Positions 1 to 64,000 of a stretch of 64,000 nt of DNA are shown here, piece by piece; within the stretch, counting starts at the first letter, position 1; each line of letters begins with the position of its first letter. The position numbers were made by a program, and so were the translations under genes. Origin of the DNA: Pycnococcus provasolii. Lineage: Eukaryota; Chlorophyta; Pseudoscourfieldiophyceae; Pseudoscourfieldiales; Pycnococcaceae. The stretch is taken from the NCBI GenBank assembly GCA_938743325.2, contig OW568902.1:62001-126000 (forward strand), given 5' to 3'. A model generated the notes under the pieces. That model did not search any database. It was not told the origin of the DNA and saw nothing but the letters and a program-made list of their open reading frames with translations.

Positions 1-60
1 TCCTCCGATCGCGAAATCAATCTCCCCCCTCTCTCCTTTGATAAAAATCAGATCCGAAGA

Positions 61-2286
61 ATGGCGTCTTCTTCCGAGTCACCTCCTAGTTGGAGTCGAA
101 ACCAAAAGCACACGTCGAGCCTACTGGTATCGTCCTCCTCGCTCGTCCCTCTCTCCACGAATATGCTCGGTCGTGCGTCCGACGGCGAAGATGGGGAAGT
201 CAATCCTCTCGTGACTACAGATTTGATCTATGGTGCGTCAGACCCTCGTGGTGTGGGTTCGTCGTCGTCGTCATCGTCTTCGTCGTCTTCGTCGTCTTCT
301 TTGGATTCTTCGTCATCGTCGTCAGTCGGTTCGGATGCGGTTTCGTACGCGCCGTATCGTGTTCACTGCATCGTCTTAGCGTCAGGGTATCCCGCAGATA
401 TCATGGAAGGACTCAGAAGGTCGCTGACTGCGTACACGTCGCGACACGCGCATGTCACGCCTAAGTTCGTTGACACGAAGCCGTGCCAGGAAGCGCCGTC
501 GTGGTGCAAACTGGACCTAGCCAAGGCGTCATTTGAACAAGGCGCGGACTACGCATTCACGCTCGACGCTGACGCCGTCGTCGTCAACCCTGACTTTAGC
601 ATAGGAGGCATACTCAAGCAGATGGAACACATGGATAAAAGCATGGCGCTCTCCATGGACGGCGGCGGACTCAACGCAGGCGTCGTCATCTACCGCAACG
701 ACGAACACATGCGAAAGTTCCTCGACCTAGCCATCGAACTGCGACACAGCCTGTCGTCGGAAACTGAGGGAGGGTCGACGCTGTGCAACTGGAAAGTGTG
801 CCCGTTCGCGTGGGAGCAACGCGCTTTCCTCTCGCTCGTGCACGTCGAGCCCAAGGCGTTCGGCGACCGCATCAAAAGACGCATGACGCTCCCTCTCAAA
901 GGACACGAGCACGACTTCAAAAGCCGTGTGCTCTGGCTACCTCGTCGAACGTTTAACGCGCACGGAACGAATGTGCATCCCGACGAATCGAAGCGATTCG
1001 TCGTGCACCTGTCAGGACGCGCGCTGAACGGCGTCGCAAAAATTGAACGTCTGCGAGGCTTGCTGCACTACCAGCGTCGCATCATGGAGACATTCCAGCT
1101 TCGCGAGCAGGGGCGGAAAGACGAGTTGACTGCCGTCGCCGCCACTGCCGCTGACAACGGCGAAACGTTATCCGTCACCGCCGCCGCGCCGTCCGCCGTC
1201 TCGCCGTTTCCTGTCGTCCACATGACGGAGGGCCCGAATCCAGGAAGCGAGGTGGCACGCTGGAAGAGAACATGGCTGAGAGCTGGATACGCCATTGACA
1301 TGACGACCGAATGGTCCGACCTCGAGGCTGACGTCGACGCGTACGACAAACTCACGAACGGGGACGGCCTGCTCCCTCGCGCCTTCAAGGCGTGCAACCT
1401 GCCCGTTCAGAAGACCGACCTGTGGCGTTATGCCAAGGTATACCTCGCCGGTGGCATCTACGCCGACAGCGACGTCGCCGTGGTGGGTGAGCTGCTGACG
1501 ATGCACGATCGCGTCTTCTACAACTCGGACCTGGTATGCGTGGAAGACGCGACCGCATGTCCGGACTCGCCTCGCGCGGTGTTTTTCGAGGAGCAGCCAA
1601 AGCCTCGCGCTCGCACGTGGCGTGCCTCCGCGGAGGGTGTGTTTGTCGCCGTGGGCAAGGCGCTAGGCTTGAACTCGTACGCGAGGCATCCTCAGCTTTC
1701 AAACTTCATTTTCTACGCCACGCCGAGACACGAAGTGCTTCGCCGCGTCGCGGACGAGGCTGCGCGCCGCGTGCTTGCCGACGATCGCATCGCTCACGCG
1801 GAGAAGGAGGATGTGGCACGCAATCCAAGCCTTACGCTCGAGGCGACGGGTCCGGGCGTTCTGACGGACGTCGTGTACGAGTACGCCGCCAACAACCCGA
1901 GTGTGGTTACGGTGCACGATGTGCTGGAACTGCGCGACTGGTTCAAGCATCACAGCCAGCACACGTGGCGCGGTGCAGATTCGATGGACATGTTCCGTCC
2001 AGGTGGCGAGGGTGCTCGCTACGGTGCGCCGGTCATGCTCGTGGTTTTCGTGGTTTTAGTTTTGTACTGTGCGCGCCAGGCTTTCGTATGGTTTGTCGGC
2101 GGACAGGCTCCGAAACGGAGCAACGGCGGCGGTGGCGGCCATCGCGCTGGTCGGGCAGGCACGCCGCCGAACGGACCTATCGACATTGCTGTGAAAGGGA
2201 AGGAGGGAGATGATGCTTGGCAGTCTCGAGCCGCCGCGGCGTCGCGCGATGAGTTGAAGAGGAGGTCGACGCAAGGAGGAGTGTAA
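61..2286 (+). CDS. Double-domain glycosyltransferase (GT34-like plus GT32)
   Basis: 741-residue protein starting at the first ATG in the window's open frame. A serine-rich stretch (about residues 66-90) precedes a first nucleotide-sugar transferase-like domain (about 100-350) with LDADAVVVNPDF and a GGGLNAGVVIYRND segment, the usual metal-binding and acceptor-loop pattern of GT34/GT77-like enzymes. A second domain (about 385-640) is a clear GT32 (OCH1/DXD sugar-binding) domain: TDLWRYAKVYLAGGIYADSD, with the DSD near residue 470. A hydrophobic segment at about 655-680 is the only clear membrane span, so the protein may be anchored by its C-terminus, which is unusual because Golgi transferases normally carry an N-terminal anchor. 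Donor and acceptor cannot be told from sequence; Golgi glycan or cell-wall synthesis is inferred. It converges on RRP7 with 68 bp between them. Confidence 0.82.
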   Translation: MASSSESPPSWSRNQKHTSSLLVSSSSLVPLSTNMLGRASDGEDGEVNPLVTTDLIYGASDPRGVGSSSSSSSSSSSSSSLDSSSSSSVGSDAVSYAPYRVHCIVLASGYPADIMEGLRRSLTAYTSRHAHVTPKFVDTKPCQEAPSWCKLDLAKASFEQGADYAFTLDADAVVVNPDFSIGGILKQMEHMDKSMALSMDGGGLNAGVVIYRNDEHMRKFLDLAIELRHSLSSETEGGSTLCNWKVCPFAWEQRAFLSLVHVEPKAFGDRIKRRMTLPLKGHEHDFKSRVLWLPRRTFNAHGTNVHPDESKRFVVHLSGRALNGVAKIERLRGLLHYQRRIMETFQLREQGRKDELTAVAATAADNGETLSVTAAAPSAVSPFPVVHMTEGPNPGSEVARWKRTWLRAGYAIDMTTEWSDLEADVDAYDKLTNGDGLLPRAFKACNLPVQKTDLWRYAKVYLAGGIYADSDVAVVGELLTMHDRVFYNSDLVCVEDATACPDSPRAVFFEEQPKPRARTWRASAEGVFVAVGKALGLNSYARHPQLSNFIFYATPRHEVLRRVADEAARRVLADDRIAHAEKEDVARNPSLTLEATGPGVLTDVVYEYAANNPSVVTVHDVLELRDWFKHHSQHTWRGADSMDMFRPGGEGARYGAPVMLVVFVVLVLYCARQAFVWFVGGQAPKRSNGGGGGHRAGRAGTPPNGPIDIAVKGKEGDDAWQSRAAAASRDELKRRSTQGGV

Positions 2287-2354
2287 AACAAAAATGCATA
2301 CATATATACATACATACTTGTACTGAATGAGCAATCTTAGCTTTTACATGTATT

Positions 2355-3365
2355 TTACTGACGCGCAAGTCGTTCCGCGGCGCGTCGTGCGGCATCGAGA
2401 CGCGCGGATGCGTCGGATGCATTCGCCTTGCCGCGTTTGAACGACTCTCTGAGACGACGTTCGTTTTGGTGTCGGTAGAAGGATGGCAATCCAAGCGCCG
2501 CCGCGTCCTTCTTTCGTTTCTTCTTCGCTCGAGAGGCTGCGAGGGATGCTGCTGCGGCGTCGGCGGAAGTTGGCGTGTCGCCATTCGCGAGTGCCGTTTG
2601 TCCTCGTATTTCCGCCGCGAGACGTTCCGCCATGGCAAGTGGCAGAGCTTGGAACGACTTGGAAGCGAGTTGCCAGCCGTCCCCTTCGGCTTCTTCGTCT
2701 GAGACGTCGTCGTCGAGTGAGCGTTTTCCAGCACCCTTGCGTCGTCGCGTGACGACTGTCCACCCTCCCCCGTCGTCGTCGTTCGCGTCTGCGGCTGCGG
2801 ACGACCGTATGGCAGCGTCTCTGCGTCTCTTGGAGGCGAGTTCCGCGTTGTCGAATTCCGCCATGAAGACGTCCAGTTCCGTCGCCAGGTCAGTCTGGTG
2901 CTCAAGCGTGTAGTTCTCCGCTTCGTGCGCCTGCACCCAGCTTGCGAGTCCACGCGTGGGTGTTTCGCAGCTTGGTAGTGTCTTTGCGTTCAACACCATC
3001 GACGCGTCAGTTTCGTTGGCGAATGCAATTAAACACGCCTTTCCAGACCTGTGAATCTCCAAGTGAGAAGCGTTGCGTGAAAGTGCAAGTTGTCCGGATG
3101 TTCGCTGCTTTGACGACGGAGTGTTTGATTTCTTCTTCGAGGAGGTTTTCTTCTGATGTTGCAATGTGCTGAAGAGCGCTTGACATTCCTCGGCATTGAC
3201 AAATCCACACAGGAAGAGCACAGAGGATGAAGACGAAGATGGGGAAGAAGAAGTTAAGCCACCACCAAGCGAGACACCTCTGTGTGGCTTCACGTACAGA
3301 TATCGCGTCGAGTTATTGATTGATAAAGAGACAGAGACGTACTCAAGCAGAGATGAAGCCACCAT
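2355..3365 (-). CDS. RRP7: RRP7-like ribosomal RNA-processing protein
   Basis: 336 residues from an ATG. The C-terminus (GLPSFYRHQNERRLRESFKR, then a basic helix) matches the RRP7 signature of FYR-Q-R followed by a long charged helix. Further upstream, ASWVQAHEAENYTLEHQ and a following FMAEFD segment resemble the RRP7 linker that ends in a YMEAFD-type motif. The N-terminus RYLYVKPHR...VLFLCGFV could be a degenerate RRM strand. Family members act in the nucleolus with UTP22 in early 40S subunit assembly. The usual terminal KF-P-F residues after the helix are missing or replaced by an RLARQ end. An array of CCCTAA-like repeats lies 103-233 bp upstream. Assignment rests on the C-terminal signature; the low-complexity middle is not informative. 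Confidence 0.7.
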   Translation of the reverse strand: MVASSLLEYVSVSLSINNSTRYLYVKPHRGVSLGGGLTSSSPSSSSSSVLFLCGFVNAEECQALFSTLQHQKKTSSKKKSNTPSSKQRTSGQLALSRNASHLEIHRSGKACLIAFANETDASMVLNAKTLPSCETPTRGLASWVQAHEAENYTLEHQTDLATELDVFMAEFDNAELASKRRRDAAIRSSAAADANDDDGGGWTVVTRRRKGAGKRSLDDDVSDEEAEGDGWQLASKSFQALPLAMAERLAAEIRGQTALANGDTPTSADAAAASLAASRAKKKRKKDAAALGLPSFYRHQNERRLRESFKRGKANASDASARLDAARRAAERLARQ

Positions 3366-3467
3366 ACTTTTACTTTTACCTGTTGTGTACGAGATGCGCA
3401 GATAAAAAAAACGTTCCCTCGAAATGTCTCGAGAAACTGCGAATGGCGGCGCACGACGGCGGCGGGA

Positions 3468-3598
3468 ACCCTAACCACCTAACCCTAACTCTAACCCTAG
3501 ACCTAACCCTAACCCTAACCCTAGCCCTAACCCTAACCACCTAACCCGAACCCTAACCCTATTCCTAACCCCTAACCCTAGCCCTAACCCTAACCCCT
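3468..3598. repeat. Interstitial telomere-like array (CCCTAA variants)
   Basis: About 20 units of CCCTAA with variants such as CCCTAGA, CACCTAA and CCCTAGC. It lies 103-233 bp upstream of the minus-strand RRP7 start, in the spacer before the WD40-TIR-kinase gene. Confidence 0.9.
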
Positions 3599-4182
3599 TG
3601 GAAACCCCTAATAACCCGAAATAGAAACATCATAAACCCCGAATACCCATACCACCACCTGAGGAGCCCCCTGGTCATAGTGAATGTGCAACTCTGTCAT
3701 AGTGAAAACAACCTGGGTTTAGGTCCATGCCACAGGTCCACTGGGTTCCATACCACCCACAGGCGCATGCGATTAGGGCGACTAAGGGTCAAGGTCTCAA
3801 GGAACGCCCATAAAGGTTTAGGGCACATCCCGAACGAACGGCCCCCGCCGGCATTCTGCATTCGGATCCCCTCCCCTCCCCGGCTGCCCGGCCTTAATTA
3901 AGGGTGCCCCCCCGGGGCCGGGGGGTGAGACCTTACAAGTGCGAAACACATCAGCACAACACGCCATACCGGCCAGCAGCCATCACACTCGTGCTCGCCT
4001 ATTGTCGTGCTTGCCTGGTGTCGCACGTTAACGTCACACCGGCCGCCATCGCCGCTGTTGCTGCTAATTATAATAATATTAATAAGCACACGCAACACGA
4101 ACTTTCGCCTGAGCTTACTCTTACAGTCTGATTTATTCGCTCGCGAGAGAGACTTTTACTTACTTACTTAAGCATACAGAAC
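3599..4182. other. Spacer upstream of the WD40-TIR-kinase gene
   Basis: No gene seen. It holds C/G-rich runs near 3900-3925 and an AT-rich stretch near 4060-4085. A CTTAAG palindrome at 4167-4172 sits 10 bp before the next start codon, in a short ACTT-rich repeat. Presumed promoter of the downstream gene. Confidence 0.5.
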
Positions 4183-6759
4183 ATGGGATGCGGGGCAAGC
4201 CAAGAGCATGTGCCAGCGCCAGCGCCTGCCATGTATGTGCCAGCACCTGCACCTGCACCTGCACCACCTCTGCGATATGACGATACGCAGCAGTACGTCG
4301 TCACCGCGAGCAAAGACGTGACAGCACGTATCTGGAACGTAACAACAGGTGCGTGCGTGCGTACACTAGAGGGACATAAAAGCGGTGTGATTTCGTGCGC
4401 CTTCTCCCCGGACGGTACGCAGATTGTCACTGGAAGCGAGGACAAGACAGTGAAGGTGTGGGACGCGTCGACGGGCGCGTGCGTGCGTACACTTGACGGA
4501 CACGCATACTATGTGTTTTCGTGCGCCTTCTCTCCAAACGGTACGCAGATTGTCACTGGACACTCCGACTCGACAGCGAATGTGTGGGACGCGTCGACGG
4601 GCGCGTGTGTGCGTACACTAGAGGGACACACAAACTGTGTGGTATCGTGCGCCTTCTCCCCGGACGGTACGCAGATTGTCACTGCAAGCTGGGACAAGAC
4701 AGCGAAGGTGTGGGACGTGTCGACGGGCGTGTGCGTGCGTACACTACAGGGACACACATACTCTGTGTATTCGTGCGCCTTCTCCCCGAACGGTACGCAT
4801 ATTGTCACTGCAAGCGAGGACAACACAGCGAAGGTGTGGGACGCGTCGACGGGCGCGTGCGTGCGTACACTAGAGGGACACACAAGCTATGTGGAATCGT
4901 GCGCCTTCTCCCCGGACGGTACGCAGATTGTCACTGCAAGCTTCGACTATACAGCGAAGGTGTGGGACGCGTCGACGGGCAAGTGCGTGCGTACACTAGA
5001 GGGACACACAAGCGCTGTGAACTCGTGCGCCTTCTCCCCGGACGGTACGCAGGTTGTCACTGCAAGCTTGGACAATACAGCGAAAGTGTGGGACGCGTCG
5101 ACGGGCGCGTGCGTGCGTACACTAGAGGGACACACAGACTCTGTGTGGTCGTGCGCCTTCCGTCCATCGCAAACAAACGCACCATCGCCAATCGTGCACG
5201 CCAAGTCACCATCATCATCAACAACATCACCCACGGCTCAAACACCCGCACCACCGACAACAAATCACACCCCTTCTGCGGCGACTATACCACCACCACC
5301 ACCACCATCAACATTACCAGCAAAAAATCCCGAGCAGTCAACGAAAGAAGCTGCTATCATCAACGCACCAGGTCGATGGGATGTCTTCATCAGCCATACG
5401 CAGAGAAATGCGAATGCGAAGCTGCTTGCGCTCGATCTCTTTGGCAGCCTTAAGGAACGTGGCATCACAGCCTGGCTTGACGTCAAGATGAAGAATCGCG
5501 ATGAGGCAGCCATGAGAGAAGGTGTTCGCAATTCGACCATTTGTGTGGCCATCATCAGCGACGGCGATGGGACAGATGGCACCGCGTACTTCATGCGACC
5601 TTTCTGCTTGAGCGAACTCCGATGGGCAGTCGAAGCAAACGTATTCATCCAGCCTGTCATCGACATCGACGACAAGAAGCGGATTGGAGAATTCATGCAG
5701 CAGGCACCGGAGGATCTCAAGTTCCTTGGAGGCATCAACTTCCTTGAGTTGTACCGCGGTTCGCTCGACTTCTGGGATACGTCCGTCAACGGAGTCGTCG
5801 GTGTGCTGAATGACAAGAAAGTGCCAAACTCGAATCTCATTGAAGAGTACGCGGAAATTATCAACGCCATGCAGTCGTCCAAGGATGTCGTCGCAGAGAA
5901 GAAGGATCGCATGCAAGAGCTAAAAGCACAGCTTGCAAACTTCACCATCTCGCAGGCTGACGTCACGATGGACACGCTCGTGGGTGAGGGTGGCTTTGGG
6001 AACGTGCATCGTGGCGTTCTTCGCAAGGGTGCATCGGTCGCAGTTAAGGTGCTGCACGCGCACAGGTTGAATCGTCCGAGCATCAAAGCAATGCTCCGCG
6101 AGGCGCACATTCTCTCCCAGCTCAAACACCCGAACATCATGGTATTTTTCGGCGCCATCGTCGAGCCGCCCACGTATGGCTACGTGATGCAATATTACCC
6201 GAACGGATGCGTGTCTGATCAGCTCACAGATACGGACATGGACATTTCATGGGAACGTCGCATTCGGTGGGGTGTCGGCCTAGCATCTGGCCTCGACTAC
6301 CTTCACGCGCGCAAACCTTCTCCAATCGTGCACGGCGACGTCAAAGCTGCAAACCTTCTCCTGGATTCCCATGACAATGCCGTTCTGATTGACTTTGGCC
6401 TCGCGACAATCAGGAAGCAGCACGCGTCTTCGACGGCTAACGTGCAAGGCGGATCGACGATTCGATGGGCGGCGCCCGAGTGCAACGAAGGTGAGCGCAA
6501 AACTCCGGCGAGCGATATGTTTTCCTTCGCCATCACGATGTGGGAGATGGCTACGCGGGAACAGCTCCCGATGGCTGATATGCACGATGTTGCGTACATG
6601 CGGTACGTGGCTGATGGCAAGCGTCCACCCCTTCCTGCGGACACGGATGCATGTCCGCGAGATGTTCGCGAACTTGTCGAAGCATGCTGGCAAGCGAAGC
6701 CTGAAAAGCGCGCGACTGCCGAAGATGCGCTTGAGCGCCTTCAGCGCATCTCGTTGTAA
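4183..6759 (+). CDS. WD40-TIR-protein kinase fusion
   Basis: 858 residues. The N-terminus MGCGAS is a textbook N-myristoylation site (Gly2) with a palmitoylatable Cys3, so membrane attachment is likely. Residues about 30-325 carry seven WD40 repeats, enough for one propeller, each 42 residues and nearly identical (AFSPDGTQIVTAS, TAKVWDASTGACVRTLEGH). A Pro/Ser/Thr-rich linker leads to a TIR domain (about 397-527) beginning WDVFISHTQ, with FCLSELRWA holding Glu478 at the position of the NADase glutamate of plant and SARM1 TIRs. A tyrosine-kinase-like kinase domain follows (about 592-856): GEGGFGNV loop, Lys622 in VAVKV, HGDVKAANLL with Asp719, and DFG with Asp737. The key catalytic residues of the kinase are present. 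Function is inferred as ligand sensing coupled to TIR and kinase signalling, analogous to innate-immune receptors. Confidence 0.93.
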   Translation: MGCGASQEHVPAPAPAMYVPAPAPAPAPPLRYDDTQQYVVTASKDVTARIWNVTTGACVRTLEGHKSGVISCAFSPDGTQIVTGSEDKTVKVWDASTGACVRTLDGHAYYVFSCAFSPNGTQIVTGHSDSTANVWDASTGACVRTLEGHTNCVVSCAFSPDGTQIVTASWDKTAKVWDVSTGVCVRTLQGHTYSVYSCAFSPNGTHIVTASEDNTAKVWDASTGACVRTLEGHTSYVESCAFSPDGTQIVTASFDYTAKVWDASTGKCVRTLEGHTSAVNSCAFSPDGTQVVTASLDNTAKVWDASTGACVRTLEGHTDSVWSCAFRPSQTNAPSPIVHAKSPSSSTTSPTAQTPAPPTTNHTPSAATIPPPPPPSTLPAKNPEQSTKEAAIINAPGRWDVFISHTQRNANAKLLALDLFGSLKERGITAWLDVKMKNRDEAAMREGVRNSTICVAIISDGDGTDGTAYFMRPFCLSELRWAVEANVFIQPVIDIDDKKRIGEFMQQAPEDLKFLGGINFLELYRGSLDFWDTSVNGVVGVLNDKKVPNSNLIEEYAEIINAMQSSKDVVAEKKDRMQELKAQLANFTISQADVTMDTLVGEGGFGNVHRGVLRKGASVAVKVLHAHRLNRPSIKAMLREAHILSQLKHPNIMVFFGAIVEPPTYGYVMQYYPNGCVSDQLTDTDMDISWERRIRWGVGLASGLDYLHARKPSPIVHGDVKAANLLLDSHDNAVLIDFGLATIRKQHASSTANVQGGSTIRWAAPECNEGERKTPASDMFSFAITMWEMATREQLPMADMHDVAYMRYVADGKRPPLPADTDACPRDVRELVEACWQAKPEKRATAEDALERLQRISL
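4393..5160 (+). repeat. 126-bp in-frame tandem array coding the WD40 units
   Basis: The landmark TCGTGCGCC recurs at 4393, 4519, 4645, 4771, 4897, 5023 and 5149, exactly 126 bp apart. The units are nearly identical at nucleotide level, including third codon positions. The array is open on both strands, which makes several spurious antisense frames. Confidence 0.95.
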
Positions 6760-7111
6760 AGCAACACGGAAGTGCGATTTGTAAACGTCGGTGGAGAACG
6801 CTGCGGCAATTTCATTATCAAAACAAACGTTACACGAAATATTCGTTGTATTCCTACTCACTTCGTCTTATTAAGGTACGCACGTCGTGTACCCGCGGCT
6901 ACATCAGTGTGCTGGCCATGTTCGTTGGCAGCGAGTTGAGAATGCCGAGTCAGCTCTCATCAGCCCAGTCAGTTGAGTTAAGGGGAGATGAGACCCTAAC
7001 CCTAACCCTAACCCTAACCCTAACCCGACTAACCTTAGTCCAATACCCTTACCGCCACAGACAGGGTCGCCTAACAGCCTTCTTGCCCGTCCCCTCGAAG
7101 ACCTGTTCATC
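6760..7111. other. Spacer with telomere-like array before the TraB gene
   Basis: 352 bp without a gene. Its notable content is the CCCTAA array at 6993-7026. Confidence 0.5.
6993..7026. repeat. Interstitial telomere-like array (CCCTAA)5-6
   Basis: Perfect hexamer repeats, 86-119 bp upstream of the TraB-domain start codon. Together with the 3468-3598 array it brackets the WD40-TIR-kinase gene, both in the same orientation. Confidence 0.95.
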
Positions 7112-8020
7112 ATGGCGTTCCTGCTCATAACAACACATGGGTCGCTCACCACAAGACTCACAAGAACGTCTCTCCTTTCACGCTCTTCATCTTTTACATT
7201 TTATGTCAACGCACATGTGAGAAGAACCTGGTCATCATCCTCTTCACCTTCATCGAATCACAATAATACGTCATTAATACGCCTTCCTCTCTCTCAGACG
7301 GATGTCTTCTTGGTAGGAACCGCGCACATTTCTCAGGAAAGTGCACGGGAAGTTCGACAGCTCATCTCGACGGTTAAGCCTGACGTCGTCGCGATCGAAC
7401 TGTGTCGGGAAAGGGCGCAGCGCTTTCAAAAACAATCCAGTTTCGCCAACCAAAACGAAACGACGCCGGACGAAGTCGTCAAGAAGCTTCTCAAGGCGCT
7501 TGGAGTCACGCAAGACGCTAACGCGCTCGGTCTCGGAGGCGCCGCGCTGAAAGCGGTCGTGTCTCAGATGTACCGCGGTCTGAGAATGAGTGGACTGGAA
7601 CCGGGAAAGGAGTTCCAGGTGGCGATGGAGGAGGCGTCGAACGTCGGTGCGAATCTCGCGCTCATTGACCGCGAGCAAGACGCAACCTTCGCGGAGTTGC
7701 GAAAGGCAATCAAGGTGTCCGACGTCATGCGTTTCATGTTCGGCGGCGCGACGCCGCTCCCTCCCGAGCTCGCTAGCGTGTTCCAGGCGTACGACACGAG
7801 CGGGGAGGGCATGCAGGAGACGGTTGAGCGGCTGAAAAATAGGGCAACCATACGCGCCGCTGTTTCTCACCTGCGCGAGCAGTACCCGCAAATCGTCGAC
7901 GTCATTTTGGACCAACGAGACGAGTTCATGGCGGAGAAATTAAAACGTCTAAGAGGTAGCGTAGTCGCCGTCGTGGGCATGGCGCACATGGACGGCATTG
8001 AGAGAAGGCTAAGACAGTGA
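7112..8020 (+). CDS. TraB/PrgY-domain protein
   Basis: 302 residues. After a Ser/Arg/Thr-rich N-terminus without acidic residues (about 1-55, a likely mitochondrial or plastid presequence), the TraB fold is clear: TDVFLVGTAHISQESAREV, then VVAIELCRERAQRF, and a C-terminal VAVVGMAHMDGIERRL. The GTAH and GMAH histidines and the EL-R motif are the conserved family positions. Related eukaryotic TRABD proteins are associated with mitochondria; related bacterial proteins limit peptide pheromone activity, and the fold is tied to metalloprotease-like activity. The substrate here is unknown. It reads in the same direction as the kinase gene, 352 bp downstream. Confidence 0.87.
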   Translation: MAFLLITTHGSLTTRLTRTSLLSRSSSFTFYVNAHVRRTWSSSSSPSSNHNNTSLIRLPLSQTDVFLVGTAHISQESAREVRQLISTVKPDVVAIELCRERAQRFQKQSSFANQNETTPDEVVKKLLKALGVTQDANALGLGGAALKAVVSQMYRGLRMSGLEPGKEFQVAMEEASNVGANLALIDREQDATFAELRKAIKVSDVMRFMFGGATPLPPELASVFQAYDTSGEGMQETVERLKNRATIRAAVSHLREQYPQIVDVILDQRDEFMAEKLKRLRGSVVAVVGMAHMDGIERRLRQ

Positions 8021-8502
8021 GCAGAGACTGCCAACTAGATAGCTGTTGTGTAACGATAAGTGACGTGTCCATTTTTCTGTAACCTATGCCGTCTGCCTGA
8101 CGAATGAACGTTGAGATTCGCCGCGAGCATGTGTATGAGCTCAGCTCGCTTTCCACCTAATCCTAGTGCGCAGCACGCACAGCACGCAAAGCATGCCCTC
8201 GCCAATAATGCGATACGGATCCGTCCGGCGTATGAGTAGCAGGGAGAATACGCGCGACCCACGACGCTGGCCAAATTATGATAGTTACGCTTATGCAGTA
8301 GGCGAGTTTGAGAATGGTGTAACTTTCGTCGTACAATCCTTATTAGCGGACAAGAGGACGTTTGCCAAAACACGCGTCCTGCCCTCAAAACCCCGTATCA
8401 CAAGAAAATCATTTATGTCCTGAAATCTGTCCGGGTGTGACATTGAACAGTTAAATCATCATCAACGAAGCACGTGGCGTGACATTTCATCACCGGCTTA
8501 CG
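8021..8502. other. Spacer between TraB gene and small proline-rich gene
   Basis: No gene, RNA or repeat recognised. Open frames here are short and start from non-ATG codons. Confidence 0.4.
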
Positions 8503-8931
8503 ATGACGGACGCACCGCCACCGCCACCACCTCCTCCACCTCCTCCACCTCCTCCGCCTCCTCCGTCGACCACCGGTACGCTCATTGATCTCGGCGCGAT
8601 TCCCCTTACGATGTGGTACGATATTGGACGAGCCAACAACAACGCCATCAACGCGAATCTGCAGGAGAGTGGACTCGATCTGGAGGAGAAGGTGGTGCGA
8701 GGCGACGAGAGCAGATCTATCCACATCATTCTTGAATTCGAACAGATTGGAAGTGAGTGCTGGACGTACTGCGTTGGCCCGGAAGGGCTGACGCGCGCCG
8801 ATCTCATTCACAATATCGCTGACGCGTATGAGTGGTCGGGTTACCTCGGTTTGCTCGAAAACGCGCGAGTGCTCACAGGCGCGTTATACGACGAAGAGGA
8901 TCGTGTCATAAAAGCACGTTTTTCGTCGTGA
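8503..8931 (+). CDS. Small proline-rich protein of unknown function
   Basis: 142 residues from the ATG that begins MTDAPPPP; the open frame reaches 8479 only through a GTG. A run of 17 prolines is followed by a folded-looking acidic region (GTLIDLGAIPLTMWYDIGRA, EQIGSECWTYCVGPEGL, LLENARVLTGAL). I do not recognise the family. Poly-proline followed by a compact domain could recruit profilin or SH3/WW proteins, but nothing proves this. Support comes from codon-like composition, the absence of a competing frame and the distinct spacers on both sides. Confidence 0.55.
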   Translation: MTDAPPPPPPPPPPPPPPPPPSTTGTLIDLGAIPLTMWYDIGRANNNAINANLQESGLDLEEKVVRGDESRSIHIILEFEQIGSECWTYCVGPEGLTRADLIHNIADAYEWSGYLGLLENARVLTGALYDEEDRVIKARFSS

Positions 8932-9251
8932 AGGTTGCGCAGTAACAACAAAGTACACTTGATGATTGATCGTTCGTTCGTTTTGCATACAATACTGTAT
9001 ACTAAATTGCTAACTACAAACACCCCTAGTAAACGAATCATCTTCAAACGAACCGAAGAATATTCAATAAAGAAAATCATTCATCAAAAAAGCCAGCGTT
9101 ACAACAACATCACAAGAAGTTTTTTCGTTTTCTTTCCACCCTCTAAAAAAAATACCATCATCATCATCACCCACGCAAATCAAACACAAACACAAACACA
9201 AAATCGAAATCAAATCAGAAAGCCCTCCTTCTTCATCAGCCATGCCCAAAA
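8932..9251. other. Convergent spacer, AT-rich
   Basis: 320 bp between two stop codons. AT-rich with A runs and CAAACA-type repeats near 9180-9205; presumably the two 3' untranslated regions. Confidence 0.5.
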
Positions 9252-11555
9252 TTAACTGCCATTCTGGTGCTCGCGCCAAGCCTTCGCACGAGCATCAGCC
9301 TCCTGCTTACGCCTCATTGCAATCTCCTCACGCGCCCTTGCATTCTCAGCCGCTCGAGCCATCGCCTCAGCTTCCTGCGTCGATGTTGGCTTCCGAGGAG
9401 CTGCTGGTGCGGGTGCGCCGCGCGCAGGGGGAGGTGCCAAGGGAGTGCGCAGGTCCGCGCCAGATGCCGCCAAACCTGCAACGCCTCCCGTCCCAGCGCT
9501 GTGAGGCACCACGTCGCCGACGCGCTGGTTCTCACCATCCTCCCACTCAAACGTGCCGTCGCCGTGCCGCATCAGAACCTTGAACTCGCAAGTGCTCACG
9601 TCGCCGTCCCACATCGCCACCTCCGCGGACCAAACGTCGCCGTCCGCGCGCGTCAACGCGAGCGCATTCTCAGGCTTCCACGCGCCGAGCTGACCTGGAG
9701 TGCCGCACACGAGCATGCTGTTCTCCTCAGGACAAGGCGAGTGCACGCGGAAGCGCACCCACTTCGCGTTCGCGACGCACGCGGAGTGGAAGTCGCCCTC
9801 CTCGCGGCTGATGCTTACGTTGTCGCCGTCGTCCCACTGCACCGAGCCGTCCGCGTACTTCACGAGCACCTTGAACTCACACGCGTCGACGTCCGCGTCG
9901 TTCATCGCGATCTGCGCGGACCACACGTCGTCGTCGGAGCCTGTGAGGATGTACGCCAAATCAGCGTCCCAGTTGCCGAGCAAGTCGGTGTTTCCGCACA
10001 CCGCGACGTTGTCTCCGTACGCGAGCGGGCGGTGGACGCGCAAGCGCACGACACGCGCGTCCGTCTGCGAAGCGCACTGATGTGCCTGCCCTGCCGGAGC
10101 TGGTGGCTGCGACATCTGCTGTGCCGTAGGTTCCGGCGGCGCGGTGGGCGCGAGTCCCTTCGCCTCCGCGAACGCCTTGGCGCGCTGTTCCTCCTCCATC
10201 TGACGTGCTGTCTTCTGCGGTGGCATCGCCTGCTGCGCCGGCGGTGCGGGCATCGGCGGCACTGCACCTGCAGGAACTCCACGAGCGGCGGCGAATGCCT
10301 GAGCACGCGCGGCAGCCTCCTGCTGACGCCTCGTTTGGATCTGAGCGCGAGCGGCGGCAGCCTCCGCAGCCCGAGCCATCGCCTCCGCCTCCTTGGCGGA
10401 CTTGGGTGCGCCGTACGCAGGCCGAGTGGAAGGCGGGGGTGGTGCAGCCGGAGTGCGCAGCGACCCGTTTCTTGCCATGTCACGTGCTCCCAGTGCCCCA
10501 CCTGCGGACGATTCAAACTCCATCTGGCGGATCGCCTCAAGCGCCTGATTCGCGGCTGCACTTGCCAGCATCTTCGTGTCCGCCTGCCTGAACGTGTGAG
10601 GCACCACGTCGCCGACACGCTGGTTCTCACCATCCTCCCACTCAAACGTGCCGTCGCCGTGCCGCATCAGAACCTTGAACTCGCAAGTGCTCACGTCGCC
10701 GTCCCACATCGCCACCTCCGCGGACCAAACGTCGCCGTCTGTGCGCGTCAGCGCGAGCGCATTCTCAGGCTTCCACGCGCCGAGCTGACCCGGCGTGCCG
10801 CACACGAGCATGCTGTTCTCCTCAGGACAAGGCGAGTGCACGCGGAAGCGCACCCACTTCGCGTTCGCGACGCACGCGGAGTGGAAGTCGCCCTCCTCGC
10901 GGCTGATGCTTAAGTTGTCGCCGTCGTCCCACTGCACCGAGCCGTCCGCGTACTTCACGAGCACCTTGAACTCGCACGCGTTGACGTCCGCGTCGTTCAT
11001 CGCGATCTGAGCGGACCACACGTCGTCGTCGGAGCCTGTGAGGATGTACGCCAAATCGGCGTCCCAGTTGCCGAGCAAGTCGGTGTTCCCGCACACCGCG
11101 ACGTTGTCTCCGTACGCGAGAGGGCGGTGCACGCGGAAGCGCACGACGCGCGCGTCCGTCTGCGAAGCGCACGAATCGTGCTGCTGCTGCTGCTGCTGCC
11201 CGTTCTGTGGCTGGTGCTGTGCCGTAGGTTCGGGCGGCGCGGTGGGCGCGTGTCCCTTCGCCTCCGCGAACGCCTTGGCGCGTGCCTCCGCCTCCTTTTG
11301 GCGTGCACGCGAGAGCTCTTCCCGCGCTCTTGCGTTTTCGAGAGCACGCTGCGTGCGTTCTCGCGCCGCAATGCCGTTGCTGTTCGCACCGCCGGTTGGT
11401 GCGTACGAGCCGTTCATCCCCATGTGCGACGCCGCGGACGACGACGACGCAGGGAACACCGCGTGCAGGCTAACACGACGAGACTGTCGAATACGAGGAG
11501 GTATTCTCCCTCTCTGGTTTCGATTGTTGTTATAAGACACACGGCTCATCATCAT
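9252..11555 (-). CDS. Four-CBM20 starch-binding repeat protein, likely plastid
   Basis: 767 residues. The N-terminus (Arg/Ser/Asn-rich to VSLHAVFPASSSSAASH) looks like a plastid transit peptide. Four CBM20 domains occur in two pairs at about 132-230, 233-330, 497-595 and 598-690. Each shows the CBM20 pattern: VAVCGNTDLLGNWD, then W before an acidic turn, EFKVLV-YADG and QWDDGDN, with the starch-contacting Trp residues present. Between and around the pairs lie helical segments of the type ARAREELSRARQKEAEARAK...AFAEAKG, also found in the next two genes. No catalytic domain is visible, so the protein probably binds and organises starch rather than degrading it. It ends AKAWREHQNGS. Placement at the plastid starch granule or pyrenoid sheath is inferred. 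Confidence 0.88.
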   Translation of the reverse strand: MMMSRVSYNNNRNQRGRIPPRIRQSRRVSLHAVFPASSSSAASHMGMNGSYAPTGGANSNGIAARERTQRALENARAREELSRARQKEAEARAKAFAEAKGHAPTAPPEPTAQHQPQNGQQQQQQHDSCASQTDARVVRFRVHRPLAYGDNVAVCGNTDLLGNWDADLAYILTGSDDDVWSAQIAMNDADVNACEFKVLVKYADGSVQWDDGDNLSISREEGDFHSACVANAKWVRFRVHSPCPEENSMLVCGTPGQLGAWKPENALALTRTDGDVWSAEVAMWDGDVSTCEFKVLMRHGDGTFEWEDGENQRVGDVVPHTFRQADTKMLASAAANQALEAIRQMEFESSAGGALGARDMARNGSLRTPAAPPPPSTRPAYGAPKSAKEAEAMARAAEAAAARAQIQTRRQQEAAARAQAFAAARGVPAGAVPPMPAPPAQQAMPPQKTARQMEEEQRAKAFAEAKGLAPTAPPEPTAQQMSQPPAPAGQAHQCASQTDARVVRLRVHRPLAYGDNVAVCGNTDLLGNWDADLAYILTGSDDDVWSAQIAMNDADVDACEFKVLVKYADGSVQWDDGDNVSISREEGDFHSACVANAKWVRFRVHSPCPEENSMLVCGTPGQLGAWKPENALALTRADGDVWSAEVAMWDGDVSTCEFKVLMRHGDGTFEWEDGENQRVGDVVPHSAGTGGVAGLAASGADLRTPLAPPPARGAPAPAAPRKPTSTQEAEAMARAAENARAREEIAMRRKQEADARAKAWREHQNGS
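9501..11290 (-). repeat. Internal duplication of the CBM20 pair (about 1.1 kb offset)
   Basis: The segment from 9501 to about 10190 recurs at 10596 to about 11290, offset 1095-1098 bp (in frame), with very few differences including silent ones. It carries two CBM20 domains plus part of a helical segment. This is a recent intragenic duplication. Confidence 0.9.
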
Positions 11556-12942
11556 CCTAACAATTCCTACTCGAGAGAGAGAACTCTATAGAATAAGCTA
11601 AACCAAATGTGAAAGATAAGATATGTCAGCAGACAGAAGATATGGAAGCCAGATAGGAAGATAAAGCGACAAACAGGACGGGTGCCACGCTGCCACTAAA
11701 AGGTGCTAAAAGGTGTGGCTTGGAGAATGAGAGGGTTTTCCTCGTTCTTGTTCTCGGAAGAAGTGAAAGAAATGGCGTGTGCCCCTGGGTTGAAAAAAAG
11801 GGGGTGAGTGGGACGCCTTTCCACCTTGGCACATCCCCCAAGACAGGCACAGGGAGTGGGGCCGTATTGGTTTGAATCCCCCCACCTGAGGAGGATGGCT
11901 CAAGCAAGGTTGGACCCTGGCAGACGCGGACGTGAAACCGCCCAAGGAGATAATTTGATCGGAGAGGAGCGGCTTTGGATTTTTTTCTGGGTAGGGTTTC
12001 GGTAGGGTATGGTTTCGGTAGGGCTGTGCTTGGGTAGGGTTTTGTCCTCTCCTTTCCCCTCCGGTTTCTTTGGGGGTTCTTTGGGGTACCACCTTAGAAC
12101 CCTAAGAGCTTCGACCTGTATGTTGTGTTGGATCCAAATTCACGAGAACTTTTACGTTTCTTCGTGACGTCATTATGATTAGCATTTCTGATTGAACTAT
12201 AAGGTTTGGGTGTTTGTGTGACATTGCTGGCGCACGTGTAGTATGTCGTTCCCTTTTAATAGAACTTTGACACGTTACGGTTAAGCTTAAGTAATAAGTG
12301 AGCAGCGCTGCTATTTATTTAAGTAAGCAACCACGCACGTAGCATAATAATAACACGTCCCTCCGTCCATCCAGGACTTGTTGTACATATTACATAACGC
12401 GTAGTAGTCTGTAGTGACTAGTGAGTCCCTTAACAAGAAGACGTTGCAACGTTGTCGTCTGGTCACACTTGTAAGAACTAAGAAGGGCCTAGGTAAGGGG
12501 AGACTGCAATGATGTAGGTCGACGTCAGGTCGTCGGGGTTCCTACGTGCGACGACTATGCCCGGGGTTCCTACGGGAATGCGTCACGTGTCAGCTTTATG
12601 CCGAGGGTTGCTGCATACATAATGGGCGGCCCTGTATTATGGTGGGTGAATGTATGTGAAAATCTTATGGTGTGAATTCATTCCTAACTAAATTTGGACA
12701 AAGTAGCAGTAGCAGTAGTAAACCTACTCTTAGTTGTTGTTGTTCCATCATTCGTTACTGAAACTGTTGAGCGATCTTAGTAGTGATTTTCTTTCTTTCC
12801 ATTCTTCTTTCCTTTCATTCCTCTCTTCCTCCTCTGTCATGTTTTGCTAGCTACTTCAACAAAAAGAAAAATTCAGCAGCAGCTTCTGATATATGTTTTT
12901 GATTCTCGCTCGCTCGCTCGCTCGCTCGCTCATTCTCTCTCG
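11556..12942. other. Spacer between CBM20 genes
   Basis: No gene seen in about 1.4 kb. Near 11990-12050 there is GGTAGGG-type low-complexity sequence; near 12540-12580 a GGGGTTCCTACG motif occurs twice; 12908-12931 is a CTCG microsatellite. The rest is unique, moderately AT-rich DNA, probably the promoter of the four-CBM20 gene and the 3' region of the next. Confidence 0.5.
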
Positions 12943-14373
12943 TCAAAAACCACGCGCAGCCTGATACGCCTTCGCCCTCGCCTCGGCTTCAGCCGCCCTC
13001 TTCGCCGCAATCGCCGCACGTGCACTCTCCGCATCGCCGTTGTTGGTGGTTTGCTGACGAGGCTGCTGATGCGCAACGGCGGGAGGAGCAGGAGCAGCAG
13101 CCACAACACCACGCGCCTCCTGATACGCCCTCATGCGAGCTTCCGCATCCTTCTGGCGAATGGTCTTGATCTCCGCGCGAGCGTGCTCGTAAGCCATGCC
13201 ATCCGCCCTTGCTTTCGCCTCTCCCGCGGCAGCAAATGCCCTCGGCTTCGCCTCCTCCCTTCGCATCGACTGGATCGCATCGCGCACCTGCGAGTATCCC
13301 TGCACATCCTGCTGCAGGTGCGCCTCCTCCGCAGCCTTGTAGACCATTCCCCTTGCGGCGGCGTACGCCTGGCGGCGTGCCTCAGCCTCAGCCGCCTTCT
13401 TCGCCGCAATACCCGCGCGCTCCTGCGCGTACGCGCCTTGAGGAGCGGCGGGCGCCGGAGCGTTGAAGTCTGGGATGTGTCGTGCCGACGACGCGTTGTT
13501 GAATGACGCGGCGGCGGCGGCAGGCTGCACGGGTGCGGGTGCGTATCCTGCAGACTCGGGATTTTGGGCGAACGCCTCCTTGGCAGCCGCGAATGCTTGC
13601 GCACGCTGCTCCGCCTCCCTTCGTCGGCTCACCTGCTGTTCGGCGCGATGCCTCGCGTTTGCAACCGCCGCAGCTGCGGCATCTTCCTGCGCCATGGACT
13701 TCTGGAATGCGGGCGTCTCCTTGTTGGCGAACGAGTGCTGTGTCTGTCGCGTGGCGATGCTCTCGTTCTCCCCATCCGCCCACTCGACTCTCCCGTCTGC
13801 GTATTTTCGGACCACCTTAAGTTCCGCGCGTTCAATCTCCTCCGGGCTCATGGACGTGTTTGCGGTCCACACGTCACCTTCGGACCACTCGAGCCTGAGT
13901 GCGTGGTCTGTGTTCCAGTTCCCGAGTTGGTCCGTGGAGCCGCAGACGAGCACGCCATCTCCAAACTCGCACTCCATGTGTACGCGAAAGTCGACGGACT
14001 TTCCGTTGTCTGTGACGGCGGCGGTAGCGTTTTCGTCGAATTCCACCCCTGACGCGGATGCGTGTCGTCTCGGGTTCGGGTCCGTTCCAGACTTCGCCTC
14101 CTCGAACGCTCGTGCGCGTGCGTCAGCAACTTTTTGTCTGATGACTGCAAGTTGCGCTTTCGCCTTAGCATCCGCCGCCGCTTTCAGCTCCGCATCGGTT
14201 TGCATCGTCAACGTCGTCGAAGCCATGGATGCGACGAGGAGTCGCCTAAAAGGGACAGGGACGAGTCGCCTATTACGACGAGTAGGAGCATGAGGGAGAG
14301 ACCGAGGAGCACGGCTACCAGAAGTAGCACGTGCATGGGGATTCATCGACGTGGACGTTGACGGCGCCATCAT
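12943..14373 (-). CDS. One-CBM20 helical-repeat protein, likely plastid
   Basis: 476 residues from the ATG pair at 14373/14370; the frame extends further only through a TTG. A basic, Ser/Thr/Pro-rich N-terminus looks like a transit peptide. One CBM20 domain (about 126-225) shows DGVLVCGSTDQLGNWNTDHA, DVWTAN and RVEWADGEN. Around it are six copies of a helical repeat with consensus xYAxARAxIxxxRxxEAxAR followed by AxAxxAARG. The C-terminus is AKAYQAARGF, and its AARGF end is shared with the next protein. A block beginning with MRREEAKPRAF is colinear with the 248-residue neighbour. The three genes are clearly paralogous and point the same way. Confidence 0.85.
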   Translation of the reverse strand: MMAPSTSTSMNPHARATSGSRAPRSLPHAPTRRNRRLVPVPFRRLLVASMASTTLTMQTDAELKAAADAKAKAQLAVIRQKVADARARAFEEAKSGTDPNPRRHASASGVEFDENATAAVTDNGKSVDFRVHMECEFGDGVLVCGSTDQLGNWNTDHALRLEWSEGDVWTANTSMSPEEIERAELKVVRKYADGRVEWADGENESIATRQTQHSFANKETPAFQKSMAQEDAAAAAVANARHRAEQQVSRRREAEQRAQAFAAAKEAFAQNPESAGYAPAPVQPAAAAASFNNASSARHIPDFNAPAPAAPQGAYAQERAGIAAKKAAEAEARRQAYAAARGMVYKAAEEAHLQQDVQGYSQVRDAIQSMRREEAKPRAFAAAGEAKARADGMAYEHARAEIKTIRQKDAEARMRAYQEARGVVAAAPAPPAVAHQQPRQQTTNNGDAESARAAIAAKRAAEAEARAKAYQAARGF

Positions 14374-15186
14374 CAGAGGTTTCAAAGTAGTTCGCCACGG
14401 GTGTTGTTAGGCCTAGTGAGGTCGTACAGTAGGAGTGGGTTAAAAGGTGCCCCAGACCAGAGCAAGATACCCTAACCCGAAAACGTCTTTCCAGCTTGGA
14501 TCCCCCCCCCCCCCCCCCTATCCCCTCCCCCTCAGGGATGGATTTCCCCCCCCAAGAGGAAGATACGATTCGTGGGGCTCAGAATTCGTACCCTCGAAAC
14601 CTGGTCGGGCTTAGCGGTTAGGTCGTGCAAGGGTGGATCCCCCGATTCCGATTTAGTATTATTCCGCTTTGATTTCATGATTTTCATCCGCGGGGGGTCC
14701 CTTCTTGCACCACCTTGGGGGGAGCTATAACATACATGTGATCTCCCCTTGGCCCTTGCTTGCATGCACTCCCTGGCTCCTAACCCTAGACCTAACCCTA
14801 GACCTAATCCTAACCCTAACCCTAACCTCCTCGCCTATCGTAGCTAGGTGTTTGTGCAAACATGTGCAAATGTGCAATTAAAGTACTTATATATATGTAA
14901 TAAAAGCTTGCACACGATTATTATTCATACAACGTCGTTAAGGGACGTTTGTTTGTTTTGTTTTGTTTGTAGACCAAGTACTTATTATTCATATGATGAA
15001 TAAGTAGTAGTTAGAAACAACATTTGCTGAATGAAATATGTATTCACCATAGAACGAAAACATGTATGTGAATAAAAATTATAATTGGGAAAAACAAGTA
15101 CTCAATTAGAAGACTGCCCTCCAAAAGTGTGACCAGTGTTGATGCCCAGTCATGAAGTGCTTGAATAGCCGCGCAATCTCGTGAAC
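14374..15186. other. Spacer with poly-C tract and telomere-like array
   Basis: No gene. It contains two GGATCCCC motifs, a C17 tract near 14502-14519, the telomere-like array at 14780-14828, and an AT-rich 14870-15100 stretch that is probably the 3' region of the next gene. Confidence 0.5.
14780..14828. repeat. Interstitial telomere-like array (CCCTAA/CCCTAGA)
   Basis: About eight units, alternating perfect CCCTAA with CCCTAGA and CCTAATC variants, some 400-455 bp upstream of the one-CBM20 gene start. Confidence 0.9.
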
Positions 15187-15933
15187 CTAGAAGCCACGCG
15201 CCGCCATGTACGCGGCGCGGCGTGACTCGGCATCCCTCGCTTTACGGGCGGCGATCTCCGCGCGTGCTTGCGCGTACTGCGCCTGCTTCGCCATACGATC
15301 CGCCTCCTTCTGCGAGTGCGAGTGCGAGTGCGAGCGCGAGCGTGGCGACTCCGCGGCAGACGCAGGCGTCACCGCCGGCGCACCCCCTCCTGGCGTTCCA
15401 TCCTTCGCGGCAAGGAACGACGCCGCACGCGCTTCGGCATCCTTCTGACGAATCACCTGCAGCTGTGCACGCGCCATCGCGTACGCGGTGTCGTCGCCCG
15501 TCGCCTTCGCCTGTCCAGCCGCCTCGAACGCCCTCGGCTTCGCCTCTTGCCTGCGGATGGACATCACGTGCTCGCGCGCAGTCGTGTATGCCTGCACATC
15601 CGCCTGCGCGTGCGCCTGGTGCGCCGCCTCGTACGCGACTCCCTTGGCCGCAAGCCACGCCTGTCTTCGTTGTCCCGCCTCTTGCTGTTTGCGCGCGGCG
15701 ATCTGTGCGCGCGCCTGCGCGTACTCCGCCTGCTTTTTGATCGCCAAGGCGGCCTTCGCCGCGGGCGACATGGCGGTGCGCGTCTGCAAGGTTGCGGCCA
15801 CCACCACGTTGCAAGAAGCACGACGCACGTTACACGGAGACTGCATGGATCGGGATCGCGAAGAGGAGGTCGAGGCCATACGTGATGACATCATCATCAT
15901 GGGAACATGGGAAGAAGAGGCCATTGGATTCAT
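15187..15933 (-). CDS. Helical-repeat protein without CBM20, likely plastid
   Basis: 248 residues from the ATG at 15933; upstream the frame relies on TTG. The Met/Ser/Arg-rich start ending near RRASCNVVVAATLQTRTAM resembles a plastid transit peptide. The rest is four helical repeats: YAQARAQIAARKQQEAGQRR, YTTAREHVMSIRRQEAKPRA, YAMARAQLQVIRQKDAEARA and YAQARAEIAARKARDAESRR, each followed by a short Ala-rich end with AA-G. A Ser/His linker (RSRSHSHSHSQ) separates the third and fourth. It ends AARGF, like its CBM20-bearing neighbour. No known domain is recognised. Shared repeats and location suggest it works with the two CBM20 proteins, perhaps as a linker without its own starch grip. Confidence 0.8.
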   Translation of the reverse strand: MNPMASSSHVPMMMMSSRMASTSSSRSRSMQSPCNVRRASCNVVVAATLQTRTAMSPAAKAALAIKKQAEYAQARAQIAARKQQEAGQRRQAWLAAKGVAYEAAHQAHAQADVQAYTTAREHVMSIRRQEAKPRAFEAAGQAKATGDDTAYAMARAQLQVIRQKDAEARAASFLAAKDGTPGGGAPAVTPASAAESPRSRSHSHSHSQKEADRMAKQAQYAQARAEIAARKARDAESRRAAYMAARGF

Positions 15934-16915
15934 ATATATGTGCAAGGTGCAAGTATCCCTGATGAAGATCTATTTTAAAAAAAAAGAGCACCTGTGAGAG
16001 CAAGTGTGATGCCTGTCTGACGTTGGAAAGAAACACACTTGTCAAGCTAACCTTAACGACAGACCAGTCACGAGACACAGGCGACAGGGGCCCGCGGATG
16101 GAGACTGGAGTGGGCGGGAACGATGGCGATCCCCAAAAGGCAAGTGGCACAAGTGCTTAAGCTGATCGACCCATGAGACACGTGGTGGAAACATGAACCA
16201 CTTGTGGCTCACAGAACAGGCTGACAGGGTTTTAAACCCCGAAGAATCTATGTACATATCGTATACGCCTGGGAGGAAGTTCTTTCTCCCTCTCCCTCCC
16301 CTCTCTCTTGCACTATTCACTCTGGTCAGAAGAGCTGAAGGCGAAGAAGATTCCTCTCCCTGACTGCCTTGGAGCCTCTGGACACGTGATTCCTGACCAC
16401 CTCCCAACACCGACCTGTAACACCACGTGCAAGGTCCCCCATGGTGCCTGGATCCACTCACGCTCGCTTCTTTGAAAGCTTTGAACAAGTGGTTTCTGAC
16501 CACCTCCCAACACCGACCTGTAACACCACGTGCTGCCACGCTCGCTGCCTGCCTGCTTCTCTCAACATTCCATGGTGGAATTCGATGGAATTCGATGGAA
16601 TTCGCTCTGCCCGACCAAACACAAAGAAAGGAAGAAAAGAGCCGTTTGTTCGTAACTTATGGCGCACTCGACCAAATCCATGCCTCTTCGCCAACGACGT
16701 TTGCCAACGGGACCCATTCCATGAATTCTCGGCACTCGACCAAATCCCTCGACCAAAAGACCCAACCACGCGCACTCGACCAAATCCCTCGACCATTGCA
16801 AGCCTTTTGACCGGGATCCCTCCATGGAGAATCACGTTTGGCCCCTTTGACCCCCCCCCTGGTTTGACCTGCTTGTGTTTCTTGCGGCCTCCCACTTCTC
16901 CGGCAACTTGCCGAA
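15934..16915. other. Divergent spacer with direct repeats
   Basis: No gene. A 38-bp direct repeat occurs at 16393-16430 and 16496-16533 (103-bp offset). A GGAATTCGAT decamer is repeated near 16570-16603, and a CACTCGACCAAATCC motif occurs three times between 16664 and 16795. It serves as the promoter region for genes on both sides. Confidence 0.6.
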
Positions 16916-19900
16916 ATGTCCGCGCAGCAGAAGAGCAGTCTGCGTGGTGCGCCAGCCTTGGGCAGTGGTGCTTCTTCTTCGTCGTCGTCAGGTGGTCCTG
17001 GTGGTGGTGCTTCTGGTGGTGCTTCTAGTTCCCAGGGTGTTCTCTTACAAAGTCGTCCGTCACGTGCGTCCATGAAGAAAGCTCAGGCTCCTGGTTCTGG
17101 TGGTACAGGTGCAGGTGGGGGTCTTTCTTCCCTCGGGGACGCACCTGGTCCTGGCCTTGGTCCGAGACTTAATAATAGACTGGGCGCGAAATCTACTTCG
17201 CACGAAGATATGGCGTCTATCGACGCACTCTTCGACGACTCCAAAGAACATGGGGACATCTCCTTGGGGGGGAACATCGAGAAGTCGAAAGACAACTCGC
17301 CGCCGAAGACGAAGAAAAGTGCTGCAGCAGCGGCCGCAGCCGCGAACAAAAACAAAACAACCGCGGCGGCCAAGGGCTTTGACTCAGACAGCGATGAGAA
17401 AGAGTCGTCGCCGACGAGATACGAACCGTGGGCGCAAACGAAACCGGTATCGGCGGGAAGGAGTGCCGCAGCAGAAAATACGCTTGCGGCGTTCCTCTCA
17501 GAGGACCTGTCTGCACCTGCAGCTGCAAGCTCGGAGAACGTCGACCTTAGTCTGCTCGGAGGAAGCAAGCCGCCGCCAAGAGGGGGAAGGAGGTCGTCCA
17601 TGCCGAACACCGGTGCAGCGCCAGCACAAGCACCAGCACCGGCACCCGCGCCGGCACAGGCACCCGCGCCGCTGGGCGGCCCACGCACAGCCTTTGGGTC
17701 CACCGAGAGCCTTACCGCAGCTAGTGTCAAGAGCGACGACAAGAACGAAGATAACGTGCTTGGTCTGCTCGGAGGCATGGACAGCGACGCCGACAGCGAC
17801 GACGACGTGAATCTCGGAGGGTATCGCCCGTCGTCGATGACCGCGTCAACAAGCCAACCTCGACCTCGCAGGCAACTTGCGCCGCCGACGCGGCCAGCGA
17901 CTGCCCCGGCGCCAGCAGCTGTTGCGCCCACGTCAGTGACAGCAACTGCAAATGCAACAGGAAAGCCAAGCACGGCGCCGCAGCAGCCACCCCGCCCAAC
18001 GCCTGGCACGTACAGCTCCAGCTCAGGAACGCCTGACGCCACCCCGCGCACCATGATGCACGCGGCTGACCTTGCGGTGATCCAAGAAAAGCACGCAAAG
18101 GAAATCGCAGCCATCAAATCCGCGCACGCCGCGGAGGTTCAGAGCCTGCGCGGCGAGGCGAATCGACTGCGAGACGACGTTGCGCGCGGCGGTGGAGAGG
18201 GAGCTGCGGCGGCCGCAGAGGCGAGCCGCCTGCGCATGGAACTCGCGGAGGCGAGGCAGGCTGAGCAGGCGGCGAAAGCGGCACTTACAACCGCGCGGGC
18301 GGAGGCGGACGCGGGATCACGTCGAAGCACGGAGGAAATCGCCTCCCTACGCGCTGCGCTGGCGACGGCACAAGCTAGCGGAGGAGCGGCTGCGGGAGCG
18401 GGAAGCATGTCGGCAGCGGCAGAGGCTCGCGCAGCTCGGGCGGAGGGCGACGCGGCTGCGGCGCGCACGGAGCTGGACTCGCTGCGCCGATCGGCGGTGG
18501 CGGATCTGGCCGCCGCAGAGAGGAAGCGGCAGGCTGACGTTGCCGCCGCTGCGCATGCGGCGGAGGCGTCCATGTCGTCGCGCGTTCGCGCGCTTGAAGA
18601 AGAGAGGCGAAGCTTCGAGGTCGCCAGGTCTAGCGCGACGGAAATTCAGTCGCTGGCTACAACTGTCAAGGGAGTTTCCGAAGCGTTCGAAAAGGTGCAG
18701 GGAAGCCTCATTCGCCGTTTCGACGAAAATGCGTCAAGGCGCGAGTCGGCGGCGGCGGCACGCGAGGAGGCTGCCGCGGCGGCTGAACGCAGCCTGTCGT
18801 CTCGTGAGGCGGATGTGGACGCGGGCAGGGAAGCAGTGAAGAACCTGATTCAACAGCTGGAGGCGGCTCTTGCCGCCGCGCGTGCGAGTGGGTCGGAGGA
18901 GCGCACGCGCCTGATGCGCGAACATGCTCGCCTGCAGGCTGAGTCTGCGCAGCTTGACGCGGAGAAGGCGGCTGCACGTGCGGGATCGACGGTTGAGCTC
19001 GAACGCCTCGACGCTTCACGCAAGGCGGCAAGTGCGGAGCGCGACGCGGCGCTCGAGGAGGCGCACAAGGAGCGAACGCGCCTTCACGCCGAGCGCCGCG
19101 AGCACGAGATGGAGCGAAGTCGCATCCTCGAGGCTTGCTCGACGAGTCGTTCGGAGATGTCGCGTCTGGAGTCGGTGGTGGCCTCCAAGGCTTCAGAGCT
19201 CGCGCGCGTGGAGGCGTCGCTTTCGGCGGCACGCGAGGCGCTCGAGAGCGAGCGAGCGACGCTTGCTCATGAGAAGGCTGCTTCGGCCGCGGAGAGGGCG
19301 GAGGTGCACGCCGAGGCGACACGTCTCACGGCGGTTGCTCTCGCGGCGAGGCAGGCTTCCGAGACGGCTGCAGATGACAAGGCTTCTTGCGATGCGCAGC
19401 GTCGTGCGTTCGAGACGGAGCGTGCTGACCTCGCTTCTGAGCGTGAACGCATACGCGCGGATGCGGCACGCGTCGCGCGTCTCGAGACGGCTGTCGCGGC
19501 TGCGCAGGAGCGTTTGGAGCGTGAGCGCGTCGCGGCTGCGCAGGAGCGCAATAGTCTCACGGAAGAGCGCGTTGCCGCGAGCCGTGCTGCTGAGGCGGCA
19601 AGGCAGGCGCAACTCGAGCTCGCACGTGGTGTGCGCGACACGGCGTCGCCGGGGAGGGCGAAGCGTCCGTCTGGGCGTGTTGCGGCGGCACGATCGCGAG
19701 CACGGGCGGCACGCGAGCTGATGGGCGTCAGCGGCATGACGCGAGTAGGAGGAGGAGGTGGTGGTGGTGGTGGAGGTGGTTCGATGGCACCGTATCTGCA
19801 GGAGCAGAGGCGCCTGCTGGAGAAATTCCGTGCCGAGGCTGAGGGAAGCAGCCACAGCGTGCTCTTGAGTGGTGGCGGAAGTGGTGGTGGTGGATCGGCG

Positions 19901-20107
19901 GTGCATGCCATGGCGCGTGTTCCTCCAGCATCAATGACGTCGGACATGGGTGCGATTCCCGCATTTTCGACGCTTGAGCCCATTACGAGTGCAACCGAAC
20001 TGACGTTGCGAAGCTCCGTCGAGGCTCGCGTTGGCGGACCTGACCACGGCGAAGGCGCGTCGAGTCCGAGCGCGACGAGCAGCGAAGGTGCTGGCGGCGG
20101 ACAGTAA
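16916..20107 (+). CDS. Long coiled-coil protein, possibly FBF1-like
   Basis: 1063 residues. The first 380 residues are Ser/Gly/Pro/Ala-rich and disordered, with short acidic motifs such as NVLGLLGGMDSDADSDDDVN. Residues about 380-920 form a nearly continuous Ala/Arg/Glu coiled coil. The C-terminal part has a poly-Gly stretch and YLQEQRRLLEKFRAEA. Overall order (disordered N-half with short acidic motifs, long coiled coil, a short conserved tail near the end) resembles FBF1, the transition-fibre protein of centrioles and basal bodies, but coiled coils mimic each other and this is only a suggestion. It converges on eIF4A with 125 bp between stops. Confidence 0.75.
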   Translation: MSAQQKSSLRGAPALGSGASSSSSSGGPGGGASGGASSSQGVLLQSRPSRASMKKAQAPGSGGTGAGGGLSSLGDAPGPGLGPRLNNRLGAKSTSHEDMASIDALFDDSKEHGDISLGGNIEKSKDNSPPKTKKSAAAAAAAANKNKTTAAAKGFDSDSDEKESSPTRYEPWAQTKPVSAGRSAAAENTLAAFLSEDLSAPAAASSENVDLSLLGGSKPPPRGGRRSSMPNTGAAPAQAPAPAPAPAQAPAPLGGPRTAFGSTESLTAASVKSDDKNEDNVLGLLGGMDSDADSDDDVNLGGYRPSSMTASTSQPRPRRQLAPPTRPATAPAPAAVAPTSVTATANATGKPSTAPQQPPRPTPGTYSSSSGTPDATPRTMMHAADLAVIQEKHAKEIAAIKSAHAAEVQSLRGEANRLRDDVARGGGEGAAAAAEASRLRMELAEARQAEQAAKAALTTARAEADAGSRRSTEEIASLRAALATAQASGGAAAGAGSMSAAAEARAARAEGDAAAARTELDSLRRSAVADLAAAERKRQADVAAAAHAAEASMSSRVRALEEERRSFEVARSSATEIQSLATTVKGVSEAFEKVQGSLIRRFDENASRRESAAAAREEAAAAAERSLSSREADVDAGREAVKNLIQQLEAALAAARASGSEERTRLMREHARLQAESAQLDAEKAAARAGSTVELERLDASRKAASAERDAALEEAHKERTRLHAERREHEMERSRILEACSTSRSEMSRLESVVASKASELARVEASLSAAREALESERATLAHEKAASAAERAEVHAEATRLTAVALAARQASETAADDKASCDAQRRAFETERADLASERERIRADAARVARLETAVAAAQERLERERVAAAQERNSLTEERVAASRAAEAARQAQLELARGVRDTASPGRAKRPSGRVAAARSRARAARELMGVSGMTRVGGGGGGGGGGGSMAPYLQEQRRLLEKFRAEAEGSSHSVLLSGGGSGGGGSAVHAMARVPPASMTSDMGAIPAFSTLEPITSATELTLRSSVEARVGGPDHGEGASSPSATSSEGAGGGQ

Positions 20108-20232
20108 GAAGTAGAGTTTTTTTTATTGAAAGAAAAAGAGAAATTACACGAAATGGATATTTCCCAAACACTCGTGAAGCCATACCTTTTAAACCGTCCC
20201 AACTCCCCCGTGAAGTTTTAAAGAAGAGGACT

Positions 20233-21468
20233 TTAAATCAGGTCGGCGACGTTCGACGGCAGCTCCTCGATCACCGTGTTGTAGAAGCGCTGAATGTCAG
20301 CGAGCATCCTCTCGTCGTCGCGGCTGACGAAGTTGATGGCGACACCCTTGCGGCCAAAACGTCCGGATCGACCGATACGGTGCAGGTAGTTCTCCGGCTG
20401 CGTGGGCAGGTCGTAGTTGATGACGAGCGACACCTGCTGCACGTCAATTCCACGAGCGAGCAGGTCCGTGGTGATGAGCACGCGGGACGAGCCGCTGCGG
20501 AACTCGCGCATGATGACGTCACGTGTGTTTTGGTCCATGTCACCGTGCGTCGCGCTGACGGTGTGGTCGCGCGCGCGCATCTTGTCGGTGAGCCAGTCCA
20601 CCTTCCGGCGGGTGTTGCAGAAGATGACGCTCTGCGTGATGGCGAGCGTTTCGTACAGGTCGCAGAGCGTGTCGAGCTTCCACTCCTCGCGGTCGACGTT
20701 GACGTAGAACTGCTTGATACCCTCGAGCGTGAGTTCGTCACGCTTGACAAGGATGCGCACGGGCTTGGACATGAACTTGCGCGTGAGTTCGAGCGCCTCC
20801 GGGGGGAGCGTGGCGCTGAAGACGCCAACCTGGAGCTTGCCGGGGAGGAGCTGGAAGATGTCGTAGATCTGGTCCTTGAATCCGCGGCTGAGCATCTCGT
20901 CCGCCTCGTCGAGCGCGAACATGCGGATGCTGTCGGGACGCAGCGCGCGGCGGCGGAGCATGTCGTAGACGCGTCCGGGCGTTCCCACGACGACGTGCAC
21001 ACCGCTCTGGAGGATGCGCGCATCTTCTCGCACGGAGGTTCCACCGACGCAGGCGTGGCACTTGACTCCGAGGTAGTCTCCGAGTGCGCGGAGCACCTTT
21101 TCGATTTGCTGCGCGAGCTCACGCGTGGGCGCGAGCACGAGCGCCTGGCACTCCGCCTGTTCGTAGTTGAGTTGCTGGAGGATGCCTGTGCAGAAGGTTG
21201 CGGTTTTTCCCGTACCAGATTGCGCCTGTTGGATGACATCGAGTCCTTTCGTCATCGGAACAATCCCACGCTGCTGAATCGCCGAAGGCTTCTCAAAACC
21301 GTACGCATAGATCCCACGCAGCAGGTTCTCGTGAAGTCCCATGACGTCAAACGTCTCGTGAACTTCTTCCCAGTCCGCGATGATGTCGTCACCCGACGTG
21401 GTCGAGCTGTAGTACTCCTTCATCTTTTCGTCATAACCACGATCGTCGAAATTCGTCTCGCCAGCCAT
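20233..21468 (-). CDS. EIF4A: Translation initiation factor eIF4A (DEAD-box RNA helicase)
   Basis: 411 residues, the normal eIF4A length. All helicase motifs are present in order: Q-motif region [60 protein letters not shown] and [13 protein letters not shown]. The C-terminus [11 protein letters not shown] matches canonical eIF4A, separating it from eIF4A-III and other DEAD-box proteins. It unwinds mRNA leaders in the cap-binding complex. No intron is needed; the protein is intact. Confidence 0.97.
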
Positions 21469-21769
21469 ATTGAGGGTAAATGAAAATGAGTGAAGTAAGA
21501 GAGAAAGCAGAAAGAAGACAGGTACTGCGGCGCCTTACGTTGCGTGGGCAGCCGAGTGGGAGCGAGAGAATGAACCAAGCAGAGGGCAGGGCAGATGGCA
21601 CTAGGGCAGAGGCCGGAGGGAGGGGGGAGGAGGGAGGGGGAACGCGCCCACTCCGGAGGGAACGGGAACGGACGCGCCGCCACCCCGGGAAAGGCGGCAG
21701 AACTCCGGCCCGAAATTCAGGGAGCCTGTGAATGGAATTCATTGTGGGAATGCGCCTGGGAGTCTGCCA

Positions 21770-22000
21770 ATGTGTGGATCCCCCTTGGAAACTTCTTGAG
21801 TGGAAAGTTCGGTCGGGGAACGAATTCACTCAATTCAGTTAGGGAGGGAGGGAGCTCTGCCCGTGCAATGTGTGGATCCCCCTTCGGAAGTCCCTCTAGT
21901 AGGGGAACGTTCGGTCGGGGAAGGAATTCAGTTATTATCGTAGGGGGGGAGGTCTGCCCATACAATGTGTGGATCCCCCTTTCTCTTCAGGAGGGTGGAA
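21770..22000. repeat. 98-bp degenerate tandem repeat
   Basis: TGTGGATCCCCCTT recurs at 21773, 21871 and 21968 (97-98 bp apart), followed each time by a GTTCGGTCGGGGAA-type segment in the first two units. Confidence 0.8.
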
Positions 22001-22779
22001 CGGAACGTTTGCATTGTCCGTCGGGGCAGAACCTTCCCCGAATTCGGGGAATCCCCGGGAATGGCATGTGGCCATGTGGTGTGGGGGGAACCCACTGGGG
22101 GGGAACCCGGTAAAGGTATCCCCTCGATCGAGGAACGCTTCCCGGGACCCTTCGACTCACCAGTTGCCACACCCTTGGACCGTAGGCCGTAGGGGGCTAC
22201 TAGGGACCAAACCCTTATTATTCGGGACACTTGCGACGAAAAAACTCAAAAAAGGTTGCCCGTTGGCTGGATTTGTCAAGTGTCAACTGTCAAAACCTCC
22301 CCCCAGTCCCGACAGATTTCCCCGACCAAAAAGGGTTTGTGTTGGCAACCTTTTGCAAGGGTCGCAAGTTGTCCCGAATTAACCCGAATTAACCCGAATG
22401 AATAAGGCTGCGGTTGACAAAATAAAATGGAAAAGGGCCCTCCTGATCAGCCCCAATTAAGGGTAGTATAACTGCGAGCAAGGTTATTATGGATCGCCTT
22501 ATAATTACCCGGGGGGGGCCGGAAGTTCAGTCCGGGGGCCATCAAATGCTTGCTTGCTTTTGGTCGAGGCATTTGGTCGGGAAAACTAGTTTCACATCAA
22601 AATTCACCCTTGTGATCGTGTTGTTGACGGTGTTGTTGTTGGTTTTCACTTTTCAACGACAAGCTCTTGTTGTTTCTCACCACCGGTCTCTATACTATAC
22701 GGGCATTTGCGTGTGTTACAGGAAAGGAATTGGCCTCAGGCTCGAAATCGGTTCGTGCGGTGAGCCTCCTGTGAGCCTC

Positions 22780-22930
22780 ACTTGAGGGCGAGCAACGGCG
22801 CAGCCGTGCGAGTCTTGTTAATCTTACACTCGGGCGAGAACGGCGTAGCCGGGCGAGTCTTGTAACACTCGGGCGAGAACGGCGTAGCCGGGCGAGAACG
22901 GCGCAGCCGTGCGAGTCTTGTTGGCATAAG
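22780..22930. repeat. GGCGAGAACGGCG tandem module
   Basis: Three to four copies of CTCGGGCGAGAACGGCG followed by AGCCGGGCGAGTCTTGT. A diverged copy lies at 34379-34460 upstream of the phytochrome gene. Confidence 0.75.
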
Positions 22931-23314
22931 TATATACGAGACACACTCAGCGTATCTCGTGTATCCGTACTGGGCGTGCTAAGCGAGCGAGCGAGCGAAG
23001 TTCGAGACACACTCAGCTCGTGTATCCGTGGCGTGTTACAGGAAGTTGGCTCTGGCTCGTTTCGTGGCGTGAGCTGTACCTGTGAGCCTCACTCTTGTGT
23101 GCGCAGTGAGCTTGCTTGTGTGCGTGCCGTGTAAGCTCGCACTTATTTGAGCGTGCTTGCTCATCGAATTCGTAAGTGTGTGTGAGCCTCCCTCCCTCAC
23201 TCTTGCTTGTGCACGAGTTGCGTGCTTTGTGAGCCTCGCTCGCTCTTATAAGAGTGCGCTTTCGTTCAAGCTGAAGTGTCCTCCTCACTTGTTGAGTGAG
23301 TGAGGTCCACGAAG

Positions 23315-26212
23315 ATGATGATGGCCGCCGCCGCGCAAGGTGATGATGATGAACATGACAATAATCATGGGAAGCCTGCACCACCACCCTCGCGTCCGGG
23401 AGGCATTCCCTCTTTGCGTGCGTCCCGTTCGCAACTCAAGTCCATCTCGTCGGCCGCTCTGGGTGTAAGTAGTATGAAGGCGCACTTCACTTCCTCTACG
23501 CACTTAACAGCCTCAGGAGCTTCTGGACCTCCTTCGTGGTCGCACGACTCCGCGTCCGTCATTGTGAAAGCACCGCGTGCGACGAACCTTATGCTCGGCT
23601 TCTCGCCAGGGGACAAGGTGTACACAGCCTCAGGACGAACCGCGTTCATACGAGGCATTTCGTCACTGCCAGGACAATCGCCACGACTGTGGGCGACGTA
23701 TGCCGCGGGTGTCGTTCCACCGCCGCCAAAGAAAACACAAGGGGCGAAAGGTGCGCGAGTACGCGCGCACGCAAGCACAAATAATAACAAAGTCGTCAAC
23801 GCGAGGACGTGGGCAGGCATGGACGCCATGCGAAAAGCGCGCACGAAAAGAACAGCCGTCGGCGGCGACTCGAGAACGGCACTCGCGCACGCCGCGAACA
23901 CAAACTTAGGTGTCAGCGAAGCAGGGGAAGGGACGGGAGGACTCGCCACCATACACGTCGTGCGTGAAGTCGTCGACTCCGCAGCCACGGGTACGAACGC
24001 ATCCATGACGCCACACCTCGCCGCGTCAGGACGACTCGACACAATCACGCAAAAGCCGATGAAGCAACCTATCGCGACGAGCTTCGGAGAAACGGACAAG
24101 TTCATCGGAACGCTCAGGCAGCACACCAACCTGCAGGACGAAGTGACGGACCGGGAACGGTGGATTCGACTCACGCACGAGGCGCGCGCGCCGGACAACG
24201 ACACGGCTGCCACCGTCACCGCTGTCGGACGTGCGCGAGAGTTTGCACTTCCCGCAAGACCGACGCACGTGCGCGCGAGCGCGATGTACGACGCGCTGTA
24301 CGACGGCGGCGACTCCAGGCCGTACGCGAGGAACGTCTCGGAGAACGATCGCGAAGGGTGGTTCGTCCTGCGCCCAATGCCGGAGGTGGAGTACATGTCG
24401 CGCCTGAGCCGCGTCGAGGGTGTCGAGGATCGCATCAAAGACAGCAACGAAACGTTCCCATTCCGTGCGTCGAACAGCCTGAAAACTCCACTCGGATTGC
24501 CACTGTGTGAGCTCCTCGGCACCGCGCGAAAGCCAACGCTCGTGAACACGGAGGAGGCACCCGACAGTCCGAGCGACGGCACGAGCGTCGCTGAATCTGC
24601 CGCCGCCGTGGATGAGCCCGAGCAGAACGAGACGAACGCCGGCATGGCGAGCACCGCCGGTTCGCACCACAACTCGCATCATGCGTCCAAGATAGTGACG
24701 ATCCGACCCGAGCACGAGAAGGTGATCTCCGAAATTCCTCAGGACGTCGTGTCCAAGTCGCGCTATAAGAATGTTCCCGTCGAACGGCTGCTGCACACGC
24801 ACCGCCTTTACATGCAGATGAATTGCGGGACGGAGCGCACGTGGGCGCCAGATCGCGGGCCGTCCGGCGCGCGACGATTTGGCGCGCTCGATCGAACGAT
24901 GCCCGCAGAATGCCGCATTGCATGCAAGGCTGATTCCAAATCGAAGCGCAATGCTGCCAACTTAGCTGCTGCTAAGGTGAAGGTGAAGGATCCAACAAAG
25001 CATCACGTTCGCCCTGAGAAGGATCGAACGTACTACTGCCCTGTGGAACCGCAGATGCCGGATGGCAGCAATGAGCTTCCGCCAGGCTTCACTTACAGCG
25101 CTAGCCATCCCGGCGCTGTGATGTTCAAGGAGATGGAATTCGGTGCTTGGGATCGTCTCGCTTCGGCAACGCTGCGCGAAGGCGAGGACATCAATCCAGC
25201 CATTAGGGCTGCTAAGGCGGTCGCGGCTGCCGAAAGGGCAAAGCACCGTGCCGAGGCTGCCAAGCATGCTTTGGCAGCCGGAGGCGGCCAGGCGTCCGCG
25301 AAGATGGTAGCGAGGACGGCGGAGGCGGCTGCAGTCGCCAACTCGCACATGATTGACGCAAAGGCTCAAGCACGCGCCGCGACGTCCGCACGGCGTGCGT
25401 ACCTGCACGAGAGATTTGGCGCGGCATCCGCTCGACTGCATGATGTGCCGCTGTACTGCCGCGGTGAGGATCCGGTATTCATCGAAGGGCAGAGACAGAT
25501 CCTTGAAGCGAGGGAGGCTGTGGCGAACGGCGAGAAGCTACCACGTACTCCTCGCGGCGACATTGCCCATACGACGGGTCCGCTGACGGCGCCACGCGCG
25601 CTTCGTCGAGCGCCGCCTGAAACGCTCATCCCCGTAACGCTCGGTCCAGACGTCAACTATCGCGGTGCTCACACGCAGCGATACTGGACAGGGGCGGCGG
25701 CCATGCACGACGTCATTCCTGCGTCTGAGACGCTGCCGGCTCACGTGATGCATCACGATCGTCGGACGGAAGAAAACGCGATACGCCACTCGGGGTCCGT
25801 CGCAAGTCTCGAGATTCGAGCGGCGCGTGCGATGGACGTGTGGTCCATGCCCGAACGCGCAGCTGTTGGCATGGATGCCGTTGACTTTACCGCGCCGAAT
25901 CCTGGTGACGAGCGCATCGTCCCTACGACCGACGGACCGCCTGCGCGAACGCACGTACCGGCGACCACGGATCGCAACCGCGCGTCGGATGCATATGCAC
26001 GCAACGTGCGCGCCCTGAGCACGAAGCGCTTTGTGGCATACGCGCAACCTGGAGCTGACATCGCGTCTCAGTGTGGATATGGGCCGCTGAGGGGCGCAGG
26101 TGGCATTGGTTCGTCGACGAGCGCAACTGCTGACTACTTGCCAGTGGCGGCGAGCGAGACGCGTTCTGCACTGTTGGCGCTCAAGCAGGTGGGCAGCCAG
26201 ACTGCGCGATGA
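23315..26212 (+). CDS. Large protein of unknown function
   Basis: 965 residues from the first of three consecutive ATGs; the frame opens upstream only through GTG. I recognise no domain. Visible features are a Pro/Ser-rich N-terminus, PGDKVYTASGRTAFIRGISS (about 95-115), an acidic low-complexity stretch near 410-450, an Ala-rich helical segment (about 630-700, KAVAAAERAKHRAEAAKHAL), and a C-terminal half with several short aromatic motifs such as RYWTGAAAMHDV. No signal peptide or membrane span is apparent. Codon use resembles its neighbours. Being long, uninterrupted and rich in short conserved-looking blocks it could be an axonemal or cytoskeletal protein, but this is a guess. Confidence 0.8.
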   Translation: MMMAAAAQGDDDEHDNNHGKPAPPPSRPGGIPSLRASRSQLKSISSAALGVSSMKAHFTSSTHLTASGASGPPSWSHDSASVIVKAPRATNLMLGFSPGDKVYTASGRTAFIRGISSLPGQSPRLWATYAAGVVPPPPKKTQGAKGARVRAHASTNNNKVVNARTWAGMDAMRKARTKRTAVGGDSRTALAHAANTNLGVSEAGEGTGGLATIHVVREVVDSAATGTNASMTPHLAASGRLDTITQKPMKQPIATSFGETDKFIGTLRQHTNLQDEVTDRERWIRLTHEARAPDNDTAATVTAVGRAREFALPARPTHVRASAMYDALYDGGDSRPYARNVSENDREGWFVLRPMPEVEYMSRLSRVEGVEDRIKDSNETFPFRASNSLKTPLGLPLCELLGTARKPTLVNTEEAPDSPSDGTSVAESAAAVDEPEQNETNAGMASTAGSHHNSHHASKIVTIRPEHEKVISEIPQDVVSKSRYKNVPVERLLHTHRLYMQMNCGTERTWAPDRGPSGARRFGALDRTMPAECRIACKADSKSKRNAANLAAAKVKVKDPTKHHVRPEKDRTYYCPVEPQMPDGSNELPPGFTYSASHPGAVMFKEMEFGAWDRLASATLREGEDINPAIRAAKAVAAAERAKHRAEAAKHALAAGGGQASAKMVARTAEAAAVANSHMIDAKAQARAATSARRAYLHERFGAASARLHDVPLYCRGEDPVFIEGQRQILEAREAVANGEKLPRTPRGDIAHTTGPLTAPRALRRAPPETLIPVTLGPDVNYRGAHTQRYWTGAAAMHDVIPASETLPAHVMHHDRRTEENAIRHSGSVASLEIRAARAMDVWSMPERAAVGMDAVDFTAPNPGDERIVPTTDGPPARTHVPATTDRNRASDAYARNVRALSTKRFVAYAQPGADIASQCGYGPLRGAGGIGSSTSATADYLPVAASETRSALLALKQVGSQTAR

Positions 26213-26290
26213 TTGTAAAATTTTCGACTAATGTTTTATCTTACTAGGAGGGAGGAGGTGCCAATATTGCATTGCATTGCGCGCTTGTGA

Positions 26291-27376
26291 TCATGCGTCG
26301 TCGCCGCCGACGAGCGAGTTCAGCAGCATGCTCCGCTCGTCGTCCGTGAGCGATCCCCACGCGCCGTTCTCCGCGCGTTTCTTATAGAGCTTGAAGCACA
26401 CGACGCCCAAGAAGATGACGGATCCGGTCATGGCGAGCACGCCTCCGACGATGCCGGCGCCTTCGATGAACCCAAACTCGTGAACGTAGCACTCCGTCTT
26501 GACACTCAAGCTGAACGGGCTGAGGACGGTGGAGACGCTGTCTTCCGAAACTCCGCCGAGGTTGGTTTCCGTCGCGTACTTGACGGTGTACTTGCTGTCG
26601 TCGCACTTGCTGTACATGTCCACGGCGCCGTGTTTGTCCGCTTGTGTGGCTGGTCGGTTGCGAACGACTCGCTCGACGACCACCTTCGTGAGCGTTCCCA
26701 TGGCGAGTTCGACGGTGTTGACACCCTCGAGTCCGAACGTCTTCGTGTACTCGTCGAAGTCCTTGGGTACTTCGTTAAGGTCATCGTACACGAACATTTG
26801 GAGCGGCACACCGGTGGAGTTGATGGATTGCGCTCTAAACACAAGACTGCTTTTCGGGTTCCTGGCGTGCCACTCGAGTCCTTTCGGCGGTAAAGAGCCG
26901 TGCATGCCAACGTCCGGCTGGTTGACTGAGAAAAAGTACGCCGAAGTCGCGTCCGGGTCACACGACGCGGTTTCCGGTGGCGTTTCCAACAAGACAGGAG
27001 ACGGCGAGAAGTCCGCGCATATCACCAAGTTCGGGTGTTCGACGTCGTTGTTGTTAAACTGAAGCACACGCGGACACGCGGCGTATCCAGCCTCTGAGGC
27101 CAAGGTGTCCCCCAGGACGTCTATGAGCGCAGGCATCTTCACAAGTGCCATTGGGTTTTCGCTGAACGCCGCACCAGAGACAAATGACAGGCCACGTGAG
27201 ACGTACGACGGACATATTAAGAGTCCAGGATATTTCAGCGACGAAGTTTCACGTCTTAACGTGGACAGGTGTTTGCTGCGAGATAAACGACTCGAGGTCA
27301 CGATGACTATAAGCAGCGCACTCAACAAACCAAAGATGTATAAACTGGATACACTTAACAACTTCCAAGTCTGCAT
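26291..27376 (-). CDS. Two-pass membrane protein, ENaC-like topology
   Basis: 361 residues. One membrane span near the N-terminus (about 8-28, LYIFGLLSALLIVIV) and one near the C-terminus (about 315-338, GGVLAMTGSVIFLGVVCFKL) enclose a Cys-containing loop of about 290 residues. Soon after the first span comes SLKYPGLLICPS, which resembles the FPAVTIC motif that follows the first span of ENaC/ASIC/degenerin channels, and the second span is preceded by a Gly-rich GAGIVGG. The topology and this motif suggest a trimeric cation channel of that broad type. The Cys pattern of animal members cannot be confirmed by eye, so this is tentative. Convergent with the large unknown gene, 78 bp apart. Confidence 0.8.
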   Translation of the reverse strand: MQTWKLLSVSSLYIFGLLSALLIVIVTSSRLSRSKHLSTLRRETSSLKYPGLLICPSYVSRGLSFVSGAAFSENPMALVKMPALIDVLGDTLASEAGYAACPRVLQFNNNDVEHPNLVICADFSPSPVLLETPPETASCDPDATSAYFFSVNQPDVGMHGSLPPKGLEWHARNPKSSLVFRAQSINSTGVPLQMFVYDDLNEVPKDFDEYTKTFGLEGVNTVELAMGTLTKVVVERVVRNRPATQADKHGAVDMYSKCDDSKYTVKYATETNLGGVSEDSVSTVLSPFSLSVKTECYVHEFGFIEGAGIVGGVLAMTGSVIFLGVVCFKLYKKRAENGAWGSLTDDERSMLLNSLVGGDDA

Positions 27377-27514
27377 ATCAATAACTCACGAGTATATACG
27401 TTGGTAAAAAGATATTTATTTTTCCAATTCCAATTCCAATTCCACTGAAGGCAAGTGAGTTGAACTCACCTGAATGAAGTGAAGTGAAGTGAAGTGAAGT
27501 GGTGAACTGAACTG

Positions 27515-27710
27515 TCACACGTATCTGAAAGAAATATCTGAACCCGTATTATCTGAAACCGTAAATATCTGAAACAACCGTATTATCTGAAACCGTACTA
27601 TCTGAAACCGTATCTGAAACAACCGTATTATCTGAACGAAATAAATAAATATCTGCTGAAACCGTATTATCTGAACGAAATAAAATAAATATCTGCTGAA
27701 ACCTGTTATT
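27515..27710. repeat. Degenerate minisatellite (ATCTGAAACCGTATT)n
   Basis: About twelve partial copies of ATCTGAAACCGTATT with insertions of AAATAAATA and ACAA; period drifts between 11 and 30 bp. Confidence 0.75.
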
Positions 27711-27815
27711 TTTTTTTAAAAAAAATATTTATACAAACAACTGGTGTGGCACACTGTACACGTACACGTCAACAACGTCGCAGGAAAAAAAAAAGCTTTG
27801 GGCACCAGGTTTAAA

Positions 27816-27916
27816 TAACCCTAGATCTCACCCAAACCCTAACACCGTAACCCTAGATCGATCTCACCCAAACCCTAACACCGTAACCCTAGATCGATCT
27901 CACCCAAAACCCTAAC
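27816..27916. repeat. Telomere-like array with 45-bp higher-order unit
   Basis: CCCAAACCCTAACACCGTAA and CCCTAGATCGATCTCA alternate in about two and a half 45-bp units, ending 49 bp before the ADAT1 start codon. Confidence 0.85.
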
Positions 27917-27965
27917 GGAGAAAACAGAAAAACTTTTTAGAAAAGACGACGCCTCATTTTTATTC

Positions 27966-29666
27966 ATGCCGGCGGCGATCCCGTCGGCAGTGGCGGCGTC
28001 GTTAACGGGGGCATCGGCATCGGCGTCGGCGGCAGTGGCACCGGCGTTGACGGGGGCACCGGCGTCGTTAACGGGGGCACCGGCGTCGGTTCCTCGTGCT
28101 CCTCCCTCTCCTCCTCCTAATAATAATAATAAAGAGCGTGTAGGTTTGTGTGGTCGGTATGTGGAGAAGCCTCGCATCACTAGCTCTCTTTTGGCTGATG
28201 GCGTTTCTATCATCGTCAAGGCGTTGCGTCGTACGCTTGTTTCGTTGAATTCTTCACCTTCAGGTGATGACGCTTGTGATGAACCTCGTGGGAATGAGCA
28301 TATAAATGTCGTGTCAGCTTTCGTGTTGTTGGTAAATGGGAATGGGAATGGAACCATGTCGTCGGGTAATAATCCTCGAACAGACTCGGAGTGTAAGCCT
28401 CCTCCTCAGGCTCAGGCTGATGCTCACACTTCTGATGCTGCTGCATCGTCAGCATCGTGTTCTCCGTGCTCTCCTCAATCAAATCACGAGTGGGAAGTTT
28501 ACGTCCTATCGTACGGGGAAGGCACGAAGTTCGTACAAGCACATGGGTCTGGGTCTGGCTCGCCTGATGACGATGGAAGCGTCGTGCGTGACATGCACGC
28601 GGAAGTACTCGCACGACGATCGCTCAAGAGACTTCTCTTATTGAGTCATCTCGAACCACTCCGAAACAAAGACCACGCAAACATCATTCACCATCTACAC
28701 TTCACCTCCGACCAGCAACGCATACTCGATGCCGCACGTCTAACCTGCAAGCCTCTCAACGCCACACTGCCCTCAAACTGGTGGTACAACCTCAACAACA
28801 AACTCGTCATGTACACGTCAACAGCGCCGTGCGGGAACGCGTGCGTGAGACGGTGGGTGAAACCGCGCAAAGACGTTCGTTTCGAAGGGTTACCAACAAA
28901 CGCAGAACTTGAACCTCACGTCTTTGACATCGCAAACCGACCGACACAAACCAACATGTTTGGAAGCTGGCGCGAAGGCGAGATCGCGTCGTTAGCCAAA
29001 GGAGGATGCTCAACAACAATGCCCAAGCACGTCGCGAAGTGGATGCCAACTGGCCTATCGCCGTCGTGCGCAATGAGCCAACCCATATTGAGCTGCAGCG
29101 ACAAAATCGCCACCTGGTCGCGTGTCGGAATCCAAGGATCACTCCTCGCGAATACACTCGCGGCACCAATACGACTTCACGCCGTTGTCATTGGACGCAA
29201 GTTCGACCGAGCGAGCTGCCGGCGCGCGCTCTCGCTACGCCTCGCGGGAAACATTAAGGGACTCCCGCCAATGACCACGCTCGACAACGATGCACACGCG
29301 CATCCTGTGCTGCTTGGATCGAGCGTACCCCTTACCAACAATGCCACAGAAACTATCGCGCACGACGATCGTGTTATGTTTGACGCAGATACACCCTGTT
29401 GTTGGTGGCACGCCGGACGCGTCGTCGAACTTTCGCCGATTGACTCACGCACAGGACTCGCACCCGACGGATCGGAGACAGACGTAAGCCCGCGTGCACT
29501 CCTCAGGCTTTTCGAGCGCATTGGCGGCAAGCACGACGGCGGCAGCGGCGGCGGCGGCGTGGAAACGTTCCGTGAGCGCAAGCGGCGCCTCAAGTCGGCC
29601 ACACACGCAAACATGAAACGCGAGGCACTCGACCGCCTCGCGGCATGCTGGCGAAACACTCTGTAA
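27966..29666 (+). CDS. ADAT1: tRNA-specific adenosine deaminase 1 (ADAT1/Tad1-like)
   Basis: 566 residues. The editase deaminase domain is clear: RDMHAEVLARRSLKRLL gives zinc-ligand His211 and proton-shuttle Glu213; TSTAPCGNACVRRWV gives Cys289; LSCSDKIATWSRVGIQGSLL gives Cys377. The next block, HAVVIGRKFDRASCRRALS, fits the inositol-phosphate-binding core typical of ADAT1/ADAR. No double-stranded RNA-binding domain is seen, favouring ADAT1 (A-to-I at position 37 of tRNA-Ala) over ADAR. The first 55 residues are an Ala/Thr/Pro low-complexity extension. It converges on an unknown gene with 56 bp between stops. Confidence 0.92.
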   Translation: MPAAIPSAVAASLTGASASASAAVAPALTGAPASLTGAPASVPRAPPSPPPNNNNKERVGLCGRYVEKPRITSSLLADGVSIIVKALRRTLVSLNSSPSGDDACDEPRGNEHINVVSAFVLLVNGNGNGTMSSGNNPRTDSECKPPPQAQADAHTSDAAASSASCSPCSPQSNHEWEVYVLSYGEGTKFVQAHGSGSGSPDDDGSVVRDMHAEVLARRSLKRLLLLSHLEPLRNKDHANIIHHLHFTSDQQRILDAARLTCKPLNATLPSNWWYNLNNKLVMYTSTAPCGNACVRRWVKPRKDVRFEGLPTNAELEPHVFDIANRPTQTNMFGSWREGEIASLAKGGCSTTMPKHVAKWMPTGLSPSCAMSQPILSCSDKIATWSRVGIQGSLLANTLAAPIRLHAVVIGRKFDRASCRRALSLRLAGNIKGLPPMTTLDNDAHAHPVLLGSSVPLTNNATETIAHDDRVMFDADTPCCWWHAGRVVELSPIDSRTGLAPDGSETDVSPRALLRLFERIGGKHDGGSGGGGVETFRERKRRLKSATHANMKREALDRLAACWRNTL

Positions 29667-29722
29667 AGATTTGGTAAAATTAAATGTAACAGTTGTATAT
29701 ATATATAACTTTTTTGGTTCTT

Positions 29723-30706
29723 TTATCGGCGCGCTTTCACCTCGCGCGCAGCATGTACGAGTGCCATCGCGTCGAGGCTGACGCACACGATGCGTCCAGC
29801 ACCTTGGTAGCTCAAGTACGTGCGTGTTACCTGGAACTCGTCGTTCGTACCGTCCGTGCGTTCTTCCTCAGTCACCTCCTCCACGCACGCGTCCGCGACG
29901 TGGTATCTGAGTTCGGCGCTGTGGGACGACGCTTCGTGCGCTCCCACCGCATCGGCGGCACACACGCCACCACCGAATCTCCTCGACTCAAGCACAATCA
30001 CATCGTCGTTCTCGTCGTGGTGGTGCATGCCTTGCACTTTGCCAGGTACGTGCACGGACAGTTTCTGGCCGCAATACAGGGCGTGTACATCTCGCGGTTC
30101 GACGTGTTCGTCGACGACGTCGTCGATATCCGTTCTCAGCATGCAGCTGTCCCACGTGAATGCCGCGGCGTCGTGGCTCATGAGAGGCGTGTTTGGCGAC
30201 AGAGGCGGTTCTGCGTCTGCGTGCGGCACGCCGACGGCGTCTACGGGTGCGTACACCGCGCGTCCTCGTTTATCGAATCTCACGAACGACGTCGTGTACT
30301 GTGCGGCGCGAAAGAACGTGATAATTTTCGACGGGTTGTTGTTGTCCACCTGCACGCCACTTTCTCTTTTTGCGTTGTGGTCATAAGATGTGAGTGCGCC
30401 GTCTCCGTTCCTGGCAACGCCGTCGACGTATAGGACGACTTTGGGCGTGCACAGCGTTGACTTGAGTAGTCTTTGCGCCGCGGCGTCGCACGCCAGTTTG
30501 GTCGAGCGCGCGACTTGCCTGAGCATGAAGAGGTCGTCAAAATCTAAGCAGCGCTTCCCAGCGGGTTGTTTTGATGACGATGACGCCGCCGCCAGTGTTT
30601 GGTTCGTGAGCACGTCCACGACGAGGGCGAGAACTAAGGGGGTATTTATTTGGTTGTTAGGAGAATGTTCCGTGGATTTTGCATCATGATCAGGAGGCGA
30701 ACCCAT
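29723..30706 (-). CDS. Protein of unknown function, possible F-box-like start
   Basis: 327 residues from an ATG. The region CLDFDDLFMLRQVARSTK (about 55-75) followed by LACDAAAQRLLKS has the spacing of a degenerate F-box, with the rest a mixed alpha/beta protein containing HHHDENDDV (acidic/His-rich) and a C-terminal TRTYLSYQGAGRIVCVSLD. No membrane span or transit peptide. I do not recognise a family. The tail-to-tail arrangement with ADAT1 is very tight. Confidence 0.7.
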   Translation of the reverse strand: MGSPPDHDAKSTEHSPNNQINTPLVLALVVDVLTNQTLAAASSSSKQPAGKRCLDFDDLFMLRQVARSTKLACDAAAQRLLKSTLCTPKVVLYVDGVARNGDGALTSYDHNAKRESGVQVDNNNPSKIITFFRAAQYTTSFVRFDKRGRAVYAPVDAVGVPHADAEPPLSPNTPLMSHDAAAFTWDSCMLRTDIDDVVDEHVEPRDVHALYCGQKLSVHVPGKVQGMHHHDENDDVIVLESRRFGGGVCAADAVGAHEASSHSAELRYHVADACVEEVTEEERTDGTNDEFQVTRTYLSYQGAGRIVCVSLDAMALVHAAREVKARR

Positions 30707-32251
30707 TGCTGTTCTGCGTTAAGGCTGAGAAGATCGTGGCGTCTTCAGACCTCTATGGATAGAGAGACTCCAGAAGAATGAAGTGATTGAGTGCGTGATT
30801 CTGGCAGGATAAAACCAAAAACTGAGCGACGTGAAAGATGTGCCACGTGAGAGCGAGAGAGATACCGAAGAGTGTAAGCCGGCCAGCTGCTTAAGAGAGC
30901 GAGACGCCGAAGCGAGAGGCGTGGCAAGGGCTGTGAGCCTGTGAGCCTGTGGGCAAGCTGCTAGCGTCGTCCCAGTGGCAATGGAGTGCGAGCCGTGAGC
31001 CGTAAGCCGTAAGCCGTGAGCTGCGAGCTGATGACGCAAGCTGCGGCAAGTGCTGCTAGCGTGCGTTGTGTCAGCTGATGAAGTGGCAGCCCAGCCAAGT
31101 AATATGAAACGACAGACAGTGTGGCAAGCAAGAGTCCCTTAAGGTGTCTTAAGGCCCTTCGAAGGGACGAGCACGAGCGGCCGGTAGTGCACTCCTCACG
31201 TCAATAATGTCCACAAAACATCTCTACGAAAATACTGGAGGGGAGGGGGACCCTGCCTGATGTGTTGTTGGTTTGACCAAAGGGAGTTGCCCAGGCGTCC
31301 GCGTATCCGAGGAGCCCGGACGCGTTTTTAACAATCAGGAATAATTGGGGGTTTGACCGAACTTTTTCAAGATTGCTCTCCTAGCCTTAGACGGTGTGGG
31401 GGAACTCGAGTGTCCCTCAGGCCTCAGTCAAACCCACCAAAGCCTGCTCAAAAAGGGATCCCGATAGATCACATCTCCAGCCTGTTAGATAGTTCACGCG
31501 CGTTCGAACACGTGAGCTGACGGCCCGATAATAACCTCTCCAGCCTGTCAGTTCACGCGCGAGCACGTGAGCTGACGGCTGCGCGCCGGGCGGGTGGGTG
31601 GGTGTATTAAAAGAAATATGAACCCAATATTGAATATTCCCTCTCCCTCTTCCCTCGAGCCGCACCGCGTTGAGTCACCACGCGGGGAGGCGGCAGTGCC
31701 TCAAGGGGTATCCCCCTGCTGTGCGTGCTCCGTGTTCCCTTAGAGTGTTGTTCCGGTGTCCCCTTCCGTAGGTGTCGTCCTTTCTTCGTGCCGCTGGCAA
31801 CCCTAGCTAGAAAGACCAACCACGCAGCATTAGAACCTGTTCCCGGCTGCTGCGAAAACGGCGGTTTATGCGCGTCTCGCGCGCTCGCCACTCCAAACCC
31901 TGCTCCGCTCTATTCGATAAAGGTATGCATAGTATCTTTTGCGTACTGTAAATGCAAGGCAAGGGGAAATACCGTGACATGATTTATATTTACAAAGTCC
32001 ACTGCTGAGTGAAAGAGTGTGTTTCTTGAGACACGAAGATCAGACCCAGATTCCGAGAATCGCCTCCTGGGTTTCTCGCCTCCTTAAGACATTGGGAGTC
32101 GCCTTTGACTCGCGTACCCAAACTCCTTGGCGATGAGGTTCCGACTGCATAGGTTCCCACGAAACGTACACGCTCCACTCCGTCGCAATCAAGGCTGACG
32201 ACGAACGGAGGGATGCCATGCGACCTCGCACGTCGTCTTGTCTTCACTCAC
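30707..32251. other. Spacer with short tandem and hairpin repeats
   Basis: About 1.5 kb without a convincing gene. GAGCCGTAAGCC-type nonamer repeats occur at 30940-31030, CTTAAG clusters near 31139-31153, and a duplicated hairpin at 31474-31577. Open frames here use non-ATG starts or low-complexity codons. Confidence 0.5.
31474..31577. repeat. Duplicated hairpin-forming segment
   Basis: TCTCCAGCCTGT...TTCACGCGCG...CACGTGAGCTGACGGC occurs twice (31474-31523, 31537-31577). Within each copy GTCAGTTCACG can pair with CGTGAGCTGAC around a short loop. Confidence 0.7.
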
Positions 32252-33127
32252 TCACTGCGGCACGAGCAGCGCGGCGTCGTCGACGTAGTCGATGGGAATG
32301 CCCATGTACGAGGGCACACCCGCCTTGGGCAGCTTGAGCAGAGGCTCCTTGGTGTCGCCGAACCACTTGGCCAGGCCGTCGCCCGCGACGCCGCCGAAGA
32401 GCGGAACGCCGAGGAAACCGCGGTTGAGCTGGAAGCGGCACGGCCCGCACACGTCGGGCGGGATCGGAGGCTTCGCATCCGGAAGAGGCACGCCGGTGAG
32501 GCTACGCGTGGAGCCGTACGAGCCGAAGATTACCGGCGCGTTGCCGTCGGGCGCCTTGAGCTTGTCGAAGCTCCACCTCTCCAGGCCGTTCGGGTTCACC
32601 TCCACCGCCCACGGGTGCGCCTCGGGGATGTGGCACATCATTGACCCGCAGCACTTGGTGTAGACGTTGAGCGTGCTTCGCGTTCCTACGGCTGAGTCCT
32701 TCACGCCCTGCTCCTTCGGCCGGTAGAACGGCTCCGGCTCGAGTGCGTGGTCCTTCCACGCGTCCATGGGGATGACCTTGCCCGTCCTCTTGTCGCGGAA
32801 GCACACCGTCGCTCGGAAGTACCCGATGTGCTCCTTCCCTTTGACGAACGTCATGGATCGGCTCGAGGCGTTCACCATCAGGTACCCTCCTCCTGGGCTG
32901 AACTTGTTTTTTGAGGCGCCCTCCGGCTTCTCGTAGTGCTTCTTGACGATGCGCATTCTGCGAACGCAGTCGTCGCAGTAGCACTCCATGCAAGCTATAA
33001 ACGGCCGCTCGTTGATTGAGAGCTTCAGAGAGCCGCAGCCGCACGTCCACACATCCCACGGCTCCCCAGGGGGGGCAACACGGGCGGACATCAATGATGA
33101 TGTGCCGCACATCATCATCATCGACAT
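32252..33127 (-). CDS. GFA/CENP-V-like zinc-binding protein
   Basis: 291 residues from ATG 33127; the frame runs further only via GTG. WTCGCGSLKLSINERPFIAC followed by MECYCDDCVRR, and later NVYTKCCGSMMCH, reproduce the cysteine pattern of the glutathione-dependent formaldehyde-activating (GFA)/CENP-V fold, in which two structural zinc sites are held by a CxCG start, a CxxC and a late CxxC or CCG. A second half (about 180-290) with PPDVCGPCRF is outside the core. Members range from glutathione-adduct enzymes to proteins of unknown role; the substrate here is unknown. The start MSMMMM is not typical for targeting. Confidence 0.72.
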   Translation of the reverse strand: MSMMMMCGTSSLMSARVAPPGEPWDVWTCGCGSLKLSINERPFIACMECYCDDCVRRMRIVKKHYEKPEGASKNKFSPGGGYLMVNASSRSMTFVKGKEHIGYFRATVCFRDKRTGKVIPMDAWKDHALEPEPFYRPKEQGVKDSAVGTRSTLNVYTKCCGSMMCHIPEAHPWAVEVNPNGLERWSFDKLKAPDGNAPVIFGSYGSTRSLTGVPLPDAKPPIPPDVCGPCRFQLNRGFLGVPLFGGVAGDGLAKWFGDTKEPLLKLPKAGVPSYMGIPIDYVDDAALLVPQ

Positions 33128-35071
33128 GGCAAGATTATGCCAACGCGGCAAACCCCTAACCTTATTAGGTGGGGGCAAAGACTCACTCACGGGAGTTCAC
33201 GCTTGCTTCCTTTGGGCTGCATTTTCGATTAATCGAGACCAATAATTGAGAATTTGAGATGCGATGCAATCAGATCCGAGGGGGCACAACAGCTTAAGCT
33301 TGGTGGTTGGGTCCATCCCTGATCCCTCCATTAAAATCTCTGCAGCCCGACTTCTAAAAAGGACATGATTCGGCCCAACGTCCTCCGATACCGTACCGGG
33401 TAGTGGTTCTACCTACCTTTATGACTCCATGAGAGACTGTCCCTGAGGAGAGAGGAGGAGTTCGTTCTCACGAGTCACGAAGCGTCTTTAGACTAGTGAA
33501 GGCCGGACGGAAGGCGAAGGGCGGAAGCATGGGCGAAGGGCGAAGCTTTCCCTCAGGTTTCCAGGCAGTGAAGGTCGAACTCAGAAGAAGAAAGAAGAGC
33601 TTTTGTACGTGCGGGTACCCATGGAACTCTCCCCTGGACTCCTGGCCTGTGGGCCACAGAACTACCCTTACAGAACAGGACTGTCTGGGGAAGTGGGGAG
33701 AAGGAGGCTCTGAGGAAGACTTGAAAGCACTTGAAGGGGCTACTTCTACGATGGGGAATTATGTATTGGGAAAGAAAGGTGCCCAACCACGACTGGTACA
33801 TATGTAGTCTATAACTTTTACAATTAAAAAAAGGGAAAGGTCGCGACAATTATCGTCGCCATAATTAAAGCAACGCGTAGACTTTCGGTGCATCCCGTTC
33901 TTCCTAACCTTAAGGTACGATAGACTACATACGGTACGGTACCCGTAGGGAAGGTTGTGTGTTTCTTCGCCGCTTTCGCACCTGGTAGAAGTACTCTACA
34001 AATCACAGCTTTAAAGGGGTTACCTTACGAGAGCCGAGAGGAGGGATCATGTCATCATAAAGGTAGGCGGAAGGAGAACTCCATGAGGAGACGAGAAGCA
34101 CGAGACTCACGAGACCAGTAAAGGTAGACGCGGTGGCACTGGGTGGTCGGCTGGTCGCGGTGTGGGACCCATTGAAATATTCCAGGTGGCAAACCAACCA
34201 ACCCCTAAACTTAACGTTTTCCTTGTGTCTCCCACGTACACTCTAGTATCTTATCTGGTCCCATACTTTTCCAGAACATCTTTTTTTTTCCCGAAAAAAA
34301 CTCAAAATAAATAAATAATCCGTATCTGCGTGTGTGTGTGTCTGTGTGTGTACACGTGTGTGTGTGTATCTGTGTGTGGCGAGCAACGGCTTAAGCATCC
34401 TTGTTGTGCTCGTCTTGTTAAGCTTACACTCGAGCGGGCGAGCAACATCAGGCTTAAGCATCCTTCTTAAGGTCTTGTTGGAATTACCTTTTGGAATATA
34501 TACTCTCAGTCAGAGTGTTTCTTCAGCTCCGTGTTTCTTCTCCAGGGGTTCATTCATTCTTCGTCTGGACTTCTTCTAATTAGCACACACAGATACAGGT
34601 GTATCTGTGTACACGTATCTGCGTGTCAACCCACCCAGTTTTCCGTTTTCCGTTTTCAGCAGGTGAACGTGTTCAGCAGTTCCCCCCACCTAGGCTGCCA
34701 GGTTTCCTATTTCATAACCTTTTTGGTGAGTCGCTGTTAGGTTCCATACAGGTATCAGGGCAGCACGCAAAGCACGTGTTGTTCAACTGTGTCTCAGTTT
34801 TCAGTTACACAGCACAGCAGCCTTATTGTTTTCTTGCAGGTATCTTGCAGGGGGAGAGCACAGATAAGGCTAACCTTGTTGGCCGATACACTGCACGGCA
34901 CTGAAATCTCTGATAAGATAAGAGGAACCGTATCTTCTCACTCGTGGGTTTGATTTTTTGTTTGTGCGCTCGCACGCTTTGCAAAAGTCTGCCACACGCA
35001 CGTTTTTGTTCTCGCCGCCCGGCCTTGAAAGAAGTCAGTCAGTCTTGGCACGACAACATACTTAAGGAAGC
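33128..35071. other. Divergent spacer upstream of the phytochrome gene
   Basis: About 1.9 kb without a supported gene. 34330-34378 is TG-rich; 34379-34460 is a diverged copy of the module at 22780-22930. A GGTGAGT donor-like site (34732) and TTTTCTTGCAG acceptor-like sites (34839-34858) could mark a 5' leader intron. CTTAAG at 35061-35066 lies 5 bp before the phytochrome ATG. Confidence 0.5.
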
Positions 35072-38000
35072 ATGGCCACGACGACGACATCAACGACATC
35101 AACGACATCAACATCGGACTCTGCTGTTGCTCCACCCGACGAAGCTCAGAGAATGATGACACCAGCGGAGGAGGCGGCGTCCACAGCTTATCGCAATAAT
35201 ATTCCGCCGCACGAGTACGCCCTATACTTCAGTGGCACGCAAGAAATCCAGGCGTTTGGCGCGGTGGTCGTGCTCGCTCCGCGTGAACCGTTCGAAGTAC
35301 TCGCAGCTTCCGAAAACGTGAACGAGTTCATCGAGTTCAACGACGAACACGAACACGAACACGAACATAGTGGCGAAGATGCCGTCAAGAGCCAACTGCT
35401 GAACAAACCGTTCTTGGAAAGCCTTCAGGAGGAGTCCGCCGCAAGGCTGAGAAGCGCGCTGCTTTCGCGCGACCCGCACCTGGCGTCGCCCGTGACTCTG
35501 TGGGTGAGAAAAAAAAAGGAGTTCCGGGATACGCCAGTCACGGCAATCTTGCACCGCTCCAGGGAAGGGTTCGTCGTCGACCTCGAAAGGTCGAGCGGAA
35601 TCTCGCTCGAAAATGAAAAGAAAATTCTCAACTCCGCCGCGGTGCAACACGACGGCGCAATGCACGCGCACTTCGCGGCGGAGGCTGCCATCGCAAGAAT
35701 TCAGCGAGTGCGCTTCGACGAAGAGGCTCTGGACGAGTCGGAGCAGGAACTGTGCCAGGTTGTCGCGCAGGAGGTGCGCAAACTCACCGGGTACTCGCGC
35801 GTCATGTGCTACCGCTTCCACGAGGACATGCACGGCGAAGTCATCGCGGAAAGCCGCGCGGACGGCGTCGAGCAAAGCTTCCTCGGACTGCACTTCCCGG
35901 CGACGGACATTCCAAAGTACGCGATGAAAAGCTTGATCAAGAACAGGTCGAGGGTCACCGCCGACGTGCAAAGCGAGCAGAAGAAGGTGCACCGGCTCAG
36001 CAGCATCGAAGGGCACGTCGACCTCGAGAAGTCGAACGCACGCGGCATACACGCCTGCCACGGGCAATACTTGACCAACATGGGCGTTCGCTCGACGCTC
36101 ACGTTCTCCGTCGTACTGCCCGCTTGGTTCAACGATAACAGCAAGAACGATAAAGCTTGGGCCATGATTGTGTGCCATAACATTGGAGAGGCACGCGTCG
36201 CCCCGTACGCGGAGCGCGCAGCGACGCAGTTCTTGGTGGATGCCTTTGCGATGCGCGTGCAGAACATGCGCGGATTGTCAAAGCTAGTTCAGGAGAGATC
36301 GAGTGCATACATCCAGTCCTCCTTGTACACGGCAGTTTGCAACGCCGCAGAGTCGTGCGACGACAATCACGAAATCCTTGAAAGTCTCATCAAGCCTTTG
36401 GCGAATCAGGATGGTGTATCCTTGGTTCAGCGAATTTGCAAAGCTTCCGGTTTTGCCTTGATCACTGGGACGCGAATAGCCACGACGGGAACAACACCGC
36501 CAGAGGGGAGGATCGTCGAGATTCGTAACTTTGTAGAGAGTCGTATGACTGCCGGTGATAGCACGGATGGTGGCAACATGTACAGCACTACTAGCTTGCA
36601 CAACGCTGGCTTCATCGGAACCGAGAATCTTCGTGGCGTCGTGAGCGGACTTCTAGCACGAAGGGTGGAATGTCCAAGCGGAAATCGCAACTCGTATCTA
36701 CTTTGGTTCGCACCGGAGTGGAGGCGCGAAATGACGTGGGCGGGTTCACCAGATTCACAGAGGGCCAGTACTTCCGCGGTGCCATCGTTCTTCGGGAAAC
36801 CATCGCCTTTGACGCCCCGAAGTTCTTTTGAGCAATTTCTTGAAACTGTGGAATTCACTTCGGCGCCCTGGAATGAGCAATGCGAAGATGCAGCCACTAC
36901 CGTCCGGATGCTTGCACGCAACGCGATACACGAACAATCGGTCGAGAGCCTGTCCTCGAAGCTCGTTGTTTGCATGAATGAGAAACGAATTTCGTCCATG
37001 TCGCGGCTTCAGCAGGTTGCTGGTGAGCTAAACACAATTGTGGACAATGCCGTGCTGCCAGTCATCTCAGTGGACTGCGCGATGATCATCAAAGGGTGGA
37101 ATAAGGCAGCTGCGCAGTTTTTCAGCCACGCCACTAATTCTGTCATTGGGTCCAGTCTAGCTGAATTCGCGAATGAAGCCTCGATAAAAGCCATTGGGGA
37201 TGTCCTGGCCAAGGGCAAGGGTGCTAGCGTGTTTCAGGAACGTGCAGAGCATGAAATCGTGCTCACAATCGGCGCTACATCACGACGCACAAAAGTCCTT
37301 TTTGTGCGCAACCAACATGACTATCTCGTTGGAGTGACCCTTGTTGCACAGGACGACCACGAGCAGTTCTCAGCAGGCAGCGTGGATCTGACTCTGCTGG
37401 AAAATATCAAGTCGCCCATTGCTGTACTCAACAAACAGGGACTCGTGGTGGGGTGGAATCAACCATTGGCGAGGTTGACGGGGGCAGATTCAGCATCAGC
37501 GATGGGATTGACCGTTGTTGGTGAGCTTTTTGGCGTCTCTGGTCTTCTACAGACGAGCCGAGAGGATGCGATCAAGCTTGAAATGGCAGTTCAGCGTTGC
37601 ATGGTGTCGGAAGAGGAATCCTCCGCGGAAATCACGTTTCGCTTGGAGTCTGCGTCGCGACCTACAAATACTGCAATAAATATTTGGATTGCACCCAAAG
37701 GGCAAATGATTGTAATGACTGTGCGAGACATGACCCTGCACAATGCACTCGAGACAGCCACGGCGCTAAAAATAGCTGCTAATGCTGCATTGGAGGCAAA
37801 GTCGAAGTACGTGTCGTACCTCTGCCACGAGATACGCAATCCGCTCAATGGAATACTTGCCACGGTGGAAACCATGGCCGATGAGTATGCCAGCGAGGAA
37901 GCAATGGAAATGACCCCAGGAGCCGAGGCTGACAGGAAGGAGCTCATTATGACAACACTATCGTGCAGTAAGCATCTGCGTCGCATTGTCGACACTATCC

Positions 38001-40450
38001 TAGACACGAGCCGCGCAGAAAGCGGGAAACTTGCCATAAACGAGGAACAATTTCGAGTGAAAGATGTGATAACGACCGTCCTTGCTCAAATCAGATCTGC
38101 CGCGCAGGAGAAAGGTCTAAAAGCCATCTCAGAGTTACGCCTCGGCGACTGCGTGGAAGACGTGCTGTTGGGCGACTCTGTTCGTATTGTGCAGTGCGTG
38201 AGCAACTTTGCGTGGAATGCCATCAAATTTACGCCTGCTGGCACAATCAAAGTCGCTGCCGAGCTCAAGAATCCAGGAGACTTTGGCAAGCAGCATGTGG
38301 TGTTCTCAGTACATGACACGGGGAGAGGATTAACCGAGGATGAGCGCGAAACGTTGTTTGAACCGTTCGAGACAATATCAGACTCCAGCAGTGCATCCAA
38401 GGTTGCGAAATATGGCTCTACTGGCCTTGGGCTCACTCTATGCAGATACCTTGCGGGGAAAATGGGTGGTACAGTTCACTGCGACTCTGAATTTGACGTG
38501 GGGTCGACATTTTACCTAGAGGTTCATCTCGAGCGTGCATACAAGGCTAATGAGAACGCTGCTACTTGTGCGCATTCATCCAAATCTGCAGAAAAACTCG
38601 AAACGAAGCCCGTGATTCGTCAGCTGTGCGGAGATTCGGCCAAGGAATTGGCGTGTGCTCCAAAAACCGTGAAGAAAGCAATCGCAAGCCCGCCGATGTG
38701 GACCTCGTCTTCATCTTCATCTCCAGCTGGCGCAAATACGCCCGATTCATCCTCACTACCTCGTGCATTACCTCCATCCCATAGCTGTGCAAATCACGTG
38801 ACAAAGCCACCTCTTACTCCTCCTCCGAGCGTGTACTACGGTACCAATACCAATACGGTGGCAGCGATGGCGGCGCAGATGGAAATGATTGCTGAATCGA
38901 AAGGGTGGGGGATGAGCATGCGAGTTGTGCGCGAAAGTTCGCAGGGAGAAGACGTTTTAGTCGAAGTGCAAGTTGGAGAATCCGTGCGTCAACACTGGGG
39001 TTCTGGAAGCAGTCTTGCCGCTGCCACTTCCGACGCCTTCTTTCGAGCACTGTCACTCTTCCAAGCAACGATGTCGACTGTGGCAGGACCCTCGCCAGGA
39101 CCCTCGCCATTGCCAATCGACCCACCGATCTTGGAAGGAATGCCCGTTGATGCCAAACAGCCAGTAGCCGCGCCTTCACCGACCGTGAATCATAAACGAA
39201 GGGTGCTCGTGGTGGATGACGAGCACACGAACGTTCTTATCATCAAGAGGAACTTGTTGAAATGCGGCGACTGGGAGGTGGTAACAGGCACGGATGGCAC
39301 AGACGTTATCGAACGCATGGTTGAGGGCATGCAGCGCTTCGATCTCGTGCTTTTGGATGAGAACATGCCGCGCATGAACGGTTCCGTAGCACTTAGATCC
39401 GTACGCGAACATGAGCTCAAGCTCGATGGCGTGCAACCGACGCCAGTTGTTGCGGTATCTGGCAATTTTTCCGAGGCTGACATGCTGTGGTATGCGGCTT
39501 GTGGATTCGACGGCATCCTTTCGAAGCCAATCGACATGGTGAAGCTCAATGAGCATCTGCAGTGGATCCTGCATTACATCGGGTCGGAGCACGACAAGCT
39601 TCCGAATGATGCGTGGCAACCCAGAGAACCAGATCTGATAGCATCGAGGATGATCAGCGAAGGTGTTCTGATAACTGCATCTTCGAAACACTCCAGGGTC
39701 TTTTCTCGCTCAGTGATGCTTGATACGTTGGCTGAAGCGACGGTGCCCACGCCTGCACCCGAGCTCGCCACCACGCAATCCGTACAATCCCTTTTGCCGA
39801 TTCGTCGACGGCAACCATGGCCACAGGCGAAAACAGTACTCGACAATGTGTTGGTTGTCGACGACGACGCCGTGAATCGAAAAATTTTGTATCGAGCATT
39901 GCGAAAGGCTGGGGTTGTGAATGTTGCAAATGCCAGCAACTCGCACGAATTTATGCAGTTTGTCCGCGATAGCTCACGCCCGTTCGATGCGGTTTTGATG
40001 GACGAGCACATGAAGGGCGGACTCGATGGTTCGAAAGCTACCGAAGAGCTGAGGAAGTATGAGAAAAGCAGAGGATTGGATGAAGCGGTTGTTGTGTCCA
40101 TCAGCGGCTCGATTCAGCTGGAAACTAGCCAAGATTTTTTGCGTCTATTCTCGAAGAACTTCGATGCGTGCGGCAGTAAGCCTCTTGAGATTCGAACGAT
40201 AGCCGAGGATGTGCTCGCCTGCGTGAATTTCTGCCACGGGCACCCGCCACCTGCTGACCCCTCGCGCTCTCTGAGGAAGATTTCGAGAGCTTACGGTGAC
40301 TTGTGGGGCCTTCCCGTTGGCGACAACATCACGGTAATTGTTGAGAGGGGTGACTATGGGGGTGAGAAAGGAGCGGAGTTTCACCACCACCATGCGGCGA
40401 ATGACATGGACGAGAGCATGGCGCACTATGCGCCAGCGCCGATGTACTAA
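35072..40450 (+). CDS. PHY: Phytochrome hybrid histidine kinase with two receiver domains
   Basis: 1792 residues. Domains: PAS (about 55-180, EIQAFGAVVVLA), GAF (225-400), PHY (410-640), two further PAS (650-770, 775-895), HisKA (905-975), HATPase (1030-1153), REC1 (1375-1500), REC2 (1590-1720). In GAF, FPATDIPKYA and IHACHGQYL align with plant phytochrome, giving Cys329 as bilin attachment site followed by His330. The PHY tongue keeps the PRSSF motif and a TWAG near the usual WGG. The kinase is intact by motif: His919 in SYLCHEIRNPLNG, a VHDTGRGL box and GSTGLGL box. Both receivers keep the acceptor Asp (VLLDENMP, VLMDEHM) and SKP lysine. This is the prasinophyte arrangement, unlike land plants, whose kinase module has lost the His. 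Role: red/far-red sensing by phosphorelay. Confidence 0.95.
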   Translation: MATTTTSTTSTTSTSDSAVAPPDEAQRMMTPAEEAASTAYRNNIPPHEYALYFSGTQEIQAFGAVVVLAPREPFEVLAASENVNEFIEFNDEHEHEHEHSGEDAVKSQLLNKPFLESLQEESAARLRSALLSRDPHLASPVTLWVRKKKEFRDTPVTAILHRSREGFVVDLERSSGISLENEKKILNSAAVQHDGAMHAHFAAEAAIARIQRVRFDEEALDESEQELCQVVAQEVRKLTGYSRVMCYRFHEDMHGEVIAESRADGVEQSFLGLHFPATDIPKYAMKSLIKNRSRVTADVQSEQKKVHRLSSIEGHVDLEKSNARGIHACHGQYLTNMGVRSTLTFSVVLPAWFNDNSKNDKAWAMIVCHNIGEARVAPYAERAATQFLVDAFAMRVQNMRGLSKLVQERSSAYIQSSLYTAVCNAAESCDDNHEILESLIKPLANQDGVSLVQRICKASGFALITGTRIATTGTTPPEGRIVEIRNFVESRMTAGDSTDGGNMYSTTSLHNAGFIGTENLRGVVSGLLARRVECPSGNRNSYLLWFAPEWRREMTWAGSPDSQRASTSAVPSFFGKPSPLTPRSSFEQFLETVEFTSAPWNEQCEDAATTVRMLARNAIHEQSVESLSSKLVVCMNEKRISSMSRLQQVAGELNTIVDNAVLPVISVDCAMIIKGWNKAAAQFFSHATNSVIGSSLAEFANEASIKAIGDVLAKGKGASVFQERAEHEIVLTIGATSRRTKVLFVRNQHDYLVGVTLVAQDDHEQFSAGSVDLTLLENIKSPIAVLNKQGLVVGWNQPLARLTGADSASAMGLTVVGELFGVSGLLQTSREDAIKLEMAVQRCMVSEEESSAEITFRLESASRPTNTAINIWIAPKGQMIVMTVRDMTLHNALETATALKIAANAALEAKSKYVSYLCHEIRNPLNGILATVETMADEYASEEAMEMTPGAEADRKELIMTTLSCSKHLRRIVDTILDTSRAESGKLAINEEQFRVKDVITTVLAQIRSAAQEKGLKAISELRLGDCVEDVLLGDSVRIVQCVSNFAWNAIKFTPAGTIKVAAELKNPGDFGKQHVVFSVHDTGRGLTEDERETLFEPFETISDSSSASKVAKYGSTGLGLTLCRYLAGKMGGTVHCDSEFDVGSTFYLEVHLERAYKANENAATCAHSSKSAEKLETKPVIRQLCGDSAKELACAPKTVKKAIASPPMWTSSSSSSPAGANTPDSSSLPRALPPSHSCANHVTKPPLTPPPSVYYGTNTNTVAAMAAQMEMIAESKGWGMSMRVVRESSQGEDVLVEVQVGESVRQHWGSGSSLAAATSDAFFRALSLFQATMSTVAGPSPGPSPLPIDPPILEGMPVDAKQPVAAPSPTVNHKRRVLVVDDEHTNVLIIKRNLLKCGDWEVVTGTDGTDVIERMVEGMQRFDLVLLDENMPRMNGSVALRSVREHELKLDGVQPTPVVAVSGNFSEADMLWYAACGFDGILSKPIDMVKLNEHLQWILHYIGSEHDKLPNDAWQPREPDLIASRMISEGVLITASSKHSRVFSRSVMLDTLAEATVPTPAPELATTQSVQSLLPIRRRQPWPQAKTVLDNVLVVDDDAVNRKILYRALRKAGVVNVANASNSHEFMQFVRDSSRPFDAVLMDEHMKGGLDGSKATEELRKYEKSRGLDEAVVVSISGSIQLETSQDFLRLFSKNFDACGSKPLEIRTIAEDVLACVNFCHGHPPPADPSRSLRKISRAYGDLWGLPVGDNITVIVERGDYGGEKGAEFHHHHAANDMDESMAHYAPAPMY

Positions 40451-40954
40451 AGAAATTCAAATGATAAATATATTCGTGTAGTATTTGTAATAAATACTTT
40501 ATTGTCTTCTTTTTGAAATAATAAGAAGGTTTCGACACTGGGCCACTGCTCAAGATGGTTGTTGGGAGGAAGAAGAATGGTGGTTACACTTGGGGAATCG
40601 CGCGGGAAACGAACAACTTAGTTGCCCGGGAAAGCAACAGGGTAACTTGGTGGGGGTTTCAGGTTTGGGTACTATCGGTTGTTGTTGGGGGACAACCGGG
40701 ACAAGGAGAAAGAGTAGCTCGGGAGGGGTTTTCCAAGCGCGTCTGCCCCGGCTGCAGGGGGCGAGCCACCGCGCCCACCGGGATCCCCACCGGATATTCC
40801 CTGAGGGGTAGGCATATGAAGGGGAAGAGAATCCAAAGCCTTCATTGCCTTATCACTTTGGGCATCAAACGCGTCAAGGAAAAGAACCTTGGCGTTATCA
40901 CTTGCCAAGTATCTTCAGGTCCCCATTGAAACCATAAACATAAACCATAAACCC

Positions 40955-41529
40955 CTAACTGGCGGTATTATTCCCGTCAATGATGATGTGGTTGTGGTTG
41001 TGGTTGTGATTGTTTGAGCCGTCGTCTTCGTCGTCGTCGTCGTCTCTTTGATGGGAGTCGTCGTCGTCGTCGTCGTGAATGCCTTCACGCCATGAACGCA
41101 TGTCTTCGTGGTATCTCCTCCGTTGCCTTCGCCGCGCACCGCCTGCCACGACGCTTCTTGAGCGGCGACGCGCGCCACCGATCGCGCCATCGCTTGAAGA
41201 TCCTCTTTTTCCTCCTCCGCACGCGTCAACGAAAGCGCGGCTTGGCGTGGTAGCCATCCGGGAATGGTGTTTAGCCAGCCTGCGCTTAAGGACACGATTG
41301 GAAGCGTGAGCCCCGTGGACGAAGGACTCGTATTCCGCCGAGAAGATTGCATCCTCGGTTGCCGCAACCACGCGGTGCATGCCGGAGTCGTCGATATCTC
41401 CCACCATGCTGAATCCGAAAAGGAAATCAGCGGGGAGCCGATCGTCCGGCACACCAAGCGCGTCGAGACAGGCGGCAATGAGTGCAACGTGCACCGTGCC
41501 AGCGATGTGTCGAACATGTCAACATGAGG
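40955..41529 (-). other. Fragment resembling part of an algal reverse-transcriptase polyprotein
   Basis: A frame without a usable ATG reads VHVALIAACLDALGVPDDRL, then DFLFGFSMVGDIDDSGMHRV and a basic segment, ending in Asp/His low complexity. The pattern ALxxxGxPD...DFxxGFxxVGDIxxSG recalls the region before the catalytic core in algal retroelement polyproteins. It looks like a relic; family uncertain (non-LTR or LTR kin). Confidence 0.3.
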
Positions 41530-41779
41530 CTGACGGACGGTGGTTGAATACTTTCCGGATAAATCCTCCAAGGAATAACTATCAACCCCATAACCGGAGC
41601 GGGATCCCCAACCAACCAAAGAAGGACCCGTCCGAAATCCGAATGCCTCCCCTGGCACGTGGTGACGTGGAGGAGGGAGGGGATAGGAGGAGTTCCAATA
41701 CCAAAATCCCAATGGCGCAAGGCGCAATGAGGGATCCCCCAGGGAAATTCGATTTGTTCCCCTGGTGAGGGGGAATTCC

Positions 41780-41809
41780 GCCCCTCCCCCCCCCCCCCCC
41801 CCCCCCCCC
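41780..41809. repeat. Poly-C tract of about 28 bases
   Basis: Homopolymer run followed by TCGGAA/TTGGAA hexamers about 170 bp before the preferred FLU start. Confidence 0.9.
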
Positions 41810-41979
41810 GGAAATCGGAATCGGAATTGGAATCGGAATTCAGAATCGGATTCGGATTTCAGGTCGCCATGCCCGCCGTTCGTCTTAATGTCGGCCCCGC
41901 ACGCTCTCACGTGCACGTGCACGTGCCTGTCTTTCTTGGTGGTCTTGGTGGTCAATGTCGGGGGGTTCCAGCAGGCATC

Positions 41980-43305
41980 ATGATGATGATGACTCCTCCT
42001 TCTCGTTTTAGGAGTGCTCTCGTTCGTCGTCGTCGCCGTCGTTGTGTTTGTGTTTGTTCTTCTCGTTCTCGTGTTTCTCATTCTGGTTTTCATGTCTCTG
42101 GTTTTCATGTCTCTGGTTTTTACTCTCGTCATTCTCGTGGTGATTTGAATCACTTTGGTTTTCATTCTCGTGGTGATTTGGTTTCTGGGAAGATAGCTTC
42201 GTCGGCATCGTCGTCGGCATCGGCGTCGTCGTCGTCGTCACCTCTTACAAGAGAGAGTTTGGGGGATGACGATCAGGATCAGACGCAGCAGTCCTCCTCC
42301 AATCCTTCTCCAAGTCCGTACACCGACGACGCGGACGAACGTATCCTGAGGTGGACGGCGCGGATCGGGGGGGTCGCGGCGATTGGCGCGGCGGGTGCGC
42401 TCGCCACAGAAGGACGCAAACTCAAATCCGAACGGGTCGCGACCGCACAGGCGACTGGCAAGGCGCCGCCAACCGTGAAGGAGTACTACGCCAACACGGC
42501 ACTCGGACGGCTTGCACCGCCGCTGCTCGTGCTTCAAACAGTCCTGCTCGTTGGGAGTGTCGTGGGAGGGAGCATCGCGTCGCGACGACGCGTTCGGCTC
42601 GAAAAACTCGTGCACTCCGTGAAGGAACTCAACAAGGAGCTGCGAACAAACAACGCCGCATCCCAGGTCGTCAAGCAGGATGAAAGCAACCAAAATGCAT
42701 ACGCGGCGTTGGCTTCGGCGGAGGTGGATGCCGCCGTCGCCGCGCAGGATGACGAGGACGCCATTCTAGGACTCGCGGAGGCGCAGAGAAAACGCGTCGA
42801 GGCTGCAGAACAGCTGCGCTCCACGCTCGAGCGGAGTCTTCAGCAACCAGCTGCCGCGCATCCCACCGAACGCGTCGATGACGGCGTGAACTCCGTCGCG
42901 GACGCGCGTCGCAAGCTGCGCGCCGCCATGGAACGTGCGGGCGAGTGCCTCTCCGCGGGTGAGCCTGCGGCTGCCCTCGAGTCGTACGAAACTGCAATGT
43001 CGCTTGCAGCAACGCTCGGAAGTCGGCGCGCAAGTGTTGCCACCGCGCGCGGCGCGGCGCGCGCTCTGACGGAGCTTGGGCAGCACGACACTGCGCTGAA
43101 GCGGCTGCTCATGGCTGCGGACCTTTCCGCTGGCGGCGACGGTACGTGCGCACTCGTCGGAAAGGGACCGCCGATGGATTTCACTCACGACGACCTCGCC
43201 GGTGAGGTTGGCGACGCGTTTGCCGAGGTTGGCGAGCTCGAGTCGGCGGGTCTATGGTACGACGCATCTCTTCGAGCGATGCGCAGCATCGACCTCGACG
43301 ACTAG
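41980..43305 (+). CDS. FLU: FLU-like plastid regulator of tetrapyrrole synthesis
   Basis: 441 residues from the ATG run at 41980 (MMMMTPPSRFRSALVRRR, a good plastid transit peptide). An in-frame ATG at 41869 would add 37 residues. After a Ser/Gly-rich spacer there is a weak hydrophobic segment (about 124-146), a strong span (about 180-202, LLVLQTVLLVGSVVGGSIA) followed at once by a coiled coil (RLEKLVHSVKELNKELR), and a C-terminal TPR region (about 308-430: AGECLSAGEPAAALESYETA, ALTELGQHDTALKRLL, AFAEVGELESAGLWYDASL). The order and the phrases after the span and in the last TPR match Arabidopsis FLU and Chlamydomonas FLP. FLU sits on the plastid membrane and represses glutamyl-tRNA reductase in darkness. 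It follows phytochrome in the same direction. Confidence 0.82.
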   Translation: MMMMTPPSRFRSALVRRRRRRCVCVCSSRSRVSHSGFHVSGFHVSGFYSRHSRGDLNHFGFHSRGDLVSGKIASSASSSASASSSSSPLTRESLGDDDQDQTQQSSSNPSPSPYTDDADERILRWTARIGGVAAIGAAGALATEGRKLKSERVATAQATGKAPPTVKEYYANTALGRLAPPLLVLQTVLLVGSVVGGSIASRRRVRLEKLVHSVKELNKELRTNNAASQVVKQDESNQNAYAALASAEVDAAVAAQDDEDAILGLAEAQRKRVEAAEQLRSTLERSLQQPAAAHPTERVDDGVNSVADARRKLRAAMERAGECLSAGEPAAALESYETAMSLAATLGSRRASVATARGAARALTELGQHDTALKRLLMAADLSAGGDGTCALVGKGPPMDFTHDDLAGEVGDAFAEVGELESAGLWYDASLRAMRSIDLDD

Positions 43306-43572
43306 TGAGCTGTGATTGCTCATTCAGTAATGTTGCACTTTACTTTGTTCAACGGTCGTCCATTCACACCATTCACTTTCTCCAAATGTTGATCAGCCCA
43401 TTCATCGGTGCCATTCACTGCGCATTTTTGTACATTGCGCAGGTGATATGGAAGGTTGTATCACTCTATCAGCAGTGTCTGATTAGGAGCAAAGTGATAA
43501 TGAAACCAATGAAACAACATGTGTAATACTATTTATATTTGTAAAGAAATGTTGTTTTTATCATTATGTGTA

Positions 43573-45480
43573 TTACCTGTAAGAAGCGGCAGCAGCAGGA
43601 GCACCGCCACCGCCACCGCCACCGCCACTCGCCTTGGCGGCGGCGGCGGCTTCTTTATTGCTCTCGCCGCTATCGTAGCCCGCCATCACAGCATCGGACG
43701 ACACGCGATGGTAAGGGCCCATCCACCACTCGTGATTCGCCGCACGAGGTTTACCAAATGAGCTCACGGGGGTGCGGCGCTTGATGAGCAATTGCAGGTG
43801 ATTGTTCTGCTTGACGAACATGTCGCGTTCCTCCGAGCTCGCGAGCTGGTAAGTCACAGCCTCCAGCAGAAGAGGCTCGAGGCTAGAGTACAGCGCGTTC
43901 AAAACCGGACATTCCTTCGTGCTGACGCGACTTTTCAGCGCGACCAGATTCGCGCTTCGCATGAGCGGGAAGCGCACGAGCGGCAGCAGCGTATTGCACG
44001 CCTCCTCCACCAACTCAGGCGATTCCATGTTTGCGCCAGTCCAGTGCAGCAGCGCGTCAAATACAGCCTCCTCGCCCGTGGGAGTGTTCAGGTCGTGCGC
44101 ACTCAGGAGGCTTCTCACGAGCGGCATCGGCAGTCGCAAAAAGTCAGGCGTCTGCGCGACGCTCTCGAAGTTCGCTCTCGCGTACTCGTCAAACACCTTG
44201 CTCGGTTCCTGGAGATCGAGTTTCGAGGAAATCGCAAGCCATCGTGCGCACGTGTCGACGGAAATCCGGCTGATGACGCGGCGCGTGCACAGCTGCTCGA
44301 GCGTAGACAGGCCGAGCTGTGTCGCGACGGCGCACATCATGAGAACACGGTCGTTTGTCAAATCCGTCGTTCGCCCTGTGTACACATAATCGACCGCCGC
44401 GCGCAGTGCCCACCCGGGCGTCGTCGGAAGCTCGATGGTTGTTATTTTCGTGTGCTTGGCCTCGAGCGCGACCATTTTCTGGCGAAGCGGCGCGCTGATC
44501 GCGAGGACGGCGCGGTGCGCGAGTACCTCCGTCTCTCGGAAGCTCGGCTCTGACCACATGCCACCTTCGACGTAGAGGTGTCCGTGAATGAGCGCCTGTC
44601 GTTGGAAGTAGTTCTCGACGCTCGCGACGTTGACCTTCCCTGGGTTGAATGTCGTTTGTGTATCTGAAACCTCGCCAGCGCCTGTGTCTGATATGTTTGC
44701 GGATATGCTGCCACTCACGACGTCGGCGACTGCGATGAAGCGTAGGTCGAACATGGCGAGGTCGCTATTTGACAACGCGCCTCGGTACAGTGCCGCCTGC
44801 GACTCTTGCAGTTCCGCGGCGTTGTTCGACGCGACGGCGCAAGCTTCGTCGCGGCCCGGCCGCTGCTTGGCGTCGGCTATGCGTGGTTGTCTGCTGATGG
44901 CATTTTCTTCCCCTAAGAGTCTGTTTGTGACGGTTTCGCCAAGCAGTTGAATTCGTTCGCTAATCGATACGCTGTTCGCGCCTCTGTCGACACGGCGAGC
45001 GCTTCGGTTAATGTCGTCTTTCTTTGCTTGAGAAGTTTCTGGCAAGGCGGGCATGGCCAGTTTCACGCACGCCGCTGCGACGGTGAATGCGACGACCCAT
45101 ATCCCAGCGTTTAGCGCAGGATTCGAAGACGGCGTGGCTACCCTAGCCACGTACTCTTGCGTCGTCGTGATTGACTTGCGCGCTTTCTCAACGAGCGAAA
45201 CCCCGGGCGGCTCCCAACTGGAAGACGAAGACGAAGAAGAGCTGTACGCGGCGTTGTACGCGTTGCGGTACGGCGACGCCATACATACCACCTTAAGACG
45301 AGCATTCGTGCCAAACCGACCAATTAAAACTTCTTCAGCCTGCCTCCTGTGACTACTACGACGCCTTAAGCCCTGGGGGCCTCCTTGAAAACGACCTCCT
45401 TGAGTCCGAGCTCGAGATCTCATCGTCAACGCCTTGTCAACACGGTCACCACCATGAGAGCCAACAGAGACACAGGGCAT
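43573..45480 (-). CDS. BTB-BACK protein with transit-like N-terminus and membrane span
   Basis: 635 residues. The BTB core lies about 275-370 (HGHLYVEGGMWSEPSFRETE, VLAHRAVLAISAPLRQKM, WALRAAVDYVYTG). A BACK domain follows (about 380-510: CARWLAISSKLDLQEPSKVF, FLRLPMPLVRSLLSAHDL, AVFDALLHWTGAN). The C-terminus is Gly/Ala low complexity. The first 65 residues are Arg-rich and end RLKVVCMASP, resembling a plastid transit peptide; a later ATG at 45282 is possible. A hydrophobic stretch (about 125-145, IWVVAFTVAAACVKLAMPAL) precedes the BTB. BTB-BACK proteins usually recruit substrates to CUL3 ligases, which act in cytosol or nucleus, so a membrane or plastid form would be unusual. Confidence 0.85.
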   Translation of the reverse strand: MPCVSVGSHGGDRVDKALTMRSRARTQGGRFQGGPQGLRRRSSHRRQAEEVLIGRFGTNARLKVVCMASPYRNAYNAAYSSSSSSSSSWEPPGVSLVEKARKSITTTQEYVARVATPSSNPALNAGIWVVAFTVAAACVKLAMPALPETSQAKKDDINRSARRVDRGANSVSISERIQLLGETVTNRLLGEENAISRQPRIADAKQRPGRDEACAVASNNAAELQESQAALYRGALSNSDLAMFDLRFIAVADVVSGSISANISDTGAGEVSDTQTTFNPGKVNVASVENYFQRQALIHGHLYVEGGMWSEPSFRETEVLAHRAVLAISAPLRQKMVALEAKHTKITTIELPTTPGWALRAAVDYVYTGRTTDLTNDRVLMMCAVATQLGLSTLEQLCTRRVISRISVDTCARWLAISSKLDLQEPSKVFDEYARANFESVAQTPDFLRLPMPLVRSLLSAHDLNTPTGEEAVFDALLHWTGANMESPELVEEACNTLLPLVRFPLMRSANLVALKSRVSTKECPVLNALYSSLEPLLLEAVTYQLASSEERDMFVKQNNHLQLLIKRRTPVSSFGKPRAANHEWWMGPYHRVSSDAVMAGYDSGESNKEAAAAAKASGGGGGGGGAPAAAASYR

Positions 45481-46903
45481 CTCAACTGATCAACAGCTCA
45501 ACTGCTCAACAGCTCACTCAACAGCAACACAGCAAGATCAGCACACCAAAACCGATTCCAATTCCAATTCCAAGGCAAAAGCTGCTGTACACCCTTAAGG
45601 TTCGTTTGGTTTGGGGATCCACATTGGCACGGGTGAATTCAGCAGGGTTCCCGACCGAAGCAGCGGTCTTGTAGTTCAGCAAAGGCGCAAGATAGAGATG
45701 AAAACACAAAGAAGAAGGCGTCATGGTATTCGGACGACAACATTTTCTGCTGCGTTTTGCCGCCACACGTCTTGGCGTGTTATCCTGCTCAAAGAATTGG
45801 AAAAGCGGACAAAGTCTTGGTTGGACGTGACCTTGCAGATTACATCAGAGCGGCGGTACCGCAAGGGACGCTGTCCGAAGTCGCTCAGCACATAAGACGC
45901 GTAGCGCTAGACGGTAGCGCAGCAGCTTACCTAATCTACGTGCAACATTTTGAAAACGCACTCAAAAGAAAAAAGACGCAATCTAAGTTGCCTGCTTCTT
46001 GACATTCGCAGATGCAAACCGTTCACTACTGTACACCTTAAGCTCAACTTTGCCGTCACAATTTGCTCATCTCAAAGCGATCGTTCAGCGGAATCAGCGC
46101 ATTAACGTATGACTTTTGGTGCAGTTTGACAAAGCCATTGCCGTATTCGATCTCCATCCCAATAGCTTGAGGTGGTTGTTCAGTTGTTTGGATTCTTTCA
46201 AAGGAATCTTCCAAGTTTTTACGTAAGGTTAGGTCCTTAGCACTCTGCTTGTCCTGAGGCTGGACCAGAATGGTCGTAAAAAAAGGAGGTTTCGAACGGG
46301 GTTTGCCAAAAAACGGAATATTCGAACTCGTGTATAGGACTATTTGTGAGTGAGGGATTCCCAACTGGGGCCCAGTACCCCCCGAACCACTTGGAGGATA
46401 TTTGTTAAAAAAGGCGGATCTTTGTAGGGATTCGGCATGATTTTGTTCGGGTAAAGCGGCCCCCCCTGATGTAGTTTCTCGTGGGGCCCCCCCCAAGCCC
46501 CCAACCACAGTTCTAAGGCGAAGCCTTAAAGGGACTTTGAGCGAGCGACCCCTTTAAAAAGCCGACTGATCAAGCCGAGACGTCCGAGTCAGACACTCGC
46601 GAGTGTACCCTTGTTGTGTTAGAGTGGTTGGCCCGGCCGGCCTTTAATGCGGTGACCACGTGGTGGTGGTGAGGTGGTGGCCTCATTATTGGCCTGCTGT
46701 GCTGGGATCCCTCCCTCCCTTGGCCAACCAACGGTCGAATCACCTTAGCTGGCCAATACTCGCCTCGTCAGCTCGCCTTGCCCTCGTCATTCTTCGCTCG
46801 TCCCTCTCGAGAGTGCTTGTGCATACTGTGCATACGTGTACGTGTGTGTGTGTGTGTGTGTGTGTTTCCTGCAGGCCTTAAGAATATACACGCACCGGTC
46901 GAT
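45481..46903. other. Divergent spacer with copia relic
   Basis: CAACAGCTCA decamer repeats (45490-45530) lie in the BTB promoter. 45670-46002 is open on the plus strand without an ATG (KVLVGRDLADYIRAAVPQGT...), possibly a gene scrap. 46059-46230 is a copia relic. A TG microsatellite and TTTCCTGCAG acceptor-like site (46838-46874) precede the EF-hand gene. Confidence 0.5.
46059..46230 (-). mobile_element. Ty1/copia reverse-transcriptase relic
   Basis: The translated minus strand reads IGMEIEYGNGFVKLHQKSYV, a typical copia reverse-transcriptase segment (LG-EIEY--G---L-Q--Y). Only about 55 codons of a polyprotein of over 1000 remain and no flanking LTR is seen, so this is a broken, old fragment. 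Confidence 0.65.
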
Positions 46904-48775
46904 ATGGTTACCGGCGGTACCGCCGCCCCGCTTGGCAGTGTGCGCGAAATGCTACACGGGATAAAACTCGACGAGTGCCCGGCGCTTCTACGCACCATGT
47001 TGGCGAAGTTTGACAAGAACGGAAACGGAATCATTGACCCGGACGAGCTGCCCATTGCGAACGACGACGGCATCTCCATCAAGGCGTTCCCGGAGAACGT
47101 GCAGCCTTTCTTGCGTGAGATCGACGAGGAGGGAAACGGGAAACTCGAGATGGGTGAGCTCACGGAGATGGCTATCACATACGTGGAGTTGAAGAAGGCG
47201 AACAAGGAGGGCTCTATCGCCATCAAGACGCTGCCCAAGGAGATCCAACCAACGCTCAAGGTGTTCGACGTCGACGGTGACGGAACGGTCGCGCCCATGG
47301 AGCTTGCTCGTGGTGCGGAGCTGTACAAAGGTTCCAAGAAGACAGCCAAGCGACTCATGACCTTCAGCGGTGTTCTCTTGCTCCTCCTGTGCGCCCTCGT
47401 GGGCGTCATCGTCGGCCTCGTCGCGGTGGTCGTCGAGAATAGCAAGGAGACGAAGACGGACAGCAAGACTGGCATCACATACGCGAAGGGGTCCAGCAAG
47501 CCTTCGGCGACAGCAAAGGTGACGAAGACGGATTCCATCTACAACGCGGTGAAGAAGTCAGCGTCGGCTCTCCGCGCGATCGACTCGCTGACGCTCGATA
47601 AGCCGGACGGCTCCTCCCTGTTCTACACCATCACCGGCGCGGAGACACACGGTGGCGCGCCAGGCAAGGCAAACGCCGTCGCGTTTTACTCGGCGCGTGG
47701 CGATGTCATCAACGTTACGGCAACGTCGCTGAATGTGACCAAGGAGGATGGAACGATCGTGATGACTGACACCGTCGTGGCTGAGAAGTCTCGCCGCCGG
47801 CGCCTTCTCGACAGTGGCAACACTGGCAAGTGCAATTTCAATGGCCCCGCTTCAAAGGGAACGGCATGCCTGGCTGAGTGGACGAACACGAAGTATTGCG
47901 GCGTTGAAAAACAGAGTGGATGTAGCAACTGCGACAGCGACCCCAAAGGAAACTGGTGCCGCACCGCTGAGGACTGGTGCTACTGTGATCCTCCTGAAGC
48001 ACTGTCGACGGGCGGGTCATCGATGACGGCGGAGGAATTGATCGAGAAACTGGAAGAGCACATTGGTGAGCACATTGGTGATGAAAACATTAATGGGTTA
48101 ATCGATGTCGGGCAACAACTCGTCGACAAGCTCCAGCAGGACCTCGCCGCCAAGGATGAGGAGATTTCCAAGCTCAAGCAGGGCCTCACCGCCAACGAGG
48201 ATTGTCTCGAGGCTGCACAATCTAAGTTGGTCGTGGCAGATAATGCTGAATTGAAAGAACGTGTTCGAGTGTGGTTGAATGATCAAAAACGTGCCACTAT
48301 TCTGTATGGTGAGATCTATGAGTGGGATACGTCCAAGGTGACGGACATGAGTCGTATGTTCGCTGATGCCTGGGCCTTCAATCAAGACATCAGCAAGTGG
48401 AATACGGCAGAGGTGACGACCATGAACAGCATGTTCAGCGGTGCCTTTTCCTTCAATCAAGACATCAGCGGGTGGGATACGTCCAAGGTGACGACCATGA
48501 ACAGCATGTTCTATGATGCCAGATCCTTCAATCAAGACATCAGCAAGTGGGATACGTCCAAGGTGACGGACATGAGATATATGTTCTATGGTGCCGAGTT
48601 CTTCAATCAAGACATCAGCCTAAGGTGGGATACAAGGATACAAGGATACCAAGGGTGGGATACGTCCAAGGTGACGGACATGGACGGCATGTTCTCTTAT
48701 GCCTTGGCCTTCAACAATAACCAAAAAATCACAGCGTCGTGCAGATATGGCAAGTGCACCTTGAAGAAGCCGTAG
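46904..48775 (+). CDS. EF-hand, membrane span and BspA-like repeat protein
   Basis: 623 residues from ATG 46904; the frame opens further only through TTG across a TG microsatellite. Three EF-hands lie near 36 (DKNGNGIIDPDE), 74 (DEEGNGKLEMGE) and 122 (DVDGDGTVAPME); the first two have canonical ligands. A membrane span at about 154-176 (VLLLLLCALVGVIVGLVAVV) is followed by a Cys-containing region (about 305-365) and a C-terminal array (about 450-620) of 25-residue BspA-like/DUF285 repeats: WDTSKVTDMSRMF, AFNQDISKW, FYDARSFNQDISKWDTSKVT. The second-last unit is disrupted by DTRIQGYQGW. With calcium sensors inside and BspA repeats outside, it may couple surface contact to calcium; this is inference. 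Confidence 0.88.
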   Translation: MVTGGTAAPLGSVREMLHGIKLDECPALLRTMLAKFDKNGNGIIDPDELPIANDDGISIKAFPENVQPFLREIDEEGNGKLEMGELTEMAITYVELKKANKEGSIAIKTLPKEIQPTLKVFDVDGDGTVAPMELARGAELYKGSKKTAKRLMTFSGVLLLLLCALVGVIVGLVAVVVENSKETKTDSKTGITYAKGSSKPSATAKVTKTDSIYNAVKKSASALRAIDSLTLDKPDGSSLFYTITGAETHGGAPGKANAVAFYSARGDVINVTATSLNVTKEDGTIVMTDTVVAEKSRRRRLLDSGNTGKCNFNGPASKGTACLAEWTNTKYCGVEKQSGCSNCDSDPKGNWCRTAEDWCYCDPPEALSTGGSSMTAEELIEKLEEHIGEHIGDENINGLIDVGQQLVDKLQQDLAAKDEEISKLKQGLTANEDCLEAAQSKLVVADNAELKERVRVWLNDQKRATILYGEIYEWDTSKVTDMSRMFADAWAFNQDISKWNTAEVTTMNSMFSGAFSFNQDISGWDTSKVTTMNSMFYDARSFNQDISKWDTSKVTDMRYMFYGAEFFNQDISLRWDTRIQGYQGWDTSKVTDMDGMFSYALAFNNNQKITASCRYGKCTLKKP

Positions 48776-49284
48776 CCGAAGCTAACGTGGTGCTGGGAGC
48801 CTGCCAAGGAATCGCCCGGGGGGGGTTGGGGGCAGTTTTTAAAATTGTTTGGGAGTGTAACGAGCACTCACTTTTACAAGGAAAGTTCGAAAGTTAGAAA
48901 TCCCTTGGAAGGTTTTATTAGACGAATTGTCCATATATATCCCCCCAGGCAAGAGGAAGTCCTGACGAATCTTGAGGCGAAACAACTTTGCGTTTTTCAT
49001 ACTACTGTATGTATACAATACGTATATAAGCTGGAGAGCTGGCTTACGCACGACGCCTCATCTCAGCGGCAAAGAATGCGTGATGCCAGCCAGCCGTTCT
49101 AACGTCACATCGATTCGTTCGGCGGGCGACCGCCCGATGAGCACGGACACGAATTCATACCAGCCAGGAAGCAAATAAGCAATATGTATGTAATGTATTA
49201 TTCGTAAAATATTGATACACGCAATTATTAATTTGAAGAAATGAACAACAATGCCAATGTTCAACATCAGGCAAGCACTGCACT
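48776..49284. other. Convergent spacer
   Basis: About 0.5 kb between stop codons, AT-rich after 49150. I see no gene or repeat. Confidence 0.4.
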
Positions 49285-50754
49285 CTACAGCAAGGTGAGC
49301 AGTCCGTGGTTCGCCAAGTCGGTTATGCATCGGCGCTCACCCTTCATGTTGTGCAGCAACGTGCGAGAGCGGCGCGTGATAGGCGATAGATCGGATCCTC
49401 CGTATTCGTCGTCCTGCTCCTCACCTCGTTGGCTTGAGCGCTCGCTGGGACTTAAGCTCCGCCGCCGCTCCTCCGCCGCCTCCTTCCGCGCGCCACCGCC
49501 ACCTCCACCTCCTTTTCTCACGTCGACGGCAGGCGACATGTCCGCGAAACGCCACTGGTCGATTTGCCACGACTTGTTGCGCAGCCAGAACTTCTTTCCC
49601 TTGTGCGGCCCGTTCTTGTTTTTCGGCCGTTTGTCGAAGTACCACGCCTTGAGCGTCTTGCCCGCCGTGAAGCCGTACGCGGTGACGCGCTCGCACACGT
49701 GCATGAGCATCACCGCGCACACGAACCCGCTCGTCGGCTGTTCTTTGTACACCGCCTCGATGTTCTTCTCGGCGTACCTCATGAAGCGCGGGTTGATGGG
49801 GTGGATTTTCTTCGCCATCATCTTCGGCAGACGATCCGCGCGCGGGTTCTGAATGTGCCACTTGCCGACGAGCGCCTCCGTCGCGTGTTCGCGCATGCCC
49901 TGGTACGCCTCGTTCGTGAAGCGCACCGTCGTTCGTGATCCGACGTCCACTTCGTGTCCCTTGGTCGGCGCGTTGTTTAACCTGAGTATGACGTCGTTCT
50001 CGTCAATCTGTTTCCCCAGCCTTTTCTTTTTCAGCGTCGAGCTGCTTGAGACGATGGCGCAGTTTCGAAATTTAGCGTTACCGAGTTCTTTTTTCGGTTG
50101 GTTCGGCTTCCACTTGACGCCAAAGACGTCCGTATCCGGCAGCGCGCGCATGACATCGTCCGTCACAAAGGTACCCGGCGGGAACTGCTTTGCGTCGTCG
50201 CGTCCGACGGTTGTTTTGTGCAAGGTGAGCCAACCTCCTTTGAACGCGCCATCTAGGCACGGCGGCGTAGGTCGAGGTGACGTGCATCCTCGCTCAGGGT
50301 CAAAGAGCGCCGCACACCCTCCTCCTCCTCCTCCTCCTCCTCCTCCTCGATGCTTATTAGTATTCTTCAGAGCCTGGGAAGACGCCAACGAAGACGCCAA
50401 CAGCGAAGCCCCGATAACCATAAGAAAACTATTCACAAGTCCAAAAAACGAGATATGCAAGCTGCTAAGCAACGAAGAAGAATGCGGCCGCCGCCATCGA
50501 TGCGGACACCGATGCTGATGCCGATGCCGATGCCGACGGTACACGAGCGGTCGGCATAGGCGCGTGAATAAAGGTGCGTCGTCCTGATTAAACTCGTCAG
50601 AGTAGCCGACACACCACGGGTCGACCACCAAAGGTGCATGTACCTTTAGCACCACACCAACCCTGTAAACACCGCGTCTAAAGGCTGGAACTACCTTTAC
50701 GAACAACTCAACAATCAAGCCATGCATCATCCGTTTCAACACCTCCATTGTCAT
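49285..50754 (-). CDS. GT29 sialyltransferase-family protein A
   Basis: 489 residues from ATG 50754. A 100-residue His/Arg-rich N-terminus precedes a membrane span (about 100-122, ISFFGLVNSFLMVIGASLL), then a poly-Gly stem. The L-type motif is NCAIVSSSSTLKKKRLGKQI followed by DENDVILRLNNAPT and VGSRTTVRF; the S-type motif is PTSGFVCAVMLMHVCERVTA with YGF. These are the GT29 hallmarks. GT29 enzymes are Golgi type II proteins that use CMP-sialic acid; algal members may use another CMP-sugar. The long cytosolic N-terminus is atypical, so the real start may be further inside. A second GT29 gene lies about 2.6 kb away. Confidence 0.85.
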   Translation of the reverse strand: MTMEVLKRMMHGLIVELFVKVVPAFRRGVYRVGVVLKVHAPLVVDPWCVGYSDEFNQDDAPLFTRLCRPLVYRRHRHRHQHRCPHRWRRPHSSSLLSSLHISFFGLVNSFLMVIGASLLASSLASSQALKNTNKHRGGGGGGGGGGCAALFDPERGCTSPRPTPPCLDGAFKGGWLTLHKTTVGRDDAKQFPPGTFVTDDVMRALPDTDVFGVKWKPNQPKKELGNAKFRNCAIVSSSSTLKKKRLGKQIDENDVILRLNNAPTKGHEVDVGSRTTVRFTNEAYQGMREHATEALVGKWHIQNPRADRLPKMMAKKIHPINPRFMRYAEKNIEAVYKEQPTSGFVCAVMLMHVCERVTAYGFTAGKTLKAWYFDKRPKNKNGPHKGKKFWLRNKSWQIDQWRFADMSPAVDVRKGGGGGGGARKEAAEERRRSLSPSERSSQRGEEQDDEYGGSDLSPITRRSRTLLHNMKGERRCITDLANHGLLTLL

Positions 50755-50834
50755 CCGGAACTGATCCGGATGTTAAAATAATGGAATCGATCCACCTCAC
50801 CGAACTTCATCCCTGGGGGCGGCCGGCCGATATG

Positions 50835-50990
50835 GATTCGGGGTTTGGGAATTCGGGAATTCGGGAATTCGGGGTTCGGAATTATTCGGGGATTGGGAAT
50901 TCGGGGAATTCGGATTTCGGGGTTCGGGGTTTGGGAATTCGGGAATTCGGAATTCGGGGTTCGGGGTTCGGAATACTGGGAGTTCGGGGA
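50835..50990. repeat. GGGAATTCGGG / GGGGTTCGG low-complexity array
   Basis: Alternating GAATTCGG and GGGGTTCGG units, period about 8-10 bp, more than a dozen copies. Confidence 0.8.
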
Positions 50991-51297
50991 TGGGGACCTA
51001 CTCTTAGGGTAGGGGAGAGAACAGGCTCATCATCACCCGATTGAGTTCAAGCAAGGTTTCTTTCATCAAGGCCTCCTACCCGGGTACCGGGTAGGGGGAG
51101 ACTTTCTGAAAAAGGGATATATGTTCCACTGGGATAGGCGTAGTTCTATCACATCGGCGGCACACTGGCACAGCTGCACAGCGGTGGTTTGTACTTTAAG
51201 CCTTTAAGGTGCCGTTGTAAGGTGCCGTTAATATGTATAGGTGGTCATTGAGGTGGTCATTCCTCATTAGTAGGGAGGTGAGCGAGTGCAGTGCATT

Positions 51298-51670
51298 TAA
51301 CGACCCGTGCAAACTGCCCGGATTCACCAAGGGCAGTGGACTTAACGACCCGTGCAAAATGCCCGGATTCACCAGGGGCAGTGGACTTAACGACCCGTGC
51401 AAAATGCCCGGATTCACCAGGGGCAGTGGACTTAACGACCCATGCAAACTGCCCGGATTCACCAGGGGCAGTGGACTTAACGACCCGTGCAAACTGCCCG
51501 GATTCATCAGGGGCAGTGGACTTAACGACCCGTGCAAAATGCCCGGATTCACCAGGGGCAGTGGACTTAACGACCCATGCAAACTGCCCGGATTCACCAG
51601 GGGCAGTGGACTTAACGACCCGTGCAAACTGCCCGGATTCATCAGGGGCAGTGCACTTAACGACCCGTGC
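51298..51670. repeat. 45-bp minisatellite, about 8.3 copies
   Basis: CGACCCGTGCAAA recurs every 45 bp (51301, 51346, 51391 and on). Units differ at a few sites only. The period is a multiple of three and contains no stop in several frames, so it is open in at least four frames on two strands; one plus frame reads LNDPCKLPGFTRGSG. Confidence 0.93.
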
Positions 51671-51929
51671 AAAGCTCTCGCGGTTTCCTGCGAGGCAACT
51701 GTAAAAGTACCACGGAAAAGAAGGGGACCCGGGTAACCTCCACTTCTTTCCGCCATTGCACCAGTATTCTAGTGCCGTGGCGCCTTTTTCTCCTTCGAGG
51801 AGTTCCTCCAAAAGAAAAACAAAAAAAAATCAAACTCAAACTCAAACTTAAACTTAGGTGGGCTCGGTGTGTCTCGGTGTGTCTCTGCTTGGCGTGCTGT
51901 GCGTGCTGTGCGTTTGCTCGGTGTGTGCT

Positions 51930-52085
51930 CTGCCCGGTGTGTGTGCTCGTGGCCGGCGTGTGTGCTCGTGGCCGCCTTGTGTGCTCGGTGCGTGTGCTCG
52001 TGGCCGCCTCGTGTGCTCGGTGCGTGTGCTCGTGGCCGCCTTGTGTGCTCGGTGTGTGTGCTCTGCTCGTGGCCGCCTGGCTTGT
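51930..52085. repeat. 33-bp tandem repeat
   Basis: GTGCTCGTGGCCGCC followed by TTGTGTGCTCGGTGC repeats about four times with small changes, immediately upstream of the J-domain gene. Confidence 0.8.
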
Positions 52086-52224
52086 AGTTGAAAGCTCGCG
52101 TACCGTACTTGGTTCGTTCAGTGTGCATACATACATACACACTTACTTCGATTCTGGCTCTTGGGGGCCGTCGTCTCGACGTCTTCGCTCGTGTATATCT
52201 GCTCCTCGTGTGTGCCGTTATTCT

Positions 52225-53337
52225 ATGGCCGCCCAGTCAGCCAGCCGCGCCGCTCCTCCTCAACGCAACCTTTCTCTGGAGGAGTCGCTCGAAGATCTTG
52301 AGCTCTCTCAGTCAGGAGGTTTCTCCTCTGTTGCGCCATCTTTACAAAACTCAGAAAGCGTTCCGTCGTCTTTGGATAACTCAATCACGAAAGAAAACGA
52401 TAATCATCAGGAGGAAGATGGCAACACGGCCGTTTCGGCCGCCGCGGCGCTACTGCGATCCGCGGTGGAAGCGGGCGCATCGCTTCAGTACGACGTCTCC
52501 AGGAGAAACCCGACGCAAAGAGCACGCATCGGACGACTAAGAACACGCGTCGCGTCGTTCGTACAGGACTCCGTCAACACCGCGAACGGGTACGAAATCC
52601 AAAAGGCGGAGCCGCCGCCTGCGCCGAAACCCGCGTCGAGGTACGCGTCCGAATGGGGCGCACACGCAAGCGCAAACAACGCACAACCGCCACCGCCGCC
52701 CGCGGGGGAAGTTCCGCTCAGACCGCCGAAACACGCATACGCAAGACGCGCGCAAGCGCAAGGCACCACCTCGACAGACACCACGCCCGTACCAACGCCG
52801 CGGAGCGACGCGCCGAGCGTCTCCCCTCCGTCAAACAACGCGAGCGACGCGCCGTGGGAAGGCGTCGACCTGCCTCCCGTCAACCCAGCGCACTGGAAAG
52901 GATCTCTCGACGCCGAGTGCCCAGAACTGCTCAGCTGCGCGCCGCCGGAACTCAGGAAGTTTCTGCTGCAGGCAGGCGCACCCGCAAGAGGGAACGTGTG
53001 GACGAACCTTGGCGCGCTCGCGGAGCAGGCGCGAGGATGGGCACCCGTCTGGGAGTGCCGGCGCGTGCTCGCGTGCTCCACCGCGGAAGAGGTGCTTCGC
53101 CTCCCGCCCGGCTGGGACGAGGTGAACGCGTCGGGTGTGACGAAAGACGGACGGCGCATCGCCGCGCGGTACGTGACAGACGACGAGCGCGAGAAACGCA
53201 CACGCGCCGCATTCCGCAAGGTTTCGATGATTGTTCACCCTGACAAGAACGCGAGCCCGAGCGCACCTGAGGCGATGGCGAAGGTGGTGCAGGCGCAGAA
53301 GGCGATGCGCAAGGCGTTTGCGTCGTCGCAGAAGTAA
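52225..53337 (+). CDS. J-domain protein, auxilin-like
   Basis: 370 residues from the ATG of MAAQSASRAAPPQRNLSLEE; earlier codons extend only through the 33-bp repeat and GTG. The first 240 residues are disordered and Pro/Ala/Ser-rich. The C-terminus (about 310-370) is a J domain of the auxilin type: EREKRTRAAFRKVSMIVHPD followed by KN...AKVVQAQKAMRKAF, with the HPD motif. A preceding Trp-rich segment (WAPVWECRRVLACSTAEEV) resembles the extra helix before auxilin J domains. Auxilins recruit Hsc70 to uncoat clathrin vesicles. No clathrin-box motif was recognised. It converges on GT29 protein B with 58 bp between stops. Confidence 0.82.
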   Translation: MAAQSASRAAPPQRNLSLEESLEDLELSQSGGFSSVAPSLQNSESVPSSLDNSITKENDNHQEEDGNTAVSAAAALLRSAVEAGASLQYDVSRRNPTQRARIGRLRTRVASFVQDSVNTANGYEIQKAEPPPAPKPASRYASEWGAHASANNAQPPPPPAGEVPLRPPKHAYARRAQAQGTTSTDTTPVPTPRSDAPSVSPPSNNASDAPWEGVDLPPVNPAHWKGSLDAECPELLSCAPPELRKFLLQAGAPARGNVWTNLGALAEQARGWAPVWECRRVLACSTAEEVLRLPPGWDEVNASGVTKDGRRIAARYVTDDEREKRTRAAFRKVSMIVHPDKNASPSAPEAMAKVVQAQKAMRKAFASSQK

Positions 53338-53395
53338 TGATGTTTATATGTGTAGTACAAAGAATAAGCTTTACAAGATCTACTAATACAGCCAA

Positions 53396-55057
53396 TCACC
53401 ACTGGCACAGGCGCGTCGTGTCGAACGAGACGCCACGCACACCGCCATCTTCCGCGTCAAGTTCCGCCGCAAGTTGCGGGCGCTTGCACTGCCGCGTAGC
53501 CCACGCAGGCTTGGCCACCTCGTTGCACAGCGCAATGCGCCCAGATGCACGAAGCGTTTTCAGGAAGCGCCCTTGGTAGCCAAAGCTGTGAGCAGATCGG
53601 TCACCCTGAACGCCGTTGTGGTAGTGGTACCGCGCCTCCTTCGACGCTGCGGCGTCGACGCCGAATCCGAACAGTGAGACGCGCGTGCATATGCTCATGG
53701 CGAAGAAGATGCCCTCGATGCCGCTTGGTGGCGCGCCCATCGCGCTGTCAGCGGCGCCATTGTACACGCGCCCGTGCACGCGCCGGTACGTCAGCCTCGC
53801 GAGGTCCGTGAGCAGTGGCGAAACGTACAGCACCTCTCGCTGCGCGGGGTATCCGCCGGTGCGGCGCATCTTCCCACACACGCTGCCGACGTGGTGCACG
53901 TTCGACTTGCCAAATAGGAGCACGGACGAGTTGACGGCGAGTCGCGGCGTGAGGCTGAGACTCGACCCCTCGAGCATCGAGGACGTCCACTTGTTGTTCA
54001 GCACGCGTATCGTCGTTCGACTGCCGACGACGTCCTCGAATCCCTGCGTCGGCCCGTCGTTGAAGCGAATGACGATGTCGTGGTCGTCGATCGACGCGCC
54101 GTACCTCTCGTTGAGCGACACGCCTGAGTTGCCAACCACCGCGCACGTGCCTGCGAACGTCTTGACGTCGGAGTTCGGAACGCAGCTGTTTTTGGCCATC
54201 TTTCCGAGCTGATTGGCATCAGCAACGCCGCTCGGGAACATCTTCGTTCCGTGCGCGTGGATCGCAGACTTGGTGAGCACGACCTGCGTGACTGCGTGCG
54301 ACAAGCCGCCTTGTGCGCCACCCCCTCCCGCCGCGGCGTCGGCGGGAACGCCACGTCCGAGCGGCAGCACGATGCCCTTGAGTGCGTCGAGCCACGGCGG
54401 CGCGGGTGCGTTAGGCGGCACGGGTGGGAACTTGAACGCCCCCGCCTTGGACGATGGCCTGGTGCTTCGACGCGCCGCCGACGTTGGACTAGATGCTGGC
54501 GTTGGATCGTCCTCTTCGCTGGCGTCTTCGAGTGTTGGTGGTGTGTCTTCCTCCGAGTCTTCTTCTTCTTCTTCTTCTGAAGAGGAGGACGAGGCGTCTG
54601 GCGAAGACTCGGCTGGCTCAGAGTCGTCGATCGTTGGTGTGGTTGTGGTTGTTGATGTCGATGTGGTGGCGGATGATTTTGTCTTTGTCTTTGGTGGTAA
54701 AAGGGATGTCGTATGCTGCTTGCGTGCTGCCGTTTTTTCTCTGTGTATGGGAGTATTCTGCACCGCTCTTGCGCGCGCGAACACCGTTCCCGCCGTCGGA
54801 TCACTTCCGTCGACGTCCGCCGGCTGTCTCGCGACTGTGAGCGTGCACGCGAGTCCGCACACGAAGATAAGCACGACGAAGCTAAGCAAAGAAGGCTTGC
54901 GTAGCATATCGAGACGGAAGGTTGCGAACGGCGGCGGCAGATATGATGATGATGCAAGGTCAACCACCTCGATCTGCGACGACGCCGACTTCAACTGCGA
55001 CGACGACTGCTGTGGATGTGTGGATGAGGAGGAGTCACGTGGCACCGTTGAACTCAT
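53396..55057 (-). CDS. GT29 sialyltransferase-family protein B
   Basis: 553 residues from ATG 55057 (MSSTVPRDSSSS); the longer open frame runs into a 7-bp satellite. A single span (about 56-76, LLSFVVLIFVCGLACTLTVA) gives type II Golgi topology, followed by an acidic Ser/Glu stem. The L-motif is CAVVGNSGVSLNERYGASID, then HDIVIRFNDGPT and VGSRTTIRVLN; the S-motif is PPSGIEGIFFAMSICTRVSL with FGFG. The late motif SAHSFGYQGRFL keeps the His but has Gln where vertebrate enzymes have Glu. The L-motif is closer to classic sialyltransferases than in protein A. Acceptor and donor are unknown. Confidence 0.9.
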   Translation of the reverse strand: MSSTVPRDSSSSTHPQQSSSQLKSASSQIEVVDLASSSYLPPPFATFRLDMLRKPSLLSFVVLIFVCGLACTLTVARQPADVDGSDPTAGTVFARARAVQNTPIHREKTAARKQHTTSLLPPKTKTKSSATTSTSTTTTTPTIDDSEPAESSPDASSSSSEEEEEEDSEEDTPPTLEDASEEDDPTPASSPTSAARRSTRPSSKAGAFKFPPVPPNAPAPPWLDALKGIVLPLGRGVPADAAAGGGGAQGGLSHAVTQVVLTKSAIHAHGTKMFPSGVADANQLGKMAKNSCVPNSDVKTFAGTCAVVGNSGVSLNERYGASIDDHDIVIRFNDGPTQGFEDVVGSRTTIRVLNNKWTSSMLEGSSLSLTPRLAVNSSVLLFGKSNVHHVGSVCGKMRRTGGYPAQREVLYVSPLLTDLARLTYRRVHGRVYNGAADSAMGAPPSGIEGIFFAMSICTRVSLFGFGVDAAASKEARYHYHNGVQGDRSAHSFGYQGRFLKTLRASGRIALCNEVAKPAWATRQCKRPQLAAELDAEDGGVRGVSFDTTRLCQW

Positions 55058-55139
55058 AGAGGAAGGAAAGCGAAGCGAAGCGGCCAACGATACCACAAAG
55101 CTCTTAACAGAACTTAACAGCTGAGCAGAGCAGAGACAA

Positions 55140-55266
55140 GTAGGGTAACAGCTGAGCAGAGCACAGAGCACAGAGCACAGAGCACAGAGCACAGAGCACA
55201 GAGCACAGAGCACAGAGCACAGAGCACAGAGCACAGAGCACAGAGCACAGAGCACAGAGCACAGAG
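55140..55266. repeat. 7-bp satellite (GAGCACA)n
   Basis: About 16 nearly perfect copies, upstream of GT29 protein B. Translated on the minus strand it gives a false CSVLCAL-type repeat. Confidence 0.93.
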
Positions 55267-55744
55267 TAGAGCACAGATCAGATCTCACGAACGAAGAACC
55301 ACGCGTCCTAACCCAACCTAACAACAACGTCGCAAGAACCACGCGTCCTAACCCAACCTAACAACACCACGCGTCCTAACCCAACCTAACAACAACGTCG
55401 CAAAAAATACACAACAACGTCGCAAGAAATCGGCGTCGGCGGCGTCGGCTTACTTATTATGTTATGGCGTCAAAGCTTGAAAAAAAAATGTCGCGCGATC
55501 GGGATCGGAATCGGAATCGGAATCGGCGCCGACTTAAAACACGCATGTAATTCCTTAATTATTTCCCTCCATGGACACTTCTCTCCGTGTTAATCCCTCG
55601 GGGTGGTTCCCTCCATGGACACTTTTTTGGGTGGTAATCCCTCGGGGTTGTTTTTGAAGGCCGACTCAATTCACCCTTTTATAAAAAAAAAAAACATTGG
55701 AATTTGGATTTGGAGGGAATGGGGACGTGTTGGCAAGCTCACTG

Positions 55745-55813
55745 GTTAGGGTTAGGGTTAGGGTTACGTTAGGGTTACGTTAGGGTTTAAGGGCTCGCGT
55801 TAGGGTTTAAGGG
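55745..55813. repeat. Telomere-like array (TTAGGG, TTACG variants)
   Basis: GGTTAGGGTTAGGG followed by GTTACGTTAGGG and TTAGGGTTTAAGGG units, 90-158 bp upstream of the amidase ATG, in opposite orientation to the other arrays. Confidence 0.9.
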
Positions 55814-55902
55814 TCCCCTCTTGTTCTTCTTTCTAAGGTTAAGGTAGTTTTGTCGGCCTGGCCGTTTTGTTCTCCGAGCTCCGACGTACGTCATCAGTAA
55901 GG

Positions 55903-56973
55903 ATGACGCGTCACGGCGACATTTCGAGTTCGCCAGATAGCGTTGGTGTGGCGGTGTACCAGTACAAAATGCCGCGGTTACACACCACGGCCGACGTTCA
56001 CGAGAATGCGGCGAAGATATGTGCGCTCATTGAAGGGACGAAACAAGGTTTACCTGGCATGGACCTCATTGTGTTCCCCGAATACTCGACGCAAGGTATC
56101 ATGTACGACCGCGACGAGATGTTCGCGACCGCGGTTACCATACCTGGCCCGGAAACGGACATGTTCTGCGCGGCGTGCAAGAAGTCCAAGGTGTGGGGCG
56201 TCTTCTCGCTGACCGGCGAAAGACACGAAGAACACCCGAAGAAGGCGCCGTACAACACGCTCGTGCTCATCAACGACAACGGCGAAATCGTCCAGAAGTA
56301 TCGCAAAATACTCCCGTGGTGTCCCATCGAAGGGTGGTACCCAGGCGACTGCACGTACGTCACGGAAGGGCCGAAGGGTATTAAGATTTCGCTCATCATT
56401 TGCGACGACGGAAACTACCCGGAAATCTGGCGCGACTGCGCGATGAAGGGCGCCGAGCTCATCGTGCGCTGCCAGGGATACATGTACCCCGCGAAAGAAC
56501 AGCAGGTGATGGTCGCGAAGTGCATGGCTTGGATGAACAACGTGTACGTCGCTGTCGCCAACGCCGCGGGACACGACGGCGTGTACTGCTACTTCGGACA
56601 CTCCGCGATCGTCGGCAACGACGGACGCACGCTCGGCGAGTGCGGCGAGGAGTGCGACGGCGTTCAGTACGCGCAGCTCAGCGTGAGCGCGATCCGCGAC
56701 GCGCGCGCAAACGACCAATCGCAGAACCACCTCTTCAAGCTTCTTCACCGCGGGTACACGGGCGTGTACGCGAGCGGCGACGGCGACAAGGGCGTCGCGA
56801 AGTGCCCGTTTCAGTTCTACGAGACGTGGGTGAACAACCCGCAAGCGGCGCAGCAGCAGGTGCAGGCCATCACGCGCCAGCACATCGGCGTCGAGTGCTG
56901 CCCGGTCGCCGGCGTGCCGCTGCCTTCGCAGTCGATGAGCATGACGCAAGAGGAAGGCTCCGAGCTCATCTGA
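55903..56973 (+). CDS. amiE: Aliphatic amidase (AmiE), bacterial type
   Basis: 356 residues from ATG 55903; upstream codons need TTG. The protein is nearly colinear with Pseudomonas AmiE (346 residues) from [20 protein letters not shown] onward: [95 protein letters not shown]. The nitrilase-superfamily triad is Glu60, Lys135 and Cys167, one residue beyond the bacterial numbering. It hydrolyses short amides such as acetamide to acid plus ammonia, so it could supply nitrogen. No targeting peptide is seen. Such similarity to a bacterial enzyme in a plastid-bearing eukaryote points to horizontal gain; GC-rich codon use is like the neighbours, so it is not brand new. Confidence 0.96.
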
Positions 56974-57963
56974 AAATAACGGTCAACAAAGCCGCCGCCG
57001 ACACGTAACTTACTTACGTGTACGTGACGTCATGTGTGAGCTCTTGAGCCAAAGACAAAGTTCTGCTGGAGGGGGTGAGGACTGAGGAGGGTGCGAGGTG
57101 TGCATACAACAACATGAGTTCTAATCCATGCAATGGTGGGTCCCAGCACCACCACCATTTATTCATTCACCATTTTAAACGACGAGGGTCCCTTAAATAC
57201 CATGTTTATAAGTTCCTGAAAGTGTGTATAAGGAATCATAGGACTAATCAAGCAAGCAATGACCGGTGTGTGTTAACTCAATGTCAATTCTTAATTCATT
57301 TTCATTTCGTTTCATTTCATTCATGATTCAGACATCTTGCTTGATTTAAGCAACAATTGATCGGTTTGATCCACTCACTTTATCAAATTTGTGTTGTTGT
57401 TTGGGTGCTACGTCGCGCGCGCTGTCGTGCGCTGGTGCGCTCGAGCAATTGATTTTGCGTGCGAGCAGCCGCGCCAAGCGCTCCGTCGCACCGAGAGCGC
57501 TGCGCCCGTATTCATGACCAGTGGAGGTAAAAAAACTCGTGCCGCTTCGAGCTTACCTGGTGCGTAAGTGCGTTGGAACATCTTTGAGGCTGTGTAGGAA
57601 AAAAAATCACGCAGGCAGATCTTTGTCCGTCGTACGGCGGTAACGGCGTTGAGCCGTTGAGGGACTGAGGCTGCGGCAGAGCAGGCGGCCCGAGTGTCTA
57701 CTGTCTAGCTATTGGTTCCGCTGATGTTGACCACCTTTGGAATGCCGTGCAAGGTCCGGGCAATGAGCGAGCAAGGTGCGGCCGCGAGCTTACCGTCGTA
57801 ATACCGTGAGCCAGACCGCCGTCGAATGCACCCAGGAGTCTTGAGTCCTGACCAGTGACCACTCCCAGTCCCCACCTCCGGGAACGCCATGCAAGGTCGA
57901 GCTTGACCAACCAACCAATGACCGAGCAAGACAGACCGGGCAAACCAACCAGGTGGCCCAAAC
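56974..57963. other. Spacer downstream of the amidase gene
   Basis: No gene seen. Between about 57730 and 57925 a diverged direct repeat occurs (CCATGCAAGGTC / CCGTGCAAGGTC, with GAGCGAGCAAG and GACCGAGCAAG). The LTR element begins at 57964. Confidence 0.5.
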
Positions 57964-58793
57964 TGTAATGTTTACTCGAGAATGATTGTTACAAGAGCGC
58001 GTGCCTTACATGCGTGCTGCATCGCGCCTCCGCATCGTAACTCAAGACGTTTTCACATCAGGTTCTAGACTTGTTACGCCGCGGGCTAATCATTCAAATC
58101 ACCGGTAGGAATCCCCTACAGGGATCCCCTCACACCCCCCCCCTGAACCGCGCCGCGTGTTGTTGCGCGCGTCGCGTTCACTCTCTCTCTGTCTTGCCGA
58201 GCGCAGTGCTCGGGTCGGCGTCGGCCCTGCCACGCCTGCCACGGTCACGTGGCTAGAGTCCAGCGGGCTGCTGAGCCCTCTCACGCGTCGCTTGTTGCGT
58301 GGCTGTTTGCGCCGCGGAGGGGGGGCGAGCTGTTGCGTCGTCTCGGCGAGATGGTGGTAACCCCGAATTGTGGTTTTGCAGGATGCCGCGTGCCGGGAAG
58401 AAATCTGCTGTCGGCGGGGTGTATGTGCGCGATTTCCTGCGTGGTGAGCGCGAACGTCACTCCGGTCGACCGACTGTGCGTCGTGTCTGCCGTTCTCGAG
58501 TTGAGCGTTGCTTGTGGCGCGAAGTGCGCACCGTGCGCTAGCGTGTCTACGGACTACTGCTGCTAACGGCTCGCGAGTACCGGGTAAGCGTGTCAACAAG
58601 TTCTAAGACCCGCCAGGTTCCATGTAATGTTTACTCGAGAATGATTGTTACAAGAGCGCGTGCCTTACATGCGTGCTGCATCACGCCTCCGCGTCGTAAC
58701 TCAAGACGTTTTCACATCAGGTTCTAGACTTGTTACGCCGCGGGCTAATCATTCAAATCACCGGTAGGAATCCCCTACAGGGATCCCCTCACA
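57964..58793 (-). mobile_element. Small non-autonomous LTR element (TRIM-like)
   Basis: Two 171-bp direct repeats (57964-58134, 58623-58793), each starting TG and ending CA, flank a 488-bp interior. The insertion is bounded by a perfect 5-bp duplication CAAAC (57959-57963, 58794-58798). On the minus strand TGGAACCTGGCGGG abuts the upstream LTR, as a tRNA primer-binding site would, and a G-rich purine run abuts the downstream LTR, as a polypurine tract would. The interior is too short for gag and pol, so it depends on a relative. The two LTRs differ at only two sites, so the insertion looks young. Confidence 0.85.
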
Positions 58794-59045
58794 CAAACCA
58801 GCACTTGGCCAAACAAACCAGGTGGCCCAAACAAACCCCCAAACCCGAAACCTCACCGCATGCATGGAACCCCCAAACTTTACCCCCAAACTTTCACCCC
58901 CAAACTTTCACCCCCAACCCCCAACTCGCAGTCCCGACTGCCCGGCCGGCCGCTTCTCCCGGCCGCGAGTGAAAACCGGCCGCGAGCAACTGAAGCAGTC
59001 AACGAACGAACCAGTTCCATAAATAAACGCGGTAGGTATATAATA
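58794..59045. other. Short spacer before calmodulin
   Basis: CAAACTTTCACCCC repeats occur at 58870-58920 (four copies of about 15 bp) followed by a GGCCGGCCGC palindrome region and the likely calmodulin promoter. Confidence 0.5.
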
Positions 59046-59534
59046 ATGTCTCGCAAGCACTTGACGGATGAGCAGTTGGCGCGTGAGTGGCCGTACTTGA
59101 CGCGTCAGCAAGTTCGTGAGTTCAAGGAGGCGTTTGCGATTTTTGATAAAGATGGAGGTGGGTCAATCACCAGTGACGAACTGGGGGATGTTATGCGTTC
59201 TCTGGGTCAAAAACCCACCCTGGTCGAAGTCGAAGCTATGGTGAAGGAAATTGACGCGGACGGTAACGGCGAAATCGACTTCCCCGAGTTCTTAACCATG
59301 ATGCTCCGGAAGATGAACGAAGGCAACCCCGAAGCGGAACTTAGGGAAGTGTTCAGCACGTTTGATAAAAGTGGAGAAGGGGTTATCACACGGGACGAAC
59401 TGCGTGCGGCGATGTCGTTAGTGGGTGAAAAACTCACGAACGACGAAGTGGACGATATCATACGACTTGCGGACGTCTCAGGTGACGGTGCGATTGACTA
59501 CGACGAATTCATACGGTTCATACTTAACGACTAG
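59046..59534 (+). CDS. CAM: Calmodulin with a short N-terminal extension
   Basis: 162 residues from ATG 59046; earlier in-frame codons reach back through C-rich repeats and are unlikely to be coding. Four EF-hands with canonical 12-residue loops: [36 protein letters not shown] and [12 protein letters not shown]. The first half is close to textbook calmodulin ([38 protein letters not shown]). It is 13 residues longer than 149-residue calmodulins, owing to [20 protein letters not shown] in place of the usual MADQLT start, and its second half is more diverged ([11 protein letters not shown]). It could be a calmodulin-like protein rather than the sole calmodulin. Confidence 0.93.
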
Positions 59535-59804
59535 TACACACCAACCATACAAGTTATGCATACTCAAGCGGAACAGGTTTATTATATAAACAAAACTTCT
59601 TTGTACGGGAAAAAACAATACTGTCTGGTGTCTGGGAGTGAGTGAATACGACTTTAATATATATATATATATATATATATATGGGTTCTACGTTCACGTG
59701 TTGTAAACTACTTTTTATTTCTTTTATTCAACTCAGAAATGATTTGAAAATAACGTCAGAAACGAAGCCGTTTGTTTACTCACTGTGACGTGGCAAGGTA
59801 AGCT
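59535..59804. other. Convergent spacer with TA microsatellite
   Basis: 59657-59682 is (TA)n. The rest is AT-rich, presumably the 3' ends of the two genes. Confidence 0.6.
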
Positions 59805-61790
59805 CTAAGCACTCGCCTCCTCAAGAAGTGCGCCGCCAACGGCGGTCGGCGCGCTCGGCTCCGCGCTCGTAAGACCCGCATCCGCGTCCGCGTCAGCATC
59901 CGCGGACGCCTGCTGCTCGAGGTTCTCGTGCAACTTCTGGTAAAATTCAAGCTCAACCACCTTTGCCTGCAACGCCGCCTTCTCCTCCTCCTCCTCGTCC
60001 ACGACGCCGTGCGCCTTCTCGAGCACGTGGCTGACAACACGAAGGCTTCCCGCGAGAGTCTTCGCGTCAATCTGACTCGGCGCGAGCGCGGGAATGCGCA
60101 TCTTCGCACCCAGGCTCGTCGCCACGCCAAGCAGGTGCACGACGGCAGACTCGACGCGCGAGTAGTCGTCGTCCACCGTGCCAAGGGCGGACGTAAGCGC
60201 GTCACGCTCAGACTGAGACAACGCGAGATCCGAACGAGCCGACTCGCGGCCTGTGTGAAGCCGCTTGATCTGAGCGGCGAGCGCAGCCACGGCGCGATCG
60301 CCGTCGCCGCCAATGCCGCGCCCGCCACGCAGAGACTTGCTCTTTGCAGGACTGCCGGCGGCATCCGCGCGGCCGTACGAGAACTTCGCCCACGCCTCAG
60401 CATTGCGAGGGATCGGCTCGTCGCCCGCGGCGAGCGCCTCCGCAGCCTCCTCGCCAACCACCTCCGGCGCCGGGTTCGACCCGCCGAGCGTCGCCGTCGC
60501 GAGCGATCCGATCGCGCGCGCGAGTGCCAGGCGCTCCGCCTTGAGCGCCTCAAACTGAGCGACGGACGCATCCAGCTCCCTCGCGTGCAGGTCCGTCTGC
60601 TTCGCGAGCAGGCGCTCGAGCGACTCCACACGCGCGCGCATCGCGTTTTGCGTCGTGGACATTTCCTGCACGTCCAGCCGCGTGCTCTGCTCCATGTCAA
60701 TCATCTCCTGGCGCAGCGCGGCGTTGGACGCGAGAATCTCGCCGATGTACTCCTTCTGCGCCATCGTCATGCTCTGCAGCATGTCGTTGTGTCCCTCGAG
60801 CCTCAGCAGCTCCGTTCCCGCGCGCCGCTCGAGCGCCGTCGTCTGCCGCTTCGACTCGTAGAATGCCGCGCGATAGTACCTCAGCTGCGCCTCCATGCTC
60901 ATGTTGTCGACGATGTCGAGCGGGTCCACGGACTCGCGCGCCACCATCGGCCTCGCGTCGTTGAATCCCGGGTCGTCGTCGGGGTGTCCAAAGTCGAGCG
61001 ATTCTTTTGACAGCTGCGGGTCGTTGACGCCGAACGTCGAGTCCAAGTTGGCGTTCGGGTCTGTGCTCAGTTTCGCCTTGTACGGCGCCTTTCCTAGCCT
61101 GAGCGTCTTTTCGCGTAGGTGCTTCGGCTGCGCGCCCGCCTTTCCCGGATCGAGCGTGAGTCTCGGTCCCGCGCCAGCCTGCGCCATGGGCGTGTAGTTG
61201 TCCCAGTCCTGACTTCCCGCGAGCAGAGGTGCGCGTGCGGCGAGCAGGTCACTCCGCACGTTTTTGTGTATGGGAATGCGCTTCAGGTGCGCGGGTTCCC
61301 TTGGCGGCGCCCTCGCGGTGCGCCGGCGCACGGTATTTTTGTTGCTAAAGGTGACAGACTTTGGGTTCGGCGACTCCAGAGGTGGCGGCGGCGGTGGAAT
61401 TTCGTCCAAGTCGACCGTTCGCTGCGCGGCGTCGTGTGCTGTCGTGGTGTCAGTTGCAGTAGCGGCGGCGGCTGCGGCTGCGTCTGCTGCTGCTGAAGCT
61501 GCATCAACATCTGCTGAAGTTGCTGGTGCATCAGCATCTGCTGCTTCAGCCGCAGGAGCCGCCGCCGCTTCAGGAGCACTTGCGTTTGCGTCCTGAGCCA
61601 CCTCTGTAGGTGCAGCCGGAGCCGCAGAAGGCGCCTCCACCGCCTCCCCAGACGCACCCTCCTCCCCAAAGTTTTTCCCGGCCCCCGCGTCGTTCGCAAT
61701 GGCGACAGCCTCTAAAGCGGAAGTTGAGTCTAAGATATCTTGCGAGGCTATGGCATCGGACGCCGACAGAGCAGTAGTCTGTGCTGACAT
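59805..61790 (-). CDS. Coiled-coil protein of unknown function
   Basis: 661 residues from ATG 61790. An Ala/Asp/Glu/Pro-rich disordered N-terminus (1-130) leads to PPPPPPLESPNPKSVTFSNK and a basic stretch, then a mostly helical region with coiled coils (about 290-430: SMEAQLRYYRAAFYESKRQT, MAQKEYIGEILASNAALRQE) and more helices to the end, with a Gly-rich gap near 495. No domain is recognised. Two CTTAAG palindromes (61808, 61818) sit 18-33 bp before the start. The layout suggests a structural or motility protein. Confidence 0.78.
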   Translation of the reverse strand: MSAQTTALSASDAIASQDILDSTSALEAVAIANDAGAGKNFGEEGASGEAVEAPSAAPAAPTEVAQDANASAPEAAAAPAAEAADADAPATSADVDAASAAADAAAAAAATATDTTTAHDAAQRTVDLDEIPPPPPPLESPNPKSVTFSNKNTVRRRTARAPPREPAHLKRIPIHKNVRSDLLAARAPLLAGSQDWDNYTPMAQAGAGPRLTLDPGKAGAQPKHLREKTLRLGKAPYKAKLSTDPNANLDSTFGVNDPQLSKESLDFGHPDDDPGFNDARPMVARESVDPLDIVDNMSMEAQLRYYRAAFYESKRQTTALERRAGTELLRLEGHNDMLQSMTMAQKEYIGEILASNAALRQEMIDMEQSTRLDVQEMSTTQNAMRARVESLERLLAKQTDLHARELDASVAQFEALKAERLALARAIGSLATATLGGSNPAPEVVGEEAAEALAAGDEPIPRNAEAWAKFSYGRADAAGSPAKSKSLRGGRGIGGDGDRAVAALAAQIKRLHTGRESARSDLALSQSERDALTSALGTVDDDYSRVESAVVHLLGVATSLGAKMRIPALAPSQIDAKTLAGSLRVVSHVLEKAHGVVDEEEEEKAALQAKVVELEFYQKLHENLEQQASADADADADAGLTSAEPSAPTAVGGALLEEASA

Positions 61791-62221
61791 ACTCTAAACA
61801 ATACAAGCTTAAGCAAGCTTAAGCGAGCGACAAATAATAAGCTTAACACACGCGACGCGACGCGACGACGTGCTCTTAGACTAAGAATAACCTTACAACA
61901 CCGACACCGGTCGTTTCTTTCAAGAGTTGCCGACGGACGTAATATTATTAGCACGGGTTGCCGACGGACGGGTTGCCGACGGGGGGGTTGCCGACGGGTT
62001 GCCGACAATAGGGTGGGTTGCATAAAGTGGGGGAAAGAAACCACCCCCCTAGTCCCCTACTAAAAAGTAGGCTGATAATAACCAGTTCCAAATAAATAAA
62101 ATAATAACCCCTGGGGGCGTGCGTTTGGGATCCCCCAAGGGGAAATTTAATCACCCGTCCTTTTGATAACTGCGTCGAGGCTCCAATACTCTCCATGAGG
62201 CTCAGTTCAGTTTTAGTTCTC

Positions 62222-62450
62222 AATGACCGCCGTTCTCGGTGACCGCCGTTCTCAGGGACCGCTTTTCTCAGTGACCGCTTTTCTCAGTGACCGCTTTTCT
62301 CAGTGACCGCTTTTCTCAGTGACCGCTTTTCTCAGGGACCGCTTTTCTCAGTGACCGCTTTTCTCAGGGACCGCTTTTCTCAGTGACCGCAGGTCTCATC
62401 GGTGACCGCCGTTCTCAGTGACCGCTTTTCTCAGTGACAGTGACCGCAGG
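62222..62450. repeat. 16-bp minisatellite (GACCGCTTTTCTCAGT)n
   Basis: About 14 copies with GGGACC/GTGACC and CTTTT/CGTT variants. Confidence 0.93.
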
Positions 62451-62739
62451 TCTCCGTTTCCGAGGGGTCCCTTGAAGACCGGTCGGTGTTACTGTATTAC
62501 GGGAAACCTTTGTTAGGATTCCCGGCTTTCCCCACCCCCGGGGATCCGGATCCCCCGTTACCCTAGTTATTATGCCCATTGGTGTGTTCTTTGTCAACTT
62601 GGCTCGTTGGCTCGCTCTTTGCTCGCTCTTTCTCTTTCTGCGAGGCAAGCTCGTGTGTTTCTTTCCTCGCACTCGCAGCAATAATTTATATCCCAGAGGG
62701 ATCAATTTTATGGGCCGACAAAGCATCCATGGAGCTTAA

Positions 62740-62878
62740 GGGCCGTCCTATGCGTTGGGGAAACCCTCCCCGGGGAAACCGGTTTTCGAGGGCTACGCAT
62801 AGGAAGGGCCCATCCGCGACGAACGGGGCCGGGAAACCGGTTTTCCCGGGGGTTTTCGGGCAACGCATAGGACGGCCC
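62740..62878. mobile_element. PIF/Harbinger-like MITE
   Basis: 139 bp flanked by TAA on both sides (62737-62739, 62879-62881), the trinucleotide duplication of the Harbinger group. The ends are inverted repeats: GGGCCGTCCTATGCGTTG at the left, its exact reverse complement at the right, with imperfect pairing for a further 25 bp (GGGGAAACC-like against GCCCGAAAACC). A second, diverged copy of the right end lies inside (about 62782-62812). It has no coding capacity, so it relies on a transposase elsewhere. Confidence 0.85.
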
Positions 62879-63508
62879 TAAAGCCTGTTCCTTGCAAGTT
62901 GCAAGAAACACTCACAGCTTTCGAACGATATACTGTAGGTAATGTACCGGACTACCGGTACTTATCTTACTTCAGTTGCCGAGTTGCGTGCTGAACGCTC
63001 CCGTTCTATATTCTCGGCCGGTGGTGATGCCAGAACGCCCATCAGAAATCAGAGACAACAGGGTCGTCGGATCGACACAACAAGTCTGGTCTTCTCTCGC
63101 CTCCTTAGACTATCGACTATCGACTATCGTAACTTACCGGGTACAGTAGCGATGATATGGAATAGGGCTTCGAGTACATCCCGACTTATTAAAACCCGAC
63201 ACCCGAAAACAACAATGTACAGTACAGTACGCCCATTTCCAACGGGGCGGACCATTAGGGGTTGGAAGTAGGGGTTTCATTAGGGGTTTACTCGTAGGAA
63301 AAAACAAAAACAAGTCGAACCAAACCTCTCCATTATGAAATGCTTTTTTAAACCCCCAAGCTCCTTTGTCCCCGTGAACTCGAGGGACCACTCCTCGGGC
63401 GAAACCCTCATTTTTTTCTGAAGAGTTTTCCTCCCTCGCTGGTCTCGCCGCTGCCCATCATCGGCCCCATCTCGCACTCGGCACGGCTCGGCTTAGCTCG
63501 CATTGACA

Positions 63509-63534
63509 ATGGCTGGAATGGTGCGTTCCTTGTG

Positions 63535-63579
<45 letters not shown>

Positions 63580-64000
63580 GCTTGGTGGCTTTATGTCGTC
63601 TTGGTGGCTTTATGTCATCTGTGGCTGACATGGTGGGGCTTGGTGGCTTGGTGGCTTGGTGGGGCTTGGTGTTGTTATCTACCGATCACACTTAGAGTCG
63701 GAGATGTGTGGCGTCTTGTGTTGGTGGCATCGTCGACGGCAACAACTTTCGGAGGGGGATCGGCGATCGGCGCGTGCGCGGTCTGCCTTCTCGCCCTCCC
63801 CACGCGCGCGTCACCTTACTCCAACACATACACGCAACTCTGATATATCTAGAGCTTGCTCATGAACAACCCAACTAACCACACACACACACACACGCAC
63901 ACACGCACACACCATACAACATCAACCAATACCTTATGTATCATCATGCAGGGTGCAAACACGGGCCCGTCCTCGGTCGTCGAACGGTCGTGCACCATGC
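63509..64000 (+). CDS. Possible spliced gene, 5' end only
   Basis: ATGGCTGGAATG is followed by GTGCGT, a good 5' splice site, and CATCATGCAG at 63942-63951 is a good 3' splice site. CTAAC upstream (about 63874) could be the branch point. Joined in frame the start reads MAGMGANTGPSSVVERSCTM and runs off the window. The proposed intron (63521-63951) contains both dinucleotide tracts. The short coding part makes this tentative. Confidence 0.35.

Follow-up and report, generated by a model that had tools for sequence, protein, structure and literature searches.

The genome of the green alga Pycnococcus provasolii encodes an 858-residue protein that joins a probable N-terminal membrane anchor, a seven-bladed WD40 propeller, a TIR domain that probably cleaves NAD, and a protein kinase. 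The gene lies in the window analyzed here, a stretch of 64,000 nucleotides. Its propeller repeats vary most at loop codons corresponding to the hypervariable positions of the HNWD receptors of the fungus Podospora anserina. We judge the chances evenly balanced that this is a one-chain immune or self/non-self receptor without a NOD, in which clustering of an anchored, hypervariable propeller drives the TIR and the kinase.

Translation of the reading frame on the forward strand yields 858 residues and then a stop (Table 1). No stop interrupts the frame over 875 codons, whereas first-order Markov shuffling of positions 3601-7200, repeated 300 times, gave open frames of 356 codons at most. The ATG at 4183 is the earliest Met downstream of the preceding in-frame stop, and further in-frame Met codons occur at residue 17 and next only at residue 436. 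Because of this gap, no ATG would precede the TIR domain if TIR and kinase formed a gene of their own, barring a 5' exon elsewhere. A sequence-only reading had proposed that a single protein joins the four parts and had named two separate genes as the arrangement that would speak against it. The single chain is borne out by translation, Pfam, PF13676, and the predicted fold, and a two-gene model of 4183..6759, with no in-frame ATG between residues 17 and 436, appears unlikely. The linker between propeller and TIR is predicted with pLDDT mostly below 50 and differs from the rest of the gene in codon usage (GC3 0.32). Given this difference, an in-frame intron within the linker is conceivable; the fusion would stay intact either way. 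The full-length model has a pTM of 0.46, so the relative orientation of the domains is unsure.

Table 1. Parts of the WD40-TIR-kinase gene, numbered by position in the window
Feature	Position	Strand	Basis
Whole ORF, 858 aa, stop included	4183..6759	+	Translation, frame analysis
N-terminus, residues 1-35, MGCGASQ then Ala-Pro-rich spacer	4183..4287	+	Translation; N-myristoylation-type motif
Seven-bladed WD40 propeller, residues 36-327	4288..5163	+	Pfam, predicted structure, fold comparison
Six complete 126-bp repeats	4372..5127	+	Repeat comparison, codon variability
Pro/Ser/Thr-rich linker, residues 328-390	5164..5352	+	Composition, predicted structure
TIR domain, about residues 391-545	5353..5817	+	PF13676, PDB profile match, predicted fold
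Helical linker, about residues 546-590	5818..5952	+	Predicted helices 550-565 and 567-587
TKL-type protein kinase domain, residues 595-852	5965..6738	+	Pfam, PDB match, catalytic residues

Elsewhere in the window, interstitial telomere-like CCCTAA repeats occur at 6994-7023 (+) and 55746-55763 (-). The first of these lies about 235 bases past the gene, and 100 shuffles give a chance expectation of none. Two ORFs, 9252-11555 (-) and 12943-14385 (-), encode starch-binding CBM20 domains, with four matched stretches in the former.

Pfam matched WD40 in seven stretches of the protein, and the propeller model has 28 strands with pLDDT above 90 across nearly all of them, in agreement with the seven blades of the sequence-only reading. 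The ring is closed by residues 38-63 (three strands) together with strand 321-326. Six complete repeats each start at GH (residues 64, 106, 148, 190, 232, and 274). Their mean pairwise DNA identity is 0.875 (range 0.817-0.921) and their mean protein identity 0.78 (range 0.69-0.857; 0.833 for the best three), which does not reach the 85% over 100 residues that defines "high internal conservation." Half of the 42 repeat codons (21) are invariant, 5 carry only silent changes, and 16 change the residue, including 7/7 at the published HNWD positions.

The most variable codons of the repeat, numbered from GH, are 3, 4, 5, 7, 23, and 25. According to the accessible parts of two reports, HNWD positions of high dN/dS are 10, 11, 12, 14, 30, 32, and 39 (PMC12222747) or, in another numbering, 7, 9, 25, and 27, on either side of conserved 8 and 26 (PMC1805685). 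Anchored at the conserved V6 and D24, these numberings differ from ours by offsets of 7 and 2, respectively; the offset of 7 we infer from spacing. So anchored, the variable codons of the window repeat correspond to the variable positions of HNWD, and 6/6 top-variability codons fall in the seven-position hypervariable set. The entropy observed at the seven published positions was matched by none of 200,000 random seven-codon sets from the window repeats. For the six repeats of this one allele, pN is 0.54 and pS 0.27 at the six variable codons (pN/pS 2.0); pS is 0.09 across all repeat codons and 0.07 outside the six, where pN/pS is 0.89.

In the predicted model, the six codons map to the d-a and b-c loops or to residues adjoining them. 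In WD40 nomenclature these loops lie on the same propeller face, and the assignment of the variable residues to one face of the modelled ring follows from that nomenclature. Hypervariability of the propeller had no part in the sequence-only reading. Because it is the loop positions that vary, it strengthens the idea of a receptor.

Other WD40 genes of the genome served as controls. Five related genes (L002-L006) have 9-13 matched repeats each, with protein identities of 0.80-0.85. Codons 4, 5, 7, 23, and 25 are in the top six of 5/5 genes; the sixth is 27 or 38, never 3. Random sets equalled the entropy in 8, 31, 1, 10, and 18 of 200,000 draws. Repeats of different genes in this group are as similar in DNA (0.86-0.88) as repeats of one gene (0.86-0.89), which is what an exchange of repeats among loci would produce. 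The window array is distinct from them, with DNA identities of 0.88 within itself and 0.59-0.60 to the L002-L006 arrays. Six ordinary WD40 genes with at least three matched repeats (L020, L038-L042; L017, with two, was left out) have repeat protein identities of 0.36-0.63. The contrast in variability, loop positions against the rest, is about 8-fold for the window gene, 7- to 10-fold in L002-L006, and 1.4- to 2.3-fold in the ordinary six, one of which (L042) has its top variable codons at 3, 4, 5, 10, 23, and 25. Where the variation falls is partly general to WD40 genes; the size of the contrast is not.

One of the five related genes, L005, has its N-terminal part at G000:C6:998300-1000700 (L053). 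This part starts with MGCASS, continues with a TIR-like stretch (FISHAW...WCLYE) recognized by eye, for which Pfam listed no TIR family, and leads into a P-loop/NACHT region matched by NPHP3_N (1.3e-14, above cut-off) and by NACHT (24.7 bits, below the cut-off of 26.7). The genome contains 11 ORFs of 1431-1593 aa with WD40 matches of this kind, of which the five described here were analyzed in detail. Genes of the order MGCASS-TIR-like-NACHT-WD40 could possibly form an algal NLR repertoire under concerted evolution.

A genome search with PF13676 found 18 places, 16 above the cut-off of 28 bits, and matched the window TIR at 32.3 bits; no TIR family is among the best 25 of the 51 Pfam families listed for the window protein. 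A profile of 11 TIRs from this genome, matched against the PDB, supports the domain and aligns E478 with the SARM1 Glu. Since the best 50 Foldseek rows listed for the full-length model were all propellers, the TIR was modelled alone. Its predicted fold agrees with the TIR (flavodoxin-like) fold, and the first 23 rows of its fold comparison are SARM1, TIR-1, and SPARTA, which we take to be NADases. E478, the Glu of CLSEL, is invariant in 11/11 TIRs of the genome. In the predicted structure it sits in helix 473-484, at the position of the NADase Glu, which in NADase TIRs lies in helix C. The TIR with a likely NADase Glu478 described in the sequence-only reading is upheld by PF13676, PDB profile, and predicted fold, and the domain is probably NAD cleaving.

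PF07714 matches the kinase domain at 4.5e-54, and K622, E640, D719, N724, D737, and E766 are present, presumably the catalytic Lys, Glu, HxD Asp, Asn, DFG Asp, and APE. The best PDB match, at 2.6e-46 overall and 79.6 bits for each copy, is an EGFR construct that contains the kinase twice, plant CTR1 is second (3.9e-39), and true tyrosine kinases occupy much of the list. The label "tyrosine-kinase-like" given earlier holds in the sense of the TKL group, and the catalytic residues are intact as stated there; as to specificity, Ser/Thr is likelier than Tyr, since HGDVKAAN forms the catalytic loop and CTR1 ranks second among the solved structures.

The MGCGAS start fits the MGxxxS/T pattern (G2, S6) that is the rule for N-myristoylation. 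A neighboring Cys can be palmitoylated, which makes C3 a candidate site. The N-myristoylation motif reported earlier stands as a motif-type start (MGCGASQ), and the protein probably carries a membrane anchor. By eye and as a raw count, MGxxxS occurs at the first Met in 4/11 related-TIR genes (the window gene, L030, L032, and L036) and at a later Met in L035; the remaining 6/11 lack it.

TIR partners in the genome are ankyrin, armadillo, kinase, GTPase, or WD40, and no second WD40-TIR-kinase was seen among the TIR genes inspected, some in part. A second TIR-kinase type with another order, ankyrin-kinase-TIR, is represented by L023 (G000:C5:204109-207393), L024, and L025; Pfam lists the kinase and TIR of L023, and its ankyrin-like part and the other two genes were assigned by eye. 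On the contig of the window, about 79 kb from the gene, lies a TIR-transmembrane-WD40 gene (L017, G000:C42:144266-147475), with a frame of 1239 aa of which the first 774 were inspected and a membrane segment recognized by eye. Two receptor-like kinases (L007 and L008) have thrombospondin-like repeats and a probable transmembrane segment, as judged by eye, and a kinase that shares 51% identity with the kinase of the window gene.

The window TIR is 99% identical to that of a metagenomic protein (P0002), followed by a Cymbomonas protein (P0242) at 62% and by paralogs of the same genome at no more than 58%. Across the TIR-kinase part P0002 is 97% identical, which places it in the same gene lineage by sequence. 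It is predicted as 472 aa without a propeller, starting just ahead of the TIR. In a search of proteins of 472-1500 aa, the TIR matched 13 proteins, all listed, among which P0002, P0243, and P0009 combine TIR and kinase. A WD40 family was found in 0/13 (precomputed family list; seven rescanned with Pfam). No other full-length relative occurs among these 13 or among the best 120 of 487 matches listed from a second search of this size range (7991 best candidates scored). Kinase-WD40 proteins without a TIR among their listed families exist (for example, P0061), and a related kinase occurs in Pseudoscourfieldia marina. The best 120 of 5548 matches listed for the WD40 part are generic propellers, uninformative on architecture.

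As to origin, scans of viral_contigs with the TIR alignment A2 (37 pattern matches) and with P0002 (1), and of genome_contigs with A2 (18), confirmed no viral or prokaryotic relative; with a method based on short exact patterns, such an absence is weak. Most deep forks of the TIR tree are open. The window TIR and P0002 join the long-branched P0250 with unsure placement, so we claim no origin from the tree.

Parts of this architecture are known from other systems. The HNWD/NWD receptors of P. anserina (het-d, het-e, and het-r) likewise have near-identical WD40 repeats varying at the same loop positions and a TIR-related effector domain in the same chain, according to the accessible text of PMC12222747 and PMC1805685. 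Their order is HET-NACHT-WD40, and activity requires at least about 10 repeats, whereas the window gene has no NOD, places the propeller first as one seven-bladed ring, and has a TIR proper, an added kinase, and a probable acyl anchor. Neither NACHT nor NB-ARC was found among the best 25 of 51 Pfam families listed, and the disordered linker of about 60 residues between propeller and TIR and the roughly 50 residues between TIR and kinase leave too little room for either. The choanoflagellate "Kinase TIRs" combine TIR and kinase in one chain, both present in the window protein, and have no transmembrane domain. They belong to another lineage, and the accessible portion of the report (PMC6040629) mentions neither a WD40 propeller nor an acyl start for them. 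P0243, P0009, and L023 also carry TIR and kinase in one chain, but with the kinase first and no WD40 family listed; in the TIR, P0243 and P0009 share 52-53% identity with the window gene. The closest solved folds, SARM1 and TIR-1, have their Glu in the same place; these are NAD hydrolases of ARM-SAM-TIR type, regulated through ARM-SAM, without WD40 or kinase. A "TIR/WD40 domain-containing protein" of Tetraselmis virus 1, a giant virus of green algae, combines TIR and WD40 by its BFVD name alone, which includes no kinase (rank 44 in the full-model comparison, 16% identity). The red alga Chondrus crispus has TIR and WD40 in one chain as TIR-NBARC-WD40, with NB-ARC, the reverse order, and no kinase mentioned in the accessible text (PMC9806590 and PMC7145615). 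Plant group 16 TIRs have been suggested to belong to protein kinases (PMC7075850, in part). TIR plus kinase, TIR-NB-ARC-WD40, and hypervariable fungal propellers are therefore already known. The WD40-TIR-kinase order, unfamiliar to the sequence-only reading as well, was found neither among the protein matches listed nor in the literature searched, most subscription papers being outside its scope, and the same literature yielded no NOD-less hypervariable receptor in a green alga.

If the protein is a receptor, its acylated N-terminus would hold it at the membrane, and the hypervariable face of the propeller would bind a varying protein ligand, whether viral, parasitic, bacterial, or from a mating/self partner. 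The bound ligand would draw copies of the protein into clusters, in which the TIRs could assemble and cleave NAD+ via Glu478, and the kinases, joined through the helical linker, may phosphorylate each other and further substrates. New specificities would arise by repeat exchange and duplication with selection on loop codons, a process suggested by the observed pattern. Each functional step we infer from the families named; the anatomy and the variation are observed. Several points weigh against the receptor reading: a sample of six repeats from a single allele, repeat identity under the 85% over 100 residues used for fungi (PMC4986451, in part), loop codons that are also richer in silent differences (pS 0.27), codon 3 outside the top six in the five related genes, and P0002, a 97% identical TIR-kinase predicted without a propeller. 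Ordinary WD40 genes vary at loop positions too, so part of the variation reflects structural freedom.

That freedom underlies the proposal of a young tandem array with no role in recognition, its repeats alike through recent duplication. The few silent differences (pS 0.07 outside the loop codons) are as young copies should show, and loop positions exceed the rest in variability in all six ordinary genes. Still, a pN of 0.54 in six codons at an overall pS of 0.09 is unexpected for neutral young copies, and the loop contrast of the window gene and its five relatives far exceeds that of the ordinary six, which makes this account quite improbable. A scaffold-type kinase, with an ordinary propeller as platform, a TIR that merely oligomerizes without NADase activity, and the kinase as sole output, would be comparable to Kinase TIRs or Toll-IRAK signaling. 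We consider it unlikely, given the conservation of E478 in every TIR of the genome compared, the SARM1, TIR-1, and SPARTA folds of presumed NADases, and loop codons changing far beyond silent sites, which an ordinary scaffold leaves unexplained. Least probable, in our estimate very much so, is a recent or accidental fusion, perhaps strain specific, in which a WD40 gene became joined to a TIR-kinase gene and the chimera is silent or its halves are made apart. What chiefly speaks against a settled fusion is P0002, which starts MKEAAIIN where the window gene has STKEAAIIN. Three TIR paralogs (L029, L031, and L033) begin at the TIR itself, L038 encodes a free-standing MGCC-WD40 protein whose first blade is similar, the linker deviates in codon usage, and no other full-length relative is among the matches listed. 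Against these stand a frame open and intact throughout, key residues retained in both halves, and the lack of an in-frame ATG from residue 17 to residue 436; the missing propeller of P0002 may be a gene-calling artefact.

Highly conserved repeat arrays of this type have been reported to be enriched among fungal NLRs but rare, at 0.4% of repeats, in Viridiplantae; the same report, as far as the accessible text goes, links the presence of NLRs in fungi to multicellularity (PMC4986451). Somewhat doubtfully, we suggest that HNWD-like diversification, by repeat exchange and loop selection, also operates on the intracellular recognition proteins of a unicellular green alga. Two kinds of protein would be affected: a TIR-like/NACHT/WD40 family, and a new receptor whose single propeller, at the membrane, directly controls a NADase TIR together with a kinase, ligand-driven clustering making a NOD dispensable. 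The presence of this codon pattern in a single-celled alga, in genes that have a NOD as well as in one that lacks it, would suggest that fast non-self recognition needs no multicellularity. If true, the protein would offer a small, testable receptor that combines sensing, NAD cleavage, and phosphorylation in one chain.
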